Source of the DNA: an uncultured Alphaproteobacteria bacterium
GTDB lineage: Bacteria; Pseudomonadota; Alphaproteobacteria; HIMB59; GCA-002718135
Assembly: GCA_902576125.1 (NCBI GenBank)
Contig: CACGUF010000001.1
Span: 124,001 to 188,000 of the forward strand
Length of the DNA stretch: 64,000 nucleotides
Direction of reading: 5' to 3'
Position 1 is the stretch's first letter. Every line of letters begins with the position of its first letter. Below are positions 1-64,000 of the stretch, piece by piece. The notes under the pieces are model-generated. The model ran no database searches. It had not been told where the DNA came from and saw nothing but the letters and a program-made list of their open reading frames with translations. Both the position numbers and the translations under genes were made by a program.

Positions 1-1069
1 CAAAACTAGTACCCGGAACTAAAGCTACACCTTTTTTTTGGAGAGCTATATCTGAAAATTTTTGTCCATTTAATCCAGTCTTAGAAACATTGGGAAATGC
101 ATAAAAGGCACCTCCTGGTTCAAAGCAGCTTATGTTTTTTAATTCATTTAACTTGGAATGAATAAAAATTTTTCTTTTATGAAATTCTGTTTTAATATTA
201 TTGATTATTTCTTTTGGCCCTTTTAAGGCTTCTATTCCAGCATACTGTGATATTGCATTTGGGCATGAATGATCATTAACGCAAAGCTTATTAGCAAATT
301 CATATAATTTTTTTGGCCAAATGCTCCAACCAAGTCTCCATCCAGTCATACAAAATGTTTTACTCCACCCTTCAAGAACAATTAACCTTTCTCTTAAAGA
401 CTCATAATTTAATAATGAGGGCATATTTTCTTCCTCAAAAATAATCTTACTATATATTTCATCAGACAGAATAAATACGTCAGGGTATTTTTCTAACATT
501 GAAACTAATTTTTCTATTTTTCTTTTATTCATGAATGATCCTGTAGGATTATTTGGATTATTTATTATAATTAAACTAGTATTTTCGGTTATTAATTCTT
601 CTAAATTTTCTATATTAATTTCAAAATTATCTTCTTCTAAAAGATTTAGAGGTACGCCTTTTGCACCACTAAAATTAATCATTGAACGATAAATTGGAAA
701 ACCAGGATCAGGGTATATAATCTCATTATTCTTTCCTCCTAAAATTAAGCTTGAGTAAAATATTGTAGGTTTACCCCCAGGTGTTATTAGAACTTGATCA
801 GGATTTATATTTAAGTTGTATTCAAGATATATATATTCTGAAACTGCTTCTCTTAATTCAGGAATTCCGTTTGATGGGGTGTAGCCATGATGACCATCTC
901 TAATTGCTTTAATTGCAGCTTCTTGAATGTTAATTGGTGTAGGAAAATCTGGCTGTCCAATGCCTAAATTTATAATATCTTTTCCTTCTGAAATTAGTTT
1001 ATTTGCTTTTGCAAGAACTGCAAAAGCTGATTCTGTCTCTAAATTGATAATTTTTTTTGAAACTTTCAT
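1..1069 (-). CDS. Class I PLP-dependent aminotransferase (3' end cut by window edge)
   Basis: Not in the ORF track because its stop lies outside the window. Read on the minus strand from the ATG at 1069, 356 codons are open to base 2 and give a fold-type I aminotransferase beginning MKVSKKIINLE. Visible motifs are GIGQPDFPTP near the N-terminus, NNPNNPTGSF in the middle, and SKTFCMTGWRLGW with the PLP-binding lysine. The sequence runs off at PGTSF, so only the last few dozen residues are missing. The family transfers amino groups between aspartate, aromatic or related amino acids and 2-oxoacids in the cytoplasm. The exact substrate cannot be told from the motifs, so I give no symbol. It is divergent from tRNA-His, with a 55-base spacer. 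Confidence 0.9.
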   Translation of the reverse strand, partial: MKVSKKIINLETESAFAVLAKANKLISEGKDIINLGIGQPDFPTPINIQEAAIKAIRDGHHGYTPSNGIPELREAVSEYIYLEYNLNINPDQVLITPGGKPTIFYSSLILGGKNNEIIYPDPGFPIYRSMINFSGAKGVPLNLLEEDNFEINIENLEELITENTSLIIINNPNNPTGSFMNKRKIEKLVSMLEKYPDVFILSDEIYSKIIFEEENMPSLLNYESLRERLIVLEGWSKTFCMTGWRLGWSIWPKKLYEFANKLCVNDHSCPNAISQYAGIEALKGPKEIINNIKTEFHKRKIFIHSKLNELKNISCFEPGGAFYAFPNVSKTGLNGQKFSDIALQKKGVALVPGTSF

Positions 1070-1124
1070 TTTTTTGGTATAGCGAATAAACTTTATTAAT
1101 AAAACTTATATTTATTAATTTAAT

Positions 1125-1202
1125 GGCGAACGTAGCTCAGTTGGTTAGAGCGCGGCCTTGTGGTGGCCGATGTCGTGGGTTCGAATCCCATCGTTCGCCC
1201 CA
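1125..1202 (+). tRNA. tRNA-His (anticodon GTG)
   Basis: A full cloverleaf can be drawn. The acceptor GCGAACG (from 1126) pairs with CGTTCGC, followed by TA at positions 8-9, the D arm GCTC/GAGC, the anticodon stem CGGCC/GGCCG around the loop TTGTGGT, and a T arm with TTCGAAT. The base before the acceptor is G (1125) and the discriminator is C, so the extra G-1 required by classical HisRS is encoded. The bases CCA follow directly at 1200-1202. This is a normal bacterial tRNA-His. Confidence 0.97.
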
Positions 1203-1280
1203 AATATTAAAAAAACCATTTATAGATCAAATTCTCTATTGTTTTTTATTGTAATCATCATAAAAGCAGCAAAATAATGT

Positions 1281-1365
1281 GGGCCGGTGGTGGAATTGGT
1301 AGACACGCTAGATTTAGGTTCTAGTGCCGCGAGGTGTGAAGGTTCAAGTCCTTTCCGGCCTACCA
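1281..1365 (+). tRNA. tRNA-Leu (anticodon TAG)
   Basis: This is a class II tRNA with a long variable arm. The acceptor GGGCCGG pairs with CCGGCCT (one G-T pair at the end), the anticodon stem CTAGA/TCTAG carries the loop TTTAGGT, the T loop is TTCAAGT, and the discriminator A is followed by an encoded CCA. It reads CUN leucine codons. Its 3' end is only 16 bases before the trigger factor ATG, so the two are probably on one transcript. Confidence 0.97.
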
Positions 1366-1381
1366 TTAAAGGGGATAACTT

Positions 1382-2731
1382 ATGTCTATTAAGGAAATAA
1401 AATCAGGAACTCTATATAAAGAGTATGCAGTTGAAATACCATACGAGGAAATTAATGTTATAATAGACACAAAAATCAATGAAATACTTCCCACAGTTTC
1501 TTTGCCAGGCTTTAGAAAAGGTAAGGCTCCCAAAAATATAGTAAGAAAAAAATATGAGGATAATATTTTATCTGAAGCAATTGAAAAATTAGTACAAGAT
1601 AAAACTAAAGATATACTAGATAAAAAAAATCTAAAACCATTTATTCAACCAAGAGTAGATTTAAAGAAGTATGAAAAAAATGAACCTATTGAAGTTGAAG
1701 TTAAAATAAATTTGGAACCAGAAATAAAATTAAAAGATTTTAAAGATTTTGAAGTATTTAATTATGAAATTAATCTAGATAAAAATTTACTTGAAAAAAA
1801 TTACAAAGATTTTTTACATAATCAAAAAAAACATACCCCAATTAAAAGTAATCGAGAAATAATTAAATCTGATAAAGTTTTAGTTAATCTATCTTCAGAA
1901 AATGAATTTGTTCCAAAATTTTTAAAATCTCAAAAAAATTTACCTGTATTTATTGACTCTGAATTTCAAATAATACCAGAACTAGGTTTAAAATTAATGA
2001 AAAAAAAATTAAAGAAAGGTGATAAAATAAAAATTGAACTTGATGTATCTAAAGCTTTAAAATTAGATAATAAAAAAGTTGCTGAATTTGATGTTGAAAT
2101 AGTTGAAATTGAGGAGTCACAACCTTTTGTTGTAGATAAGGACTTTCTTGAAAAAAGTGGTTTAAAAAATGAAGCTGAATTAAAGAATAATTTAGAAAAA
2201 AATTTAAAGTCACAATATGAAAATGGTTTGAAACAAATTGAAAAAAAACAATTGATGGATATCTTAGATACAGAACACAATTTTGATTTACCTGAGGGTA
2301 TAGTTGATCAAGAATTTAATGAAATATGGCATAGAATCGAGAATGCAAAAAAAGATAATTCACTTGATGATGATGATAAAAAATTAAGTGACGGTGAGCT
2401 AAAGAAAAGATATGAAAAAATTTCTAAAAGAAGAGTTAAACTTGGAATACTTATGCAGTATATTGCTAAGGAAAACAAATTATCAGTTGATGAAAAAGAA
2501 TTAACTAATGGTATGATGGCTTATGCATCACAGTATCCAGGACAAGAGAAGCAAATTATTGAATATTTTAAAAAAAACCCATCCTCTATTGAAACAATAA
2601 GAGGGCCTATTTTAGAAGAAAAAGTTATTAATACTGTGATTTCTTCATCAAAAATAATTAAGAAAAAATTAAATAAAGAAGAATATGAGGATTTAGAAAA
2701 AATAACATTTGATGTTAAAGAGGAAAAATAA
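1382..2731 (+). CDS. tig: Trigger factor, ribosome-associated chaperone
   Basis: Trigger factor binds near the ribosomal exit tunnel and shields nascent chains. The 449-residue length fits the family. The ribosome-docking signature GFRKGKAP is at residues 43-50, an FKBP-like region spans about 150-250, and a charged helical C-terminal chaperone domain follows. The FKBP region is degenerate: the aromatic and glycine-rich motifs expected around the active site (DFxG, PGFE) are not recognisable, so prolyl isomerase activity is doubtful. The start ATG follows AAAGGGG at good spacing. The stop TAA shares its last A with the clpP ATG, as expected for the tig-clpP-clpX-lon cluster. Confidence 0.96.
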
Positions 2732-3342
2732 TGAAAGAAATTGAAAATATTACTAATAACCTAATACCAATGGTTGTAGAGCAATCATCTCGTGGAGAAA
2801 GAGCCTACGATATTTATTCTAGATTACTTAAAGAAAGGATTATATTTTTAACTGGCGCAATAGATGATAATATTGCGAGTCTAATTTGTGCTCAATTACT
2901 TTTTCTTGAATCAGAAAATCCAAACAAAGAGATTTCATTTTATATTAATTCTCCAGGTGGCATTGTTTGGTCAGGTTTAGCAATTTATGATACAATGCAA
3001 TACATTTCTCCAAAAATTATGACAATTTGCATAGGTCAAGCAGCTTCTGCAGGATCATTATTGCTTACAGCTGGTGCGGAAGGTATGAGGTTTTCACTAC
3101 CCAACTCAAGAATTATGGTTCATCAGCCAAGTGGTGGATATCAAGGCCAAGTTACAGATATAGAGATTCACACAAATGAAATTAAAAAAACAAAAGAAAA
3201 ATTAAATCAAATTTATTCTAAACATACAAAAAAGAAAATTAAGGAAATTGAAGTAATTATGGAAAGAGACAAATATTTTTCTCCTGAAGAAGCAATTAAA
3301 TTTGGTTTAATAGATAAGATAGTGGAAAGTAGAAAAAATTAA
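2731..3342 (+). CDS. clpP: ATP-dependent Clp protease proteolytic subunit ClpP
   Basis: ClpP is the serine peptidase ring that degrades substrates unfolded by ClpX or ClpA. The 203-residue protein shows SPGG at 74-77, the nucleophile Ser106 in GQAASAG and the catalytic His131 in MVHQPSGG; the third catalytic residue is expected in the C-terminal part. It starts inside the tig stop codon (TAATG) and its own stop overlaps the clpX start in the same way, so translation of the three genes is probably coupled. The short N-terminus is typical of ClpP with a small propeptide. Confidence 0.98.
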
Positions 3343-4604
3343 TGACTAATAAAGAAGATAAAGATTCACTTTTTTGTTCTTTTTGCGGAAAGAGTCAAAA
3401 AGAAGTTAAAAAATTAATTGCAGGGCCAACAGTTTTTGTTTGTGATGAGTGTGTTGAGCTTTGTATGGATATTATTAAAGAGGATAATAAGAATAATAAA
3501 ACAAAATTAAAAACAAGTACACCTAAACCATCTGAGATTAATAAATTTCTAGATGATTTTGTAATTGGTCAAACTAAAGCTAAGAAAAACCTTTCTGTAG
3601 CTGTTTACAATCATTACAAACGACTAACAAATGCTGTTTATGATGATGTAGAAATTTCTAAATCTAATATATTGCTTGTAGGTCCAACAGGAACAGGTAA
3701 AACCCTTCTTGCACAAACTTTGGCAAAAGTTTTAGATGTTCCTTTTACAGTTGCAGATGCTACTAGTCTTACTGAAGCAGGTTATGTAGGGGAAGATGTT
3801 GAAAATATTATTTTAAAATTACTTCAAGCATCAGATTATAATGTTGAAAGAGCTCAAAAAGGTATTGTTTACATAGATGAAATTGATAAAATAAGTAGAA
3901 AAAGTGATAACCCCTCTATTACTAGAGATGTTTCAGGTGAAGGAGTTCAGCAAGCTCTTCTCAAAATTATGGAAGGTACAATAGCAAGTGTGCCACCTCA
4001 AGGAGGGCGAAAACATCCACAACAAGAATTTCTTCATGTTGATACTTCGAATATTTTATTTATTTGTGGAGGAGCTTTTTCAGGATTAGAGAATATAATT
4101 AATAAAAGATTAAAAGGATCATCAATTGGTTTTAATTCTTCAATAGTAGAGTTTAATGAAAAATCTGTTGGTGACTCATTACTTGACTTACAAAATGAAG
4201 ATCTTCTAAAATTTGGTATGATACCTGAATTTGTTGGAAGATTGCCTGTCGTGACTACTTTAGAAGAACTTGATTTAGATATGCTTGTTAGGATTATGCA
4301 AGAGCCAAAAAATGCATTAATTAAACAATATTCAGCTTTGTTTAAAATGGATGGTGTCAATCTTGAAATTAAAAATGATGCTCTTAAAGAAATTGCTAAA
4401 TTAGCAATTAAACAAAAAACTGGAGCTAGAGGACTTAGATCTATCCTTGAGACTTTATTAATTGATTTGATGTTCAAAACTCCTGATCATAAGGATTTGG
4501 AAAAAATATTGATAAATAAAGATGTGGTTAATAAAACAGCGGAGCCATTGATGATTTATAATAGCAAAAATTCCAACCAAAAAATATTAGTAAACAAGTC
4601 TTGA
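3342..4604 (+). CDS. clpX: ClpX ATPase subunit of the ClpXP protease
   Basis: ClpX is the AAA+ unfoldase that feeds tagged proteins into ClpP. The 420 residues contain the N-terminal zinc-binding domain with Cys12, Cys15, Cys34 and Cys37, Walker A GPTGTGKT (114-121), pore loop GYVG (147-150), Walker B IVYIDE (175-180) and a second pore loop GGRKHP. The IGF tripeptide at 262-264 is the family's ClpP-docking loop. Length and domains are complete. The start overlaps the clpP stop by one base. A 34-base spacer without an obvious terminator separates it from lon. Confidence 0.98.
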
Positions 4605-4638
4605 TTTTACTGAAAAAATAATCATTTAAGTATTCTAT

Positions 4639-7032
4639 ATGAGTATTTCATCGCTTCCAGCCTTACCCTTAAGAGATATAGTTGTTTTTCCAGGAATGGT
4701 AGCTCCACTTTTTGTTGGAAGAAAACAATCGGTAAATGCATTAAATCATGCAATGAGTTTAGATAAAAAAATTTTTTTATTAGCTCAAAAAAATTCTGAA
4801 ATTGATAATCCCATCAAGTCAGATTTATATGAATTTGGAACAGTTGCTAAAGTGCTTCAACTTTTAAAACTTCCCGATGGTACTATTAAGGTTTTGGTTG
4901 AAGGTATATGTAGAGCAAAACTAAATAGCTTGAATGCTTCTAGTGATTTTTTAACTGCAAAAATTAAAACTTTAGATACAAAGTATAAAAACAATAATAA
5001 GTTAAAGGCACTAACTAAAATTGTAATTGAGCAATTCCAAGATTATTCAAAGGTCAATAAAAAAATACCATCTGAAGTTATTAGTAATTTAAATTCAATG
5101 AGTGATCCTAATAAAATATCAGATATTGTTTCAATTAATCTAACAATTAGTATGGAGCAAAAACAAGAACTCCTAGAAATTTATGACTTAGAAGATCGAT
5201 TAAATAAAATACATTTATATTTAGTCTCTGAAATTGATTCATTTCAAATTGAAAAAAAGATTAAAGGAAGAGTTAAACGTCAAATGGAAAAAACTCAGAA
5301 AGAATATTATTTAAATGAACAAATGAAGGCTATACAAAAGGAGCTTGGTGATAACGATGAATCAGATGATATTGCTGAAATAGAAAAAAAAATAGAGTCA
5401 ATAAAACTTTCTAAAGAAGCTAGAGATAAGTGTAAATCAGAGCTAAAAAAATTAAAAAATATGAGTCCTATGTCTGCTGAGGCAACCGTCATAAGAAATT
5501 ATTTAGACTGGGTGCTTTCAATTCCTTGGAATGCCAAATCTGAGATTTCAAAAAATATTAAAAAGGCTAGAAATATTTTAGAAGATGATCATTATGGACT
5601 TGATAAAGTAAAAGAAAGAATTTTAGAGTATTTAGCAGTTCAGAAGAGAACTGAAAAATTAAAAGGTCCAATTTTATGTTTAGTTGGCCCTCCTGGAGTA
5701 GGTAAAACATCACTTGGTAAGTCTATTGCAACTGCTACTGGTAGAAGTTTTGTTAGAATGTCCCTAGGAGGCGTAAGGGATGAGGCAGAGATTAGAGGTC
5801 ATAGAAAAACATATATAGGTTCTATGCCTGGACGTTTTATTCAATCTATGAAAAAAGCTAAGACATCCAATCCTTTAATCTTACTCGATGAAATTGATAA
5901 ATTAGGTTCTGATTGGAGAGGCGATCCATCATCGGCTTTACTTGAAGTTTTAGATCCTGAGCAAAATGATAAATTTAATGACCACTATTTGGAATTGGAT
6001 TATAATTTATCAGATGCAATGTTCGTATGTACTGCAAATACCCTTAATATACCTGCAGCACTACTTGATAGAATGGAAATAATTAGAATTCCAGGTTATA
6101 CAGAAAAAGAAAAGAGTAAAATTGCTCAAAAATATTTAATTCCTAAACAATTAAAGAACCATTACTTAAAAAAAAATGAGGTGAAATTTCTCAACAAAAC
6201 AGTTAATCAAATAATTAGAAACTATACTCGAGAGGCCGGTGTAAGAAATCTAGAAAAAGAGATCTCAAAAGTATGCAGAAAAACTGTGAAGTTACTTGAA
6301 ACTACTAATCAGAAATCTGTTTCTCTTAACGATGAAAAACTAAAAAACTTTTTGGGAATAAGCAAATTTAGATCAAGTGAAATAGAAAAAAAACATTTAG
6401 TTGGTGTAACAAATGGACTTGCTTGGACTGAGGTAGGTGGAGAAATTTTATCAATTGAAGTTATTCTTTCAATTGGTAAAGGAAAAGTCACTATTACTGG
6501 AAAACTGGGTGAAGTGATGAAAGAGTCTGTTCAAGCCGCAATATCATATGTAAAATCACATAGTTTAAACTTAGGAATACATCCTTTTGATTTTGATAAA
6601 TTTGATATTCATGTTCATGTTCCAGAAGGAGCTACTCCAAAAGATGGGCCAAGTGCAGGAATAGCTATTTTTAATTCTTTAGTATCCTCTTTAACATCTA
6701 ATAAAGTTAGGAAGGATGTTGCTATGACTGGTGAAATAACATTGAGGGGTAGAGTTCTTCCTATTGGAGGCCTTAAGGAAAAAATATATGCTGCTTCAAG
6801 AGCGGGGATAAAAAAAGTCCTAATCCCTGAAGAAAATAAAAATGAAATAGAAGAATTTGATAAAGAAATTTTAAAAACTCTAAAAATAATTCCAATAAGT
6901 GAGGCAAAGTCTATTTTAGAACATTCTCTTACAAAACCTATAACACCTCTTGATTTAAGCGAATCAGAGATCCTAGAAGCTCAAAAAAACAAATTTTCCG
7001 ATACTAATTTAAAAGAAAACCTAAGACATTAA
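4639..7032 (+). CDS. lon: ATP-dependent protease Lon (LonA type)
   Basis: Lon is a single-chain AAA+ serine protease for damaged and regulatory proteins. The 797 residues hold an N-terminal LAN domain beginning SSLPALPLRDIVVFPG, a coiled-coil linker (about 200-290), Walker A GPPGVGKTS (350-358), Walker B LILLDEID (about 413-420), and a C-terminal protease domain with the Ser672-Lys715 dyad in PKDGPSAG and GGLKEK. The length is typical. It ends 123 bases before hup. The spacer starts with a weak ATTCCC/GGGAAT dyad without a T-run and ends with the hup promoter. Confidence 0.98.
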   Translation: MSISSLPALPLRDIVVFPGMVAPLFVGRKQSVNALNHAMSLDKKIFLLAQKNSEIDNPIKSDLYEFGTVAKVLQLLKLPDGTIKVLVEGICRAKLNSLNASSDFLTAKIKTLDTKYKNNNKLKALTKIVIEQFQDYSKVNKKIPSEVISNLNSMSDPNKISDIVSINLTISMEQKQELLEIYDLEDRLNKIHLYLVSEIDSFQIEKKIKGRVKRQMEKTQKEYYLNEQMKAIQKELGDNDESDDIAEIEKKIESIKLSKEARDKCKSELKKLKNMSPMSAEATVIRNYLDWVLSIPWNAKSEISKNIKKARNILEDDHYGLDKVKERILEYLAVQKRTEKLKGPILCLVGPPGVGKTSLGKSIATATGRSFVRMSLGGVRDEAEIRGHRKTYIGSMPGRFIQSMKKAKTSNPLILLDEIDKLGSDWRGDPSSALLEVLDPEQNDKFNDHYLELDYNLSDAMFVCTANTLNIPAALLDRMEIIRIPGYTEKEKSKIAQKYLIPKQLKNHYLKKNEVKFLNKTVNQIIRNYTREAGVRNLEKEISKVCRKTVKLLETTNQKSVSLNDEKLKNFLGISKFRSSEIEKKHLVGVTNGLAWTEVGGEILSIEVILSIGKGKVTITGKLGEVMKESVQAAISYVKSHSLNLGIHPFDFDKFDIHVHVPEGATPKDGPSAGIAIFNSLVSSLTSNKVRKDVAMTGEITLRGRVLPIGGLKEKIYAASRAGIKKVLIPEENKNEIEEFDKEILKTLKIIPISEAKSILEHSLTKPITPLDLSESEILEAQKNKFSDTNLKENLRH

Positions 7033-7095
7033 TGGCTGTTTCTATGTATTTTTATATAAAATTCCCTCTAAACTGGGAATAATTCTAAAAATTTG

Positions 7096-7122
7096 TTGAC
7101 TTCAAGCACATTGAAATAATAT
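7096..7122 (+). promoter_or_regulatory. Putative sigma-70 promoter of the HU gene
   Basis: TTGACT (7096-7101) and TAATAT (7117-7122) are separated by 15 bases, a little short for sigma-70. They lie about 35 bases before the hup start, in the only sizeable spacer between lon and hup, and are followed by AAGGAG ahead of the GTG. The same transcript may also supply the two downstream tRNAs. Confidence 0.5.
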
Positions 7123-7155
7123 TCTCATTTTAATACCAATAAAAAGGAGTTTGAC

Positions 7156-7431
7156 GTGAATAAAAATGACCTAATTGCATCAGTTGCTTCATCTGCTGGA
7201 TTATCTAAATCTGATGCTACAAGAGCTATAGAAAGTCTTTTAGATGCTGTAACTAATTCTCTAAAAAGAGATGAGAAAGTCAGTATTGTCGGTTTTGGTA
7301 ATTTTAGTGTTAGTCATAGAAAGGCTACAACTGGAAGAAATCCAAGAACTGGTGAGTCTATACAAATTCCTGCATCTAAAAGACCTAAATTTACTGTGGG
7401 TAAAGCACTAAAAGATGCAGTAAATAACTAG
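7156..7431 (+). CDS. hup: DNA-binding protein HU
   Basis: HU is a small dimeric histone-like protein that bends and compacts DNA. The 91-residue protein has the family signature GFGNFSVSHRKATTGRNP and the IPASKRPKF stretch of the beta arm end and C-terminal helix. The start is GTG, chosen because AAGGAG lies 7 bases upstream and the reading MNKNDLIASVA matches HU N-termini. Position after lon is common in alphaproteobacteria. An IHF subunit is the main alternative, but the spacing and context favour HU. A strong hairpin follows 20 bases after the stop. Confidence 0.95.
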   Translation: MNKNDLIASVASSAGLSKSDATRAIESLLDAVTNSLKRDEKVSIVGFGNFSVSHRKATTGRNPRTGESIQIPASKRPKFTVGKALKDAVNN

Positions 7432-7452
7432 TAAATAATAAATTTTTGTTGC

Positions 7453-7489
7453 ACCGGCTGTTAAAAATATTTAACAGCCGGTTTTGTTT
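7453..7489 (+). terminator. Rho-independent terminator-like hairpin after hup
   Basis: CCGGCTGTTAAA (7454-7465) pairs perfectly with TTTAACAGCCGG (7470-7481) around the loop AATA, extended by A7453-T7482, and is followed by TTTTGTTT. This is the clearest intrinsic terminator in the window. The T-run ends one base before tRNA-Val, leaving no room for a separate tRNA promoter. Confidence 0.9.
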
Positions 7490-7490
7490 A

Positions 7491-7566
7491 GGGTGTTTAG
7501 CTCAGTTGGTAGAGCATCTCGTTTACACCGAGAGGGTCGGGAGTTCAAGTCTCTCAACACCCACCA
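7491..7566 (+). tRNA. tRNA-Val (anticodon TAC)
   Basis: The acceptor GGGTGTT pairs with AACACCC. The D arm GCTC/GAGC, anticodon stem TCTCG/CGAGA with loop TTTACAC, and a T loop TTCAAGT are all present. Discriminator A and CCA are encoded. It begins directly after the hup hairpin and ends 3 bases before tRNA-Asp, so the two tRNAs are cotranscribed. Confidence 0.97.
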
Positions 7567-7569
7567 TGC

Positions 7570-7646
7570 GCGGGAGTAGTTCAGCTGGTTAGAACGCTGC
7601 CCTGTCACGGCAGAGGCCGCGGGTTCGAATCCCGTCTCTCGCGCCA
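7570..7646 (+). tRNA. tRNA-Asp (anticodon GTC)
   Basis: The acceptor GCGGGAG pairs with CTCTCGC (one G-T pair). The anticodon stem-loop CTGCC-CTGTCAC-GGCAG carries GTC, the T loop is TTCGAAT, the discriminator is G, and CCA is encoded at 7644-7646. It is the last gene before the complex I operon. Confidence 0.97.
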
Positions 7647-7798
7647 CATTTTAGTGATCAATTTCAAATTTTTAAGAAAATTTCTTATAAAAAAAACTAC
7701 ACAAAATATTGTACATTAGCCGCAGAAATCATGGATTGTTATCCTTGAATATTTTACTAAATAGAGTACTAAACATTTTTTTGTAGAAACAACTTAAA
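7647..7798 (+). promoter_or_regulatory. Spacer before nuoA: probable complex I promoter region with a dyad
   Basis: These 152 bases are non-coding. They contain a 15-base dyad, TAAGAAA-A-TTTCTTA (7673-7687), which lacks a following T-run and so looks more like an operator than a terminator. TTGAAT (7745-7750) and TACTAA (7767-7772), 16 bases apart, are the best promoter match but are weak. A promoter is expected because a 14-gene operon starts here after stable RNA genes. No conserved RNA structure was recognised. Confidence 0.35.
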
Positions 7799-8164
7799 GT
7801 GGAAAATTATTTATCAGAATATCTGCCAATATTAATCTTTATAATTATTGGTTTTGCCCTAGCAATAGGAATGACAACTTTATCTTTTGTCGTTGGGGAT
7901 AGAAAACCTGATAATGAAAAACTATCAGCTTATGAATGTGGCTTCGAAGCTTTTGATGATGCAAGAGGAAGATTTGATGTAAGATTTTATTTAGTAGCAA
8001 TATTATTTATAATATTTGATTTAGAAGTAGCTTTTTTATTCCCTTGGGCTGTTTCACTAGGAAGTATTGGAATATTTGGATTTTGGTCGATGATGATTTT
8101 TTTATTAATTCTAACCATAGGTTTTATTTATGAGTGGAAAAAAGGAGCTCTAGAATGGGAGTAG
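7799..8164 (+). CDS. nuoA: NADH-quinone oxidoreductase subunit A
   Basis: NuoA is a small membrane subunit at the junction of the peripheral and membrane arms of complex I. The 121 residues form three hydrophobic helices, with the conserved loop [16 protein letters not shown] after the first helix and [11 protein letters not shown] in the second. The start is GTG (the track shows M) without a strong Shine-Dalgarno sequence, only AACTTAAA. It is the first gene of a complete nuoABCDEFGHIJKLMN operon. Its last 10 bases overlap the chosen nuoB start. Confidence 0.95.
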
Positions 8165-8655
8165 AAATTAACGAAGATAATTTTGAAGAGGAACTGAATT
8201 CAAAAGGTTTTTTAGTCGCAAATTTTGATAAACTTTTAACTTGGGCTAGAACAGGTTCCTTGTGGCCAATGACATTTGGATTAGCTTGTTGTGGAGTTGA
8301 GATGATACACACATACATGGCTAGATATGATCTTGATAGATACGGAGTAATTCCTAGAGGAAGTCCGCGTCAATCTGATGTGATGATTGTGGCTGGAACA
8401 TTGACTAATAAAATGGCACCTGCACTTAGAAAAGTTTATGATCAAATGCCAGAGCCGAGATGGGTTATATCTATGGGATCTTGTGCAAATGGTGGTGGTT
8501 ACTACCATTATTCATATTCTGTTGTAAGAGGTTGTGATAGAATTGTACCAGTTGATATTTATGTGCCAGGATGTCCCCCAACTGCAGAGGCATTAGTTTA
8601 TGGTATTTTGCAGTTACAAAAAAAAATTAAAAGAAAAAATAAATTTGTAAGATAA
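8155..8655 (+). CDS. nuoB: NADH-quinone oxidoreductase subunit B
   Basis: NuoB carries the terminal 4Fe-4S cluster N2 that reduces quinone. Ligand cysteines are Cys45-Cys46 in GLACCGVEM, Cys110 in SMGSCANGG and Cys140 in VPGCPPTAE. The ORF track starts at a GTG at 8134, inside nuoA. I prefer the ATG at 8155 because AAAGGAG lies 7 bases before it and the resulting N-terminus [10 protein letters not shown] gives the usual length (166 residues). It works with NuoC, D and I in the quinone module. Confidence 0.96.
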
Positions 8656-8658
8656 CAA

Positions 8659-9231
8659 ATGCTTGAAGATTTAAAAAAAATTAAAGAGCTGTCCTCAATT
8701 GAAGATAAAAGTATTTTTTATTCAGCAAATTTTGCAAAAGATGAAATTATAAAAGTTTTTAATGAATTAAAAAATAATGAAATTTTTGGTTTTAATCAAT
8801 TGATTGATATCACAGCAATTGATTATCCATATAGGAAAAAAAGATTTGAAATAGTTTATATATTATTAAGCATGAAAAAAAATAAACGTATTATTTTAAA
8901 AACATTGATTAATGAAAATGACAACATTGATAGTTTGACAGAGTTTTTTAAAGCATCAGATTGGTATGAGAGAGAGTGCTATGATTTATTTGGTATTAAA
9001 TTCAATAATCATCCAGATTTAAGAAGAATTATGACTGATTATAATTTTGAAGGTTTTCCATTAAGAAAAGATTTTCCTTTAACTGGTCACACAGAAGTTA
9101 GGTATGACGATGTTGAAAAAAAGGTTGTTTATGAGCCAGTAAAATTGACCCAGGAATATAGAGATTTTGATTATACTTCTCCTTGGGAAGGTATGTCTAA
9201 GGGGATAGATGACCATAGTGATGATAAATAA
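8659..9231 (+). CDS. nuoC: NADH-quinone oxidoreductase subunit C
   Basis: NuoC is the 30-kDa-type subunit of the complex I peripheral arm. It has no cofactor and packs against NuoD. The 190 residues include the family motif [20 protein letters not shown] around 110-130 and the C-terminal [13 protein letters not shown]. It starts 3 bases after nuoB and stops 2 bases before nuoD. It is separate from nuoD, unlike the fused nuoCD of enterobacteria. Confidence 0.96.
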
Positions 9232-9233
9232 AT

Positions 9234-10412
9234 ATGAAAGAAATTGAAGTAAATACAACAACTATTAATTTTGGACCTCAGCACCCAGCTGCACATGGTG
9301 TTTTAAGATTAGTTGTTGAACTTGACGGTGAAGTTGTAGAAAGGGCAGAACCACATATTGGATTACTTCATAGGGGAACTGAAAAATTAATTGAATATAA
9401 AACCTATCTCCAAGCTGTCCCCTATTTTGATAGATTAGATTATGTTTCACCAATGTGTCAAGAGCATGCATTTGCACTTGCGACAGAAAATTTACTAGGT
9501 ATTGAAGTTCCTGAGAGAGCTCAATATATCCGAGTTATTTTTGCTGAAATAACTAGATTATTAAATCATTTGTTAAATATTCCTGCTTATGCTGCAGATA
9601 TAGGTGCTGTTACGCCATTCTTGTGGTGTTTTGAAGAACGAGAGAAACTTCTTCAATTTCATGAAGCTGTATCTGGAGCTAGATTTCATGCTGCTTATTT
9701 TAGACCTGGAGGAGTTCATCAAGATATGCCAAATGGAATGGAAGAAAAACTAAATAAACATTTTAAATCTTTACCAAAATTTATAGATGATCTTGAGGAG
9801 CTTTTGACAAATAATAGAATCTTAAGACAAAGATCTGTTGATATTGGAGTCATTTCAAAAAATGAAGCAATAGAATGGGGATGTACTGGGCCAGTCTTAA
9901 GAAGCGCTGGTATACCTTGGGATTTGAGACGCTCTCAACCATACGATGCATATGATAAGGTTGAGTTTGAAATTCCAGTTGGCAAAAAAGGAGATTGTTT
10001 TGATAGATACTTAGTTCGCATTGAGGAAATGAGACAGAGTATTTTAATAATACAACAATGTTTAAATCAAATTAAACCAGGAGAAATTTCTGTAATCGAT
10101 AATAAAATTACTCCTCCCAAACGGAGTGAAATGAAACACTCAATGGAGTCATTAATTCATCATTTTAAACTGTTTACTGAGGGTTATAGAGTTCCAGAAG
10201 GACAAACTTATAATGCTGTTGAAGCTCCGAAAGGTGAGTTTGGAGTTTTTTTAGTTTCTGATGGCTCAAGTAAACCTTATAGATGCAAGATAAGAGCTCC
10301 AGGCTTTGCTCATTTACAAACACTTGATTTTTTATCTAAAGGACATTTAATGGCTGATATAGCTGCCATTCTTGGAAGTCTTGATATCGTATTTGGAGAA
10401 ATTGATAGATGA
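9234..10412 (+). CDS. nuoD: NADH-quinone oxidoreductase subunit D
   Basis: NuoD is the 49-kDa-type subunit that forms the quinone site together with NuoB and descends from hydrogenase large subunits. The 392 residues start with [15 protein letters not shown], have the LLHRGTEKL motif near residue 45, and end in the conserved DIVFGEIDR. No catalytic element looks altered. The last four bases form an ATGA overlap with nuoE. Confidence 0.97.
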
Positions 10413-11008
10413 AACATCCAGGAATGACAAACAAAGTTTATAACATTTCAAATAATGTTTTTAATTGGTCTGAAGTTAATTTTAAAAGGGCCTCTGAGAT
10501 AATTAAAAAATACCCAAATTCTAGGCAGCAAAGTGCGGTAATACCTCTTCTTGATTTGGCTCAAAGACAAAACTCAGGCTGGTTAAGTAAAACTGCAATA
10601 GAAAAAGTTGCAGAAACCTTAAGTATGTCCTACATTCGAGTTTTAGAAGTTGCGACTTTTTATTCTATGTTCAATCTTGAACCAGTTGGCGAAAATTTTG
10701 TTCAAATTTGCAGAACTACTCCATGTTGGTTAAGAGGAAGTGATAAACTTGTAAAAATTGCACAAGATGTTTCAAATTCAAAATTAGGTGAAACTTCTAA
10801 TGACAAAAAATTCACAATAGTAGAAGTCGAATGCCTAGGTGCATGTTGTAACGCACCAATGGTTCAAATCAATGATGATTATTATGAAGACCTTGATGAA
10901 GATAATTTTAGAAAAATATTAATTGATTTAAAAAATAATAAATCAATTAAAAAAGGTTCGCAAATTGGAAGACAAACATCTCATCCAAAAAGAGGTGATG
11001 ATGCTTAG
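10409..11008 (+). CDS. nuoE: NADH-quinone oxidoreductase subunit E
   Basis: NuoE is the 24-kDa-type subunit with the 2Fe-2S cluster N1a in the NADH module. Ligands are Cys101 and Cys106 (CRTTPC) and Cys142 and Cys146 (ECLGAC). At 199 residues it is normal for alphaproteobacteria, with a short charged tail. The ATG at 10409 overlaps the nuoD stop. A second ATG 15 bases downstream is a less likely start. Confidence 0.96.
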
Positions 11009-12278
11009 AGAAGAAGATAAAATTTTTAAAAACTTATATGGTTTTGATGATTGGTCTTTAAAAGGAGCTAAACAAAGAGAGGTATGGTCAAATACAAAAG
11101 AAATTATTGAAAAAGGATCTGATTTTATTGTTGAAGAAATTAAAAGTAGTCAATTACGTGGAAGAGGAGGTGCAGGCTTTCCTGCAGGATTGAAATGGTC
11201 TTTTATGCCTAAAGACTCAGGCAAACCTCATTACTTAGTAGTAAACGCAGATGAGTCTGAACCAGGGACTTGTAAAGATAGAGAAATCATGAGAAATGAT
11301 CCTCACTTATTATTAGAGGGATGTTTGGTTGCGGGTTTTGCTATGCATGCTAATGCTTGCTACATTTACATAAGAGGAGAATATTACAGTGAAGCTTCTA
11401 ATTTACAAAAGGCAATTGATGAGGCTTATGCTAACAATCTAATTGGGAAAAATGCTTGTGGCACTAATTGGGATTACGATATTTATTTACATAGAGGAGC
11501 AGGAGCATATATTTGTGGAGAAGAGACTGCGCTTCTGGAGAGCTTAGAAGGTAAAAAAGGTCAACCAAGATTAAAGCCCCCTTTTCCTGCAGGTGCTGGA
11601 CTCTATGGATGTCCAACTACAGTTACTAACGTAGAAACAATTGCAGTTGCTCCGACTATAATTAGAAGAGGCGCTTCTTGGTTTAATTCTCTAGGAAGAG
11701 AAAATAACACAGGTACAAAAATTTTTAGTATTTCGGGTCACGTAAACAACCCTTGTAATGTTGAAGAAGAAATGGGTATTGGATTAAAAGAGTTAATTGA
11801 AACTCATGCTGGAGGAGTAATAGGAGGATGGGATAATTTATTAGCTGTAATTCCTGGTGGAGCTAGCGTACCACTAATTCCAAAATCAATTTGTGATAGT
11901 GTAAAAATGGATTTTGATAGTTTGAAAGAAGTTCAAAGTGGTTTAGGCACTGCAGCAGTAATAGTAATGAATAAATCTACAGATATAGTTGATGCCATTT
12001 GTAGACTCTCTCATTTTTATAAGCATGAAAGTTGTGGTCAATGTACTCCTTGCAGAGAGGGCACGGGATGGATGTTTAGAATGATGGAGAAAATGGTTAA
12101 AGGTAATGCTGAAGTAAATGATATTGATAAACTTCTAGACGTTACTAAACAAATAGAAGGTCATACAATATGCGCATTAGGAGATGCTGCTGCTTGGCCT
12201 ATTCAGGGTTTAATGAGACATTTTAGATCAGAAGTTGAGAGAAGAATTAAAGAAAATAGAATAAGTGAGGTTGCATAA
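11001..12278 (+). CDS. nuoF: NADH-quinone oxidoreductase subunit F
   Basis: NuoF binds NADH and FMN and carries cluster N3, making it the electron entry point of complex I. Motifs are [12 protein letters not shown] (nucleotide/FMN loop), the acidic stretch [15 protein letters not shown], and [12 protein letters not shown] with a later HTICALGD cysteine for the 4Fe-4S cluster. The track extends to a TTG at 10965. I chose the ATG at 11001, 5 bases after AGAGG, which gives [11 protein letters not shown] and about 425 residues. An ATG directly before it (10998) is equally readable. The start lies inside the end of nuoE. Confidence 0.96.
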
Positions 12279-14326
12279 TGCCAACTATTACAATTGATAA
12301 TAAAAAAGTTGAATTTGAAGATGGAATGACGGTTATGCAAGCTTGTGAACTTGCAGGAGCTGAGATCCCTAGATTTTGTTATCATGAAAAACTTTCAATC
12401 GCAGGAAATTGCAGAATGTGTCTTGTTGAAATGGAAAAAGCCCCAAAACCAATAGCATCTTGTGCAATGCCAGCTGGTGATGGAATGGTTATTAAAACAA
12501 ATACTGAAACAGTTCAAAAAGCTAGAAAAGGAGTGATGGAATTTCTTTTAATAAACCATCCCTTGGATTGTCCAATTTGTGATCAAGGCGGAGAGTGTGA
12601 CTTGCAAGATCAGGCTTTGCATTATGGCTTTGATAAATCAAGGTATGAAGAAAATAAACGTGCTGTAAAAAACAAACATATGGGTCCATTAGTTAGTACT
12701 ATAATGACCAGATGTATTCACTGTACTAGGTGTGTAAGATTTTCTACTGAAGTAGCGGGTGTTGATGATTTAGGACTTCTTGGTCGAGGGGAAAATGCTG
12801 AGATTACAACTTATTTAGAAAAAACTATAGACTCTGAACTTTCAGGAAATGTTATAGATTTATGCCCAGTTGGAGCATTAACGAATAAACCTTATGCTTT
12901 TAAATCAAGACCATGGGAGTTGCACAAAACTGAAACACATGATGTTTTAGATGGGGTGGGCTCAAGTATAAGGGTAGATACTCGAGGTAAGCAAGTACTT
13001 AGAGTCTTGCCTCGTATTAATGAAGATACAAATGAAGAATGGATTAATGATAAAACAAGATTTGCAATTGATGGTTTATCCAAACAGAGATTAGATAAAG
13101 TTTATATAAAGAATGAAAATAAATTAATGGTTACTGACTGGAATACAGCATTAAAAAAAATAAAAGATGAATTGGATATAAGAGGAAAAGAAAAAACTAT
13201 TACTCTATCAGGAAAATTTACTGACACTGAGACGATTATTGCAGCAAAACTTTTTTCTGAAGGCTTAGGCTCAAGTTTGTATGATTGTAGATTTGATAAT
13301 GCTCAAATTATTCATGGAGAAAGTGAAAGTTATAAATTTAATTCTTCTATTCAAGAAATTGAGAATGCTGATTCAATTCTTTTAGTTGGTTCAAATCCTA
13401 GATGGGAGGCAAGTGTTCTTAATGCAAGAATTAGAAAAGCATATATAAATAATAACTGTAAGATTGGATTAATTGGGCCAGATATAGATCTAAATTATGC
13501 TTACACCAAAATTTCTAATTCTTTAAGTGGTTTAGATGACATAAAACAAAAAAAATCGGAATTTTCTAAAAATTTTTATAACTCAAAGAATCCATTAATT
13601 ATTATTGGAACATCAGCAATCAATAATAGTCAAGGTGCAGCAGTTTTAAAATTATGTGCTGATATTGCAAAAAAATTACCTAATTATTCAAATGCCCTAA
13701 ACCCTCTAAATGTACTAAATCAGGATATATCTAGAGTAGGTGCACTAGAGTTAGGTTTTGTAAACAAATATTTTGATGAAAATTTTATTTATAATTTAAG
13801 AGAAAATATCAAAATAAATAAACCAGTTATTTTTCTATTAGGCTTAGATGAGATTGACCCAAAAACTTTTGAAGGAGCATTTATTGTTTATCTTGGACAC
13901 CATGGTGATTTAAATGCTCATCATGCAGATATTGTTTTACCCACTCCTGCTTATACAGAAAAAACTTCAACGTTCATGAATATTGAGGGTAGAGTAATAC
14001 AAACATCAAGATGCCATAATCCTTTTGGTGAAGCCAAAGAAGAATGGAAAATATTTAGGGCTCTAAGTAACCTTCTTAATTGTAGTATAAAGTTTAATAA
14101 TCTTAATGATGTAAGAAAGCAACTTATTGAAATTAACAAAAATTTTCTTGAAATTATGGAATGTAATAACTCAGCAAATTTATCTTTTGCATCAGCAGAG
14201 GTCATAAATGATCATAATATTGCATACAACATTTCCAATTTTTATATGAATGACTCTATTTCTCGTTCTTCAGAAACTATGGCTAAATGCACAAATGAAA
14301 TACTAAATAAAGCTCAAGCTTCATGA
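12278..14326 (+). CDS. nuoG: NADH-quinone oxidoreductase subunit G
   Basis: NuoG is the large 75-kDa-type subunit that wires electrons from NuoF towards the quinone module. All expected ligands are visible: N1b Cys34, 45, 48 and 62; N5 His94, Cys98, 101 and 107; N4 Cys146, 149, 152 and 196. A molybdopterin-oxidoreductase-like domain without an active site fills the rest. The extra N7 cysteine motif of some bacteria was not seen. The 682-residue length fits alphaproteobacteria. It starts in a TAATG overlap with nuoF and ends in an ATGA overlap with nuoH. Confidence 0.97.
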
Positions 14327-15345
14327 ATAGTTTTTCATATTTAAACGATTTATTTATTCCAGGTGGGATTATTATCGCCCAAATATTGGCTGTGCTAATG
14401 CCGGTTTTAATTTCAGTAGCTTTTTTAGTTTATGCAGAAAGAAAAGTGCTTGCACTTATTCAATTACGAAGAGGTCCGAACGTTGTTGGTCCTTTCGGTA
14501 TTCTTCAAAGTTTTGCTGATGCTCTTAAATTATTAACCAAAGAAAATATAGTTCCTGCTAATTCTAATAAAATCGTTTTTTTATTAGCACCGATTATTAC
14601 TATGGTTCTTAGTTTAGCAGGTTGGGCAGTAATACCATTTGCACCAAATTGGGTAATTGCAGATATAAATGTGGGTATAATGTATCTTTTTGCTGTATCT
14701 TCTCTTGGTGTTTATGGAATAATTATGGCTGGATGGGCGAGTAATTCGCAATATCCTTTTCTCGGAGCTTTAAGATCAGCAGCTCAAATGGTATCATATG
14801 AAGTATCAATTGGTTTTGTTATAATAACTGTACTACTTTGCGTTGGTTCACTTAACTTATCAAAGATAGTTGAAGCACAAGAAACAGTATGGTTTGCAAT
14901 TCCGTTATTACCAATGTTTATAGTTTTTTTTATTTCTGCACTTGCTGAAACAAATAGATTACCATTTGATTTGCCTGAAGACGAATCAACTCTTGTTGCT
15001 GGTTTTTTTACTGAATACTCTTCGGCTTCATTTGTCCTATTTTTTCTTGGTGAGTATGCAAGTATGATCTTAATGAGTGCCATGACAGTTATATTATTTA
15101 TGGGAGGTTGGTTACCTCCTTTTGATATATTTCCATTAAATGCAATCCCTGGAGTGATTTGGTTTGTTATAAAAATTATATTTATTTTGTTTTTATTTAT
15201 ATGGGTGCGAGGCACATTTCCTAGATATAGATATGATCAATTAATGAGACTTGGTTGGAAGATTTTTTTACCTTTATCTCTTTTATGGGTAGTTTTAACG
15301 GCAGGTTTTTTAATTACATTTGATATGGTGCCAAATTCTCTATGA
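14323..15345 (+). CDS. nuoH: NADH-quinone oxidoreductase subunit H
   Basis: NuoH is the ND1-type membrane subunit that lines the quinone tunnel and links it to the proton channels. The 340 residues are highly hydrophobic and carry the conserved loops [17 protein letters not shown] (about 37-53) and [21 protein letters not shown] nearby loop has the motif [14 protein letters not shown] close to the C-terminus. It overlaps nuoG and nuoI by four bases each. Confidence 0.97.
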
Positions 15346-15821
15346 TTAAATATATAAAATCATTTACACTTTTTGAACTTTTGCAAGGGATGTTTTTAAC
15401 TTTTAAATATATGTTTAAAGCTAAAGTAACAATAAATTACCCCCATGAAAAAGGTCCTTTAAGTCCAAGATTTAGAGGTGAACATGCCCTCAGGAGGTAT
15501 CCGAGTGGTGAAGAAAGATGCATAGCATGTAAATTATGTGAAGCAGTATGCCCAGCACAAGCTATTACAATAGAAGCAGAGCCAAGAGAAGATGGCAGTA
15601 GAAGAACTACAAGATACGATATTGATATGAGCAAATGTATTTATTGTGGACTTTGTCAAGAGTCATGTCCAGTTGATGCTATTGTAGAAGGTCCAAATTT
15701 TGAATTTGCAACAGAAACAAGAGAAGAGCTAATGTACACAAAAGAAAAACTTTTAGAAAATGGAGATCGTTGGGAGCAAGAGATTGCTCAAAACATCTAT
15801 TTAGATAGGAAATATCGTTAA
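15342..15821 (+). CDS. nuoI: NADH-quinone oxidoreductase subunit I
   Basis: NuoI is an 8Fe-8S ferredoxin-like subunit with clusters N6a and N6b, bridging NuoG to NuoB. The two ligand sets are Cys60, 63, 66, 70 ([12 protein letters not shown]) and Cys99, 102, 105, 109 ([12 protein letters not shown]). The N-terminal amphipathic segment and the [15 protein letters not shown] stretch are as in the family. The length is 159 residues. It overlaps nuoH by ATGA and nuoJ by TAATG. Confidence 0.97.
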
Positions 15822-16432
15822 TGTATTTATACTCATTTACATTTTATATTTTTTCTCTTGTAGCTGTTTTATCAGCTTTAATGGTGATAAGTGCAAAAAA
15901 TCCAGTTCACTCAGTTTTATTTCTAATCTTAAGTTTTGTTAACGCATCTGGTTTATTTATTTTATTAGGTGCAGAATTTTTAGCAATGATTTTAGTAGTA
16001 GTATATGTCGGCGCAGTTGCTGTACTTTTTTTATTCGTTGTAATGATGCTTGATATAAATTTTGTAAAATTAAGAGAGGGTTTTTTGCAATATTTGCCTT
16101 TTGGTGCATTGTTGGGGATTGTACTAATTATTGAGTTGGGTATATTGTTTCTTACAAAATCTTTTTCAGAAAATTCACTTACAAATTTTGTTCAACTCCC
16201 TCAGATAAATGACGTAGAAAATACAAAATTAATTGGCAAAGTTTTATACACTGATTATTTTTATTTATTTCAAATTAGTGGTTTAATTCTTTTAGTAGCT
16301 ATGGTTGGATCAATAACCCTGACATTAAGAGATAGAGGGAATGTAAAAAGACAAAATATTTCTTCCCAAAATTTCATTGATGCTAACAATGCTATTGAAA
16401 AGAAAAAAGTAAAATTAGGTGAGGGAATTTAA
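15821..16432 (+). CDS. nuoJ: NADH-quinone oxidoreductase subunit J
   Basis: NuoJ is the ND6-type membrane subunit. The 203 residues form about five hydrophobic helices, with the conserved [22 protein letters not shown] in the third, including the pi-bulge region. A charged C-terminal tail of about 35 residues is cytoplasmic. It lies between nuoI and nuoK with one-base overlaps on each side. Confidence 0.95.
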
Positions 16433-16737
16433 TGATCTACTTAGAACATTATTTGTTTCTTGCAGCAGTTATTTTTACAATCGGTGTTCTTGGAATTTTT
16501 TTAAATAAAAAAAATGTCATTATTATTTTAATGTCTATTGAATTAATTTTGTTATCTGTAAATATCAACTTAATATCTTTCTCTGTTTTCTTGAATGATA
16601 TTTCTGGTCAAATTTTTGCAATGTTAACCTTAACAGTTGCCGCTGCTGAAGCCGCAATTGGATTAGCAATTCTTGTTGTATTTTACCGAAACCTAGGCTC
16701 AATTGAAGTTAATAAAATAAATAAATTAAAAGGATAA
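16432..16737 (+). CDS. nuoK: NADH-quinone oxidoreductase subunit K
   Basis: NuoK is the ND4L-type, three-helix membrane subunit. The two buried glutamates needed for proton translocation are Glu37 ([11 protein letters not shown]) and Glu73 ([12 protein letters not shown]). At 101 residues it is full length. It starts within the nuoJ stop codon and ends 9 bases before nuoL. Confidence 0.96.
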
Positions 16738-16746
16738 ATTTTAATT

Positions 16747-18654
16747 ATGGCACAGTTGATTGTTTTTCTTCCTTTGATAGGTTTTTTATTTTGTTTTTTC
16801 TTTGGAAAAATTTATAGTTTTAAAGTATCTCAAATTATAACAACATCACTACTTTTTATATCCGCTATTTTATCTTGGTTATTATTCTTTTCATATTTAG
16901 GTGAAAAAGAAACTGAGGTAATCACTATTTTTAATTGGTTTACTTCAGGAAATTTTGTTGTTGATTGGTCAATTCGTTTGGACTCATTAACAACTACAAT
17001 GTTTATCGTTGTGTGTAGTGTTTCAGCATGTGTCCATCTTTACTCAATTGGATATATGAGTGATGACCAATCGAAGGAGAGATTTATGGGATACCTAAGT
17101 CTTTTCACTTTCTTTATGTTGATGTTAGTCTCTAGTAACAATTTATTACAAATGTTTTTTGGTTGGGAGGGGGTAGGCCTAGCTTCATATTTGCTAATTG
17201 GTTTTTGGTATCATAAACCTTCTGCAAACAACGCTGCAATAAAGGCTTTCCTTGTTAATAGGGTTGGTGATTTTGGATATGCTTTAGGTATAGCTGGTGT
17301 TTTTTATATTTTTGGCTCTATTGAGTTTAATGTTATCTTTGATAATGCAGAAAATTTCAAAGATCACACTATTCAGTTTATAGGTTTAAGTTTTAGTACA
17401 ATTGATTTGCTATGCTTCCTTTTATTTATTGGAGCAATGGGTAAATCTGCGCAACTTGGTTTGCATACTTGGTTGCCTGATGCAATGGAGGGGCCTACAC
17501 CTGTTTCAGCACTAATTCATGCCGCTACCATGGTAACAGCAGGTGTATTTTTAGTAGCTAGAATGAGCCCACTATTTGAATTTGCTTTAGTTACAAATTT
17601 ATTTATTATTTTTATCGGTGCCTCAACTGCGATTTTTGCTGCAAGTATTGCACTTACGCAAAATGATATCAAAAGAGTTATCGCTTACTCAACTTGTAGC
17701 CAATTAGGATATATGTTTTTTGCAGCAGGCTTAGGAGCTTACAATGCTTCTATTTTCCATTTAATGACTCACGGATTTTTTAAGGCACTACTATTTTTAT
17801 CTGCCGGATCAGTTATTCATGCAATGCATCATGAACAAGATATGCGTAAAATGGGTGGGTTGTTTAAAAAAATTCCTTTTACTGGCTCAATGATGTGGAT
17901 TGGATCACTTGCTATTATAGGCTTTCCATATTTCTCAGGTTACTATTCAAAGGAAAGTATTTTAGAAAATGCTTATTATTCAAGTTCATCAATGGCAACT
18001 TTTGCATATATTGTAGGAATATTAACTGCTCTTCTGACAGCTTTTTATTCATGGAGATTATTATTTTTGACTTTTCATGGTGACACAAGATCTGATTTAA
18101 AAACTTATGATCACGCTCATGAATCACCATTTGTTATGACCGTTCCTTTATTATTGCTGGCTTTTGGATCAATTTTTGCAGGAATATTATTTGCAGATTA
18201 CTATATTGGAAATTTACAATATATATTTTGGGGAGAATCAATAGTTCTTCATGATGGGAAACATCATTATTTGCCTTTTATTCAAACTTTAATTGTTAAA
18301 AGTTCAGTGGCAATTGGTGTTATGTTAGCTGCATTAATTTATTTCTACAAAAATCATTTATCTAAAAATTTAGCACATAATTTAGATCCTCTTTATTCTA
18401 TTTCATATAACAAATGGTATGTTGATGAACTTTATCATTCAATTTTTATTAGACCTTATTTCTATCTTGCTAATTTATTTTGGAAAAAAGGTGATGAAAA
18501 AATTATCGATGAATATGGACCTAATGGAATTTCAAAAATAGTATCTATATCCTCAGGTTATTTAAGTCGTTTTCAGTCAGGATATTTATACCATTACGCT
18601 TTTGCTATGCTGGGTGGCTTAGTAATTATTCTAACATGGTTCATATATTATTAA
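16747..18654 (+). CDS. nuoL: NADH-quinone oxidoreductase subunit L
   Basis: NuoL is the distal antiporter-like proton pump subunit with a long lateral helix at its C-terminus. The 635 residues contain FFGWEGVGLASYLLIGFWY, the conserved HTWLPDAMEGPTPVSALIHA, and the ITQNDIKRV-like lysine motif LTQNDIKRVIAYSTCSQLG. The C-terminal quarter has the region of the lateral helix (NKWYVDELYHSIF). It begins 9 bases after nuoK and abuts nuoM. Confidence 0.97.
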   Translation: MAQLIVFLPLIGFLFCFFFGKIYSFKVSQIITTSLLFISAILSWLLFFSYLGEKETEVITIFNWFTSGNFVVDWSIRLDSLTTTMFIVVCSVSACVHLYSIGYMSDDQSKERFMGYLSLFTFFMLMLVSSNNLLQMFFGWEGVGLASYLLIGFWYHKPSANNAAIKAFLVNRVGDFGYALGIAGVFYIFGSIEFNVIFDNAENFKDHTIQFIGLSFSTIDLLCFLLFIGAMGKSAQLGLHTWLPDAMEGPTPVSALIHAATMVTAGVFLVARMSPLFEFALVTNLFIIFIGASTAIFAASIALTQNDIKRVIAYSTCSQLGYMFFAAGLGAYNASIFHLMTHGFFKALLFLSAGSVIHAMHHEQDMRKMGGLFKKIPFTGSMMWIGSLAIIGFPYFSGYYSKESILENAYYSSSSMATFAYIVGILTALLTAFYSWRLLFLTFHGDTRSDLKTYDHAHESPFVMTVPLLLLAFGSIFAGILFADYYIGNLQYIFWGESIVLHDGKHHYLPFIQTLIVKSSVAIGVMLAALIYFYKNHLSKNLAHNLDPLYSISYNKWYVDELYHSIFIRPYFYLANLFWKKGDEKIIDEYGPNGISKIVSISSGYLSRFQSGYLYHYAFAMLGGLVIILTWFIYY

Positions 18655-20139
18655 ATGACAGATATCCCATTATTATCCTTAACAATTTTTTTACCTTTGT
18701 TAGGCGCTTTAGTTATTCTTCTAATTAAAGAAGATGAAAACTCTGTAAATAATATAAAAAAAGTTGCTTTATGGACATCGGTAGGTGTTTTTCTTTTAAG
18801 CTTATTAATATGGCTGCAGTTTGATAATAGTAATGCTAACTATCAGTTTCAAGAAAAATTCAGATGGTTTAATGATTTCAATTTTTACTATCATATTGGT
18901 ATTGATGGAATATCTCTCTTTATGGTTATCTTAAGCACTTTTTTAACACCCTTATGTATCTTAGCAAGCTGGGAAAGTATTAAAATAAGAGTTAAAGAAT
19001 ACATGATTGCTTTTTTATTTCTTGAGACAGTAATGATTGGTATGTTTGCATCTGTTGATATTTTGCTTTTTTATATTTTCTTTGAAGCAGTTTTAATTCC
19101 TATGTATTTAATAATTGGTATCTGGGGTGGAGAGAGAAGAATTTATGCATCTTTTAAATTTTTTTTATACACACTTCTAGGATCAGTTTTAATGCTAATA
19201 GCCATAGTTGTAATTTATAGATTAACTGACTCAATGAGTATTGAAGGTTTGCAGGGAAATTATTTTTCTAAAAATACTCAGATTTACCTTTGGCTAGCTT
19301 TTTTTGCTTCATTTGCTGTTAAAATTCCAATGTGGCCTTTTCATACATGGTTGCCTGATGCTCATGTTGAGGCTCCAACAGCTGGTTCAGTTATATTAGC
19401 AGGAGTACTTTTAAAAATGGGAGGATATGGATTTATTAGATTTTCTCTAGGAATGCTGCCTGAGGCTTCGGCTTATTTTTCACCTTTGATAATGACCCTT
19501 AGTATAGTTGCAGTTGTATACACTTCTCTTGTTGCCTTAGCTCAAACTGACATCAAAAAATTAATCGCTTACTCATCAGTAGCTCACATGGGTTTAGTTA
19601 CTATTGGAATATTTGTAGTTAATTCACAAGGATTAGAAGGCGCAATGATTCAAATGATAAGTCATGGAGTTGTCTCAGGAGCTCTCTTTTTATGTGTAGG
19701 AGTCATATATGATCGAATGCATACAAGAGATATAAATTTTTATGGAGGCTTAGTTAACAGGATGCCTATTTATGCAACGGTTTTTATGATATTTATGTTA
19801 GGCTCAGTAGGACTACCAGGTACGAGTGGCTTTATCGGTGAATTTTTGGTTATAGTAGGCGCTTTTAAATATTCGAGTATTGTCGTTATAGGTGCTGCAA
19901 CTGGTATTGTACTATCAGCAGTTTACATGCTGTATTTATACAAAAGGATTATTTTTGGTATGATTACTAACGACAAATTGAGTGAAATATTAGACTTGAA
20001 TAATAGAGAAAAAATTATTTTAATCCCTCTGGCAATAGCTGTTATATTTATTGGTATTTTCCCAAATATTTTTATTGAACCAATGAGATTACCATTAGAC
20101 TCAATTATAACTAACTATGAGTATGCAAATGCAAAATAA
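18655..20139 (+). CDS. nuoM: NADH-quinone oxidoreductase subunit M
   Basis: NuoM is the middle antiporter-like subunit (ND4 type). Diagnostic stretches are YHIGIDGISLFMVIL, FFEAVLIPMYLIIGIWGG with the key glutamate, and HTWLPDAHVEAPTAGSVILAG. The lysine motif ALAQTDIKKLIAYSSVAHMG is also present. The length of 494 residues is normal. It starts directly after the nuoL stop and its end overlaps nuoN by 11 to 23 bases, depending on which nuoN ATG is used. Confidence 0.97.
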   Translation: MTDIPLLSLTIFLPLLGALVILLIKEDENSVNNIKKVALWTSVGVFLLSLLIWLQFDNSNANYQFQEKFRWFNDFNFYYHIGIDGISLFMVILSTFLTPLCILASWESIKIRVKEYMIAFLFLETVMIGMFASVDILLFYIFFEAVLIPMYLIIGIWGGERRIYASFKFFLYTLLGSVLMLIAIVVIYRLTDSMSIEGLQGNYFSKNTQIYLWLAFFASFAVKIPMWPFHTWLPDAHVEAPTAGSVILAGVLLKMGGYGFIRFSLGMLPEASAYFSPLIMTLSIVAVVYTSLVALAQTDIKKLIAYSSVAHMGLVTIGIFVVNSQGLEGAMIQMISHGVVSGALFLCVGVIYDRMHTRDINFYGGLVNRMPIYATVFMIFMLGSVGLPGTSGFIGEFLVIVGAFKYSSIVVIGAATGIVLSAVYMLYLYKRIIFGMITNDKLSEILDLNNREKIILIPLAIAVIFIGIFPNIFIEPMRLPLDSIITNYEYANAK

Positions 20140-21565
20140 TTTAGTGCATATGTTGTTTGTTCCCGAAATTGCGCTTTCTATTCTATCAGTTACTTGTTTG
20201 ATGTATGGATTATTTACCAAAACTAATGCTTTTAATAAATCTATTAATTTTGCAACTTTTAGTTTGTTGATTATTACTGTTTTAGTTTTTTTTGACTTTT
20301 CAACTAATTTTGCTTTTTTTGATAATTTTTTTTCAAACACCCCCTTTACTAAATTTTTTAAAATTTTAACTACTTTAGGTGCTGCTTCATCACTTATTAT
20401 TTCCAAAAACTATTTTATTGATACAAAGATAAATAGATTTGAAATACCAACTCTTCTTTTGTTTTCAACCTTAGGTATGATGATAATGATTAGTTCAAAA
20501 AACTTAATGATTATGTATTTAGCAATAGAGCTTCAAAGCCTATCTCTTTATGTTGTTGCCTCAATTAAAAGAAATTCAATTGAATCTGCAGAGTCTGGTG
20601 TTAAATATTTTATTTTAGGAGCATTGTCTTCTGGAATTTTACTTTATGGATTTTCTTTAATTTATGGATTTACTGGGCATACATCTTTTGATGGCATTGC
20701 TCAGTCTTTAAGTCAAATAGATAGTCTGCCTATAGGATTAATTTTTGGATTAGTTTTTGTGTTAGTTGGTCTTGCATTTAAAGTATCAGCTGTACCATTT
20801 CACATGTGGACACCAGATGTTTATGAAGGAGCCCCAACATCAATTACAGCTTTTTTTGCAATTGTCCCAAAACTTGCCGCGATTGCACTAATATTTAGAT
20901 TTTGTCTGGAGCCTTTTAATAATTTTTATTTTGAATGGACGCAAGTTATATTCTTTTTATCTGTTGCATCTATGTTTTTAGGAGCTATTGCTGCAATAGC
21001 TCAAAAAAATCTTAAAAGACTACTTGCATATAGCTCTATAGGCCATGTTGGATATGTTCTAATTGCTTTGGTAGCATCAAGTGAACAAGGTTTAAAAAGT
21101 GCATCAATTTATATGTTTATTTATCTTATTATGAATATTGCTGTATTTTCTATTCTTTTATCATTAAAAAAATCAGACTCTTACGTAGAAACGATAAGCT
21201 CGTTAAGTGGGTTAAGTAAATCAAATCCTGTTATAAGTGCTTCTCTAGCGATAATAATGTTATCAATGGCTGGCATCCCACCTTTTATAGGTTTTTTTGG
21301 AAAGTTTTATGTATTTATAGCAGCCATTGAAAGTCAGCTATATTCTTTAGCTGTATTAGGAGTTTTAGCTAGTGTAATTTCAGCTTTCTATTATTTAAGA
21401 ATAATCAAAGGTATGTATTTTGATGATTTAATTGATAGTTCATCTTTTGAGTTTTCAATAAGCACACAATCTAAGGTAATATTAGTAATATTAATGATAG
21501 TAATTTCATTTTTTATACTTTACCCATCATTACTCACTGATATTGTAGCAAATATCTATCTTTAA
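20117..21565 (+). CDS. nuoN: NADH-quinone oxidoreductase subunit N
   Basis: NuoN is the ND2-type antiporter-like subunit and completes the membrane arm. Motifs are YLAIELQSLSLYVVAS, PFHMWTPDVYEGAPTS and the lysine segment IAQKNLKRLLAYSSIGHVG. The length is 482 residues from the ATG at 20117. In-frame ATGs at 20123 and 20129 are equally possible, since none has a clear ribosome binding site within nuoM. It is the last structural gene of the operon, and birA follows after 9 bases. Confidence 0.96.
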   Translation: MSMQMQNNLVHMLFVPEIALSILSVTCLMYGLFTKTNAFNKSINFATFSLLIITVLVFFDFSTNFAFFDNFFSNTPFTKFFKILTTLGAASSLIISKNYFIDTKINRFEIPTLLLFSTLGMMIMISSKNLMIMYLAIELQSLSLYVVASIKRNSIESAESGVKYFILGALSSGILLYGFSLIYGFTGHTSFDGIAQSLSQIDSLPIGLIFGLVFVLVGLAFKVSAVPFHMWTPDVYEGAPTSITAFFAIVPKLAAIALIFRFCLEPFNNFYFEWTQVIFFLSVASMFLGAIAAIAQKNLKRLLAYSSIGHVGYVLIALVASSEQGLKSASIYMFIYLIMNIAVFSILLSLKKSDSYVETISSLSGLSKSNPVISASLAIIMLSMAGIPPFIGFFGKFYVFIAAIESQLYSLAVLGVLASVISAFYYLRIIKGMYFDDLIDSSSFEFSISTQSKVILVILMIVISFFILYPSLLTDIVANIYL

Positions 21566-21574
21566 TTAAAATTA

Positions 21575-22327
21575 GTGTCATTAACTATTAAAATAAAAAA
21601 ATTTTTAAAAACTCAAGAAATCACTTTGATTCATTCTGAAAGTGTTGGTTCTACTATGAAAGAAATCAGAAAATATATTGGTAAAAAAAATATATGCATG
21701 ATTGCTGATGAACAAACCCAAGGTATTGGTAGGAGGGGAAGTAAATGGTTAAGTCCAAAAGGAAATATTTATTTGTCTTTTCTATTGAATTACAATTTAT
21801 CACCCTCAGAACATTTTTTGTTTACTGCTATTACTGCTAATTCAATTATTAGATGCTTAGATTATTACATTAATGAAAATATAAATATAAAATGGCCAAA
21901 TGATATTACAATCAATGGCAGTAAAATTGCAGGAATTATGACTGACCTTATTGATCAAAATAATAAGAAATATATAATTATAGGTGTTGGAATAAATATT
22001 TCAAATCCACCAAAAATTAATAATTATCAAACATGTTGTTTAAATGATTTTAATGCAAAGAAAAAAACTGATGATATTCTTTTAAGTGTATTAGAAACTT
22101 TTTTTTCTGAATATGATCTTATTTTTAAAAAAAAATATAACAAAATCATAGAAAAATTTAAAAATAAAATGGAAAATATTGGAGAAATTATAAATATTCA
22201 ACTTCCTAGTGGCGAAAAACAGAATGTAATTTTAAAAAATTTAAATTTTGATGGATCGCTTTTAATAGAAAGAGATAATAACGTAGAAAATATTTATTCA
22301 GCAAGGATACTTAATGATATTAATTGA
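21575..22327 (+). CDS. birA: Biotin--[acetyl-CoA-carboxylase] ligase, catalytic-only type
   Basis: The enzyme activates biotin with ATP and attaches it to a lysine of the biotin carboxyl carrier protein. The GTG start gives 250 residues with the biotin/AMP loop GIGRRGSKWLSPKGN, the NIKWPNDITINGSKIAGI motif and the IGVGINISNP motif. There is no N-terminal winged-helix domain as in E. coli BirA, so it should not act as a biotin repressor. The location after nuoN is typical of alphaproteobacteria. The end overlaps coaX by 14 bases. Confidence 0.94.
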   Translation: MSLTIKIKKFLKTQEITLIHSESVGSTMKEIRKYIGKKNICMIADEQTQGIGRRGSKWLSPKGNIYLSFLLNYNLSPSEHFLFTAITANSIIRCLDYYINENINIKWPNDITINGSKIAGIMTDLIDQNNKKYIIIGVGINISNPPKINNYQTCCLNDFNAKKKTDDILLSVLETFFSEYDLIFKKKYNKIIEKFKNKMENIGEIINIQLPSGEKQNVILKNLNFDGSLLIERDNNVENIYSARILNDIN

Positions 22328-23081
22328 TGTAGGAAATACAAATATAGTATTTGCTGTAAGCATAAATAATTTAATTAAAAAAATTAAAAGGATATGCACA
22401 AATCAAAATAAAAAAAAATTAGAAAATTCAATCAATGCAATTATTAATGAATATTCAACTATATCAAAACTAGATAATAAAAAAATTGCAATTATCTCTT
22501 CTGTTGTGCCAAGTTTAAATCTTGTATTAACAAATATATTAAAAAAAAATTCAATTAATACCTTTATTGTGAGGTCTAAAAATATTAATCAATTTTTAAA
22601 AATTAATTATAATTTAGAGGAAGTTGGTGCTGATAGACTTGCGAATTCAATAGCTATTATCAACAATAACATTTCAAATAGTATTGTTGTCGATTTTGGA
22701 ACTGCTACAACTTTTGAAGTGATAAAAAGTAAAATTTTTTTAGGAGGCATCATATTTCCTGGTATTAATTTGTCAAAAAACACTCTTATAAAAAAAACAT
22801 CTTTATTGAAAAATACTGAAATTACCAAAACCAATAAAGTTGTTGCCAAAAATACTAAGAGATCGATTCAATCTGGTTTTTATTGGGGTTATTTAATGGC
22901 AATAAATGGATTAATTAAAAAAATTTCTGAAGAAAATAAATTTAAACCAAAAATCATACTTACTGGGGGGCTGGCAAATATATTTAAAAATGATATTAAG
23001 CCCAAACCTATTATAAAGCCAAATTTAACTTTAGAAGGTCTAAGAATTATTGGGTCAGTTTATTATGCTAATAAAAAGTAA
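22314..23081 (+). CDS. coaX: Type III pantothenate kinase
   Basis: CoaX phosphorylates pantothenate in the first step of coenzyme A synthesis. The 255 residues have the ASKHA-fold phosphate loop IDVGNTNIVFA, GADRLANSIA, and VVDFGTATTFEVI followed by GGIIFPGI. Type III enzymes are not inhibited by CoA in the families studied. It starts inside birA and its end overlaps the next gene, so the four genes from nuoN to rnj are probably one transcript. Confidence 0.94.
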   Translation: MILIDVGNTNIVFAVSINNLIKKIKRICTNQNKKKLENSINAIINEYSTISKLDNKKIAIISSVVPSLNLVLTNILKKNSINTFIVRSKNINQFLKINYNLEEVGADRLANSIAIINNNISNSIVVDFGTATTFEVIKSKIFLGGIIFPGINLSKNTLIKKTSLLKNTEITKTNKVVAKNTKRSIQSGFYWGYLMAINGLIKKISEENKFKPKIILTGGLANIFKNDIKPKPIIKPNLTLEGLRIIGSVYYANKK

Positions 23082-24738
23082 TAATTTAAAAATTTACCAA
23101 AAAGGTCTTTATTTTTTGCCCTTAGGTGGGATTGGGGAAATAGGAGCTAATTGTTATTTATATTGCTGTGATAGTAAATGGATAATGATTGATTTAGGTT
23201 TATCATTTGCTGATGAGCAATTTCCAGGTGTAGATCTTTTAGTTCCAAAAATTGATTTTATGGAAGAAATAAAAGATAGCCTAGAAGCTATCATTATTAG
23301 TCATGGACATGAAGATCATGCCGGAGCGGTTGCATATTTATCGGATATGATTGAATGTCCTGTATACGCTTCTAGCTTCCCAAAACTTTTAATTGAAAAT
23401 AGATTAAAAGAATTTGGAAAACTTAACTCTGTTAACTTACTAGAATTAGATCCAACTAAAAATCTACAGTTAGAGAATTTTAGTTTAAAATTTATTGATA
23501 CAACACATTCTATACCTCAAACTCAAGCAATAGTTATTGAAACAAAATATGGTAACTTATTACATACTGCTGATTGGAAAATAGATAATCAACCAACATT
23601 AGGAAAAGGTTTTAATAAAAAAAGTTTTATTGAATTGGGTAATGATGGAGTATTAGCTCTAATCGGTGACTCAACCAATGCAGATGTTCCTGGCTTTTCT
23701 TCTTCTGAGGAAGATGTAAAAGATGAATTAAAACAAGTTTTTTCAAGATATATAAATAGAATTGTTGTTACATGCTTTTCATCTAATATTGCTAGAATTA
23801 TTAACATCGTTGAAGCGGCAAAGAAAAATCATAGAAAAATTGCTTTGATTGGAAGAAGTATGAAAAAAAATATAGAAGCAGCAGTTAAATCAAATTTAAT
23901 TACTGATTCTGATATTTTTATTTCAGAAGAAGAAGCGGGATTAATTCCAAAAGAAAATCTTGTTATTATCTGCACTGGAAGTCAGGGTGAAAAAAGATCA
24001 GCATTATATAGAATAGCTTACAATTCACATCGCAATATACATCTTGAAAAAGATGATGTGGTTATTTTTAGTTCTAGAGATATCCCTGGTAATGAAAAAT
24101 CAATAAATGCGCTTAAAAATTTATTAATTAGGCAAAAAGTTGAAATAATTACTGCGGATGATGATTTGGTACATGTATCTGGACATGGTTATGCAGAAGA
24201 AATTAAGCAAATGTATAATTGGACTAAGCCTTTGATCTCTATTCCAGTGCATGGAGAGCCTATGCACTTAGATTCACATAAAAAAATATCTGAAGCTTCA
24301 CAGGTACCAATAACTAAAATTCTTCAAAATGGTAAATGTTTAAAATTAGCACCTGGTGATTGCTCTATTGTTGATAACATAGATACAGGTAAATTAATTG
24401 TTGAAGGTAAATACCTTTATGATTCAGAATCTAACTTTATTAAAGATAGAAGAAAATATTCTTATGAAGGAATAGCTATGGTATCTATAGCAATTAACGA
24501 TGACCTTACAATTGACAAAAATATTCAATTGAGTTTAATTGGATTGCCTTATTCGGAATTGGACTTAGTAAAAGATGACTTTAAAAATGAATTTATAGAA
24601 AACTATCTAAAATTAAACCAAGAGCAAAAATCTTCTGATCAAAATGTAATAGATTTAATACAAAAAAATTTAAAATTTGTCGTTAAAAATATATTGCAAA
24701 AAAAACCTGAAATAAAAATTCATTTAATTAGAAAATAA
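23065..24738 (+). CDS. rnj: Ribonuclease J (metallo-beta-lactamase/beta-CASP)
   Basis: RNase J has endonuclease and 5'-3' exonuclease activity in mRNA decay and rRNA maturation. Starting from the ATG at 23065 (the track uses a TTG at 23050), the protein is 557 residues. It shows FLPLGGIGEIGANCYLY, the zinc motif HGHEDH at 80-85, HTADWKID, the beta-CASP motifs with GDSTNAD, and a late SGHGYAEE and IPVHGEPMHL. A C-terminal domain follows. The gene overlaps coaX by 17 bases and DUF1467 by one base. Confidence 0.95.
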   Translation: MLIKSNNLKIYQKGLYFLPLGGIGEIGANCYLYCCDSKWIMIDLGLSFADEQFPGVDLLVPKIDFMEEIKDSLEAIIISHGHEDHAGAVAYLSDMIECPVYASSFPKLLIENRLKEFGKLNSVNLLELDPTKNLQLENFSLKFIDTTHSIPQTQAIVIETKYGNLLHTADWKIDNQPTLGKGFNKKSFIELGNDGVLALIGDSTNADVPGFSSSEEDVKDELKQVFSRYINRIVVTCFSSNIARIINIVEAAKKNHRKIALIGRSMKKNIEAAVKSNLITDSDIFISEEEAGLIPKENLVIICTGSQGEKRSALYRIAYNSHRNIHLEKDDVVIFSSRDIPGNEKSINALKNLLIRQKVEIITADDDLVHVSGHGYAEEIKQMYNWTKPLISIPVHGEPMHLDSHKKISEASQVPITKILQNGKCLKLAPGDCSIVDNIDTGKLIVEGKYLYDSESNFIKDRRKYSYEGIAMVSIAINDDLTIDKNIQLSLIGLPYSELDLVKDDFKNEFIENYLKLNQEQKSSDQNVIDLIQKNLKFVVKNILQKKPEIKIHLIRK

Positions 24739-24968
24739 TGCAAATATTTTCTTACTTTTTATTTTTTGTAGTTATTTGGTGGGTTTTATTTTTTATTTTT
24801 CTTCCATTTAAAAATGAAACTCCTAAAGAATGGCAGGTTGGTAATGCAAATAGCGCCCCGATAAAAAGCTATCTTTTAATAAAAGTAATAATTACTTCAG
24901 TTTTATCTTTTATTATTTTGATTACTTTAATATACTTTGGTTTAGATTTAGCATTTATATTTAAATAA
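24738..24968 (+). CDS. DUF1467 family small membrane protein
   Basis: This 76-residue protein has two hydrophobic segments (about 1-24 and 47-72) separated by a short polar loop, and the N-terminal signature VIWWVLFFIFLPF followed by acidic/polar residues. Small DUF1467 proteins of this kind are found beside proS in many alphaproteobacteria, and the function is not established. It overlaps rnj and proS by one base each (TAATG), so it is likely translated with proS. Confidence 0.85.
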   Translation: MQIFSYFLFFVVIWWVLFFIFLPFKNETPKEWQVGNANSAPIKSYLLIKVIITSVLSFIILITLIYFGLDLAFIFK

Positions 24969-26263
24969 TGAAATATTCAGAATTTTTTATACCAACTGTA
25001 AAGGACGTACCAAGTGATGCTGAGATCATTTCTCATAAATTAATGATTAAAGCTGGGATGATTAAACAATCAAGTGCTGGTATTTATTCTTGGCTACCAC
25101 TTGGATTGAAAGTTCTAAAAAATATTGAACAAATAGTAAGAGAAGAGCAAGATAATGTAGGTGCGAATGAAATGTTAATGCCTACAATTCAATCAGCAGA
25201 TTTATGGATTAAATCTGGCAGATATGATGATTATGGAAAAGAGATGCTAAGAATAACTGATAGAAGTGGAAGAGAAATGCTGTATGGCCCAACCAATGAA
25301 GAATTAATAACTGATATATTTCAAACATATATAACATCTTATAAAGAGCTTCCCAAAAATTTATATCATATTCAATGGAAATTTAGAGACGAAGTAAGGC
25401 CAAGGTTTGGCGTTATGCGAGGAAGAGAATTTTTAATGAAAGATAATTATTCTTTTGATCTTAATGAAGAAAAAGCAAAGATTTCATATAATAATATGTT
25501 TAAGGCATATATTAAAACATTTTTAAGAATGGGGTTAACACCAATATCTCTTAGGGCAGAAACTGGTCCCATTGGTGGAAATCTTAGTCATGAATTTCAA
25601 ATATTAGCTAATACTGGTGAAAGCAAATTATATTATGACAAGGAATTAGAAAGTTTAGATCCTGAGAGCCTAGACCCTGATAAACTACAGTCGTATTATG
25701 CGGCTGTTGATGATCAACATGATGAAAATAAATGTCCAATAAAAAAAGAAGATTTAAAAATATCAAGAGGTATTGAGGTTGGTCATATATTTTATTTTGG
25801 AACTAAATATTCTGAGAAATTAAATGCTTATGTACAAGATCAAAATGGAAAAAAAATAGCTGTGCATATGGGCTCATATGGAATAGGGGTTTCAAGGTTA
25901 GCGGGAGCATTAATTGAAGCTAATCATGATGAAAAAGGCATAAAATGGCCAAGATCTGTGGCTCCATTCAAATTAAGTATAGTCAATTTAATGCCAGATG
26001 ATCAAAATTGTACCACAAAAGCATTAGACTATTACTCTAATTTTATGAATCAAAAAATTGATACATTGTATGACGATAGAGATTGTAGTGTCGGTAAGAA
26101 ATTAAAAGATAATGATCTAATAGGCACACCAATACAAATTATAATTGGAAAACGTGATTTATCTGCAGGTATTATTGAAATCAGAGATAGACAATTAGAT
26201 TTAAGTCAAAAAATAAAAATTGATGACGTTGAGAAATTTGTTTTACAAAAACTTAACTCTTGA
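24968..26263 (+). CDS. proS: Prolyl-tRNA synthetase, short alphaproteobacterial/mitochondrial type
   Basis: ProRS is a class II synthetase that charges tRNA-Pro. The 431 residues carry motif 1/2 regions GIYSWLPLGLKVL, YGPTNEELITD and FRDEVRPRFGVMRGREF, motif 3 in MGSYGIGVSRLAGAL, and a C-terminal anticodon domain. The YbaK-type editing insertion (about 180 residues) of the long bacterial form is missing, as in other alphaproteobacterial and mitochondrial ProRS. The N-terminus is not truncated. The stop overlaps the lolC start. Confidence 0.97.
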   Translation: MKYSEFFIPTVKDVPSDAEIISHKLMIKAGMIKQSSAGIYSWLPLGLKVLKNIEQIVREEQDNVGANEMLMPTIQSADLWIKSGRYDDYGKEMLRITDRSGREMLYGPTNEELITDIFQTYITSYKELPKNLYHIQWKFRDEVRPRFGVMRGREFLMKDNYSFDLNEEKAKISYNNMFKAYIKTFLRMGLTPISLRAETGPIGGNLSHEFQILANTGESKLYYDKELESLDPESLDPDKLQSYYAAVDDQHDENKCPIKKEDLKISRGIEVGHIFYFGTKYSEKLNAYVQDQNGKKIAVHMGSYGIGVSRLAGALIEANHDEKGIKWPRSVAPFKLSIVNLMPDDQNCTTKALDYYSNFMNQKIDTLYDDRDCSVGKKLKDNDLIGTPIQIIIGKRDLSAGIIEIRDRQLDLSQKIKIDDVEKFVLQKLNS

Positions 26264-27513
26264 TGTTATCTAAATCTGAGTTTTTAATAACAAAACGTTT
26301 TTTATTCTCAAAAAAAACTGAGGGTTATGTCTCAATTTTTTCTTGGTTTTCAATTATTGGAATAACACTAGGAGTTTCTGCAGTAATTATAGTGATGTCA
26401 GTTATGAATGGGTTTCGCTCTAATTTAACAGAAAGATTGATTGGTGTTAATTCACATCTTAATCTCTACTCGTTTAATGAGAAAATTAAGCATGATCAAA
26501 TCGAAACTATTAAACAAAAACTAGATCCAAAAAGTTATAAAAACATATTTTCTTCAATTGAAACTCAAGGATTGGTTATTAGTAATAATATTTCTAAAGG
26601 AGTAATAATGAGAGCTTATAAGGATATTAGCCCTGAACATTATTTATATGAGAAATTAATTACTAACAAAATATCTTTAATTGATTTTGATAGAATTATA
26701 ATTGGTGACGCTTTAGCGCAAGAATTAAATTTAAAATTAGGAGATCAAATAAAAATTGCTGTACCCAAAACTGATACTTCATTATTGGGTAATATTCCAA
26801 GATTTAAAACCTTGAAAATAGATGGAATATTTGATTTTGGTATGTATGAATATGACTCTAATCTCGTTTTTATCTCTTTGGAACTCTCTAGAAAATTACT
26901 TTTAATTAATGATGATATATTTAATAGAATTGAATTCTACTTAAATGATCCTTTAGAAGTTAATAAATTTAATGAAATTATTGAAATAAATATTAAACAA
27001 AATAATTTAAATTTTTATTCTTTGTCTTGGATGGATCGAAACTCATCATTAATGAATGCTTTAAAAGTTGAAAAAAATGTTATGTTTTTAATTTTAACTC
27101 TAATTATTGTTGTAGCTTCTATGAATATAATTTCGGGTTTGATTATTTTTGTTAAAGAAAAAAATAAAGATATCGCTATTTTGAAAACTTTAGGGTTTAC
27201 TAATTTGGGTATATTAAAAATATTCTTTTTCATTGGTCTTACAATCGGTTTGGTGGGAACGATTTCAGGTACTTTAATGGGTATAATAATCACAGAAAAC
27301 CTCAATTTAATTCAAATTATTTTGGAAAGTTTACTAGATACTGAACTTTTTGCTGAAGAGATTTATTTTTTATCAACACTTCCTTCAGATATAAAATATC
27401 AAGAAGTATTATTTGTATTTTTTATTTCTATAATAATAACTATATTATCGACTATATTTCCAGCAATAAGAGCTTCGAATGTTGATCCAATTAATACTTT
27501 AAAAAATGAATAA
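26263..27513 (+). CDS. lolC: Lipoprotein-releasing ABC transporter permease (LolC/LolE family)
   Basis: This inner-membrane protein extracts outer-membrane lipoproteins for transfer to LolA. It has one N-terminal helix (about 30-50), a large periplasmic MacB-like domain, and three C-terminal helices from about 260 on. The track starts at a TTG. I use the next codon, the ATG at 26263, which overlaps the proS TGA. A single LolC/E-type gene beside lolD suggests a homodimeric permease, as in many alphaproteobacteria. 416 residues is the usual length. Confidence 0.93.
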   Translation: MLSKSEFLITKRFLFSKKTEGYVSIFSWFSIIGITLGVSAVIIVMSVMNGFRSNLTERLIGVNSHLNLYSFNEKIKHDQIETIKQKLDPKSYKNIFSSIETQGLVISNNISKGVIMRAYKDISPEHYLYEKLITNKISLIDFDRIIIGDALAQELNLKLGDQIKIAVPKTDTSLLGNIPRFKTLKIDGIFDFGMYEYDSNLVFISLELSRKLLLINDDIFNRIEFYLNDPLEVNKFNEIIEINIKQNNLNFYSLSWMDRNSSLMNALKVEKNVMFLILTLIIVVASMNIISGLIIFVKEKNKDIAILKTLGFTNLGILKIFFFIGLTIGLVGTISGTLMGIIITENLNLIQIILESLLDTELFAEEIYFLSTLPSDIKYQEVLFVFFISIIITILSTIFPAIRASNVDPINTLKNE

Positions 27514-28186
27514 TTTAATAAAATTAAATAATTTAAAAAAAACTTTTAAACTATCAAATAAAGATGAATTGTTATTATTAGAAAATTTGAATTTAAATAT
27601 TTATCAAAATACTATTACTTCCATAATTGGGCCCTCTGGATGTGGCAAGTCAACATTGCTTAATATTTTAGGTCTTTTAGACTCAAATTTTAATGGTAAA
27701 TATTTTTTTGAAGGTAAGTCTATAAATGAAATGAGTGGTAATAGCTTGAGCAATATTAGAAATAAAAAAATTGGCTTTGTTCATCAATTTTTTCATTTGA
27801 TACCTGAATTAAGTGTTATAGAAAATATAATATTGCCTGCTTTACTCCAAAATAATAAAGTTTCAAATGCTAATAAAGATGCTTATAAATTACTAGATGT
27901 ATTTGAAATAACTAATAAAAAAAATATGAAACCTAATAAATTATCCGGTGGTGAACAACAGCGTGTAGCTATTGCGAGATCACTTATAAATAAGCCAAAT
28001 TTGATATTAGCTGATGAAATGACTGGTAATCTAGATGAAAAAACATCTGATGAGATAATTAATTTTTTTTTAAAATTTGTTGAGAGCAATAATATAACTC
28101 TAATATATGTTACTCATAATCAAAAATATGCAGATATGGCAAAATTTAGATATGAGTTAAAAAAGAAAAATTTAGTTTCAAAATGA
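27506..28186 (+). CDS. lolD: Lipoprotein-releasing ABC transporter ATP-binding protein LolD
   Basis: LolD powers lipoprotein release by ATP hydrolysis. The 226 residues contain Walker A GPSGCGKST, the Q-loop HQFFHLIPELSV, signature LSGGEQQRVAIARSL, Walker B LILADEMTGNLD and the H-loop VTHN. The family usually has DEPTGNLD; here proline is replaced by methionine. The start overlaps lolC by 8 bases and the end overlaps dnaE by ATGA. Confidence 0.95.
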   Translation: MNNLIKLNNLKKTFKLSNKDELLLLENLNLNIYQNTITSIIGPSGCGKSTLLNILGLLDSNFNGKYFFEGKSINEMSGNSLSNIRNKKIGFVHQFFHLIPELSVIENIILPALLQNNKVSNANKDAYKLLDVFEITNKKNMKPNKLSGGEQQRVAIARSLINKPNLILADEMTGNLDEKTSDEIINFFLKFVESNNITLIYVTHNQKYADMAKFRYELKKKNLVSK

Positions 28187-31100
28187 ATAAACCTTTTATT
28201 CACTTACGATGCTTGTCATCATATTCTTTATCTGAAAGCACTCTTAAAATAAAAAAATTAGTAAATTTAGCTAAAAAAAATAATATGCCCGCCTTAGCTA
28301 TAACAGATAACAACAATATGTTTGGAGTGTTTGAATTCGCCCAAGAATGCATAAATAATGCTATTCAACCAATTATTGGAACATCAATTAATTTGCTAGA
28401 TGTACAAAATAAAAACAAAATTTCTCAATTATCTTTTTTGTGTAAAAATGAGATAGGATATAAAAATTTAATTTATTTAAGCTCATTATCTTATTTAGGT
28501 AAGAATAATGCTGTAGGTATTAATGTTTCTGATCTTGAAGGACATACAGAGGGATTATTTTGTTTTATAGGTGGAGAATTTAATCCATTATTAATATTGC
28601 ATAATCAAAATAAACAAACTGAAGATTTTATTGAAAATTTAAAAAAATTATTTTCAAAAAATTTATTATTTGAATTGCAGAGAATAAATGATGTGGAAAT
28701 AGATTCTTATGAAGATGAGTTTATCAAAGTATCAAATAAATATAATATTCCATTAATTGGAACAAACAATATTAAGTTTGGAGAAGAAGATGATTTTCCA
28801 GCGCATGATGCATTGTTATGTGTTGCACAAAAAACAACTATAAATAGTGGAAATAGAAAAACTTCAAATAATCAAATTGCATTTAAGAATCATGAGCAGA
28901 TGTTAGAAATATTTTCTGATATTCCAGAAATAATTGATAATAATTTAAATGTTGCAAGATCTTGTAGTTACTATCCAAGAGAAGTTTTGCCAAAATTACC
29001 TAAGTTTAAAAATAATCTTAATTTATCAGAAAATGATTTATTAGTTAAAATAGCTACAAATGGATTAGATAAAAAAATTAAAGAAAACAAAATTCTAGAG
29101 AAACAAAATTATTTGGACAGATTAAATTACGAAATTGAAATTATAAATAAAATGGGATTTGCTGGCTATTTTTTAATAGTATCTGACTTTGTAAATTGGG
29201 CAAAAGCAAACGCTATACCTGTTGGACCAGGAAGAGGGTCAGGAGCAGGAAGTGTTGCCGCATGGTCTCTAGGTATTACAGATTTAGATCCCATAAAGTA
29301 TAGCTTATTATTTGAGAGGTTTTTAAATCCAGAGCGTGTTTCTATGCCAGATTTTGATATTGATTTCTGCCAAATTAGAAGAGATGAAGTAATTGAATAT
29401 GTAAATAAAAAATATGGTAGTGAATCTGTAGCACATATAATTACTTTTGGAACACTTGCATCAAGAGCTGCGGTAAGGGATATAGGACGAGTTTTAGAGG
29501 TTCCATATGGGGAGGTAGATACTTTTGCAAAACTAATACCTTTCAATCCTTCTAATCCCTTAACATTAGCAGAGTCAATAAAGTCAGAAAAATCATTAAG
29601 AGATATAATTAACACAGATGAAACATTATCAAACGTTGTTGACATAAGCCTAAAGTTAGAGGGTGTGCATAGACATGCTTCCACACATGCAGCAGGAGTG
29701 GTGATTGGGGATACAAATTTAAGTAATGTTGTTCCTTTATATAAAGATCCAAATACTGAGACCAACGCAACTCAATTTTCTATGAAGTATGTTGAAAAAG
29801 CTGGCTTGGTAAAATTTGATTTTTTAGGATTAACCACTCTATCTATTATAAATGAATGTGTTAATTTAATTAAAAATGAAATTCATAACTTTTCTCTAAA
29901 AAATATCCCTTTAGATGACCCCAAAACATTTCAACAGCTAAGTAGAGGAAACGCTGTAGGAGTTTTTCAATTAGAAAGCAATGGAATGAGTAGTGTTTTA
30001 AAACAATTGCAGCCTGATAAATTTGAAGAAATAATTGCAGTAGTTGCACTATTTCGTCCTGGTCCTATGGATAATATTCCTTCATTTTGTAATCGTAAAC
30101 ATGGAAGAGAAGAAATTAATTACATTCACCCAATGCTTAAAGATGTTCTAAAGGAAACCTATGGTATTATAGTTTATCAAGAACAGGTAATGGAAATAGC
30201 ACAAATGCTTTCAAATTACTCACTTGGTGAAGCTGATTTGTTAAGAAGAGCTATGGGAAAAAAAATACAAAAAGAAATGGATGATCAAAAAAACAGATTC
30301 ATTGAAGGGGCCCTGAAAAATAACATTAGTGAAAAAGAGGCCTCTAAAATATTTGATCTTGTTGATAAATTTGCAGGATATGGCTTTAATAAAAGTCATG
30401 CCGCAGGATATGCTTTAATCTCTTATCAAACAGCATATTTAAAGGCAAATTTCCCTCATGAATTTATGACTGCAACACTAAATTTTTCTATTGATAGAAC
30501 TGATAAAATAATTTCATTAAAACAAGAGTTAGAAAAACTTGAGATACCATTTCTAAAACCTGATATAAATTTTTCAAAAGAAAAATTTACAATTGAAAAA
30601 AATAAATCAGATAAATCTATAAGATTTGGTTTAAGTGCTATAAAAGGAGTTGGTGCAAAATCAATCAAATCAGTTGTTTCAATAAGAGAAAAGGGTAGTA
30701 AATTTAAATCTATTATCGAATTTTTAAAAAAGGTTGAGGGAGAAGTTATAAATAAACGTCAATTAGAAAAATTAATTCAGTCAGGGTCTTTTGATTCTAT
30801 TGATAGCAATAGATCCAAGCTTTTTTTTAACGTTCCTCAATTTGTAAATTTATTTGGATCTAGTAATCATAAGCTTAATCAGAATTTACTATTTGAGGAA
30901 GAGGAAATTTCATTTGAAGATAAAAATCTTTTTAATCAAACAATTCCAGAATGGAATTCAAGTGAAACTTTAAAGAATGAACTTGAGGTTGTTGGTTTTT
31001 ATTTTAGTGATCATCCACTTAAACACTATCCACAAAAGTTTTTTGAAATACAAAATATTACCTTATTTAATGACATTAATGTTAATGAAAATAATAAAAA

Positions 31101-31581
31101 AATTAAACTATGTGGATCAGTTTTAGATATTAAAGAGAGATCAAATAAAGATGGAAGAAAATATGCATTTGTTACAGTGTCAGAAATTAATGCACAATAT
31201 GAACTATCTATATTTAGTGAAAATTTAAGTAAATATAGATCTCTTTTGCAGGAAGGGAATTTATTAATATTTGATATTGATATAATTATTAACAATAATG
31301 ATCCAAGATTTGTTATCAGAACAATACAAAAATTAGATAGTGAATTTAATAAATTAGAAAAAAAAATTGATATATTTATAGGGCCAAATCAATTAATTGA
31401 ATATAAAGATATATTATTTACCCAAAAAAACTCGTCTAAAAATAAAATCTCAATTTTTATGAATATCGATAATAAATTGATAAATTTTAATTCGAATAAT
31501 AACTATACACTTAAATCATATAAGCAGTTAGATATGTTAAAAAATTCAAAAAAATTAGATTACAACATAGATATTGCTTGA
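28183..31581 (+). CDS. dnaE: DNA polymerase III alpha subunit (DnaE1)
   Basis: DnaE is the replicative polymerase catalytic subunit. The 1132 residues hold an N-terminal PHP domain, palm with Asp392 and Asp394 in MPDFDIDF and Asp546 in KFDFLGL, fingers (VPVGPGRGSGAGS-like GPGRGSGAGS near 348-357), helix-hairpin-helix region near 840 and an OB fold near 1000. The PHP motif HLRCLSSYS has Leu11 where a second histidine is often found, so a working PHP nuclease is unlikely; proofreading would then depend on a separate DnaQ not in this window. The start overlaps lolD by four bases. Confidence 0.97.
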   Translation: MNKPFIHLRCLSSYSLSESTLKIKKLVNLAKKNNMPALAITDNNNMFGVFEFAQECINNAIQPIIGTSINLLDVQNKNKISQLSFLCKNEIGYKNLIYLSSLSYLGKNNAVGINVSDLEGHTEGLFCFIGGEFNPLLILHNQNKQTEDFIENLKKLFSKNLLFELQRINDVEIDSYEDEFIKVSNKYNIPLIGTNNIKFGEEDDFPAHDALLCVAQKTTINSGNRKTSNNQIAFKNHEQMLEIFSDIPEIIDNNLNVARSCSYYPREVLPKLPKFKNNLNLSENDLLVKIATNGLDKKIKENKILEKQNYLDRLNYEIEIINKMGFAGYFLIVSDFVNWAKANAIPVGPGRGSGAGSVAAWSLGITDLDPIKYSLLFERFLNPERVSMPDFDIDFCQIRRDEVIEYVNKKYGSESVAHIITFGTLASRAAVRDIGRVLEVPYGEVDTFAKLIPFNPSNPLTLAESIKSEKSLRDIINTDETLSNVVDISLKLEGVHRHASTHAAGVVIGDTNLSNVVPLYKDPNTETNATQFSMKYVEKAGLVKFDFLGLTTLSIINECVNLIKNEIHNFSLKNIPLDDPKTFQQLSRGNAVGVFQLESNGMSSVLKQLQPDKFEEIIAVVALFRPGPMDNIPSFCNRKHGREEINYIHPMLKDVLKETYGIIVYQEQVMEIAQMLSNYSLGEADLLRRAMGKKIQKEMDDQKNRFIEGALKNNISEKEASKIFDLVDKFAGYGFNKSHAAGYALISYQTAYLKANFPHEFMTATLNFSIDRTDKIISLKQELEKLEIPFLKPDINFSKEKFTIEKNKSDKSIRFGLSAIKGVGAKSIKSVVSIREKGSKFKSIIEFLKKVEGEVINKRQLEKLIQSGSFDSIDSNRSKLFFNVPQFVNLFGSSNHKLNQNLLFEEEEISFEDKNLFNQTIPEWNSSETLKNELEVVGFYFSDHPLKHYPQKFFEIQNITLFNDINVNENNKKIKLCGSVLDIKERSNKDGRKYAFVTVSEINAQYELSIFSENLSKYRSLLQEGNLLIFDIDIIINNNDPRFVIRTIQKLDSEFNKLEKKIDIFIGPNQLIEYKDILFTQKNSSKNKISIFMNIDNKLINFNSNNNYTLKSYKQLDMLKNSKKLDYNIDIA

Positions 31582-31602
31582 AAATTTTAAGTTTTTGATT
31601 AA

Positions 31603-31668
31603 AAGCCTCAAAAAAACTAGCACACAGAAAAAACCGGTGTTTTTGTTTCTGTGGAGGTTTAACCGGAG
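31603..31668 (+). promoter_or_regulatory. Pseudoknotted mRNA leader of rpsB (putative S2 autoregulatory element)
   Basis: Three helices can be drawn by hand. P1 pairs AAGCCTC (31603-31609) with GAGGTTT (31654-31660, one G-T pair). P2 pairs CACAGAAA (31623-31630) with TTTCTGTG (31646-31653), its 3' strand abutting P1. A pseudoknot pairs loop CCGGT (31634-31638) with ACCGG (31662-31666). The last overlaps the Shine-Dalgarno GGAG (31665-31668), 6 bases before the rpsB ATG, so folding could block initiation. A structured element before the S2 gene has been described in Candidatus Pelagibacter ubique; I could not align to it. S2 as the ligand is inference. Confidence 0.75.
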
Positions 31669-31674
31669 ACAATA

Positions 31675-32439
31675 ATGAATTTACCTGAAATTAAAATTGA
31701 AGATCTTCTTGAAGCTGGCGTCCATTTTGGACACAATGTAAGAAGATGGAATCCAAAAATGGAAGAGTATATTTTTGGAGTTAGAAATAATATACATATT
31801 TTTGATTTAAGAATAACGGCAGATGCACTCAATAATGCTTTAGTAAAACTGCATGAAACTATAAGTAAGTCTGGGAAGATACTTTATGTTGGCACAAAAA
31901 AACAGTGTTCAGAAACAGTAAAAGATTTAGCTTCTATAAACAATAATTTTTTTGTTAATAAAAGATGGTTAGGAGGGACATTAACTAATTGGAAAACTAT
32001 ATCTAATTCAATAGATAGGTTAAATACATTGGATTCTAATTTAAATGATCCAGCTTTTACTAATAGTGTTTCAAAAAAAGAACTTCTTCAATTAACTAGA
32101 GAAAAAGAAAAACTTCATTTAAACTTAGGTGGAATTAAAGACCTTAATGGTAAACCAGATCTTATTGTAATTTTTGATGTTTTGAAAGATAAGTTAGCTG
32201 TTTTGGAGGCAAAAAAACTTAATATTCCAATTATTGGTATTGTAGATACAAATGCCGATCCTGAAGATATTGATTATATTATTCCAGGTAATGATGATGC
32301 TATAAGATCTATAAATATTTATAAAAATTATTTTCAACAAACAATAGAAGATGCTACCTCATTTGAAGAAAAGCATGAAAAAAAAATAATTCAAAAAGAA
32401 GAAATTAATGACAAAGAAAATAATGATGGAGAGCTGTGA
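31675..32439 (+). CDS. rpsB: 30S ribosomal protein S2
   Basis: S2 is a primary component of the 30S head/platform. The 254 residues begin [27 protein letters not shown] with the family signature, followed by GTKKQC and the second signature region [22 protein letters not shown]. The acidic and lysine-rich C-terminal tail is as in other alphaproteobacteria. It directly abuts tsf (TGA then ATG), forming the standard rpsB-tsf pair, and is preceded by the pseudoknotted leader. Confidence 0.98.
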
Positions 32440-33300
32440 ATGGCTGATGATTTGAAATTAGTAAAAGAGTTAAGAGATAAAACTGGTGCAGGTTTTTTAG
32501 ATTGTAAGGAAGCTCTAAATAATAACGATGGTAATATTGATAATGCTATTGATTATCTTAGAAAAAAAGGATTAGCTAAAGCTTCTAAAAAATCTACCAG
32601 AGAAGCAAATGAGGGTGCGGTTGGTTTTTTTCAAAATTCTAACAAATGCGCTATCATAAAGGTAAATTCTGAAACAGACTTTGCAGCTAAAGGAGATACA
32701 TTTTTAGACTTTATTGATTATTTAGGAAAAATCCTAATTGATTTAGATAAATCAGATCTAGATCTAGATACATTTTTAAATACACAGATAAATTCAAAAA
32801 CAATTAAAGAAATCGTTGATGAAATGATTGCTAAAATTGGAGAGAATATAGTTATTTCTGAATTAAGGATTTTTGATATAAATAAAAGTAATATATCTTT
32901 TTATGTTCATAATTCTTATAGAAAAAATATTGGAAAGATTATTTCAATAATTGAATATACAGCAAATAGAAATGATAATAATACACAAAATTTTGCAAAA
33001 AATTTATGTATGCATATTGCAGCTCTTAAACCAGAAGCAATTGATGAAAATAATTTAGATAAAGAAATAATCAATAAAGAATTAAATATACATAAAGAAT
33101 TAATTGCCAGTTCTGGTAAACCTGAAAATGTTATTGAAAAAATATTAGATGGAAAAATGAAAAAATTTTATTCAGAGGTAACATTGTTAAATCAGAATTT
33201 TGTTTTAGACCCTGATAAAACTGTTCAGGATATTATAAACTCTGATCATAAAAATAATAATTTCAAAATAAAGATGTTTAATTTTTTAACTTTATCATAA
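32440..33300 (+). CDS. tsf: Elongation factor Ts
   Basis: EF-Ts exchanges GDP for GTP on EF-Tu. The 286-residue protein has the N-terminal UBA-like domain with KELRDKTGAGFLDCKEAL, then the VNSETDFAA core motif (here KVNSETDFAAKGD), and two subdomains. It directly follows rpsB and abuts pyrH, so the three are translated from one message. The length is normal. Confidence 0.97.
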   Translation: MADDLKLVKELRDKTGAGFLDCKEALNNNDGNIDNAIDYLRKKGLAKASKKSTREANEGAVGFFQNSNKCAIIKVNSETDFAAKGDTFLDFIDYLGKILIDLDKSDLDLDTFLNTQINSKTIKEIVDEMIAKIGENIVISELRIFDINKSNISFYVHNSYRKNIGKIISIIEYTANRNDNNTQNFAKNLCMHIAALKPEAIDENNLDKEIINKELNIHKELIASSGKPENVIEKILDGKMKKFYSEVTLLNQNFVLDPDKTVQDIINSDHKNNNFKIKMFNFLTLS

Positions 33301-34002
33301 ATGAAAAAAAGAATTCTTTTGAAGTTGTCAGGAGAAGCTTTAATGGGGGACTCTCCTTATGGCATTGATGTATCAACAATAAGTGATATTGCAAAAGAAG
33401 TTAAGAAAGTTCATATATTAGGATATCAGTTATGTATTATAATTGGTGGTGGTAATATCTTTAGAGGTATCAAAGGCGCATCTGAAGGAATTGATAGATC
33501 AACATCTGATTACATGGGAATGTTGGCGACAGTAATGAATGCCCTTTCATTTCAGAGCTGTTTAGAAAAAATAAATATACCAACAAGAGTTCAAAGTGCA
33601 ATAACTATGTCTCAGATAGCTGAGCCATATATTAAGAGAAAAGCTGTAAGACATCTTGAAAAAAAACGTGTGGTGATTTTTGCTGCAGGTACAGGAAATC
33701 CTTTTTTTTCTACTGACACGGCGGCAGCTTTAAGAGCGTCAGAAATGAATTGCTCCATAATTTTAAAGGCAACAAAAGTTGATGGTATTTATAATAAAGA
33801 CCCAGTTAAGTTTAAAAATGCTAAGCTGATAAAAAAAATTACTTACAATGAAGTAATTAATAGTAATTTACGAGTAATGGACTTAACAGCAATAAGTCTA
33901 GCAAAAGAGTCAAATATTCCAATTCTAGTTACTAATATCTTTAAAAAAAATTCACTAATAACAGCTTTGAATCAAAAGGGAAAATATAGTAAAATAAGTT
34001 GA
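33301..34002 (+). CDS. pyrH: Uridylate kinase
   Basis: PyrH phosphorylates UMP to UDP and supplies pyrimidine nucleotides. The 233 residues have LKLSGEALMG, the nucleotide-binding IIGGGNIFRG, SAITMSQIAEPY, and GTGNPFFSTDTAAALRA. It belongs to the amino-acid kinase fold and is hexameric in bacteria. Its position between tsf and frr is conserved across alphaproteobacteria. Confidence 0.97.
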   Translation: MKKRILLKLSGEALMGDSPYGIDVSTISDIAKEVKKVHILGYQLCIIIGGGNIFRGIKGASEGIDRSTSDYMGMLATVMNALSFQSCLEKINIPTRVQSAITMSQIAEPYIKRKAVRHLEKKRVVIFAAGTGNPFFSTDTAAALRASEMNCSIILKATKVDGIYNKDPVKFKNAKLIKKITYNEVINSNLRVMDLTAISLAKESNIPILVTNIFKKNSLITALNQKGKYSKIS

Positions 34003-34003
34003 A

Positions 34004-34549
34004 ATGATTGATCAATTAAAAGAAAAAATGAGTAACGCAGTTAAACATCTTGATAAAGAGTTCAATACAATTAGAACATCAAGAGCTAATCCAGCAATGC
34101 TAGATAATATATTAGCAGATGCTTATGGAAATAAAACTCCATTAACTCAATTAGGCAATATCTCTGTCCCAGATCCAAGTTCAATTACAATTCAGGTATG
34201 GGATACTTCAGTAATTAAAAATATTGAAAATGCAATTCTTGACTCAGGTCTTGGAATTAATCCTCAAATTGATGGGCAATTGGTCAGACTTCCTATTCCG
34301 AAATTAAGCGAAGAAAGAAGAGAGGAATTAACAAAATTAGCTGCTAAATATTCAGAGAATTCAAAAGTCGTTATAAGAAATCTTAGAAGAGATTTTATAG
34401 ACTCACAAAAAGATTTAAAAAAAAACAGCGAATTATCTGAAGATGATCTAAAAAAAATATTAAATGAAGTTCAAAAATTAACTGATAATAGTATTGAAAA
34501 AATTGACGAATTGTTAAAGATTAAAAAAGAAGATATACTGAAAGTGTAA
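34004..34549 (+). CDS. frr: Ribosome recycling factor
   Basis: RRF splits post-termination ribosomes together with EF-G. The 181-residue protein has the expected long helices and the conserved stretches FNTIRTSRANPAMLD, PLTQLGNISVPDPSSI and VVIRNLRRDF. The length is close to the usual 185. It starts one base after pyrH and ends 2 bases before uppS. Confidence 0.97.
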   Translation: MIDQLKEKMSNAVKHLDKEFNTIRTSRANPAMLDNILADAYGNKTPLTQLGNISVPDPSSITIQVWDTSVIKNIENAILDSGLGINPQIDGQLVRLPIPKLSEERREELTKLAAKYSENSKVVIRNLRRDFIDSQKDLKKNSELSEDDLKKILNEVQKLTDNSIEKIDELLKIKKEDILKV

Positions 34550-34551
34550 TT

Positions 34552-35247
34552 TTGAATAATATCAACTCTATAAGACATCTATCGATAATATTAGATGGGA
34601 ATAAGAGATGGGCAAAAAATAAAAATTTACAAATCAAAGATGCATATAGTGAAGGCATTAACAATGTATTAAAAATTTCTGAAATATTAATACAAAAAAA
34701 TATTAAATATCTTTCAGTTTTTACATTATCTACAGAAAATTTGAAACGAAAATCAGTTAATATTATTTTCAATTCAATTTTTGATAATTTTTCTGAGTTT
34801 TTAAAAAAAATAATAAAAGAAAAATCAATTAAAATTAAAGTAATAGGTGAAAGAGATAATTTACCTGAAAAATTAAAGAGTTTAATTAATGAAGCTGAAA
34901 TTAAAACATTAAAAAATAAAAAACTTACTTTATTTTTGGCATTTAACTATGGATTTAAAAGTGAGTTAATTTCTGCATTTAAAAAAGGATATGAAGAAAT
35001 TAAAAACAATAATGAGCTAATTATCGAAAAATTAAATTTTAATAATTTATTTTATCTTCAAGATACTCCAGATCCTGATATTCTAATAAGAACTGGAGGT
35101 TTTAAAAGGTTAAGTAATTATTTAATGTTTAATCTTTCCTACACAGAGTTATTTTTTACTAATACTTTATGGCCTGATTTTAGCAGAAATGAACTTGAAA
35201 ATATATTAAATGAATTCAAAAAAATTAAAAGAAACTATGGATTATAA
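34552..35247 (+). CDS. uppS: Isoprenyl transferase (undecaprenyl diphosphate synthase)
   Basis: UppS builds the C55 lipid carrier for peptidoglycan and O-antigen from isopentenyl diphosphate. The start is TTG, and no ATG lies upstream of the catalytic DGNKRWA, which is only about 15 residues in. Further motifs are FTLSTENLKR, FLAFNYGFKSE and PDPDILIRTGG. In the IPP-binding motif, where the family has RTGGExRLSN, this protein reads RTGGFKRLSN. The conserved arginines remain. The length is 231 residues. Its end overlaps cdsA. Confidence 0.93.
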   Translation: MNNINSIRHLSIILDGNKRWAKNKNLQIKDAYSEGINNVLKISEILIQKNIKYLSVFTLSTENLKRKSVNIIFNSIFDNFSEFLKKIIKEKSIKIKVIGERDNLPEKLKSLINEAEIKTLKNKKLTLFLAFNYGFKSELISAFKKGYEEIKNNNELIIEKLNFNNLFYLQDTPDPDILIRTGGFKRLSNYLMFNLSYTELFFTNTLWPDFSRNELENILNEFKKIKRNYGL

Positions 35248-35866
35248 AAATTTTGCTATAAGAATTTTATTTTCAACTTTATTTCTAGTTATTTATTTAA
35301 TCCTTTTTTTTTATTATTCAGATAAAATTATTATATTGGTTAGTCTAGTATATTTAATAATATTAATAGAAATTTTATTATATTTTAAAAAATTTAAAAA
35401 TATATTAATTATTTATCTCTTATTTTCATATTTTTTTGTTATTATTTATTTTAATTATAATTTTAACCTTTTTGAATTTACAGCATTGATTTTGTGCATT
35501 ACTTGTTTTGACTCTTTTTGCTATTTAGTAGGAAAAAAATTTGGAAAAAATAAAATATTTCTTATTAGCCCAAACAAAACATACGAAGGTCTTTTGGGTG
35601 GAATTTTAATATCAAATTTTCTTGTTATAATATCATATTTATTATTTGATTACTCTAAAGTTATTTTTAATCTTAATTTAATAATTTTAAATAACATTGT
35701 AATATTTTTTTCTTTTTTTGGAGATTTAATTCAGTCATATTTTAAACGTATGAATGATTTGAAAGACTCAAGTAATTTTATTCCTGGTCACGGTGGGTTT
35801 TTTGATAGATTTGATAGTTTTTTATTAGTAATAATACCATTTTCAATAATTAGCTTTTTATTTTAA
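35237..35866 (+). CDS. cdsA: Phosphatidate cytidylyltransferase
   Basis: CdsA makes CDP-diacylglycerol, the precursor of all bacterial phospholipids. The protein is hydrophobic with several membrane segments and carries the CDP-alcohol signature near its end, SYFKRMNDLKDSSNFIPGHGG followed by FFDRFDS. At about 209 residues it is short for the family (often 260-280), mostly because of fewer N-terminal helices. The track starts at 35210; I prefer the second ATG at 35237 (MDYKNFAIRIL), which reduces the overlap with uppS from 38 to 11 bases. Both starts are possible. Confidence 0.9.
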   Translation: MDYKNFAIRILFSTLFLVIYLILFFYYSDKIIILVSLVYLIILIEILLYFKKFKNILIIYLLFSYFFVIIYFNYNFNLFEFTALILCITCFDSFCYLVGKKFGKNKIFLISPNKTYEGLLGGILISNFLVIISYLLFDYSKVIFNLNLIILNNIVIFFSFFGDLIQSYFKRMNDLKDSSNFIPGHGGFFDRFDSFLLVIIPFSIISFLF

Positions 35867-37012
35867 ATGAAATTAAATATTTATGGCAGTACAGGTATAA
35901 TTGGTAAAACAACTTTATCAATTATTAAAAATCAATTCCCAAAATATAAAATTAATCTTTTGTGTGCAAAAAATAATTTCAAATTACTGGCTAAGCAAAG
36001 TAATGAATTTAATGTAAAATATGTATACTTAGATAATGAAAAAAAATACAAACAACTTAAATCTTTATTATCTAAAGATGTAAAAATTTTAAAAAAAACA
36101 GATTTAAAAGAATATTTAAATAATAGTAGAACTGACTTATCTATTTTGTCTGTTTCTGGTTATCAATCTTTAAAATATTTAGAATTAATATTAATTAATT
36201 CAAATAATATTGGTATTGTAAGTAAAGAGGCTATTGTTTCTGCAGGACATATATTGAATAAAATTTCAAAAAAACATAAAACTAAAATATTTCCTCTAGA
36301 CTCTGAACATTTTTCTATTTATCAGAACTTTAATTCAATTAACTTAAAAAATAAAAATTTTAAAAAAATCTATTTAACCGCCTCAGGTGGCCCTTTCATA
36401 AATAGAAAATTTAATTCATTAAAAAATGTATCATTTAAAGAAGCAGCAAATCATCCTAAATGGAAAATGGGTTATAAAAATAGTATAGACTCTGCAACAT
36501 TGGTTAATAAATGCCTTGAATTAATTGAAGCACATTATCTTTTTAATATACCTTTAAAAAAACTAGACATATTAATTCATCCAGAGTCACTCGTTCATTC
36601 GATAATAGAAGGAAATGACTATATTTCAAAAATGATATATTTTCATAATGATATGAGAATACCTATAATTAATTTTTTGCAAAATAATTTTAAACCACTC
36701 CCAATTATTAAAGAATTCAACTTTATTAATGAATTTAAACTAAATTTTTCTAAAGTTCACAAAGAGAACTACCCAATATATGATTATTTTAAATCTATAG
36801 ATAAAACTAATCCATGCAATTTAATTAAATTAAATGTTGGAAATGAATATGCTGTGGATTTATTTAAGCAAAAAAAAATTAAATATATTGAAATATTTCA
36901 ATTAATTAAAGAAATAACTTCAATAAATTTAGATTCAGATGTAAATAATATTGATAAAATTATTCAATATCATGAAAACCTTAATCAATATATTAAGTCG
37001 AACTATATATAA
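35867..37012 (+). CDS. dxr: 1-deoxy-D-xylulose 5-phosphate reductoisomerase
   Basis: Dxr converts DXP to MEP with NADPH in the non-mevalonate isoprenoid pathway, feeding UppS and quinones. The 381 residues have the nucleotide-binding GSTGIIGKTTLSII, active-site motifs PLDSEHFSIY and ASGGPF, the flexible loop region NHPKWKMG and SIDSATLVNK, and HPESLVHSIIE. It abuts cdsA. Its last 41 bases overlap the start of bamA, so the rseP protease gene often found between them is absent here. Confidence 0.96.
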   Translation: MKLNIYGSTGIIGKTTLSIIKNQFPKYKINLLCAKNNFKLLAKQSNEFNVKYVYLDNEKKYKQLKSLLSKDVKILKKTDLKEYLNNSRTDLSILSVSGYQSLKYLELILINSNNIGIVSKEAIVSAGHILNKISKKHKTKIFPLDSEHFSIYQNFNSINLKNKNFKKIYLTASGGPFINRKFNSLKNVSFKEAANHPKWKMGYKNSIDSATLVNKCLELIEAHYLFNIPLKKLDILIHPESLVHSIIEGNDYISKMIYFHNDMRIPIINFLQNNFKPLPIIKEFNFINEFKLNFSKVHKENYPIYDYFKSIDKTNPCNLIKLNVGNEYAVDLFKQKKIKYIEIFQLIKEITSINLDSDVNNIDKIIQYHENLNQYIKSNYI

Positions 37013-39242
37013 AATTATTTTTTTAATCTCAATCTTTCTATTTTTTTCTTATAAATATTCTTTTGCTAATGAAACTTATCAATTTGAAATTAATGGAAAT
37101 CAAAATACTGATCAAGAGGTAATACTCAGTATTATAGATAAAATTCCAGAAAATCTTAGTGATGAATATTCCAATTATTTAATAAATGAATTGAATGAAT
37201 CAGGATTATTTAAAGATATCAAAATAAGAATTGAAAATAATAAGTATTTTATAGATGTAATTGAATATCCAGTTATTCAAAAAATTTATTTTGAAGGAAA
37301 TGAAAGATTTAAAGATGAAGACTTAGATCAAATAGTTATTGAATTAGATTTTGATATTTATAACGATCTTAGTATTAAAACTTTTACTAATGAATTAAAA
37401 AATTTATATTCTTCTTTTGGTTATAACGATGTAAAAATTAATTTAACTAAAGATATTAATGATCAAAATTTAGCTACTGTTTATATTGATATAACTGAAA
37501 ATAAAATTACTAAAATTAAGTCTATAAAATTTAGAGGTAATAATGACATATCAAATTCTGATTTAAGTGAAGAGATTAAATCTAAAGTTAAAAAACTTAC
37601 AAATCTTTTTGCAAACAACAATTTTAAACCAATACAGGTTGATACTGATAGACAAAGATTAATTCGTTTTTATAAAAAGAACGGTTATGCTGATATTAAA
37701 ATCAATTATGATGTAGAATATTTTGATAACAATTCTGTAATAATATATTTTAATATAAATGAAGGGAATATTTACAATTTAAATAATATCAGTTTTTCAA
37801 ATAATATTAAAAATGAGAGTATTGATAAATTATTAAAAGAATATTTTAATAATTATATATACGAAAATCAAATATATAATGCATCTATTGCAGAAAGTAT
37901 TGAAAATAAAATATCTAATTTAATAAAAAGTTCAGGTATTAAATTTTTTGAAATTAATAAACTGGTTAATTTAAAAGACAGTAAAGCAAATTTACTTTTT
38001 GAAATCAAAGAGTCAAAACCTATATATATAAATAATATAAATATTAATGGAAACACAAGGACTTTGGATTATGTAATCAGAAGAGAATTGGAGATTAATG
38101 AAGGAGACGCATTTTCATTCAATGAAATTAATAATATAAGAAAAAAAATTCAATCATTAGGTTTTTTTGAAGAAGTTGAAGTAAAGCATAAATCAGTTAA
38201 TGATAATCTTGTAGATATTGAAATTGGTTTAAAAGAAAATCAAACAGGAACGTTTACAGCAGGAGCATCCTTTGGGACTTTAGATGGTATAACTCTTGTA
38301 ACTGGTTTAAATGAATCTAATATTGGTGGTACTGGTAGAGCTATTGAATTTATGATCAATAATTCTGAAAGTAATAGTGAATATAAATTTAATACTAAGG
38401 ATAGGTTTTTTCTTAATAAAGATATGGATTTGAGTTTTGGTTTGAGTTTTCAAGAAAGTGATTATTCAAAATCAAGTTCATACGAATTAGATAAATATCA
38501 AATTTCTACTGGATTATCATACAAAATTCAGGATAATTTATTCCATTCAATTAATTTAAGTTATGAACTTGATGATATATTTGTAACAGATTCAAATACT
38601 GCTTCTAATACTATTTTAGATGCACAAGGAGGTAGTGTGAAATTTGTTTTAACAAATGGTATAACTTATTCCTCCTTAAATTCTATAATCTTTCCAAGAA
38701 ATGGTAATCATTTAAAATTTTCAAATGTGATTGAAACACCTACAAGTTCAAAAAATGGTTATATTAAAAATATCCTTACCTTTAAAAAATATATAGAGCT
38801 TAATAAGGATATTGCTTCATTACAAGCAACTATAGGAAATATTTATTCTTTAAACAATTCAGATATTTTACCGAGTGACAAATTTTCTCTCGGAGGAAGA
38901 TGGCTTAGGGGATTTGATAGCTATGGTGCAGGACCAAGAGATTCTAGAACTTCTTATATTGGTGGAAATAATATTTTGGCGACTAAAATTGACTACTCAA
39001 AACTTTTATTAAAAAATGATGATAATCCAATATATTTCAATATTTTTAATGATATAGGAATTGTATGGGACAATAAAACATCACCAACTTATGAAGATGA
39101 AAGTATTAGATCTTCAGCTGGCTTTGGCTTTAAATTTTATTCAATTGTAGGCCCTATAGGTTTTAGTTGGGGTTTTCCTATCCAAGACGAAAGTTACGAT
39201 ATAAAAAGAATGTTTACTTTCTCTGTAGGAAATATCAATTGA
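36972..39242 (+). CDS. bamA: Outer membrane protein assembly factor BamA
   Basis: BamA inserts beta-barrel proteins into the outer membrane. The track begins at a TTG (36951). The ATG at 36972 gives MKTLINILSRTIYKIIFLIS, a long signal peptide ending around SFA-NE. Five POTRA domains span about residues 40-390 with repeated TKIKSIKFRGN-like and INININGNTRTLDYVIRREL motifs, and a 16-strand barrel follows with the conserved LRGFDSYGAGPRD loop (family VRGF/LRGF). The C-terminus FSVGNIN ends in a non-aromatic residue. The length of about 756 is normal. Confidence 0.95.
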   Translation: MKTLINILSRTIYKIIFLISIFLFFSYKYSFANETYQFEINGNQNTDQEVILSIIDKIPENLSDEYSNYLINELNESGLFKDIKIRIENNKYFIDVIEYPVIQKIYFEGNERFKDEDLDQIVIELDFDIYNDLSIKTFTNELKNLYSSFGYNDVKINLTKDINDQNLATVYIDITENKITKIKSIKFRGNNDISNSDLSEEIKSKVKKLTNLFANNNFKPIQVDTDRQRLIRFYKKNGYADIKINYDVEYFDNNSVIIYFNINEGNIYNLNNISFSNNIKNESIDKLLKEYFNNYIYENQIYNASIAESIENKISNLIKSSGIKFFEINKLVNLKDSKANLLFEIKESKPIYINNININGNTRTLDYVIRRELEINEGDAFSFNEINNIRKKIQSLGFFEEVEVKHKSVNDNLVDIEIGLKENQTGTFTAGASFGTLDGITLVTGLNESNIGGTGRAIEFMINNSESNSEYKFNTKDRFFLNKDMDLSFGLSFQESDYSKSSSYELDKYQISTGLSYKIQDNLFHSINLSYELDDIFVTDSNTASNTILDAQGGSVKFVLTNGITYSSLNSIIFPRNGNHLKFSNVIETPTSSKNGYIKNILTFKKYIELNKDIASLQATIGNIYSLNNSDILPSDKFSLGGRWLRGFDSYGAGPRDSRTSYIGGNNILATKIDYSKLLLKNDDNPIYFNIFNDIGIVWDNKTSPTYEDESIRSSAGFGFKFYSIVGPIGFSWGFPIQDESYDIKRMFTFSVGNIN

Positions 39243-39766
39243 TAAAATTTTATATATTTTTAATCTTCTCTTTTATGATTGCTACAAAGAGTTATTCAAC
39301 TGATGTTGCTGTGATTGATATTAATTATATAATAAATAATTCAAATCATTTTATTGAAGTTTCTAAAAAAATTAATACATCTCAAATAAAACTCAAAGAA
39401 CAATTTAATAAAAAAGAAGATGATCTTTTTAAACTAAAAGAAGAATTAGAAGACTTAAAATTGATTTTAAGTGAGGATGAGTTTAATTTGAAGAAAAATG
39501 AATATTATAAAAAAGTAGAAAAATTTGAAAAAGATGTATCAAATTTTAATAATCATTATGAAAATGAAATTATAAATATTAAAAATATTATATTTTCAAA
39601 AATATCAGATTTAATTCAAGAGTATGCTTCTTCAAATCAAATTGATCTTATTCTTGAGAAAAACCAATATTTAATTGCTGCTGAAAAAATAAATATCAGT
39701 GAAATAATATTTACAAGACTTAATGAATCAAAAATTGAACTCAAATTTAAGAAGTATGAAAATTAA
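39239..39766 (+). CDS. skp: Periplasmic chaperone Skp/OmpH family
   Basis: Skp binds unfolded outer-membrane proteins in the periplasm. I start at the TTG at 39239, which overlaps the bamA TGA (TTGA) and gives a compact signal peptide MIKFYIFLIFSFMIATKSYS before TDVAVIDINYI. The track's start at 39167 would add 24 non-signal residues inside bamA. The mature 155-residue protein is a charged coiled coil (about 35-125) typical of the OmpH family. It lies between bamA and lpxD as usual. Confidence 0.88.
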   Translation: MIKFYIFLIFSFMIATKSYSTDVAVIDINYIINNSNHFIEVSKKINTSQIKLKEQFNKKEDDLFKLKEELEDLKLILSEDEFNLKKNEYYKKVEKFEKDVSNFNNHYENEIINIKNIIFSKISDLIQEYASSNQIDLILEKNQYLIAAEKINISEIIFTRLNESKIELKFKKYEN

Positions 39767-40742
39767 ATTTAAAACTATTAAGGAATTATTTTTAAAAAAT
39801 AAAATATTATATTCCTCAAATCTCAAAGATGATGATGTAATGGATTCTATTAGCTCAATTTCAGATGCTAATCTTCATTCATTAATTTTTTTATTTAATG
39901 AAAAGTATCTAAGCTTAATACTTCAAACTAAAGCAAAGTGTTGCGTTTTAAAAAAAGAACATCTTAATTTTTTACCAAAAAATATAAAATATATTACAGT
40001 TGAAGACCCTTATTTAGTTTTTGCCTATTTAAGTAATCTTTTTTATAAAAAAAGATGCTCTAATGGTATAATTGCTAAAAATGTAAATTTATATGAAGAT
40101 GCTCAAATTAATAAAAATGTTCAAATTGATGATTTTACTAATATTTATAAAAATTCAATTATTGGTAATAATGTAATAATTGAATCAAATTGCTCAATTG
40201 GTCCTAATGTTTTAATATCAGATGATGTTTTAATATCAGCAAACTCATCATTAGCAAATTGTATAATAGGAAAAAATACAATAATAAAATCTGGAGTTGT
40301 TATAGGAAGTGAAGGTTTTGGTTTTGAAATAAATACTAAAATAAGAATTAAGCATTTAGGTAATGTTGTAATTGGTAAAAACTGTTACATTGGAGCTAAC
40401 ACAACTATAGATAGAGCTGTTTTAAATTCAACTATAATTTCAGATAATAGTAATTTAGATAATCTTATACAAATTGCTCATAATGTTAAAATTGGTAAAT
40501 ATGCTGTTATAGCTGCACAGGTCGGTATTGCTGGAAGTACAGAAATAGGTGATAATGTTAAAATTGGTGGTCAGGCAGGAATCTCGGGTCATTTATCAAT
40601 TGGAAATAATGTTACAATCGCTGCCAAAAGTGGTGTAACTAAAAATATACAAAACAATCAAGTTGTTGCTGGTTTTCCTGCAATAGATATAAAAAAATGG
40701 AAAAAAAATATTATTAAATTAAATAAATCTAATGATAATTAA
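39756..40742 (+). CDS. lpxD: UDP-3-O-acylglucosamine N-acyltransferase
   Basis: LpxD adds the second 3-hydroxyacyl chain in lipid A synthesis, using acyl-ACP. The protein has an N-terminal uridine-binding domain and a left-handed beta helix of hexapeptide repeats from about residue 100, including the catalytic region LIQIAHNVKIGKYAVIAAQ and GIAGSTEIGDN. I chose the ATG at 39756 (MKIKFKTIKEL), overlapping skp by 11 bases, over the track's 39723. The length is 328 residues. The C-terminus overlaps fabZ by 11 bases. Confidence 0.95.
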   Translation: MKIKFKTIKELFLKNKILYSSNLKDDDVMDSISSISDANLHSLIFLFNEKYLSLILQTKAKCCVLKKEHLNFLPKNIKYITVEDPYLVFAYLSNLFYKKRCSNGIIAKNVNLYEDAQINKNVQIDDFTNIYKNSIIGNNVIIESNCSIGPNVLISDDVLISANSSLANCIIGKNTIIKSGVVIGSEGFGFEINTKIRIKHLGNVVIGKNCYIGANTTIDRAVLNSTIISDNSNLDNLIQIAHNVKIGKYAVIAAQVGIAGSTEIGDNVKIGGQAGISGHLSIGNNVTIAAKSGVTKNIQNNQVVAGFPAIDIKKWKKNIIKLNKSNDN

Positions 40743-41172
40743 TATTGAAGAAATAAAAAATCTAATTCCACATAGAGACCCTTTTTTATTTGTTGATAAA
40801 TGTACAATTATAGAACCAGGTAAAAAAGGTATATCGGAAAGATATTTTTCTGAAAAAGAATATTTCTTTGTAGGTCATTTTCCAGACAATCCAATTGTTC
40901 CAGGGGTAATAATAGTTGAGGCATTAGCTCAAACAGCAGGAATTGTTGTTTCTCATCAATTTAAAAATGAAAAAGATAAATCTGTCTTATTTATGAGTGT
41001 GAATAAAGCTAGGTTTAGAAAACCAATATTACCTAATCAAAATATTCGTTTTGAAGTAAGTTATTTAAATAATGTTAAGGATGTATATAAATTTGAAGGT
41101 AATGCTTTTTTTGAAAATACAAGAGTTGCAGAAACAGAGTTTACTGCTATGATTACTATTGGAAAGAAATAG
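40732..41172 (+). CDS. fabZ: 3-hydroxyacyl-ACP dehydratase FabZ
   Basis: FabZ dehydrates 3-hydroxyacyl-ACP in fatty acid elongation and shares this substrate pool with LpxA and LpxD. The 146-residue hot-dog protein has IPHRDPFLFVD and the active site His49 and Glu63 in GHFPDNPIVPG and VEALAQTAG. It overlaps lpxD. A 52-base spacer, the longest in this lipid A group, precedes lpxA; no convincing promoter was found in it. Confidence 0.97.
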   Translation: MIINIEEIKNLIPHRDPFLFVDKCTIIEPGKKGISERYFSEKEYFFVGHFPDNPIVPGVIIVEALAQTAGIVVSHQFKNEKDKSVLFMSVNKARFRKPILPNQNIRFEVSYLNNVKDVYKFEGNAFFENTRVAETEFTAMITIGKK

Positions 41173-41224
41173 TTTGAAATAAAAAAAATATACTAAATTT
41201 TTGAATATTTTATAAAAACTCCTA

Positions 41225-41995
41225 ATGGATTATAGTTATATTGCAGATAAAGCAAAGATTCATTCGTCTGCTAAAATTGGACCATTTTGTATTATTGGAC
41301 CTAATGTAGAAATAGATGAAGGATGTATACTTAAATCGCATGTTTCAATATCTGGTTATACTAAAATTGGAAAAAATAATATTTTTTATCCTTTCTCTTC
41401 AATAGGTAGTTCACCACAAGATTTAAAATATAATGGGGAGAAAAGTTTTTTAATTATAGGTAGTAATAATACTTTTAGAGAAAATGTAACAGTTAATCCT
41501 GGAACTGAAGGTGGAGGATTAAACACTAAAATAAAAGATAATTGCTTATTTATGGTTGGTTCACATATAGCTCATGACTGTATAATTGGTTCAAATGTAA
41601 TTTTAGCTAATAATGCTACACTTGCAGGACATGTTGAGATAGATGATAATTCAATTATAGGTGGAAATTCTGCAATTCATCAATTTGTTAAAATTGGAAA
41701 AAATGCCATGATCGGTGGTATGAGTGGATTAGAAAAAAATCTTATACCTTACGGACTATATATTGGGATAAGATCTAATATGAAAGGTTTAAACTTAATT
41801 GGTTTAAAAAGAAAAGGTTTAGATAACAATAAAATTAAAATAATAAATAATTTTATTGAAAATATATTTAATAAAAATGATTCTATTGAAAATAATTTAA
41901 ATAAAGTTGATAGTAAAATTCAATCTATCCAGGAGATTAAAGAAATTATTAAATTTATTGAAATGTCTAATAAAAGAGGTTTAGTAACTCTATAA
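41225..41995 (+). CDS. lpxA: UDP-N-acetylglucosamine acyltransferase
   Basis: LpxA catalyses the first, reversible step of lipid A synthesis, acylating UDP-GlcNAc. The 256 residues form hexapeptide repeats beginning IHSSAKIGPFCIIGPNVEI, with the catalytic His117 in SHIAHDC and ILANNATLAGHVEI. A C-terminal helical domain follows. The ATG is 52 bases after fabZ, and lpxI follows after 2 bases. Confidence 0.97.
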   Translation: MDYSYIADKAKIHSSAKIGPFCIIGPNVEIDEGCILKSHVSISGYTKIGKNNIFYPFSSIGSSPQDLKYNGEKSFLIIGSNNTFRENVTVNPGTEGGGLNTKIKDNCLFMVGSHIAHDCIIGSNVILANNATLAGHVEIDDNSIIGGNSAIHQFVKIGKNAMIGGMSGLEKNLIPYGLYIGIRSNMKGLNLIGLKRKGLDNNKIKIINNFIENIFNKNDSIENNLNKVDSKIQSIQEIKEIIKFIEMSNKRGLVTL

Positions 41996-41997
41996 AA

Positions 41998-42813
41998 ATG
42001 TCAAAAATTGGAATAATATCTGGTGGTGGAAGATTGCCTGTTTTGATTGGCAAAAATTTAAACAAAAAGAATTATGAAGTAATGTTTTTTGTTATTGAAG
42101 ATACATTTGATAGAGAAATTTATTCAAATCATAAAATAATTTTAATAAAATTAAATAGTATAAAAAAAATATTTAAAACCTTAAATGAACAAAATATTAA
42201 AAAGATTATTTTAGCAGGCAATATTACAAGACCTAGTTTAAAAGATATTAATTTTGATTTTGAAACAATAAATTTTGCAAAAAAACTAATGCTAAGTAAA
42301 AAAGGTGATAATGACTTATTAATTTCAATCAAAAAACTATTTAAAGAACAAGGATTTGAATATTTAGACTGGAAAGAATATTGTGAAGATCTTTTTTCAA
42401 ATGAAAATAATTTGACAAATATGCAGCCTTCAAAAGAAGCAAATTTAAATTTAGAAAAAGCTTTGAAAGTTTTTAAAGATTATGGAAAATTAGATATTGG
42501 GCAAAGCTTAATCGTCCAAAATGAAATTGTGCTAGGTCTTGAGGCAGCCGAAGGCACTGATAATTTGATAATTAGATGCAAAGATTTAAAAAAAAATGGA
42601 GATAATGGTGTATTAATTAAAGCCTCAAAATACAATCAAAGTAATATTTTAGATATTCCTACAATTGGCTCTGAAACTCTTAGTTTGTTAATTAAGTATG
42701 ATTATGAGGGTGTATTTATTGAAAAAAATAAATGTATTATAATTGATAAAAATGAAACAATAAATTTAGCAAACTCGAATAAACTATTTATTTCTACATT
42801 TGAGAAAAATTGA
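41998..42813 (+). CDS. lpxI: UDP-2,3-diacylglucosamine pyrophosphatase LpxI
   Basis: LpxI hydrolyses UDP-2,3-diacylglucosamine to lipid X, replacing the LpxH enzyme of gammaproteobacteria. The 271-residue protein has the N-terminal IGIISGGGRLPVLIG and the C-terminal catalytic-domain motifs DIGQSLIVQNE and LGLEAAEGTDNLI seen in this family (formerly DUF1009). Its position between lpxA and lpxB is normal in alphaproteobacteria. The stop overlaps the lpxB start as TTGA. Confidence 0.94.
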   Translation: MSKIGIISGGGRLPVLIGKNLNKKNYEVMFFVIEDTFDREIYSNHKIILIKLNSIKKIFKTLNEQNIKKIILAGNITRPSLKDINFDFETINFAKKLMLSKKGDNDLLISIKKLFKEQGFEYLDWKEYCEDLFSNENNLTNMQPSKEANLNLEKALKVFKDYGKLDIGQSLIVQNEIVLGLEAAEGTDNLIIRCKDLKKNGDNGVLIKASKYNQSNILDIPTIGSETLSLLIKYDYEGVFIEKNKCIIIDKNETINLANSNKLFISTFEKN

Positions 42814-43940
42814 AAAAAAATAAAAAAATATTTATTTGTTGTACTGAGCAATCAGGTGAAAATATCGCATATAATATTTGCAAAAGACTCCAAAAGCATG
42901 AATTTACTATTGATGGTGTTGGAGGCAAATTATCGGAAGAGTTTTTTTCAATAAAATATTTTGACATTAGCATTTTTAAATCATTAGGATTAATAGAAAT
43001 ATTGTTATCAATACCTAAATTTATAAAAATAATTAATTTTTTATTTCTTAAAATACTAGAGAATCAATATGATTTAGTTATTTTAATTGATTCACCTGAT
43101 TTTAATTATCAATTAGCAAAAAAATTAAAAAAAAATAATTTTAAAAATAAAGTTATACAAATAGTTGCTCCTACTGTATGGGCTTGGCGAGAGGGAAGAG
43201 CAAAAAAATTTGCGCTTGTTTATGATGAAATACTTACTTTATTTAAATTTGAAAAAAAATATTTTGAAAAATATGGTTTAAAAACAACTTTTATTGGTCA
43301 TCCTATTTCTCTTATGGAGTCAAATACAATAGAAATAAATAATGAAAAAAAATTAATTGCTTTTTTATTTGGTAGTAGAGATAATGAAATATCAAAACTC
43401 TATCCTTATTTTAAAATTATTCATGACTACTTAATTTATAATAATCTTAATCAATATGAATTATTTATTCCTACACTTCCACATTTAAAAAATAAAATTG
43501 TAAAATTAACTAAAGATTGGAAGCTTAAAATAATTATTTCTGATGATTTAAAAGAAAATGAAAATTTTTATAAAAAAGTCTTTGTTAGTGTTACATGTTC
43601 TGGAACAGCCACTTTAGAAATATCAAAAAGAATGATTCCACAAATAGTTATCTATAAGTTAAACTTTATTACTTTTTTCCTTTTTTCATTTTTAATAAGA
43701 ATTAGATTTGCTAATATTTTGAATATTTTAAATAAAAAAATGATTATTACTGAAGTAGTAAATAATAAATTAAACAAAAAAAATTTAATATTCGCTTTTA
43801 ATAAATTGATTACTGATAAATCTTTTAGAGAAAATCAAATTCAACAAGTTAAAAAAAGTATACCTGAAATTGAGAGTTTTTCTAATCCTTATGATATATG
43901 TGAGGAAAGAATTAGAGAGCTTATTTCCAAAGCCATTTAA
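42810..43940 (+). CDS. lpxB: Lipid-A-disaccharide synthase
   Basis: LpxB (glycosyltransferase family 19) joins lipid X and UDP-diacylglucosamine. The 376 residues include the N-terminal [15 protein letters not shown] (the family usually reads GExSGDxxG), [36 protein letters not shown] and [12 protein letters not shown]. The start is TTG within the lpxI stop, with no ATG nearby. The gene converges on gltA and the two coding regions overlap by 20 bases, with no terminator hairpin. Confidence 0.93.
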
Positions 43941-45270
43941 ATATTGATTTTTTCTCTCTAGTTGACTCTTTTTGAAATTCTCTAGATGTTTTGCCTAAAT
44001 ATAATTGTCTTGGTCTCCCAATTTTATTTATAGGGTCTTCAATCATTTCTTTCCATTGTGAAATCCAACCAACAGTTCTTCCGATAGCAAATAAAACAGT
44101 AAACATGCTTGTTGGAAAACCTAATGCTTTGAGAATAATGCCGGAATAGAAATCAACATTTGGAAATAATTTTTTTTCAATAAAATATTCGTCCTTTAGT
44201 GCTATTTTTTCTAACTCAATAGCAATTTTTAATAACGGATCATCAAGTTTATTTAATTCCTCTAAAACTTCATGCGCACTCTCTTTCATAACGCTTGCTC
44301 TTGGGTCATAGTTTTTATAAACTCTATGTCCAAAACCCATTAACCTAAAAGGATCATTTTTATCTTTTGCTTTATTGATGAATTCAGGAATATTTTTTAC
44401 GTCTCCTATTTCCTCAAGCATTTTTATTACAGCTTCATTAGCACCGCCATGCGCTGGTCCCCATAAAGATGCTATTCCAGCAGCAATACATGCAAATGGA
44501 TTTGCACCTGAAGAACCTGCTAATCTTACAGTTGAAGTAGAAGCATTTTGTTCATGATCAGCGTGTAAAACAAAGAATCTATCCATTGCTTGTACAATTT
44601 TTTTACTAATTTTAAATTCTTCTGTAGGTACTGAAAAAGTCATATAAAGAAAATTTTCTGCATAAGATAAATCGTTTCTTGGATAAACAAAGGGTTGTCC
44701 AATCGAATATTTGTATGCCATAGCCCCTATAGTTGGAATTTTGGCTATTAGCCTATGGCATGCTATCATTCTCTGATTAATATCAGAAAAGTCAGTACTA
44801 TCATGATAAAATGCTGATAAGGCACCAACAACACCGACCATAATTGCCATTGGATGTGCATCTCTTCTAAAACCTCTATATAAATGTACTAATTGTTCAT
44901 GCAACATAGTATGATTTCTAATTACATCTTTAAATTTTTGCTTATCTTCAGGAGATGGTAAATCACCGTGTAATAACAAATAGCAAACTTCTAAAAACTC
45001 ACTATGGCTAGCCAATTCATGAATATCGTATCCTCGATGTCTTAGAATGCCTTTATTGCCATCAATAAAAGTTATTGAAGAGTCACAAGATGCAGTGGAT
45101 GTAAATCCAGGATCATAGGTAAACATACCAGTCTCTTGATATAATTTTCTGATATCTAAAACATTCGGTCCATCTTTACCTTTTATAACTGGGAGCTCAT
45201 AAGATTTACCAGTTTCATTATTAAATAATGTAAAGGAAGTATTTTGTTTATTGTCTTCGTAATCTGCCAT
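43921..45270 (-). CDS. gltA: Citrate synthase (type I/II hexameric-like)
   Basis: Citrate synthase condenses acetyl-CoA and oxaloacetate at the entry of the TCA cycle. The 449 residues show [16 protein letters not shown] and [12 protein letters not shown] in the N-terminal part, the active-site stretches [25 protein letters not shown] and [14 protein letters not shown], and the catalytic aspartate in NVDFYSG. The start lies 1 base after the gltX stop. Its end overlaps lpxB, which is convergent. It may sit on the lexA transcript. Confidence 0.97.
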
Positions 45271-45271
45271 T

Positions 45272-46669
45272 TTAAATTTTGTACTTTTTAAGTCTCTCTA
45301 AAGATTGATTTTTACCTAATATCATGAATATATCGGTAATAGAAGGCCCATTGTAATTATTGGTAAGTAAATATCTAACCGGTTTACCTAAAACAGGGAA
45401 TTTAATATTATTTTTTTTTATAAACTCTTTAATAGTAGAATTAATATTATTATATTCCCAATTATTAATACTATAAATAAGTTCTAAAAATTCATTAAAA
45501 TATTTATTAAAATCATCATCAAAATTCTCTTTAACATTATTTGAAAAATTTTTTGAAAAATATATTTCAGCAATACTTATTATTTGATTATATTTTGCAA
45601 TATCTTTTTTATAAACATTAAATACTCTTAATAATTTTTCTTTATCTAAATCTAAATATTTGCTTAGTATAGAATTTGATTTACAAAATTCTTCAAATAA
45701 ATAGATATTTGACTCAAGTCTTAAATAATAATTATTAAAGTAATCAAGTTTTTTATAACTAAATATACTCGCGGATTTTGACAAACTATGCATTTCAAAT
45801 GTGGAAATAATATTTTTAAGTTGAATAATTTCATCATCTTGATTTTTGGGTGACCATCCAAGTAAAATTAAATTATTTATTATTGCTTCTGACAAATAAC
45901 CTTCATTTTTTAAATCTATTAAATTAACAGCACCATGTCTTTTTGATAATTTAGTTCCATCTTCTCCATGTATTAGGGGGATATGCGCATATTGAGGAAT
46001 TTTCCAATTCATATGTTTATAAATAAATTTTTGACGAAAATAATTATTTAAATGATCATCTCCTCTTATAATAAAATTAACACCTAAATCATGATCATCA
46101 ACTACAACAGATAACATATAAGTTGGTGTGTTATCTTTACGCACTAAAACAAAATCATCTATTTCATTATTTTTAACCTCAACCTTACCTTGTATTACAT
46201 CCTCTAAAATTTCATTTCCTTCAGTTGGAATTTTAATTCTAATTACATAACCCGTTTTTAGAGACTGAACTTCATCATTTTTTTCACAAGAAATGCATAT
46301 TTTTTTTGAACTAATTTCTCCTGAATTTATTTTTTTTCGCCTGTCTGCTAGTTCGCTTTCGGCACAAATACATTTATAAGCATTATTATTTATTAGTAAA
46401 TTATTAGCTATTTGAAGATGGCGATTAATATTATTTGATTGTATTTGAGGTGAATTATCCCAATTAACTCCTAACCATTTAAGACCATTTAAAATACTAT
46501 TTTTGAATTCTTCAGTTGATCTTTTTTTATCTGTATCCTCAATTCGTAAGTATAATTTGGAGTTTGGTTGCTGTGATTTAAAAATATAATTTATAAGAGC
46601 CGTTCTAGCACTTCCAATGTGAAGATTTCCTGTAGGTGAAGGAGCAAACCTAGTAATATATCCAGTCAT
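45272..46669 (-). CDS. gltX: Glutamyl-tRNA synthetase
   Basis: GluRS charges tRNA-Glu and, when non-discriminating, also tRNA-Gln for later amidation. The 465 residues have the class I HIGH motif region [18 protein letters not shown] (4-21) and the KMSKS-like [11 protein letters not shown]. The anticodon domain is in the last 150 residues. Alphaproteobacteria often have two GluRS genes, so this one may be one of a pair. It follows lexA by 14 bases, where other alphaproteobacteria have comEC between them, and directly precedes gltA. Confidence 0.95.
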
Positions 46670-46683
46670 TTCTAAAATGACTA

Positions 46684-47325
46684 TTAATTATATTTTCTTA
46701 TAATGCCAGATAAAGTACCCTGTATTTGCACATCTCCAAGATCATGTTCCTTAATTCCATAAGCTTTATTAGCAGGTATCAGGTAAATTTTTTGATTAGT
46801 CATTTTGATAGTTTTTAGGGTAATTTCGTTATCTAATGTTAGAACAGCAGCTATTTTACCATTTTCTGCTGAATTTGTTTTTTTAATAATTGCTATATCT
46901 CCATCAAAAATACCTTCATCTATCATGGATAGACCTTTAACTTTTAATCCAAAATACGTAGAATTTTTGCTTACAAGAGATCTAGGGATAGAAATCATTG
47001 AGTCTGAAGAATTTATTGCCTCTATTGCTTCACCTGCAGCTATTGAACCGATAAGTGGGATATTTAGAAAATTCTCTTCATTACTTGAATTAATAGTATT
47101 TATATTTTTATTAGGAAGATTTTTTGTAATTTCCATTGCTCTAGCTTTATGTTTGAGTCGCTTAATATATCCTCTTTGCTCTAAGCTAGTGATTAATCTA
47201 TGAATTCCAGATTTTGATTTTAAGTTAACAGCATCCTTCATTTCCTCAAAAGATGGCGAAATATCATTTGAAGAAATATAGTTATTTAAATAAACAAATA
47301 ACTCTTTTTGTTTTTTTGTAAGCAT
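46684..47325 (-). CDS. lexA: LexA SOS repressor
   Basis: LexA represses DNA-damage genes and cleaves itself when RecA is activated. The 213 residues have a winged-helix DNA-binding domain (MLTKKQKELF, then LKSKSGIHRLITSLEQRG), the Ala97-Gly98 cleavage site in IAAGEA, and the Ser133-Lys171 dyad in GLSMIDEG and EITLKTI. The start matches alphaproteobacterial LexA N-termini exactly. An SOS box and sigma-70-like promoter lie directly upstream, indicating autoregulation. gltX follows 14 bases after its stop. Confidence 0.97.
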   Translation of the reverse strand: MLTKKQKELFVYLNNYISSNDISPSFEEMKDAVNLKSKSGIHRLITSLEQRGYIKRLKHKARAMEITKNLPNKNINTINSSNEENFLNIPLIGSIAAGEAIEAINSSDSMISIPRSLVSKNSTYFGLKVKGLSMIDEGIFDGDIAIIKKTNSAENGKIAAVLTLDNEITLKTIKMTNQKIYLIPANKAYGIKEHDLGDVQIQGTLSGIIRKYN

Positions 47326-47329
47326 ATAT

Positions 47330-47344
47330 GTTCTATATATGTTC
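47330..47344 (-). promoter_or_regulatory. LexA-binding SOS box (GTTC-N7-GTTC) upstream of lexA
   Basis: The plus strand reads GTTC TATATAT GTTC, the direct-repeat SOS box known from alphaproteobacteria. It ends 5 bases before the lexA ATG and covers the predicted -10. LexA bound here would block RNA polymerase, giving the usual autorepression. Confidence 0.88.
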
Positions 47345-47362
47345 TCTTTTATATAAAAACAA
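47334..47362 (-). promoter_or_regulatory. Putative lexA promoter, apparently leaderless
   Basis: On the minus strand, TTGTTT (47362-47357) and TATATA (47339-47334) are exactly 17 bases apart. Only 8 bases separate the -10 from the ATG, so the predicted transcript start falls on or within a base or two of the start codon. There is no Shine-Dalgarno sequence in between. The -35 begins just after the moaC stop, so lexA is its own transcription unit. Confidence 0.65.
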
Positions 47363-47377
47363 GCTTTTTTTTCTGGA

Positions 47378-47845
47378 TTAAATTTTAAAAAATCCTGATT
47401 TTCCGCCTTTTTTTGAAATTAATTTGATATTTTTAATTTTTATAGCTTTATTTAAATATTTGCACATATCATAAATTGTCAAACAGCTGACAGTTACTGC
47501 TGTTAACGCTTCCATTTCAACACCAGTTTTTGAACTAGTTTTAACTATAGCTTTGACGTTTAAAGAATTCTTTTTTACATTTTTTGTAATTTGAACATTA
47601 ATAGAATCAATTGGAATATTATGACATAGAGGTATAAGCCTAGATGTTTCTTTGGCCCCCATAATACCAGCTATAATTGCAGTATTTTTTATGCTTCCTT
47701 TTTTTGATTTTAAATTTTTAATTTTATTGAATGAGATTTTGTCAAAAACTACTTCTCCTTCAGCCTCAGCAATTCTGAGTGTTATATCTTTTGCGCCAAC
47801 ATCAACCATAATTGGATTATTTTTTTTATCTAAATGACTAATCAT
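47378..47845 (-). CDS. moaC: Cyclic pyranopterin monophosphate synthase MoaC
   Basis: MoaC forms cyclic pyranopterin monophosphate in molybdenum cofactor synthesis. The 155 residues include AGIMGAKETSRLIPLCHNIPID, GVEMEALTAVTVSCLTIYDMCK and a C-terminal SKKGGKSG, matching the family. It overlaps trpC by 8 bases. In many alphaproteobacteria trpC-moaC is followed by moeA and lexA. moeA is missing here, so whether cofactor synthesis is complete depends on genes elsewhere. Confidence 0.95.
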   Translation of the reverse strand: MISHLDKKNNPIMVDVGAKDITLRIAEAEGEVVFDKISFNKIKNLKSKKGSIKNTAIIAGIMGAKETSRLIPLCHNIPIDSINVQITKNVKKNSLNVKAIVKTSSKTGVEMEALTAVTVSCLTIYDMCKYLNKAIKIKNIKLISKKGGKSGFFKI

Positions 47846-48632
47846 AATTTAATAATTTTTTTATAAAAGATGTATAATCTTTTGATCTTAAAATTGATTC
47901 ACCGATAAGAAAATTAAAGATCCCTAATTCATTATACATCTCAATATCAGATGAAGATTTGATACCACTTTCTGCAATAACAGTAAAATCTTTAGAAATA
48001 CTTGTAAAGAGATTTAATGAATTATTAACATCAGTATTAAGATTTTTTAAATTTCTATTATTAATACCTATGATTGGGTAGTTTAATTTCATAGCTCTTT
48101 CAACTTCACTCTTATCATGGGTTTCAATAATAACGTCTAAATTTAACTCTTTAGAAATATCCAAGAAATTCTTCAATTGTTCATCACTCAACACAGATAC
48201 AATTAAAAGTATAATATCAGCTTGATATACTTTACTCTCATATATTTGATATTCATCAATTATAAAGTCCTTTCGTAAAATTGGTATTTTTGTATTTTGT
48301 TTTATGATCGATAAATGATCTATTTCACCACTAAAGTAACTGCTTTCAGTTAAAATTGAGATAGCTCCAATTCCAGCATTTTCATATGTCTTTGCTATTT
48401 CTGTAGGATTGTATTTTTTAATTATTTGGCCAGCACTTGGACTTGATTTCTTAATTTCACCAATAATAAAATTTTTTTTATTTTTTACAGAGTCAATGGC
48501 TTGATTTTTAAAATTTCTTTTTTCAATATTTCCCGAAATTAATTTTTTTAATGTTTTTAATGAACATTTACTTTTTAATATTTCCAATTCTTTATTTTTA
48601 TCTTCACATATTTTTTTTAAAATATTATTCAT
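47838..48632 (-). CDS. trpC: Indole-3-glycerol-phosphate synthase
   Basis: TrpC closes the indole ring in tryptophan synthesis. The 264-residue TIM-barrel protein has EIKKSSPSAGQI, AISILTESSYFSG, LRKDFIIDEYQIYES, GINNRNLKNL and the phosphate-binding AESGIKSS. It is not fused to TrpF. The gene overlaps trpD and moaC by 8 bases each and belongs to the trpE-G-D-C-moaC run. Confidence 0.97.
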   Translation of the reverse strand: MNNILKKICEDKNKELEILKSKCSLKTLKKLISGNIEKRNFKNQAIDSVKNKKNFIIGEIKKSSPSAGQIIKKYNPTEIAKTYENAGIGAISILTESSYFSGEIDHLSIIKQNTKIPILRKDFIIDEYQIYESKVYQADIILLIVSVLSDEQLKNFLDISKELNLDVIIETHDKSEVERAMKLNYPIIGINNRNLKNLNTDVNNSLNLFTSISKDFTVIAESGIKSSSDIEMYNELGIFNFLIGESILRSKDYTSFIKKLLNYD

Positions 48633-49626
48633 TAGTAATTTTTGTTATAAATTTTGAAGTTATCCCATTAGTGATTGCTTTATGAGCAATTATAGCACCC
48701 TCTTTGATATTAGCGCATTTACCCGAAAGATATATTGCTGCACCAGTATTTATCTCTACAATATTTTGAAATTGAGGATAATTACCATCAATCATTTTAA
48801 GAAAACATTCTGCATTAAATTTTGAATCTCCACCTTTTATTTCTTCTAAGGAAATATAATCATAACCAATTTCACGAGGGTCAAATATATAATTTTGTAT
48901 TCTTTTATTTTTTAATTCACAAATATGCGTGTTTTTACTTAATGTAATTTCATCTAATCCATCTTCACCATGTACGACCATGACATTATTTGAACCTAAT
49001 TCTTTAAGAACTTCACAATGAGTAGTAACCCATCTTTTATCATAAACTCCCAAAAGTTGATTTTTTGCATTTGCCGGATTTGTTAGCGGTCCTAAAAGAT
49101 TAAATATTGTTCTTGTTTCCAATTTTTTTCTAACATTTATAACATGTTTCATAGCTGAATGATGATATTGCGCAAACATGAAACAAAAATTATTTTTTTC
49201 TAATTGATTTTCTAAAGTTTTTGGATCATCTGATAATTTATAACCAATATTTTCAAGCATATCCGCAGATCCAGATTTTGAACTTACTGATTTATTTCCA
49301 TGTTTAGCAATTTTAACACCACAACTTGCCGCAACTAAGGATGCAGCTGTTGAAATATTTAGAGTATTTGACATATCTCCTCCAGTTCCACATGTATCGA
49401 CTGTATTATTTGAAGAGGAAATTTTCATAGATTTTGCTCTCATTATTTTTGCTGCACCTAGTATCTCCTCTTGAGTTTCACCTTTAATCTTAAGAGAAAT
49501 TAATATAGCTGAAATATCAATTTCACTTAATTCACCACTCATTATCATTTCAAAAAGATACAATGACTCTTCTGATGTTAAATTTTTTTGAGAAAATAAT
49601 TTATTTTTTATAATACTAATTTTCAT
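48625..49626 (-). CDS. trpD: Anthranilate phosphoribosyltransferase
   Basis: TrpD transfers phosphoribose from PRPP to anthranilate. The 333 residues carry the PRPP-binding DTCGTGGDMSNTLNIST, KHGNKSVSSKSGSADML and FNLLGPLTNPA. It is a separate protein, not fused to TrpG. It overlaps trpG by 11 bases and trpC by 8 bases. Confidence 0.97.
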   Translation of the reverse strand: MKISIIKNKLFSQKNLTSEESLYLFEMIMSGELSEIDISAILISLKIKGETQEEILGAAKIMRAKSMKISSSNNTVDTCGTGGDMSNTLNISTAASLVAASCGVKIAKHGNKSVSSKSGSADMLENIGYKLSDDPKTLENQLEKNNFCFMFAQYHHSAMKHVINVRKKLETRTIFNLLGPLTNPANAKNQLLGVYDKRWVTTHCEVLKELGSNNVMVVHGEDGLDEITLSKNTHICELKNKRIQNYIFDPREIGYDYISLEEIKGGDSKFNAECFLKMIDGNYPQFQNIVEINTGAAIYLSGKCANIKEGAIIAHKAITNGITSKFITKITNE

Positions 49627-50194
49627 AATTAATTAATTTTAAAAAGTTGTTAAGTAAATTTTTTCCAACTTCAGTGCCTATACTTTCTGGATGAAATTGA
49701 AATCCATAAATAGGTAACGAAGAATGAGCAATTCCCATTATTATTTTTTTTTCAGTTTCTGCAGTAATTATAAATTCAGATGATAAACTATTCCTATCTA
49801 TGACTAAAGAGTGATATCTTGTTGCTAAAAAATTATTTTCAATATTATTAAAAATTTTGTGGTTATTATGTATCATTCTATCTATCTTACCATGCATTAT
49901 TTCTTCACATTTAATAATTTTAGCTCCAAAAGCTTGTCCTATACATTGATGACCTAAGCATATTCCTAAAATAGGAAGTTTATTTTTTAATTCATCTATA
50001 ATTTTCAGGCAAATACCTGCTTCATTTGGTGTACATGGTCCTGGAGAAATAACTATTGCTTTTGGTTTTAGTAGATTAATTTCTTCTATTGATATTTTAT
50101 CATTTCTGAAAGTTTTAACTTTAGCTCCTATTTCACTTAAATAGTGTTTAACATTATAAGTAAAACTATCGTAATTATCTATTAGCAGTATCAT
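49616..50194 (-). CDS. trpG: Anthranilate synthase component II, glutamine amidotransferase
   Basis: TrpG supplies ammonia from glutamine to TrpE. The 192 residues show LIDNYDSFTYN at the start, SPGPCTPNEAGI, the nucleophile Cys79 in LGICLGHQ, and the His-Glu pair in FQFHPESIGTE. Such proteins can also serve aminodeoxychorismate synthase; the neighbouring trpE supports the Trp role. It overlaps the trpE stop by one base. Confidence 0.96.
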   Translation of the reverse strand: MILLIDNYDSFTYNVKHYLSEIGAKVKTFRNDKISIEEINLLKPKAIVISPGPCTPNEAGICLKIIDELKNKLPILGICLGHQCIGQAFGAKIIKCEEIMHGKIDRMIHNNHKIFNNIENNFLATRYHSLVIDRNSLSSEFIITAETEKKIIMGIAHSSLPIYGFQFHPESIGTEVGKNLLNNFLKLINYEN

Positions 50195-51666
50195 TAATTG
50201 TACTTATAAGAATCTTCTGCAGCAGCCATTAAAGCCCCAGCTTTATTAATTGTTTCCTGATACTCATCTTCAGGATTAGAATCAAAAACAACACCACCTC
50301 CAGCCTGTATATGCAATTTTCCATCTTTTACTAATCCACTTCTTAAACTTATACATGTGTCCATATCCCCATTCGACTCAAAATAACCCATACAACCAGC
50401 ATAAAAACTTCGATTAAGATTTTCTAGCTCTTCAATTATTTCCATTGCACGAATTTTTGGTGCTCCGGATACTGTGCCAGCTGGAAAACCAGCTTTAAGG
50501 GCATCTACTGCATCATAATTATCTTCTATTAATCCCTCAACATTTGAGACAATATGCATAACATGAGAATAGTATTCAATAATCATTTTTTCTGTAACTT
50601 TTACAGATTGATTTTTTGCAACTCTTCCAACATCGTTTCTTCCTAAATCTAATAGCATTAAATGTTCTGCTAATTCTTTTTTATCTGTAAGCAAATCCTT
50701 TGATAGTTTAAGATCTTCATTAGCATTTTTACCTCTTTTTCTTGTACCCGCTATTGGTCTTATAGTTATTTTTTTATTTCTTAATTGCACAAGCAATTCA
50801 GGACTAGAAGCTACAAGTCCTATTTGATTAAAATTTAAGTTTACTAAATATGGTGAGGGATTTAATCTTCTTAATGATCTATAGAGACTTACTGCTTCTA
50901 GATCATATTTGGTTTCAAATCTTTGTGAAGTCACTACTTGAAAAATATCCCCATTTTTAATGTACTCTTTTGCTTTTGAAATAATTGAAAAATATTCATC
51001 TTTAGAATAATTTGAAACAAATTTTAAATTTGATTTAATTTCACTAACTGGCATTTGAACCAGATTTTCTTTAAGCTGATTTACTTTTAATTCTAATAAT
51101 GCTTCAGCTTCATTATATGCGTAATCATAATCTTTTTTTTCACTTGGATAGACTACTGTCATAACTGTTATTTTGTCTTTTATATTATCAAAAACTGCAA
51201 CAATTTTTGGTCTAATTAAAATAGAGTCTGGTATATTTATATTATCATTATTATTTAGTGATATATTTTCCATATATTGAATCATAGGGTACCCTAAATA
51301 TCCAACAAGAATTGGATATGGAGCATCGATTTTGCCTTTATCAAATTTTGAAAATTTGATTATATCTTTTAAAGACTCAATTGGTTGGTTAGAGATTTTA
51401 TAGTTATACTTTTCATGATTATATTCAATTGTAGCTACATTATCATTTACTCTCCAAATTAAATCAGGGTCACATCCTAAAAGAGAATACCTACCTCTAA
51501 GACTTCCACCCTCAACTGACTCTAATAAAAAAGAATATTTTTGATTTTTTTTAATTTTAAGAAGGCAGGATACAGGTGTTTCAATATCAGCAATTAAATT
51601 TTTACTTAAAAGTTGAGGTTTATTATTTTTAAGACCCTCTATAAAATTTTTTTTAGATTCATTCAT
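50194..51666 (-). CDS. trpE: Anthranilate synthase component I
   Basis: TrpE makes anthranilate from chorismate. The 490 residues have the N-terminal tryptophan-feedback motif LLESVEGGS, and the C-terminal chorismate-binding domain with RPIAGTRKRG, LLDLGRNDVGRV, FPAGTVSGAPKIRAMEI and AGGGVVFDSNPEDE. It starts in a TAATG overlap with the ppiD stop, so there is no room for a trp attenuator leader. Control is probably by feedback on the enzyme. Confidence 0.97.
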   Translation of the reverse strand: MNESKKNFIEGLKNNKPQLLSKNLIADIETPVSCLLKIKKNQKYSFLLESVEGGSLRGRYSLLGCDPDLIWRVNDNVATIEYNHEKYNYKISNQPIESLKDIIKFSKFDKGKIDAPYPILVGYLGYPMIQYMENISLNNNDNINIPDSILIRPKIVAVFDNIKDKITVMTVVYPSEKKDYDYAYNEAEALLELKVNQLKENLVQMPVSEIKSNLKFVSNYSKDEYFSIISKAKEYIKNGDIFQVVTSQRFETKYDLEAVSLYRSLRRLNPSPYLVNLNFNQIGLVASSPELLVQLRNKKITIRPIAGTRKRGKNANEDLKLSKDLLTDKKELAEHLMLLDLGRNDVGRVAKNQSVKVTEKMIIEYYSHVMHIVSNVEGLIEDNYDAVDALKAGFPAGTVSGAPKIRAMEIIEELENLNRSFYAGCMGYFESNGDMDTCISLRSGLVKDGKLHIQAGGGVVFDSNPEDEYQETINKAGALMAAAEDSYKYN

Positions 51667-53501
51667 TAATATTGGCTTATAAGAGCCTGTATTAAATTAT
51701 CATTTGTTGAGATACTTTTATTTTTCACAATTTCTGCTCCAAATATACCTCTTAATTCAGAGCCTAAATTTAAATCTTGATTATCGAGATTTTCATCAGA
51801 AGGAAAGATAACTTCATTAGTTTTTGCAATATATATATTTTTATTTGCAACACTAAAATATATTTTATCAATTGAGCTTTTAAAAATTTTATTTTTAAAT
51901 GCAGATGGAAAATCATCACTCATTAATTTTAAATTAGTATTAGAAATTTCTTCATTAAAAAATAAAGATAAATCATTTAGTGTATTAGAATTAGAGATTG
52001 ATTTGTTAATATAGCTATCGATTTCTTCAATTTTTAATGTATTTGTCCAATCCTCTGTAACTTGCTCAAATACTTGATTTAACTCATATGGTTTTTCATA
52101 AATAATATTATCAACGTTGAGTACTACGGATTGGTTTTCATTTATTTCTTCAAGATCACTTACAAAATCTTTATTTGAAGAAAATGCTTTTGCTATAACT
52201 TCATTTTTAATTAAATCACCTTCAATAGTATCAAAAGCTCTTTCAGCATTGTATATATTTTTTATTTTCAATTCATTAGTATTAGATATTTCTTTTAATG
52301 AGAGACCATCTAATATTTGTTGGCTTATATTATTTTTTAAATCTGAAATAAAACTATTCAATTCTACTTCTAGCAATGTTTCAATAATTTTTTCTTTTGA
52401 CTCTTCCATACTATTTTGAAATTCTGGATAAATTTTACTGACTATAATTAGGTGTTTTGCCAAAGTGGTTTGCACAATTGATGAAACAGTATTTGGTTGA
52501 AGATTAAAAATAACATCAGATAATTCATCTAATACCTCATCTTTAGATAAGCTTTTAAAATTATTAAAAGTAATATTATTTTCTTTTGCAAAATGAATAA
52601 TCTCATCAGAGTTAAATGTTATTGTGCTATTTTTAAATTTGTTTGCTTCATCTAAGCTTTTAAAATTAAATTGAATAAAATCTCTTTTCTCAGGTTCTAA
52701 AAAAAGACTCTTATTACTATTGTAATAACTTGCAATTTGATCATTTGCAGGCATTAATTGTTCAACGTAATCATTTTTATCAATTAAAATATAAGAAAGA
52801 TCTCTTTTTTCTGGATCCATATATGAATCAATGTTTTTATTAAAATAATCAATGATTTTTTGATTGTTAACAGAAATATCTAGACTTTCAAAATTGCTTA
52901 ACTCATATTTATCAATATCTAATTTAATAAAATCTATATTTCGTGAGTGATTATCATGTTTATTGATAATTTTTTGAAATTTATTTGGATAACTAACATT
53001 TAAAAAAAGCGAATCAAATTCATTTGATCGTGTTTCATAGTCGATAATTTTTACTAAATCTTCAATTTTTAATCTTTGTTGTTTAAGGAATGAATTTAAT
53101 TCTTCTTCTTTAAGCTTGTTATTATTATATAAAGTAGGAAATCTTTTTTTTGTCTCAGAAGCTACTATTGTCTCATCTATAATAAAATTTTGAGAGTCAA
53201 ATTCATTTTCAAATACAGCATTATTAATTAAGCTGCCAAGTGCCATAGAGTGGATTTGAAAGGCTTCAATTTCTTCAGATGTCATTTGTCGACCAAACAT
53301 CTGACTGTACTGATTAATATTCATATCTAATACACGTAGAAATTTAGTTGTTGAAATTTGAGTTCCAGATACAGCCGCAACTACATTATCTGAGTTAAAA
53401 AAATTTGAGTATCTTGATTGTCCTCTAAAAAAAAATATACTAATGCCAAAAAGGATGGCCAGAACAAATGCTATTTTTGACTTTCCTAAAGTTCTAAACA
53501 T
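51666..53501 (-). CDS. ppiD: PpiD-like periplasmic folding factor (SurA-N/PPIC parvulin)
   Basis: This protein is anchored by one N-terminal helix (about 10-25) with its bulk in the periplasm. The 611 residues contain a SurA_N-like region (about 35-160, AVSGTQISTTKFL onward) and a parvulin-type region around 230-350. The PPIase core is weakly conserved, so it is probably more chaperone than isomerase. In alphaproteobacteria such a gene commonly precedes trpE and is divergent from tpiA, as seen here. It is the first gene of the trp operon. Confidence 0.85.
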   Translation of the reverse strand: MFRTLGKSKIAFVLAILFGISIFFFRGQSRYSNFFNSDNVVAAVSGTQISTTKFLRVLDMNINQYSQMFGRQMTSEEIEAFQIHSMALGSLINNAVFENEFDSQNFIIDETIVASETKKRFPTLYNNNKLKEEELNSFLKQQRLKIEDLVKIIDYETRSNEFDSLFLNVSYPNKFQKIINKHDNHSRNIDFIKLDIDKYELSNFESLDISVNNQKIIDYFNKNIDSYMDPEKRDLSYILIDKNDYVEQLMPANDQIASYYNSNKSLFLEPEKRDFIQFNFKSLDEANKFKNSTITFNSDEIIHFAKENNITFNNFKSLSKDEVLDELSDVIFNLQPNTVSSIVQTTLAKHLIIVSKIYPEFQNSMEESKEKIIETLLEVELNSFISDLKNNISQQILDGLSLKEISNTNELKIKNIYNAERAFDTIEGDLIKNEVIAKAFSSNKDFVSDLEEINENQSVVLNVDNIIYEKPYELNQVFEQVTEDWTNTLKIEEIDSYINKSISNSNTLNDLSLFFNEEISNTNLKLMSDDFPSAFKNKIFKSSIDKIYFSVANKNIYIAKTNEVIFPSDENLDNQDLNLGSELRGIFGAEIVKNKSISTNDNLIQALISQY

Positions 53502-53548
53502 AATTAATGTTGCTTCTATAATAATAGTTTCTATAAGGGAAAATAATT
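53502..53548. promoter_or_regulatory. Divergent promoter region between ppiD and tpiA
   Basis: Only 47 bases separate the two start codons. The plus strand holds TATAAT (53517-53522) and a second CTATAAG further on, and the minus strand has TATTAT at the same place. No good -35 was found for either direction, so the calls are tentative. Any promoter here must serve one or both operons, because the genes run apart. Confidence 0.35.
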
Positions 53549-54277
53549 ATGATAAAATTGGATGATTTTTCTTCTTTTTTTGTAGCAAACTGGAAGTTAA
53601 ATGGAAATTTTCAGTTTATAGATCAATTTATTAGTAAATTATCTTTGCCTAAAGATAGATCAAAATGTGTAGTTATTTGTCCCTCATCAATTCATTTGGA
53701 TTATATATCTAAACATAAAATAGGTTTTTATGTAGGTTCTCAAAATGTTTCTCAGCATAAAGAAGGTGCTTTCACTGGTGAAATTTCAGCTGAGTCACTT
53801 TCTGACTTGAATGTAAGTTTTTGCATTGTTGGTCATTCTGAGAGAAGACAAATTTTTTATGAAAAAGATGAAGATATCAATCTCAAATCTGCAAATTTAA
53901 TTGCAAATAAATTGATACCTATAGTTTGTGTCGGCGAAACTTTAGAGCAAAAAGAAAAAGGAATAACCAATCAAGTTCTTGCAAAGCAGTTAAAGGCAAG
54001 TATTCCAAATTCTTCCAATTTTGGCAATACTATAATTGCATATGAGCCAGTTTGGGCAATAGGTACAGGCTTAACTCCAACAATAGAAGAGATAAACAAT
54101 ACTCATCATTTTTTAAAGAATCATAATCCTAAATTTAATAATTATAAAATTTTATATGGCGGTTCTGTAAAAAGTAATAACGTAAAAGATATTATATCTT
54201 TATCAAATGTTGATGGCGCCCTAATTGGTGGAGCTTCATTGAATTCAGATGAATTTACAAAGATAATTGAGGATTAA
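53549..54277 (+). CDS. tpiA: Triosephosphate isomerase
   Basis: TpiA interconverts dihydroxyacetone phosphate and glyceraldehyde 3-phosphate. The catalytic residues are visible: Lys16 in VANWKLNG, His96 in IVGHSERR and Glu166 in AYEPVWAIGTG. The phosphate loop is at LYGGSVKS and the C-terminal GGASL. The length of 242 residues is normal. It is followed by secG after 37 bases. Confidence 0.97.
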   Translation: MIKLDDFSSFFVANWKLNGNFQFIDQFISKLSLPKDRSKCVVICPSSIHLDYISKHKIGFYVGSQNVSQHKEGAFTGEISAESLSDLNVSFCIVGHSERRQIFYEKDEDINLKSANLIANKLIPIVCVGETLEQKEKGITNQVLAKQLKASIPNSSNFGNTIIAYEPVWAIGTGLTPTIEEINNTHHFLKNHNPKFNNYKILYGGSVKSNNVKDIISLSNVDGALIGGASLNSDEFTKIIED

Positions 54278-54314
54278 TTCTTGATTTATATGACTATATA
54301 AATATAAGTGCCGG

Positions 54315-54626
54315 ATGTTAACTTTAATTATTATTCAGCTAATTTTAGCAATTCTTTTAGTTATATTCGTATTACTTCAAGGAAGTGATAATGAAGGTTT
54401 AGGTCTTGGAGGTGGCGGCGGCATAGGTGGAATGATGTCTCCAAGAGGCTCTGCAAACTTGCTATCACGCTTAACTGCATTAACCGCAACCTTATTTATG
54501 GTAATGAGCGTAGTTTTGACAATTTTTGCCTCTGTAGGATCTGAAAAAAATGTCTTAGAATCTCTGCCTTCTATCAATTCTGAAGAAGAAATTCCCCAAG
54601 AGCCAGTAATTCCGGAAAACAATTAA
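54315..54626 (+). CDS. secG: Preprotein translocase subunit SecG
   Basis: SecG is a small two-helix subunit of the SecYEG channel. The 103 residues show a first helix (about 3-20), the glycine-rich loop GLGLGGGGGIGGMMSPRGSA, a second helix (about 52-70) and an acidic, proline-containing tail. The position between tpiA and pyrG is conserved in alphaproteobacteria. Confidence 0.94.
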   Translation: MLTLIIIQLILAILLVIFVLLQGSDNEGLGLGGGGGIGGMMSPRGSANLLSRLTALTATLFMVMSVVLTIFASVGSEKNVLESLPSINSEEEIPQEPVIPENN

Positions 54627-54676
54627 TATAATTATCTTGATATAGATTATGCATTTCTGTATCAGGGTTATCCGTA

Positions 54677-56287
54677 ATGCAATATGTATTTATTACGGGC
54701 GGAGTTGCCTCATCTCTTGGAAAAGGTATTGCATCCGCAGCAGTTGCTTCTTTACTTCAACACAGAAACTTTAAAGTCAGAATAAGGAAACTTGACCCAT
54801 ATCTAAATGTAGATCCGGGCACCATGAGCCCATATCAGCACGGTGAAGTTTTTGTGACAGATGATGGTGCTGAGACTGATCTAGATTTAGGTCATTACGA
54901 GAGATTTACAAATAGATCAGCTAAAAAAACAGATAGCACATCATCAGGAAAAATTTATTCAAATGTTTTAAAGAAAGAACGTAAAGGTGATTATCTTGGA
55001 GCAACTATACAAGTAATTCCTCATGTAACTGATGAAATAAAACTTTTTATTAATTCTAATTTTGAAGATGAGGATATTATAATCTATGAAATAGGGGGTA
55101 CTGTTGGTGATATAGAGTCTCTTCCTTTTTTAGAAGCTATAAGACAAATTAGAAATGACAAAAATATAAAATCAGCTCTTATTCATATGACTTATGTTCC
55201 TTATTTGAGTTCAGCTGGTGAATTAAAAACAAAACCAACTCAACACTCTGTAAAGGAATTACTAAACTCAGGTATTCAGCCTGATATTATAATGTGCAGA
55301 TGTGAAAAAGAAATCAACCTTGAGTCTCTCGAGAAAATTTCTCAATTTTGTAATGTAAAAAAAGACTCTGTAATTCCAGCTTTAAATGCTAAATCAATTT
55401 ATGAAGTTCCATCCATTTACTCAAAAGCAGGTCTTGATAACGTTTTACTTGAGCATTTGGGATATGATTCCTCTAAACACCCCCTTAATTTAAAAGCTTG
55501 GGAGAATTTAACAAATAAAATTAATAAATTGAAAAAAGAGGTAACTATAGGAGTTGTTGGAAAATATACAAATTTAAAAGACAGTTATAAATCGCTTATA
55601 GAGGCTCTTACTCATGGGGGTATTGAAAACAACACATTGGTAAAAATCAATTGGATAAATGCTGAAAAAATTAAAACAACTGATTTAGTTGCAGAGCTTA
55701 AAAGTGTTGACGGTATTTTAATACCTGGTGGGTTTGGCTATCGAGGTGTTGAGGGTAAAATTTTAGCTATCAAATATGCAAGAGAAAATAATATTCCTTT
55801 TTTTGGTATTTGTCTGGGAATGCAATTAAGTGTAATTGAAATAGCAAGAAATGTTTTTGATGTTGCAGACTCTAATTCAACTGAATTTCAATCTACAAAA
55901 AACCCAGTAGTAAGTTTAATGACAGAATGGAATAATAAAAATATAATCGAAAAAAGAGATGATGATAGTGATAAAGGAGGTACGATGAGACTAGGAGCTT
56001 ATAAGGCTCAATTAAAAAAAGGTTCTAAAGTTAGAGAAATTTATAATACAAATGAAATATCTGAGAGACATAGACACAGATATGAGGTTGATTTATCATA
56101 CACAAAAAATTTTGTTGAAAAAGGTTTCGTTTTTTCAGGTATGTCGCCTGATAATGTCCTTCCTGAAGTCTTAGAAAGCACTAACCATAAATGGTTTATA
56201 GGTGTGCAATTTCATCCTGAATTAAAATCTAGACCTTTAGCTCCACATCCTTTATTTTCATCCTTTATAAAACATTGCTTGAAATGA
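54677..56287 (+). CDS. pyrG: CTP synthase
   Basis: PyrG aminates UTP to CTP using glutamine. The N-terminal synthase domain has [39 protein letters not shown] and [14 protein letters not shown]. The C-terminal amidotransferase has the nucleophile in FFGICLGMQ, and the His-Glu pair in VQFHPEL. The 536 residues are full length. It starts 50 bases after secG and its stop overlaps kdsA as ATGA. Confidence 0.98.
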
Positions 56288-57108
56288 AAACTATTAAATT
56301 AGCAGATTTTGAAATTTCAAATAAAAAAAATTTTTTTTTAATAGCTGGCCCATGTGTTATTGAGAGTGAAAATCATTCTTTGATGATGGCTGAAAAAATT
56401 GCTACAATTTGTCAAAAATTAAAAATTAATTTAGTTTATAAATCAAGTTTTGATAAGGCTAACAGATCAAGCATTAATAGTAATAGAGGTATAGAAATAA
56501 AACAAGCTGAAAAAATTTTTAATAAAATTAAATCTACTTTTAATTGCCCTATTTTAACTGATGTTCATAACGAAAGTCAGTGTGAATTTTTTTCAAAATC
56601 AGAAAGTGTTGATATTCTGCAAATACCAGCATTTTTGTGTCGACAAACTGACTTATTAATTTCAGCAGCAAAAACTAATAAAATTATAAATATTAAAAAA
56701 GGTCAGTTTTTATCACCCTATGAAGTTCCTAATATTTTTAAAAAAATTGAAAGTACAGGCAATTATAAAATTATGATAACAGAAAGAGGAACATCATTTG
56801 GTTACAATAATTTAATTAACGATTTTAAATCTATTGATATTATGAAAAACTATCTTTACCCAGTCATTTTTGATGCAACTCATTCTGTGCAGGAACCAGG
56901 CGGTTTGGGAGAAAAGAGTGGGGGCAAAAGAGAATTTGTTTCAACTTTATCAAAAGCGGCTGTGGCAGTTGGTGTTGCTGGTATTTTTATTGAAACACAT
57001 AATGATCCAGATAATGCTCCAAGTGATGGTCCAAATATGTTGCAAATTGAAAACCTAGAAAATTTAATTTCAAAATTGATAGAGTTAGATACTGTTTCAA
57101 AAAAATAA
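56284..57108 (+). CDS. kdsA: 3-deoxy-8-phosphooctulonate (KDO-8-P) synthase
   Basis: KdsA condenses phosphoenolpyruvate with arabinose 5-phosphate in the synthesis of the LPS sugar KDO. Motifs are [43 protein letters not shown] and [16 protein letters not shown] use the ATG at 56284 (274 residues), which overlaps the pyrG TGA, rather than the track's TTG. An unbroken A8T9 run lies within the first 60 bases of the gene. The cluster lacks kdsB. Confidence 0.95.
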
Positions 57109-57142
57109 TTTTTATTTTAATTTTTAGTATAGAAAGGTAAGG

Positions 57143-58420
57143 ATGGAAAAAATTAAAAATATACACGCAAGAGAAATATTAGATAGTAGAGGCAATCCCA
57201 CAGTTGAATGTGATGTTGAATTAGAAGACGGATCATTTGGTAGAGCTTCTGTACCTAGTGGAGCTTCAACAGGAATTCACGAAGCTTTAGAATTACGTGA
57301 TGGAGATAAAAATAGATATCTAGGAAAAGGTGTAAAAAAAGCTGTTCAGAATATTAATAAATATATTAAAAAAGAAGTTGTTGGGAAGAATTTTGATCAT
57401 TATAAAGTTTTTGACAAGATTGTTTTGAAATTAGATGGAACAGAAAATAAGTCAAATTTTGGCGCAAATGCAACCCTTGCAGTCAGTTTAGCTTTTGCTA
57501 AAAGTTTAGCAGATCATACTTCGACTACTTTTTATCAACATATATCTGAAAATGAAGATTTTTTATTACCCGTGCCAATGATGAATATTATCAATGGAGG
57601 ATCTCATGCAGATAATAATGTTGATATTCAAGAATTTATGATTGCTCCAGTTGGTGCAACTTCATTTTCTGAGTCATTAAGGTATGGGTGTGAAATATTT
57701 CATTCATTAAAATCAATTTTAAAATCTAAAAACTTAAATACTAATGTTGGCGATGAAGGAGGATTTGCTCCTAATTTAAATAGTTCCTCTGAGGTAATAG
57801 AAATTATTTTAATTGCTATAGAAAAAACTGGATTAAAAATAAATGACGACGTTCTTTTATCACTTGATGTAGCTTCTACAGAATTTTATAAAAATAATAA
57901 ATACGATCTTAAAGGTGAGGGAAAAAATCTAACTTCAGATGAAATGGTAAACTACATTGAAAATTTAACAAATAACTTTCCAATTTATTCAATTGAGGAT
58001 GGAATGTCAGAAGATGATTGGGATGGTTGGATAGAATTAACTAAAAGAATTGGCAATAAAGTACAGTTAGTTGGAGATGATCTTTTTGTTACAAATATCA
58101 AAAGACTAAAAACTGGAATAGAAAAAAATGCCGGTAATGCTATATTAGTCAAGTTAAATCAAATAGGAACTTTATCAGAAACTATTGATGCTATCAAACT
58201 AGGTAAAAAAAATAATTTTTCATCAATTATTTCTCATAGATCTGGTGAAACCGAAGATACAACAATTTCTGATTTATCTGTAGCTGTTTCAGCTGGGCAA
58301 ATTAAAACTGGATCACTTTCAAGAACTGATAGGACTGCAAAATATAATCAATTATTAAGAATAGAAGAAATGCTTGGCTCGAGTGCTAAATACGCAGGAA
58401 AATCAATTCTAAAATATTGA
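57143..58420 (+). CDS. eno: Enolase
   Basis: Enolase converts 2-phosphoglycerate to phosphoenolpyruvate, which KdsA also uses. The 425 residues have [12 protein letters not shown]-like [31 protein letters not shown], the metal and catalytic stretches [25 protein letters not shown] and [13 protein letters not shown], and [25 protein letters not shown] precedes the ATG. Confidence 0.98.
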
Positions 58421-58455
58421 CATAAACGCGGTTAATCTGATTAATTGAATTTAGT

Positions 58456-58770
58456 ATGAATAAATCAGTAATCTTAAAGAATAAAATAATTTTATATTTA
58501 TCTTTTTTGATAACTTTTTTTATTTTCATTTATCTTATTTATTTTTTGATCAATGGTCAAAGAGGATTGTTGAAATTTTTTTATCTTACCAAACAAGCAG
58601 AAGAGTATAATGATACACTTGCTAAACTTAAAAACGAGAATGACTATTATATTGATCTCACAAAAAGGTTGCAACCTAACACAGTTGACTTGGATTATTT
58701 AGATGAGCAAGTAAGAAAAAAGCTTGGTTTAATTGACAAAAATGAAATTGTTATTATTTTAGATAAATAA
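58456..58770 (+). CDS. ftsB: FtsB/DivIC-type cell division protein
   Basis: FtsB is a bitopic septum protein that works with FtsL and FtsQ. The 104 residues have a short cytoplasmic N-terminus, one membrane helix (about 12-32), and a coiled-coil periplasmic segment (about 45-75), ending with DLDYLDEQVRKKLGLIDKNEIVI, the family's typical C-terminal motif. Location after eno and before pdhA is conserved in alphaproteobacteria. Confidence 0.88.
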   Translation: MNKSVILKNKIILYLSFLITFFIFIYLIYFLINGQRGLLKFFYLTKQAEEYNDTLAKLKNENDYYIDLTKRLQPNTVDLDYLDEQVRKKLGLIDKNEIVIILDK

Positions 58771-58774
58771 ATAA

Positions 58775-58802
58775 TTGACAAAAATTTACAATTAAATATT
58801 AA
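58775..58802 (+). promoter_or_regulatory. Putative sigma-70 promoter of the pdh operon
   Basis: TTGACA (58775-58780) is a perfect -35, followed after 16 bases by TATTAA (58797-58802). It lies in the 53-base gap before pdhA and would give a short leader of about 15 bases without a Shine-Dalgarno sequence. The flanking AAAATTTACA repeats overlap it. Confidence 0.6.
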
Positions 58803-58822
58803 AAAATTTACAAAAATTTACA
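58781..58822 (+). repeat. Three copies of AAAATTTACA before pdhA
   Basis: The 10-mer occurs exactly at 58781-58790, 58803-58812 and 58813-58822, with start-to-start distances of 22 and 10 bases. The first copy directly follows the -35 and the last ends two bases before the pdhA ATG (58824). The helical spacing suits a regulator bound on one DNA face, although the composition is AT-rich enough for chance. Confidence 0.6.
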
Positions 58823-58823
58823 A

Positions 58824-59786
58824 ATGAAAAAATTATCTAAATCTGATCACCTAAAGATATACTCATACATGCTGAAAATCAGAAGATTTGAGGAGAGATC
58901 TGCTCAACTTTATGGAATGGGACATATAGGTGGTTTTTGTCATTTATACATCGGGCAAGAGGCTGTTGTTGTTGGTGTGTTGATGACAATTAAAAAAAAT
59001 GACTCAGTTGTTACAACTTATAGAGATCATGGCCATATGCTCGCCAGAGGTTTAAAGCCCAAAAAAATAATGGCTGAACTTACAGGAAGAGCTGATGGAT
59101 ATTCATCCGGTAAAGGTGGCTCGATGCATATGTTTTCTAAAGAAAATAATTTTTATGGAGGACATGGCATAGTAGGGGCTCAAGTACCTATTGGAACTGG
59201 CATTGCATTTACTCATAAATATAATGGAGATAAAAATATTTGTCGAACTTACATTGGAGATGGTGCTATGAATAATGGCCAAGTTTTTGAAGCATTTAAT
59301 TTAGCTGCATTATGGAATCTTCCTGTTTTATACATAATTGAAAATAATAAATATGGTATGGGTACTTCAGTTGATAGAGCTGCTGCAGGCTCTCATTTAT
59401 ATAAAAGAGGAGAAGCTTTTGGAATTAATGGTGAGATAGTAGATGGCATGAATGTTTATTCTGTTATTAAAGCTGCAGAAAAAGCCGGAGATTATGTAAG
59501 AGCTGGTAAAGGTCCCTATATTTTAGAAGTTCAAACATATCGTTACAGAGGCCATTCAATGTCTGATCCAGCTAAATATAGAACAAAAGATGAATTAGAA
59601 GAATATAAAAATTCAGACCCTATAGAGATTGTTAGAGATGAAATTCTAAAAAAGAAAATCGCAACAAAAAATGAAATGGATAAAATAAATAAAGAAATAA
59701 TTGAAGAGATTAAATTGGCTGCTGAGTTTGCACTTAATAGTAAATTCCCTTCTAAAGAAGAATTATATACGGATGTTTATATTTAA
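58824..59786 (+). CDS. pdhA: Pyruvate dehydrogenase E1 component, alpha subunit
   Basis: PdhA binds thiamine diphosphate and decarboxylates pyruvate with PdhB. The 320 residues include GFCHLYIGQEAVVVG, TTYRDHGHMLARG, GKGGSMHMFSKE, the ThDP-binding YIGDGAMNNGQVFEAFN and the phosphorylation-loop equivalent YRGHSMSDPAKYR. The product acetyl-CoA feeds GltA. It is followed directly by pdhB. Confidence 0.97.
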   Translation: MKKLSKSDHLKIYSYMLKIRRFEERSAQLYGMGHIGGFCHLYIGQEAVVVGVLMTIKKNDSVVTTYRDHGHMLARGLKPKKIMAELTGRADGYSSGKGGSMHMFSKENNFYGGHGIVGAQVPIGTGIAFTHKYNGDKNICRTYIGDGAMNNGQVFEAFNLAALWNLPVLYIIENNKYGMGTSVDRAAAGSHLYKRGEAFGINGEIVDGMNVYSVIKAAEKAGDYVRAGKGPYILEVQTYRYRGHSMSDPAKYRTKDELEEYKNSDPIEIVRDEILKKKIATKNEMDKINKEIIEEIKLAAEFALNSKFPSKEELYTDVYI

Positions 59787-61133
59787 ATGAGTACAGAAAT
59801 ACTAATGCCGGCTTTATCACCCACTATGACTGAAGGAAATTTAACTAAATGGTTAGTAAATGAGGGTCAAGAGATAAAAGCTGGAGATGTAATAGCAGAA
59901 ATAGAAACTGATAAAGCCACAATGGAGGTAGAGGCTGTTGATGAGGGTTTTATTGAAAAATTACTTTACAAAGAAGGTGATCAAAACATTCCAGTTAACA
60001 AACCTATCGCTTTGATTTCGGCAGAAAAAAATTCCAAAGCTAAAAGTATAAATAAAAAAATTGAAACCACTTTAAAAAATGCAAAACAAGATTTGAATGA
60101 AAAAGAGGAAAGTAATCCAATTTCTAATGAAGTAAGTATGCATATTAGTAAAGATCAAATTACTATGAGACAGGCAATTAGAGATACAATTGCTGAAGAA
60201 ATGAGAAAAGATAAAAAAGTTTTTATACTTGGTGAAGAAGTGGCAGAGTACCAAGGTGCCTATAAAGTTACTCAAGGTCTTTTAGATGAGTTTGGTAAAA
60301 AGAGAGTTATAGATACACCTATTTCAGAACATGGCTTTACTGGTTTAGCAGTTGGAGCAGCTTTCAAAGGTTTGATACCAATTGTTGAATTTATGACTTT
60401 TAATTTTTCTATGCAAGCTATAGATCAAATTATTAATTCAGCTGCAAAGACATTATATATGTCTGGAGGGCAAATTAATTGTCCAATAGTTTTTCGTGGA
60501 CCAAATGGTGCTGCCGCTCAAGTTGCAGCTCAACATAGTCAAGATTTTTCTTCTTGGTATGCTCACGTTCCTGGTTTGAAAGTAGTTGCTCCATCAACGC
60601 CTTTAAACGCAAAAGGTCTTCTTCGTGAAGCAATCAGAGATCCTAATCCTGTAATATTTCTTGAAAATGAAATTTTATATGGATTAAAGGGTGAAGTAGC
60701 ATCAGATGAAAATTTTACAATACCATTTGGTAGAGCAAATATTGCGAAAGAAGGAAAAGATACAACTTTAGTAACTTATTCAATAATGCTTCATAAATCA
60801 TTGGAAGCTGCGAAAATTTTACAAGATAAATATAATTTAGATATCGAAGTAATTGATCTACAAAGTTTAAGACCAATAGACTCAGAAACCATAATAAATT
60901 CTGTAATGAAAACTAATAGAATTATTACAGTTGAAGAGTCATGGCCATTTGCAAGTGTAGGATCTGAGATAGTGAATTTGGTACAAAAAAATGCTTTTGA
61001 TTATTTAGATGCACCTATAATTAAGGTAAATAGTGCAGATGTTCCGATGCCTTATTCAAGTGAATTAGAAAAGTTATATCTTCCACAAATAGATGATATT
61101 GTAAAAGCTGTTAAAGAAGTTAATTATATATAA
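59787..61133 (+). CDS. pdhB: Pyruvate dehydrogenase E1 beta subunit with N-terminal lipoyl domain
   Basis: This is the alphaproteobacterial type of E1 beta: residues 1-78 are a lipoyl domain with lipoylated Lys43 in [13 protein letters not shown], then a linker, then the E1 beta transketolase-like domain from about residue 125 ([46 protein letters not shown]). The length of 448 residues reflects the additional domain. The ATG abuts pdhA. Confidence 0.97.
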
Positions 61134-61136
61134 ATT

Positions 61137-62354
61137 ATGTCTTCAAAAATTTTAATGCCAGCTTTGTCACCTACTATGACCGAAGGCACAATCAACAAAT
61201 GGTTAGTAAAAATTGGAGATAATGTAAAAGCTGGAGATATTATTGCTGAAATAGAAACTGATAAAGCAACTATGGAAGTTGAGGCAGTTGATGAAGGTAA
61301 AATAACTCACCTCCTTAAAGAAGATCCAAATAATCAAGTAGCAGTAAATAGAGTTATTGCCATTATTGATGGAAAAAAGAATGACTCACTTGAAGATAAT
61401 CCAGTTACAAAAGAGATTGATAAGGATGAAAAAGAAACGATAAATAAAGAATCTTCTAAATTAAATGAAAAAAATGAGATTAAAAAAAATGTTGTAAATA
61501 ATAAATTTAAAGCATCTCCTCTTGTAAAAAAAATTGCCACAGATAAAAATATTGATCTAACAAAAATTAATGGATCAGGTCCAGATGGCCGAATTATAAA
61601 AAGAGATATTAATTTAAATGAAGTTTCTTTAGTCTCTTCAGAGCAAAAAATTAATCAAGATTTTATTGTTCCTAGTATGATGCGTAAAGTAATAGCTAAA
61701 CGTACATTGGAAGCAAAACAACAAATACCTCATTTTTATTTAACTATAGAGTCAAATGTAGATAAATTAATTGATCTAAGAAAAAAGATTAATGAAAATA
61801 ATTCTTTCAGGATTTCATATAATGACCTTATTGTTAAAGCCTTAGGTATGGCAATGAAAAAAAATCCTGATACTAATGTTTACTGGCAAGAAAATAAAAT
61901 TTATAAGTTGAAAGATATTGATGTATCTGTCGCTGTTGCAATTGATGAAGGCCTTATTACTCCTGTTATTAAAAAAGTAAATTCTAAAGGCCTTAATGAA
62001 GTATCTGTTGAGATAAGAGAATTAGCAAAGTTAGCTAAAACAAATTCTTTAACTCCAAATCAATATACTGGAGGATCTATAACGTTGTCTAACCTTGGTA
62101 TGTTTGGAATAAGTGAATTTGCCGCTATAATTAGTCCTCCTCAAGCATCAATTTTAGCTGTAGGCAAAATTATTAAAAAACCTATTATTTTAAATGACTC
62201 TGTAATGGTAGGGCATACACTAAAATCTACCTTATCTGCTGATCATAGAGTTTTAGATGGTGCAGTTGCCGGTAAATTGTTAAAAGATTTTAATGATATT
62301 ATTGAAAATCCATTTGAAATTTGGATGAATAGTAATGACATGGAAGTAATTTAA
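61137..62354 (+). CDS. pdhC: Pyruvate dehydrogenase E2, dihydrolipoamide acetyltransferase
   Basis: E2 forms the core of the complex and transfers acetyl groups to CoA. The 405 residues have one lipoyl domain (Lys43), a lysine/glutamate-rich linker, a peripheral-subunit-binding domain (about 125-160, [21 protein letters not shown]) and a catalytic domain ending with [13 protein letters not shown]. Between E2 and lipA many alphaproteobacteria carry lpd (E3); none is present here. Confidence 0.96.
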
Positions 62355-62355
62355 A

Positions 62356-63282
62356 ATGACTGAAGTAAGACATCCAGAGAAAATTTATCGTACTTCAAAC
62401 CCTATTCCTAAAAAACCTTCCTGGATAAGGGTCAAAGCTCCCACATCAAAATTTTTTAAATCAACAGATAAAATTTTAAAAAATAAAAAAATAGTTACTG
62501 TGTGTGAAGAAGCAGCATGTCCAAATATTTCGGAATGTTGGCAAAAAAAGCATGCAACATTTATGATATTAGGAGATATTTGCACTAGAGCATGTGCATT
62601 TTGCAATATTAAGACTGGGAAGCCTGGTTTTGTTGATAGAGATGAGCCAAATAAAATAGCAGAAGCAGTATCTGAATTAGGTTTAGAGCATGTTGTTGTT
62701 ACAAGTGTTGATAGAGATGATTTGGAAGATGGTGGTGCAGAACATTTTACAACAGTTATTTCCTCAATTAGAAAATTAAATCCAAGTTGTACAGTAGAAA
62801 TTTTAACTCCAGATTTTCATAAAAAACCTAAAGCACTAGATATTCTATCTAATGAATTACCAGATGTATTTAATCATAATCTAGAAACTGTACCTAGGCT
62901 ATATTTAAGTATTAGACCTGGATCTAGATATTTTGTAAGTCTAAAACTTTTAGCAGATATTAAAAAGCTTAATCCTAACGTATTTACAAAATCAGGATTA
63001 ATGGTTGGTTTAGGTGAAACTAAAGATGAAATTTATCAAGTAATGGATGATTTACGAGCAGCAGATGTTGATTTTATTACAATTGGTCAATATTTACCTC
63101 CAAGTTCGAAACATGCAAAACTAGAAAAGTTTATTACTCCTAGAGAATTTGATGAATATAAAAAAATGGCCACAGCAAAAGGTTTTTTAATGGTTGCATC
63201 ATCACCTTTAACAAGATCAAGCTATCACGCTTCTGAAGATTTTAAAATTATGCAAAAAAATAGAGCTTACAAAAATCTTTAA
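62356..63282 (+). CDS. lipA: Lipoyl synthase
   Basis: LipA is a radical-SAM enzyme that inserts sulfur into octanoyl groups on lipoyl domains such as those of PdhB and PdhC. The 308 residues contain the auxiliary cluster Cys50, Cys55 and Cys61 ([14 protein letters not shown]), the radical-SAM Cys76, Cys80 and Cys83 (CTRACAFC) and the C-terminal RSSYHAS with the auxiliary-cluster serine. It starts directly after pdhC and stops in a TAATG overlap with ratA. Confidence 0.97.
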
Positions 63283-63719
63283 TGAAAAATTCAAAAAGAG
63301 AGGAAGTAATTTCTCATTCAGCAACAAAACTTTTTAATATTGTTATCGATATCGAAAAATACCCTGAATATATTCCTTGGTGCACTAAGATGATAATTAA
63401 TCAAAGAAATAAAAATGAAATTTTTGCAGATATGTATGTCAAATATAAATTTATTTTATCTCAAAAATTTGGATCTCATGTAAAATTTGATAAAAATAAT
63501 TTGACTATAGAGACTAGTTATATTGAAGGACCCTTAACAGATTTAACTACCAAATGGAAATTTGAGGAAATAGATAAAAAAAATTCTAAAATATTTTTTG
63601 ATGTTAATTTTAAATTTAAAAATAATATTCATCAAAAAGTTGCAGAAACCTTTTATCCTTTGATTGAAAATAAAATGATAAATTCTTTTAAAAAAAGGGC
63701 AGATGAGACTCTAGATTAA
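63282..63719 (+). CDS. ratA: START-like protein of the RatA/Coq10 family
   Basis: This 145-residue protein begins EEVISHSATKLFNIVIDIEKYPEYIPWC, the signature of the RatA/Coq10 (polyketide cyclase-like START) family, which binds coenzyme Q or lipid. Coq10-type proteins assist ubiquinone function in respiration; RatA was named as a ribosome-association toxin in E. coli. The ubiquinone role fits the lipA neighbourhood better, and the name is by family convention only. It converges with the cinA end, overlapping by 9 bases. Confidence 0.85.
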   Translation: MKNSKREEVISHSATKLFNIVIDIEKYPEYIPWCTKMIINQRNKNEIFADMYVKYKFILSQKFGSHVKFDKNNLTIETSYIEGPLTDLTTKWKFEEIDKKNSKIFFDVNFKFKNNIHQKVAETFYPLIENKMINSFKKRADETLD

Positions 63720-64000
63720 CTTTGACAAATACTTAAAAATTGAATTCACACATTTTTTTTGTATTTCTATTCTAGTTCCTTTAAAATTTTTTTCTAAAAT
63801 TTCTATTTTTCCATTTACTCTTATACCAATATATATCAAACCTAAGGGCTTGCTTTTGCTTCCACCTCCAGGTCCGGCAATACCAGTAGTAGATATGCAA
63901 ATATTAGTTTTAGTTTTTATAAACAATCCCCTTACCATTTCTTTAGCTGTTTCTTTACTTACTGCACCATATTTATTTAAAGTTGTTTTTTTAACATTTA
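63711..64000 (-). CDS. CinA C-terminal domain protein / nicotinamide-nucleotide amidase (5' end cut)
   Basis: The reading frame is open from the right edge to the TAG at 63711. The visible sequence, NVKKTTLNKYGAVSKETAKEMVRG then STTGIAGPGGGSKSKPLGLIYIGI, is the CinA C-terminal domain (PncC), which deamidates nicotinamide mononucleotide in pyridine-nucleotide salvage. The motif TGIAGPGGG is the active-site region. The protein may be the short PncC form or the full CinA; the window cannot tell. The track's 75-residue ORF starts at an internal ATG and is too short. Confidence 0.9.
   Translation of the reverse strand, partial: NVKKTTLNKYGAVSKETAKEMVRGLFIKTKTNICISTTGIAGPGGGSKSKPLGLIYIGIRVNGKIEILEKNFKGTRIEIQKKCVNSIFKYLSKLI

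Follow-up and report, generated by a model that had tools for sequence, protein, structure and literature searches.

A compact rpsB leader in the HIMB59 order, recognised as the rpsB motif, with a pseudoknot that overlaps the Shine-Dalgarno sequence

Sequence comparison shows that the RNA preceding rpsB, which encodes ribosomal protein S2, in a marine alphaproteobacterium apparently of the HIMB59/AEGEAN-169 type belongs to an established class, the rpsB motif (Meyer 2009; Rfam RF01815). The leader is a compact, AU-rich RNA in which a 5-bp pseudoknot, CCGGU/ACCGG, shares bases with the Shine-Dalgarno (SD) sequence. We consider it probable, on balance, that S2 stabilises this pseudoknot and that the pseudoknot then holds the SD, blocking expression of rpsB and tsf. 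Judged by the same comparison, the element is of a known kind, and what is new is its recognition in an order missed by Rfam. A passage in PMC10308909 states that the AEGEAN-169/HIMB59 group was placed outside SAR11 by several studies.

Results

The window (the whole stretch of DNA analysed, 64,000 nt) contains dnaE, which ends at 31581, followed after a 93-nt gap by rpsB, tsf, pyrH and frr. The names dnaE, tsf, pyrH and frr were assigned from the sequence and the known gene order, without family search; rpsB, which starts with the ATG at 31675, was the exception, and the relatives found for it by protein search include MarineAlpha5_Bin5 and AG-447-type uncultured alphaproteobacteria. An earlier note on this DNA had described two nested helices, a CCGGT/ACCGG pseudoknot and a GGAG in the gap, and the letters of all these elements and of the start codon were found at the positions given there.

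To delimit the element, leaders from 67 family relatives, the own genome counted among them, were compared. Pairwise identity was 97% in the core, CTAGCACACAGAAAAAACCGGTGTTTTTGTTTCTGTGGAGGTTnAACCGG, and fell to 86% over the first 27 bases of the coding sequence and to 43% in the spacer upstream of the core. By conservation, the element extends from 31617 to 31668 and not, as the earlier note had it, from 31603 to 31674 (Table 1).

Table 1. Coordinates of the rpsB leader elements and the adjoining genes in the window
Feature	Positions	Strand	Basis or remark
rpsB, ribosomal protein S2	31675..32439	+	254-aa ORF; relatives found by protein search
tsf, elongation factor Ts	32440..33300	+	ORF; directly abuts the rpsB stop codon
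Conserved leader core CTAGCACACAG...AACCGGAG	31617..31668	+	conservation in relatives; covariance-model match
P1, 5' strand CACAGAA	31623..31629	+	40-leader alignment
P1, 3' strand TTCTGTG	31647..31653	+	40-leader alignment
Inner A-U stem, 5' strand AAAA, closing the CCGGUG loop	31630..31633	+	40-leader alignment
Inner A-U stem, 3' strand TTTT	31640..31643	+	40-leader alignment
Pseudoknot, 5' strand CCGGT	31634..31638	+	invariant in the order; compensated class-wide
Pseudoknot, 3' strand ACCGG	31662..31666	+	invariant in the order; compensated class-wide
Linker GGAGGTTTAA joining P1 to the pseudoknot strand	31653..31662	+	conserved; possible protein contact site
SD, GGAG	31665..31668	+	first two bases common to the pseudoknot
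Outer-helix 5' strand AAGCCTC of the earlier note	31603..31609	+	rejected as a functional part

A promoter scan of the 64-kb window found no promoter on the + strand. In 36 of the 67 leaders (family f1; for example L037 and L031), an exact TATAAT lies 26-27 nt 5' of the CTAG core, and this fixed distance suggests a separate promoter for rpsB where dnaE ends. No exact TATAAT occurs at that position in the window's own leader.

Employing an alignment of 40 genus leaders, we examined the helices one by one. P1 was paired in 100% of cells (99-100% among relatives when the short inner stem is included); the corresponding values were 98.8% for the inner A-U stem and about 99% for the pseudoknot. Two-sided changes that preserved pairing were seen once in P1 (AU to GC, L013) and once in the inner stem (AU to UA, L017). 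A30 has an alternative partner in U46, with which it lengthens P1. In Pelagibacteraceae, covariation in P1 was strong, with 54 two-sided changed cells against 16.3 in shuffles. Accordingly, the inner of the two nested helices proposed earlier, an 8-bp pairing of CACAGAAA (31623-31630) with TTTCTGTG (31646-31653), was retained, whereas the outer one, a 7-bp pairing of AAGCCTC with GAGGTTT (31654-31660), was not. The outer helix (AAGCCUC/GAGGUUU) was paired in 50% of the 40 leaders and its 5' strand was not conserved; moreover, the longest candidates for it in the 67 leaders were, as a group, shorter than those in shuffled upstream sequence. Its complementarity is therefore due to chance. The minimum-energy fold of the single sequence contains this rejected helix, and the folding energy of the single leader is ordinary (z -0.56) and uninformative by itself.

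Between P1 and the pseudoknot strand, the linker keeps the pattern G.GG..UAA across most of the class, and no complementary strand is conserved along with it. The linker and the pseudoknot are conserved in sequence beyond structural need, as would be expected if a protein binds there.

The pseudoknot CCGGU/ACCGG was invariant in 87/87 leaders of the HIMB59 order and present in 39/40 Pelagibacteraceae leaders, and for this reason no covariation is seen within either group. Among the other members of the class, a script assigned a non-consensus 3' strand to 16 of 88 leaders, and for 12 of these 16 an exact upstream complement was present, compared to 1.1 expected by shuffling; as the script selected pairs for complementarity, the evidence lies in the shuffle control and not in the raw count. 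The compensated variants were CUGGU/ACCAG (six leaders), CCAGU/ACUGG (four) and UCGGU/ACCGA (two), so that compensatory changes fall at three of the five pairs. Two further leaders (CCGGU/ACUGG) retain pairing through a G-U wobble, and the remaining two (L190 and L242) were probably misplaced by the script. Comparable GC-rich matches of 5 bp were seen in 1.3% of dinucleotide-shuffled sequences and, elsewhere in the window, in 0.4% of 75-nt stretches. The loop-to-downstream pseudoknot of the earlier note is therefore conserved in the order and compensated across the class; when its three helices were checked in related leaders, compensation was found for P1 and, at the class level only, for the pseudoknot, and the outer helix was broken.

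The rpsB motif, which Meyer 2009 (PMC2704228) reported from Ca. P. ubique and from the majority of alphaproteobacteria, was defined there by P1, an optional P2 and P3 (short or absent in some) and a pseudoknot to a 3' extension. The leader studied here lies directly 5' of rpsB, has P1 and a pseudoknot between its loop and a 3' extension, and matches a profile of the motif. Neither P2 nor P3 was recognisable in the genus leaders, where the 4-bp A-U stem closes the loop instead; this does not exclude membership, because the definition allows their absence.

The profile was a covariance model made from 37 Pelagibacteraceae leaders, drawn from 40 genomes of one family and including none from the HIMB59 order. 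HTCC1062 is among the 40 genomes, and its rpsB start at 873284 adjoins the published gap 873155-873283. In the window the model gave one match, at 31612-31677 (40.7 bits, E 3.8e-7), and in the whole genome one significant match (E 7.5e-6), the next scoring 16.8 bits. A single match was obtained in each of 76 of the 162 genomes of the order, nearly all ending at the rpsB start. Many f1 genomes without a match are incomplete, and the protein search found no rpsB there either; in leaders of the HIMB59 family (f2), P1 differs and most fall under the model threshold. The suggested identity with the Ca. P. ubique motif is thus upheld by a model built on Pelagibacteraceae only.

The comparison with Rfam proposed in the earlier note pointed to the same site. 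The best match of RF01815 in the genome was the leader, at 18.2 bits against a cut-off of 40, which was passed by 0/162 genomes of the order; the motif therefore goes unannotated throughout the HIMB59 order. Seven of 20 leaders tested passed the cut-off, six of them from other alphaproteobacterial families. Ca. P. ubique itself scored 33.3 bits, also under the cut-off. In the window, the only Rfam matches above cut-off were four ordinary tRNA genes (His, Leu, Val and Asp; 1126-1365 and 7491-7646). Sub-threshold RF01815 matches in two genomes (L252 in G022, L253 in G058) lie within an apparent lepA coding sequence (FCGGLTDREM), where the stretch TGTGGAGGTTTAACCGA/TGA resembles the linker and pseudoknot strand of the leader by chance.

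We counted as SD a match of at least 4 nt at a spacing limited to 4-13 nt from the start codon. The SD so defined overlapped the pseudoknot 3' strand in 83/87 leaders of the HIMB59 order, compared to 7/86 of other alphaproteobacteria (Pelagibacteraceae excluded); the earlier observation that the pseudoknot takes half of GGAG therefore holds across the order. The distance from the pseudoknot end to the start codon was 5-9 nt (about 8) in the HIMB59 order, 6-10 nt in 41/41 Pelagibacteraceae leaders and a median of 17 nt in the 86 other alphaproteobacterial leaders. Three of the seven overlapping leaders outside the order (L072, L254 and L255) belong to one family with 1.4-Mb genomes, which hints that compaction of the leader accompanies genome streamlining.

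In Pelagibacteraceae, just 6/41 leaders had an SD of at least 4 nt at normal spacing. In the other 35 (within L256-L295), the pseudoknot strand is the sole G-rich element, and rpsB may be initiated there without an SD or with a very weak one.

The genome that carries the window has an intact anti-Shine-Dalgarno at its 16S 3' end, and SD use among the 52 genes of the window showed a modest excess over shuffles. An upstream GGAGG (31653-31657) was rejected as the true SD; it lies 17 nt from the ATG and is absent in HIMB59-family leaders. The duplex energies were -6.6 kcal/mol for the pseudoknot strands and -5.2 kcal/mol for GGAG with the anti-Shine-Dalgarno, so that the two pairings are comparable, as needed for a switch. 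Since the SD overlap is nearly constant in the order and rare in the other alphaproteobacteria outside Pelagibacteraceae, direct occlusion of the ribosome site in the HIMB59 order is likely. The conserved overlap likewise makes the blocking mechanism of the earlier note more plausible.

Discussion

From the observed structure, homology, conservation and SD overlap, we infer that S2 would be the ligand, that its effect would be repression and that the contest with the ribosome would be direct. When free S2 (perhaps with S1) exceeded the demand of 30S assembly, the excess would bind to P1, to the conserved GGAGGUUUAA linker and to the pseudoknot, which it would stabilise. The stabilised pseudoknot would retain the first bases of the SD, and 30S subunits would be barred from starting rpsB and the adjoining tsf. 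Because the pseudoknot and the SD share bases, 30S binding would be prevented directly for as long as S2 held the pseudoknot. A broader proposal, about which we are somewhat more doubtful than convinced, is that in streamlined marine alphaproteobacteria (the HIMB59 order, Pelagibacteraceae and at least one more family with small genomes) fusion of the pseudoknot with the SD, possibly repeated, turned the indirect control by S2 that is known from E. coli into direct competition with 30S subunits.

The closest alternative retains the motif and S2 as its ligand, but has repression work as in E. coli: S2-S1 bound to the upstream structure would block initiation or trap the 30S subunit indirectly, and the SD overlap would merely have come about as genomes shrank. 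According to passages in PMC10931766, the operator in E. coli does not include the ribosome binding site, and a small upstream deletion ends control by S2. Furthermore, most alphaproteobacteria keep the SD apart from the pseudoknot, so that the ancestral mode need not use the overlap, and the SAR11 and HIMB59 lineages that have it possess small genomes and short gaps. Yet the overlap is near-universal in the HIMB59 order, the pseudoknot strand is similarly close to the start codon in every Pelagibacteraceae leader, and at such spacing the two pairings are mutually exclusive, however the overlap arose. On this evidence we regard an indirect block as rather unlikely, though a serious contender.

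It is quite improbable that S2 feedback is absent from this lineage and that the leader tunes translation efficiency or mRNA stability by itself or answers to a different ligand. Within the literature surveyed, S2 binding was reported for enterobacteria only; recognition by S2 in E. coli reportedly depends on a bulge, and the RNA described here is shrunken, with P2 and P3 lost. However, the leader sits before rpsB in nearly all genomes where it was found, and the conservation of its linker and pseudoknot past structural need is of the kind that protein binding would produce. That the leader as a whole is no functional RNA, and its complementarity only an accident of an AT-rich spacer, is hardly credible. 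Chance does account for the outer helix and would agree with the ordinary folding z-score, but the core is conserved above the coding start. For P1 and the pseudoknot, chance is refuted by the match to a model from another order, by the covariation of P1 in Pelagibacteraceae and by the class-wide compensation in the pseudoknot. Direct occlusion of the SD by a pseudoknot that S2 would stabilise remains the reading we prefer.

With an operator and an SD that share bases, the HIMB59 order provides a naturally reduced system, about 50 nt long, in which to ask whether blocking is direct. Rfam annotation overlooks the rpsB motif in this entire marine order, and the 40-bit cut-off of RF01815 leads to under-reporting in AT-rich marine alphaproteobacteria.

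With the Ca. P. ubique motif the leader shares its place before rpsB-tsf, P1, the 5-bp CCGGU/ACCGG pseudoknot and the conserved linker, and it differs in having a short A-U stem to close the loop in place of P2 and P3. In the leader, the pseudoknot strand runs into the SD, GGAG(G), with which it is fused, whereas Pelagibacteraceae mostly have no separate SD and other alphaproteobacteria place theirs further downstream of the pseudoknot. RF01815 represents the same motif, differing in that the leader scores under its cut-off. Meyer 2009 (PMC2704228) included the E. coli rpsB-tsf leader in this motif, and we liken our leader to it on that account and not by our own alignment; both precede rpsB-tsf. 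In E. coli, S2 represses rpsB-tsf via the 5' UTR and S1 is required (Aseev et al. 2008, as cited in a passage of PMC10931766). That operator reportedly leaves the SD and the start codon outside, whereas the pseudoknot of our leader overlaps the SD. With no ribosome binding site in the operator, the blocking step in E. coli is unclear, and the enterobacterial precedent, by analogy, supports S2 as the probable ligand rather than the SD-blocking mode.
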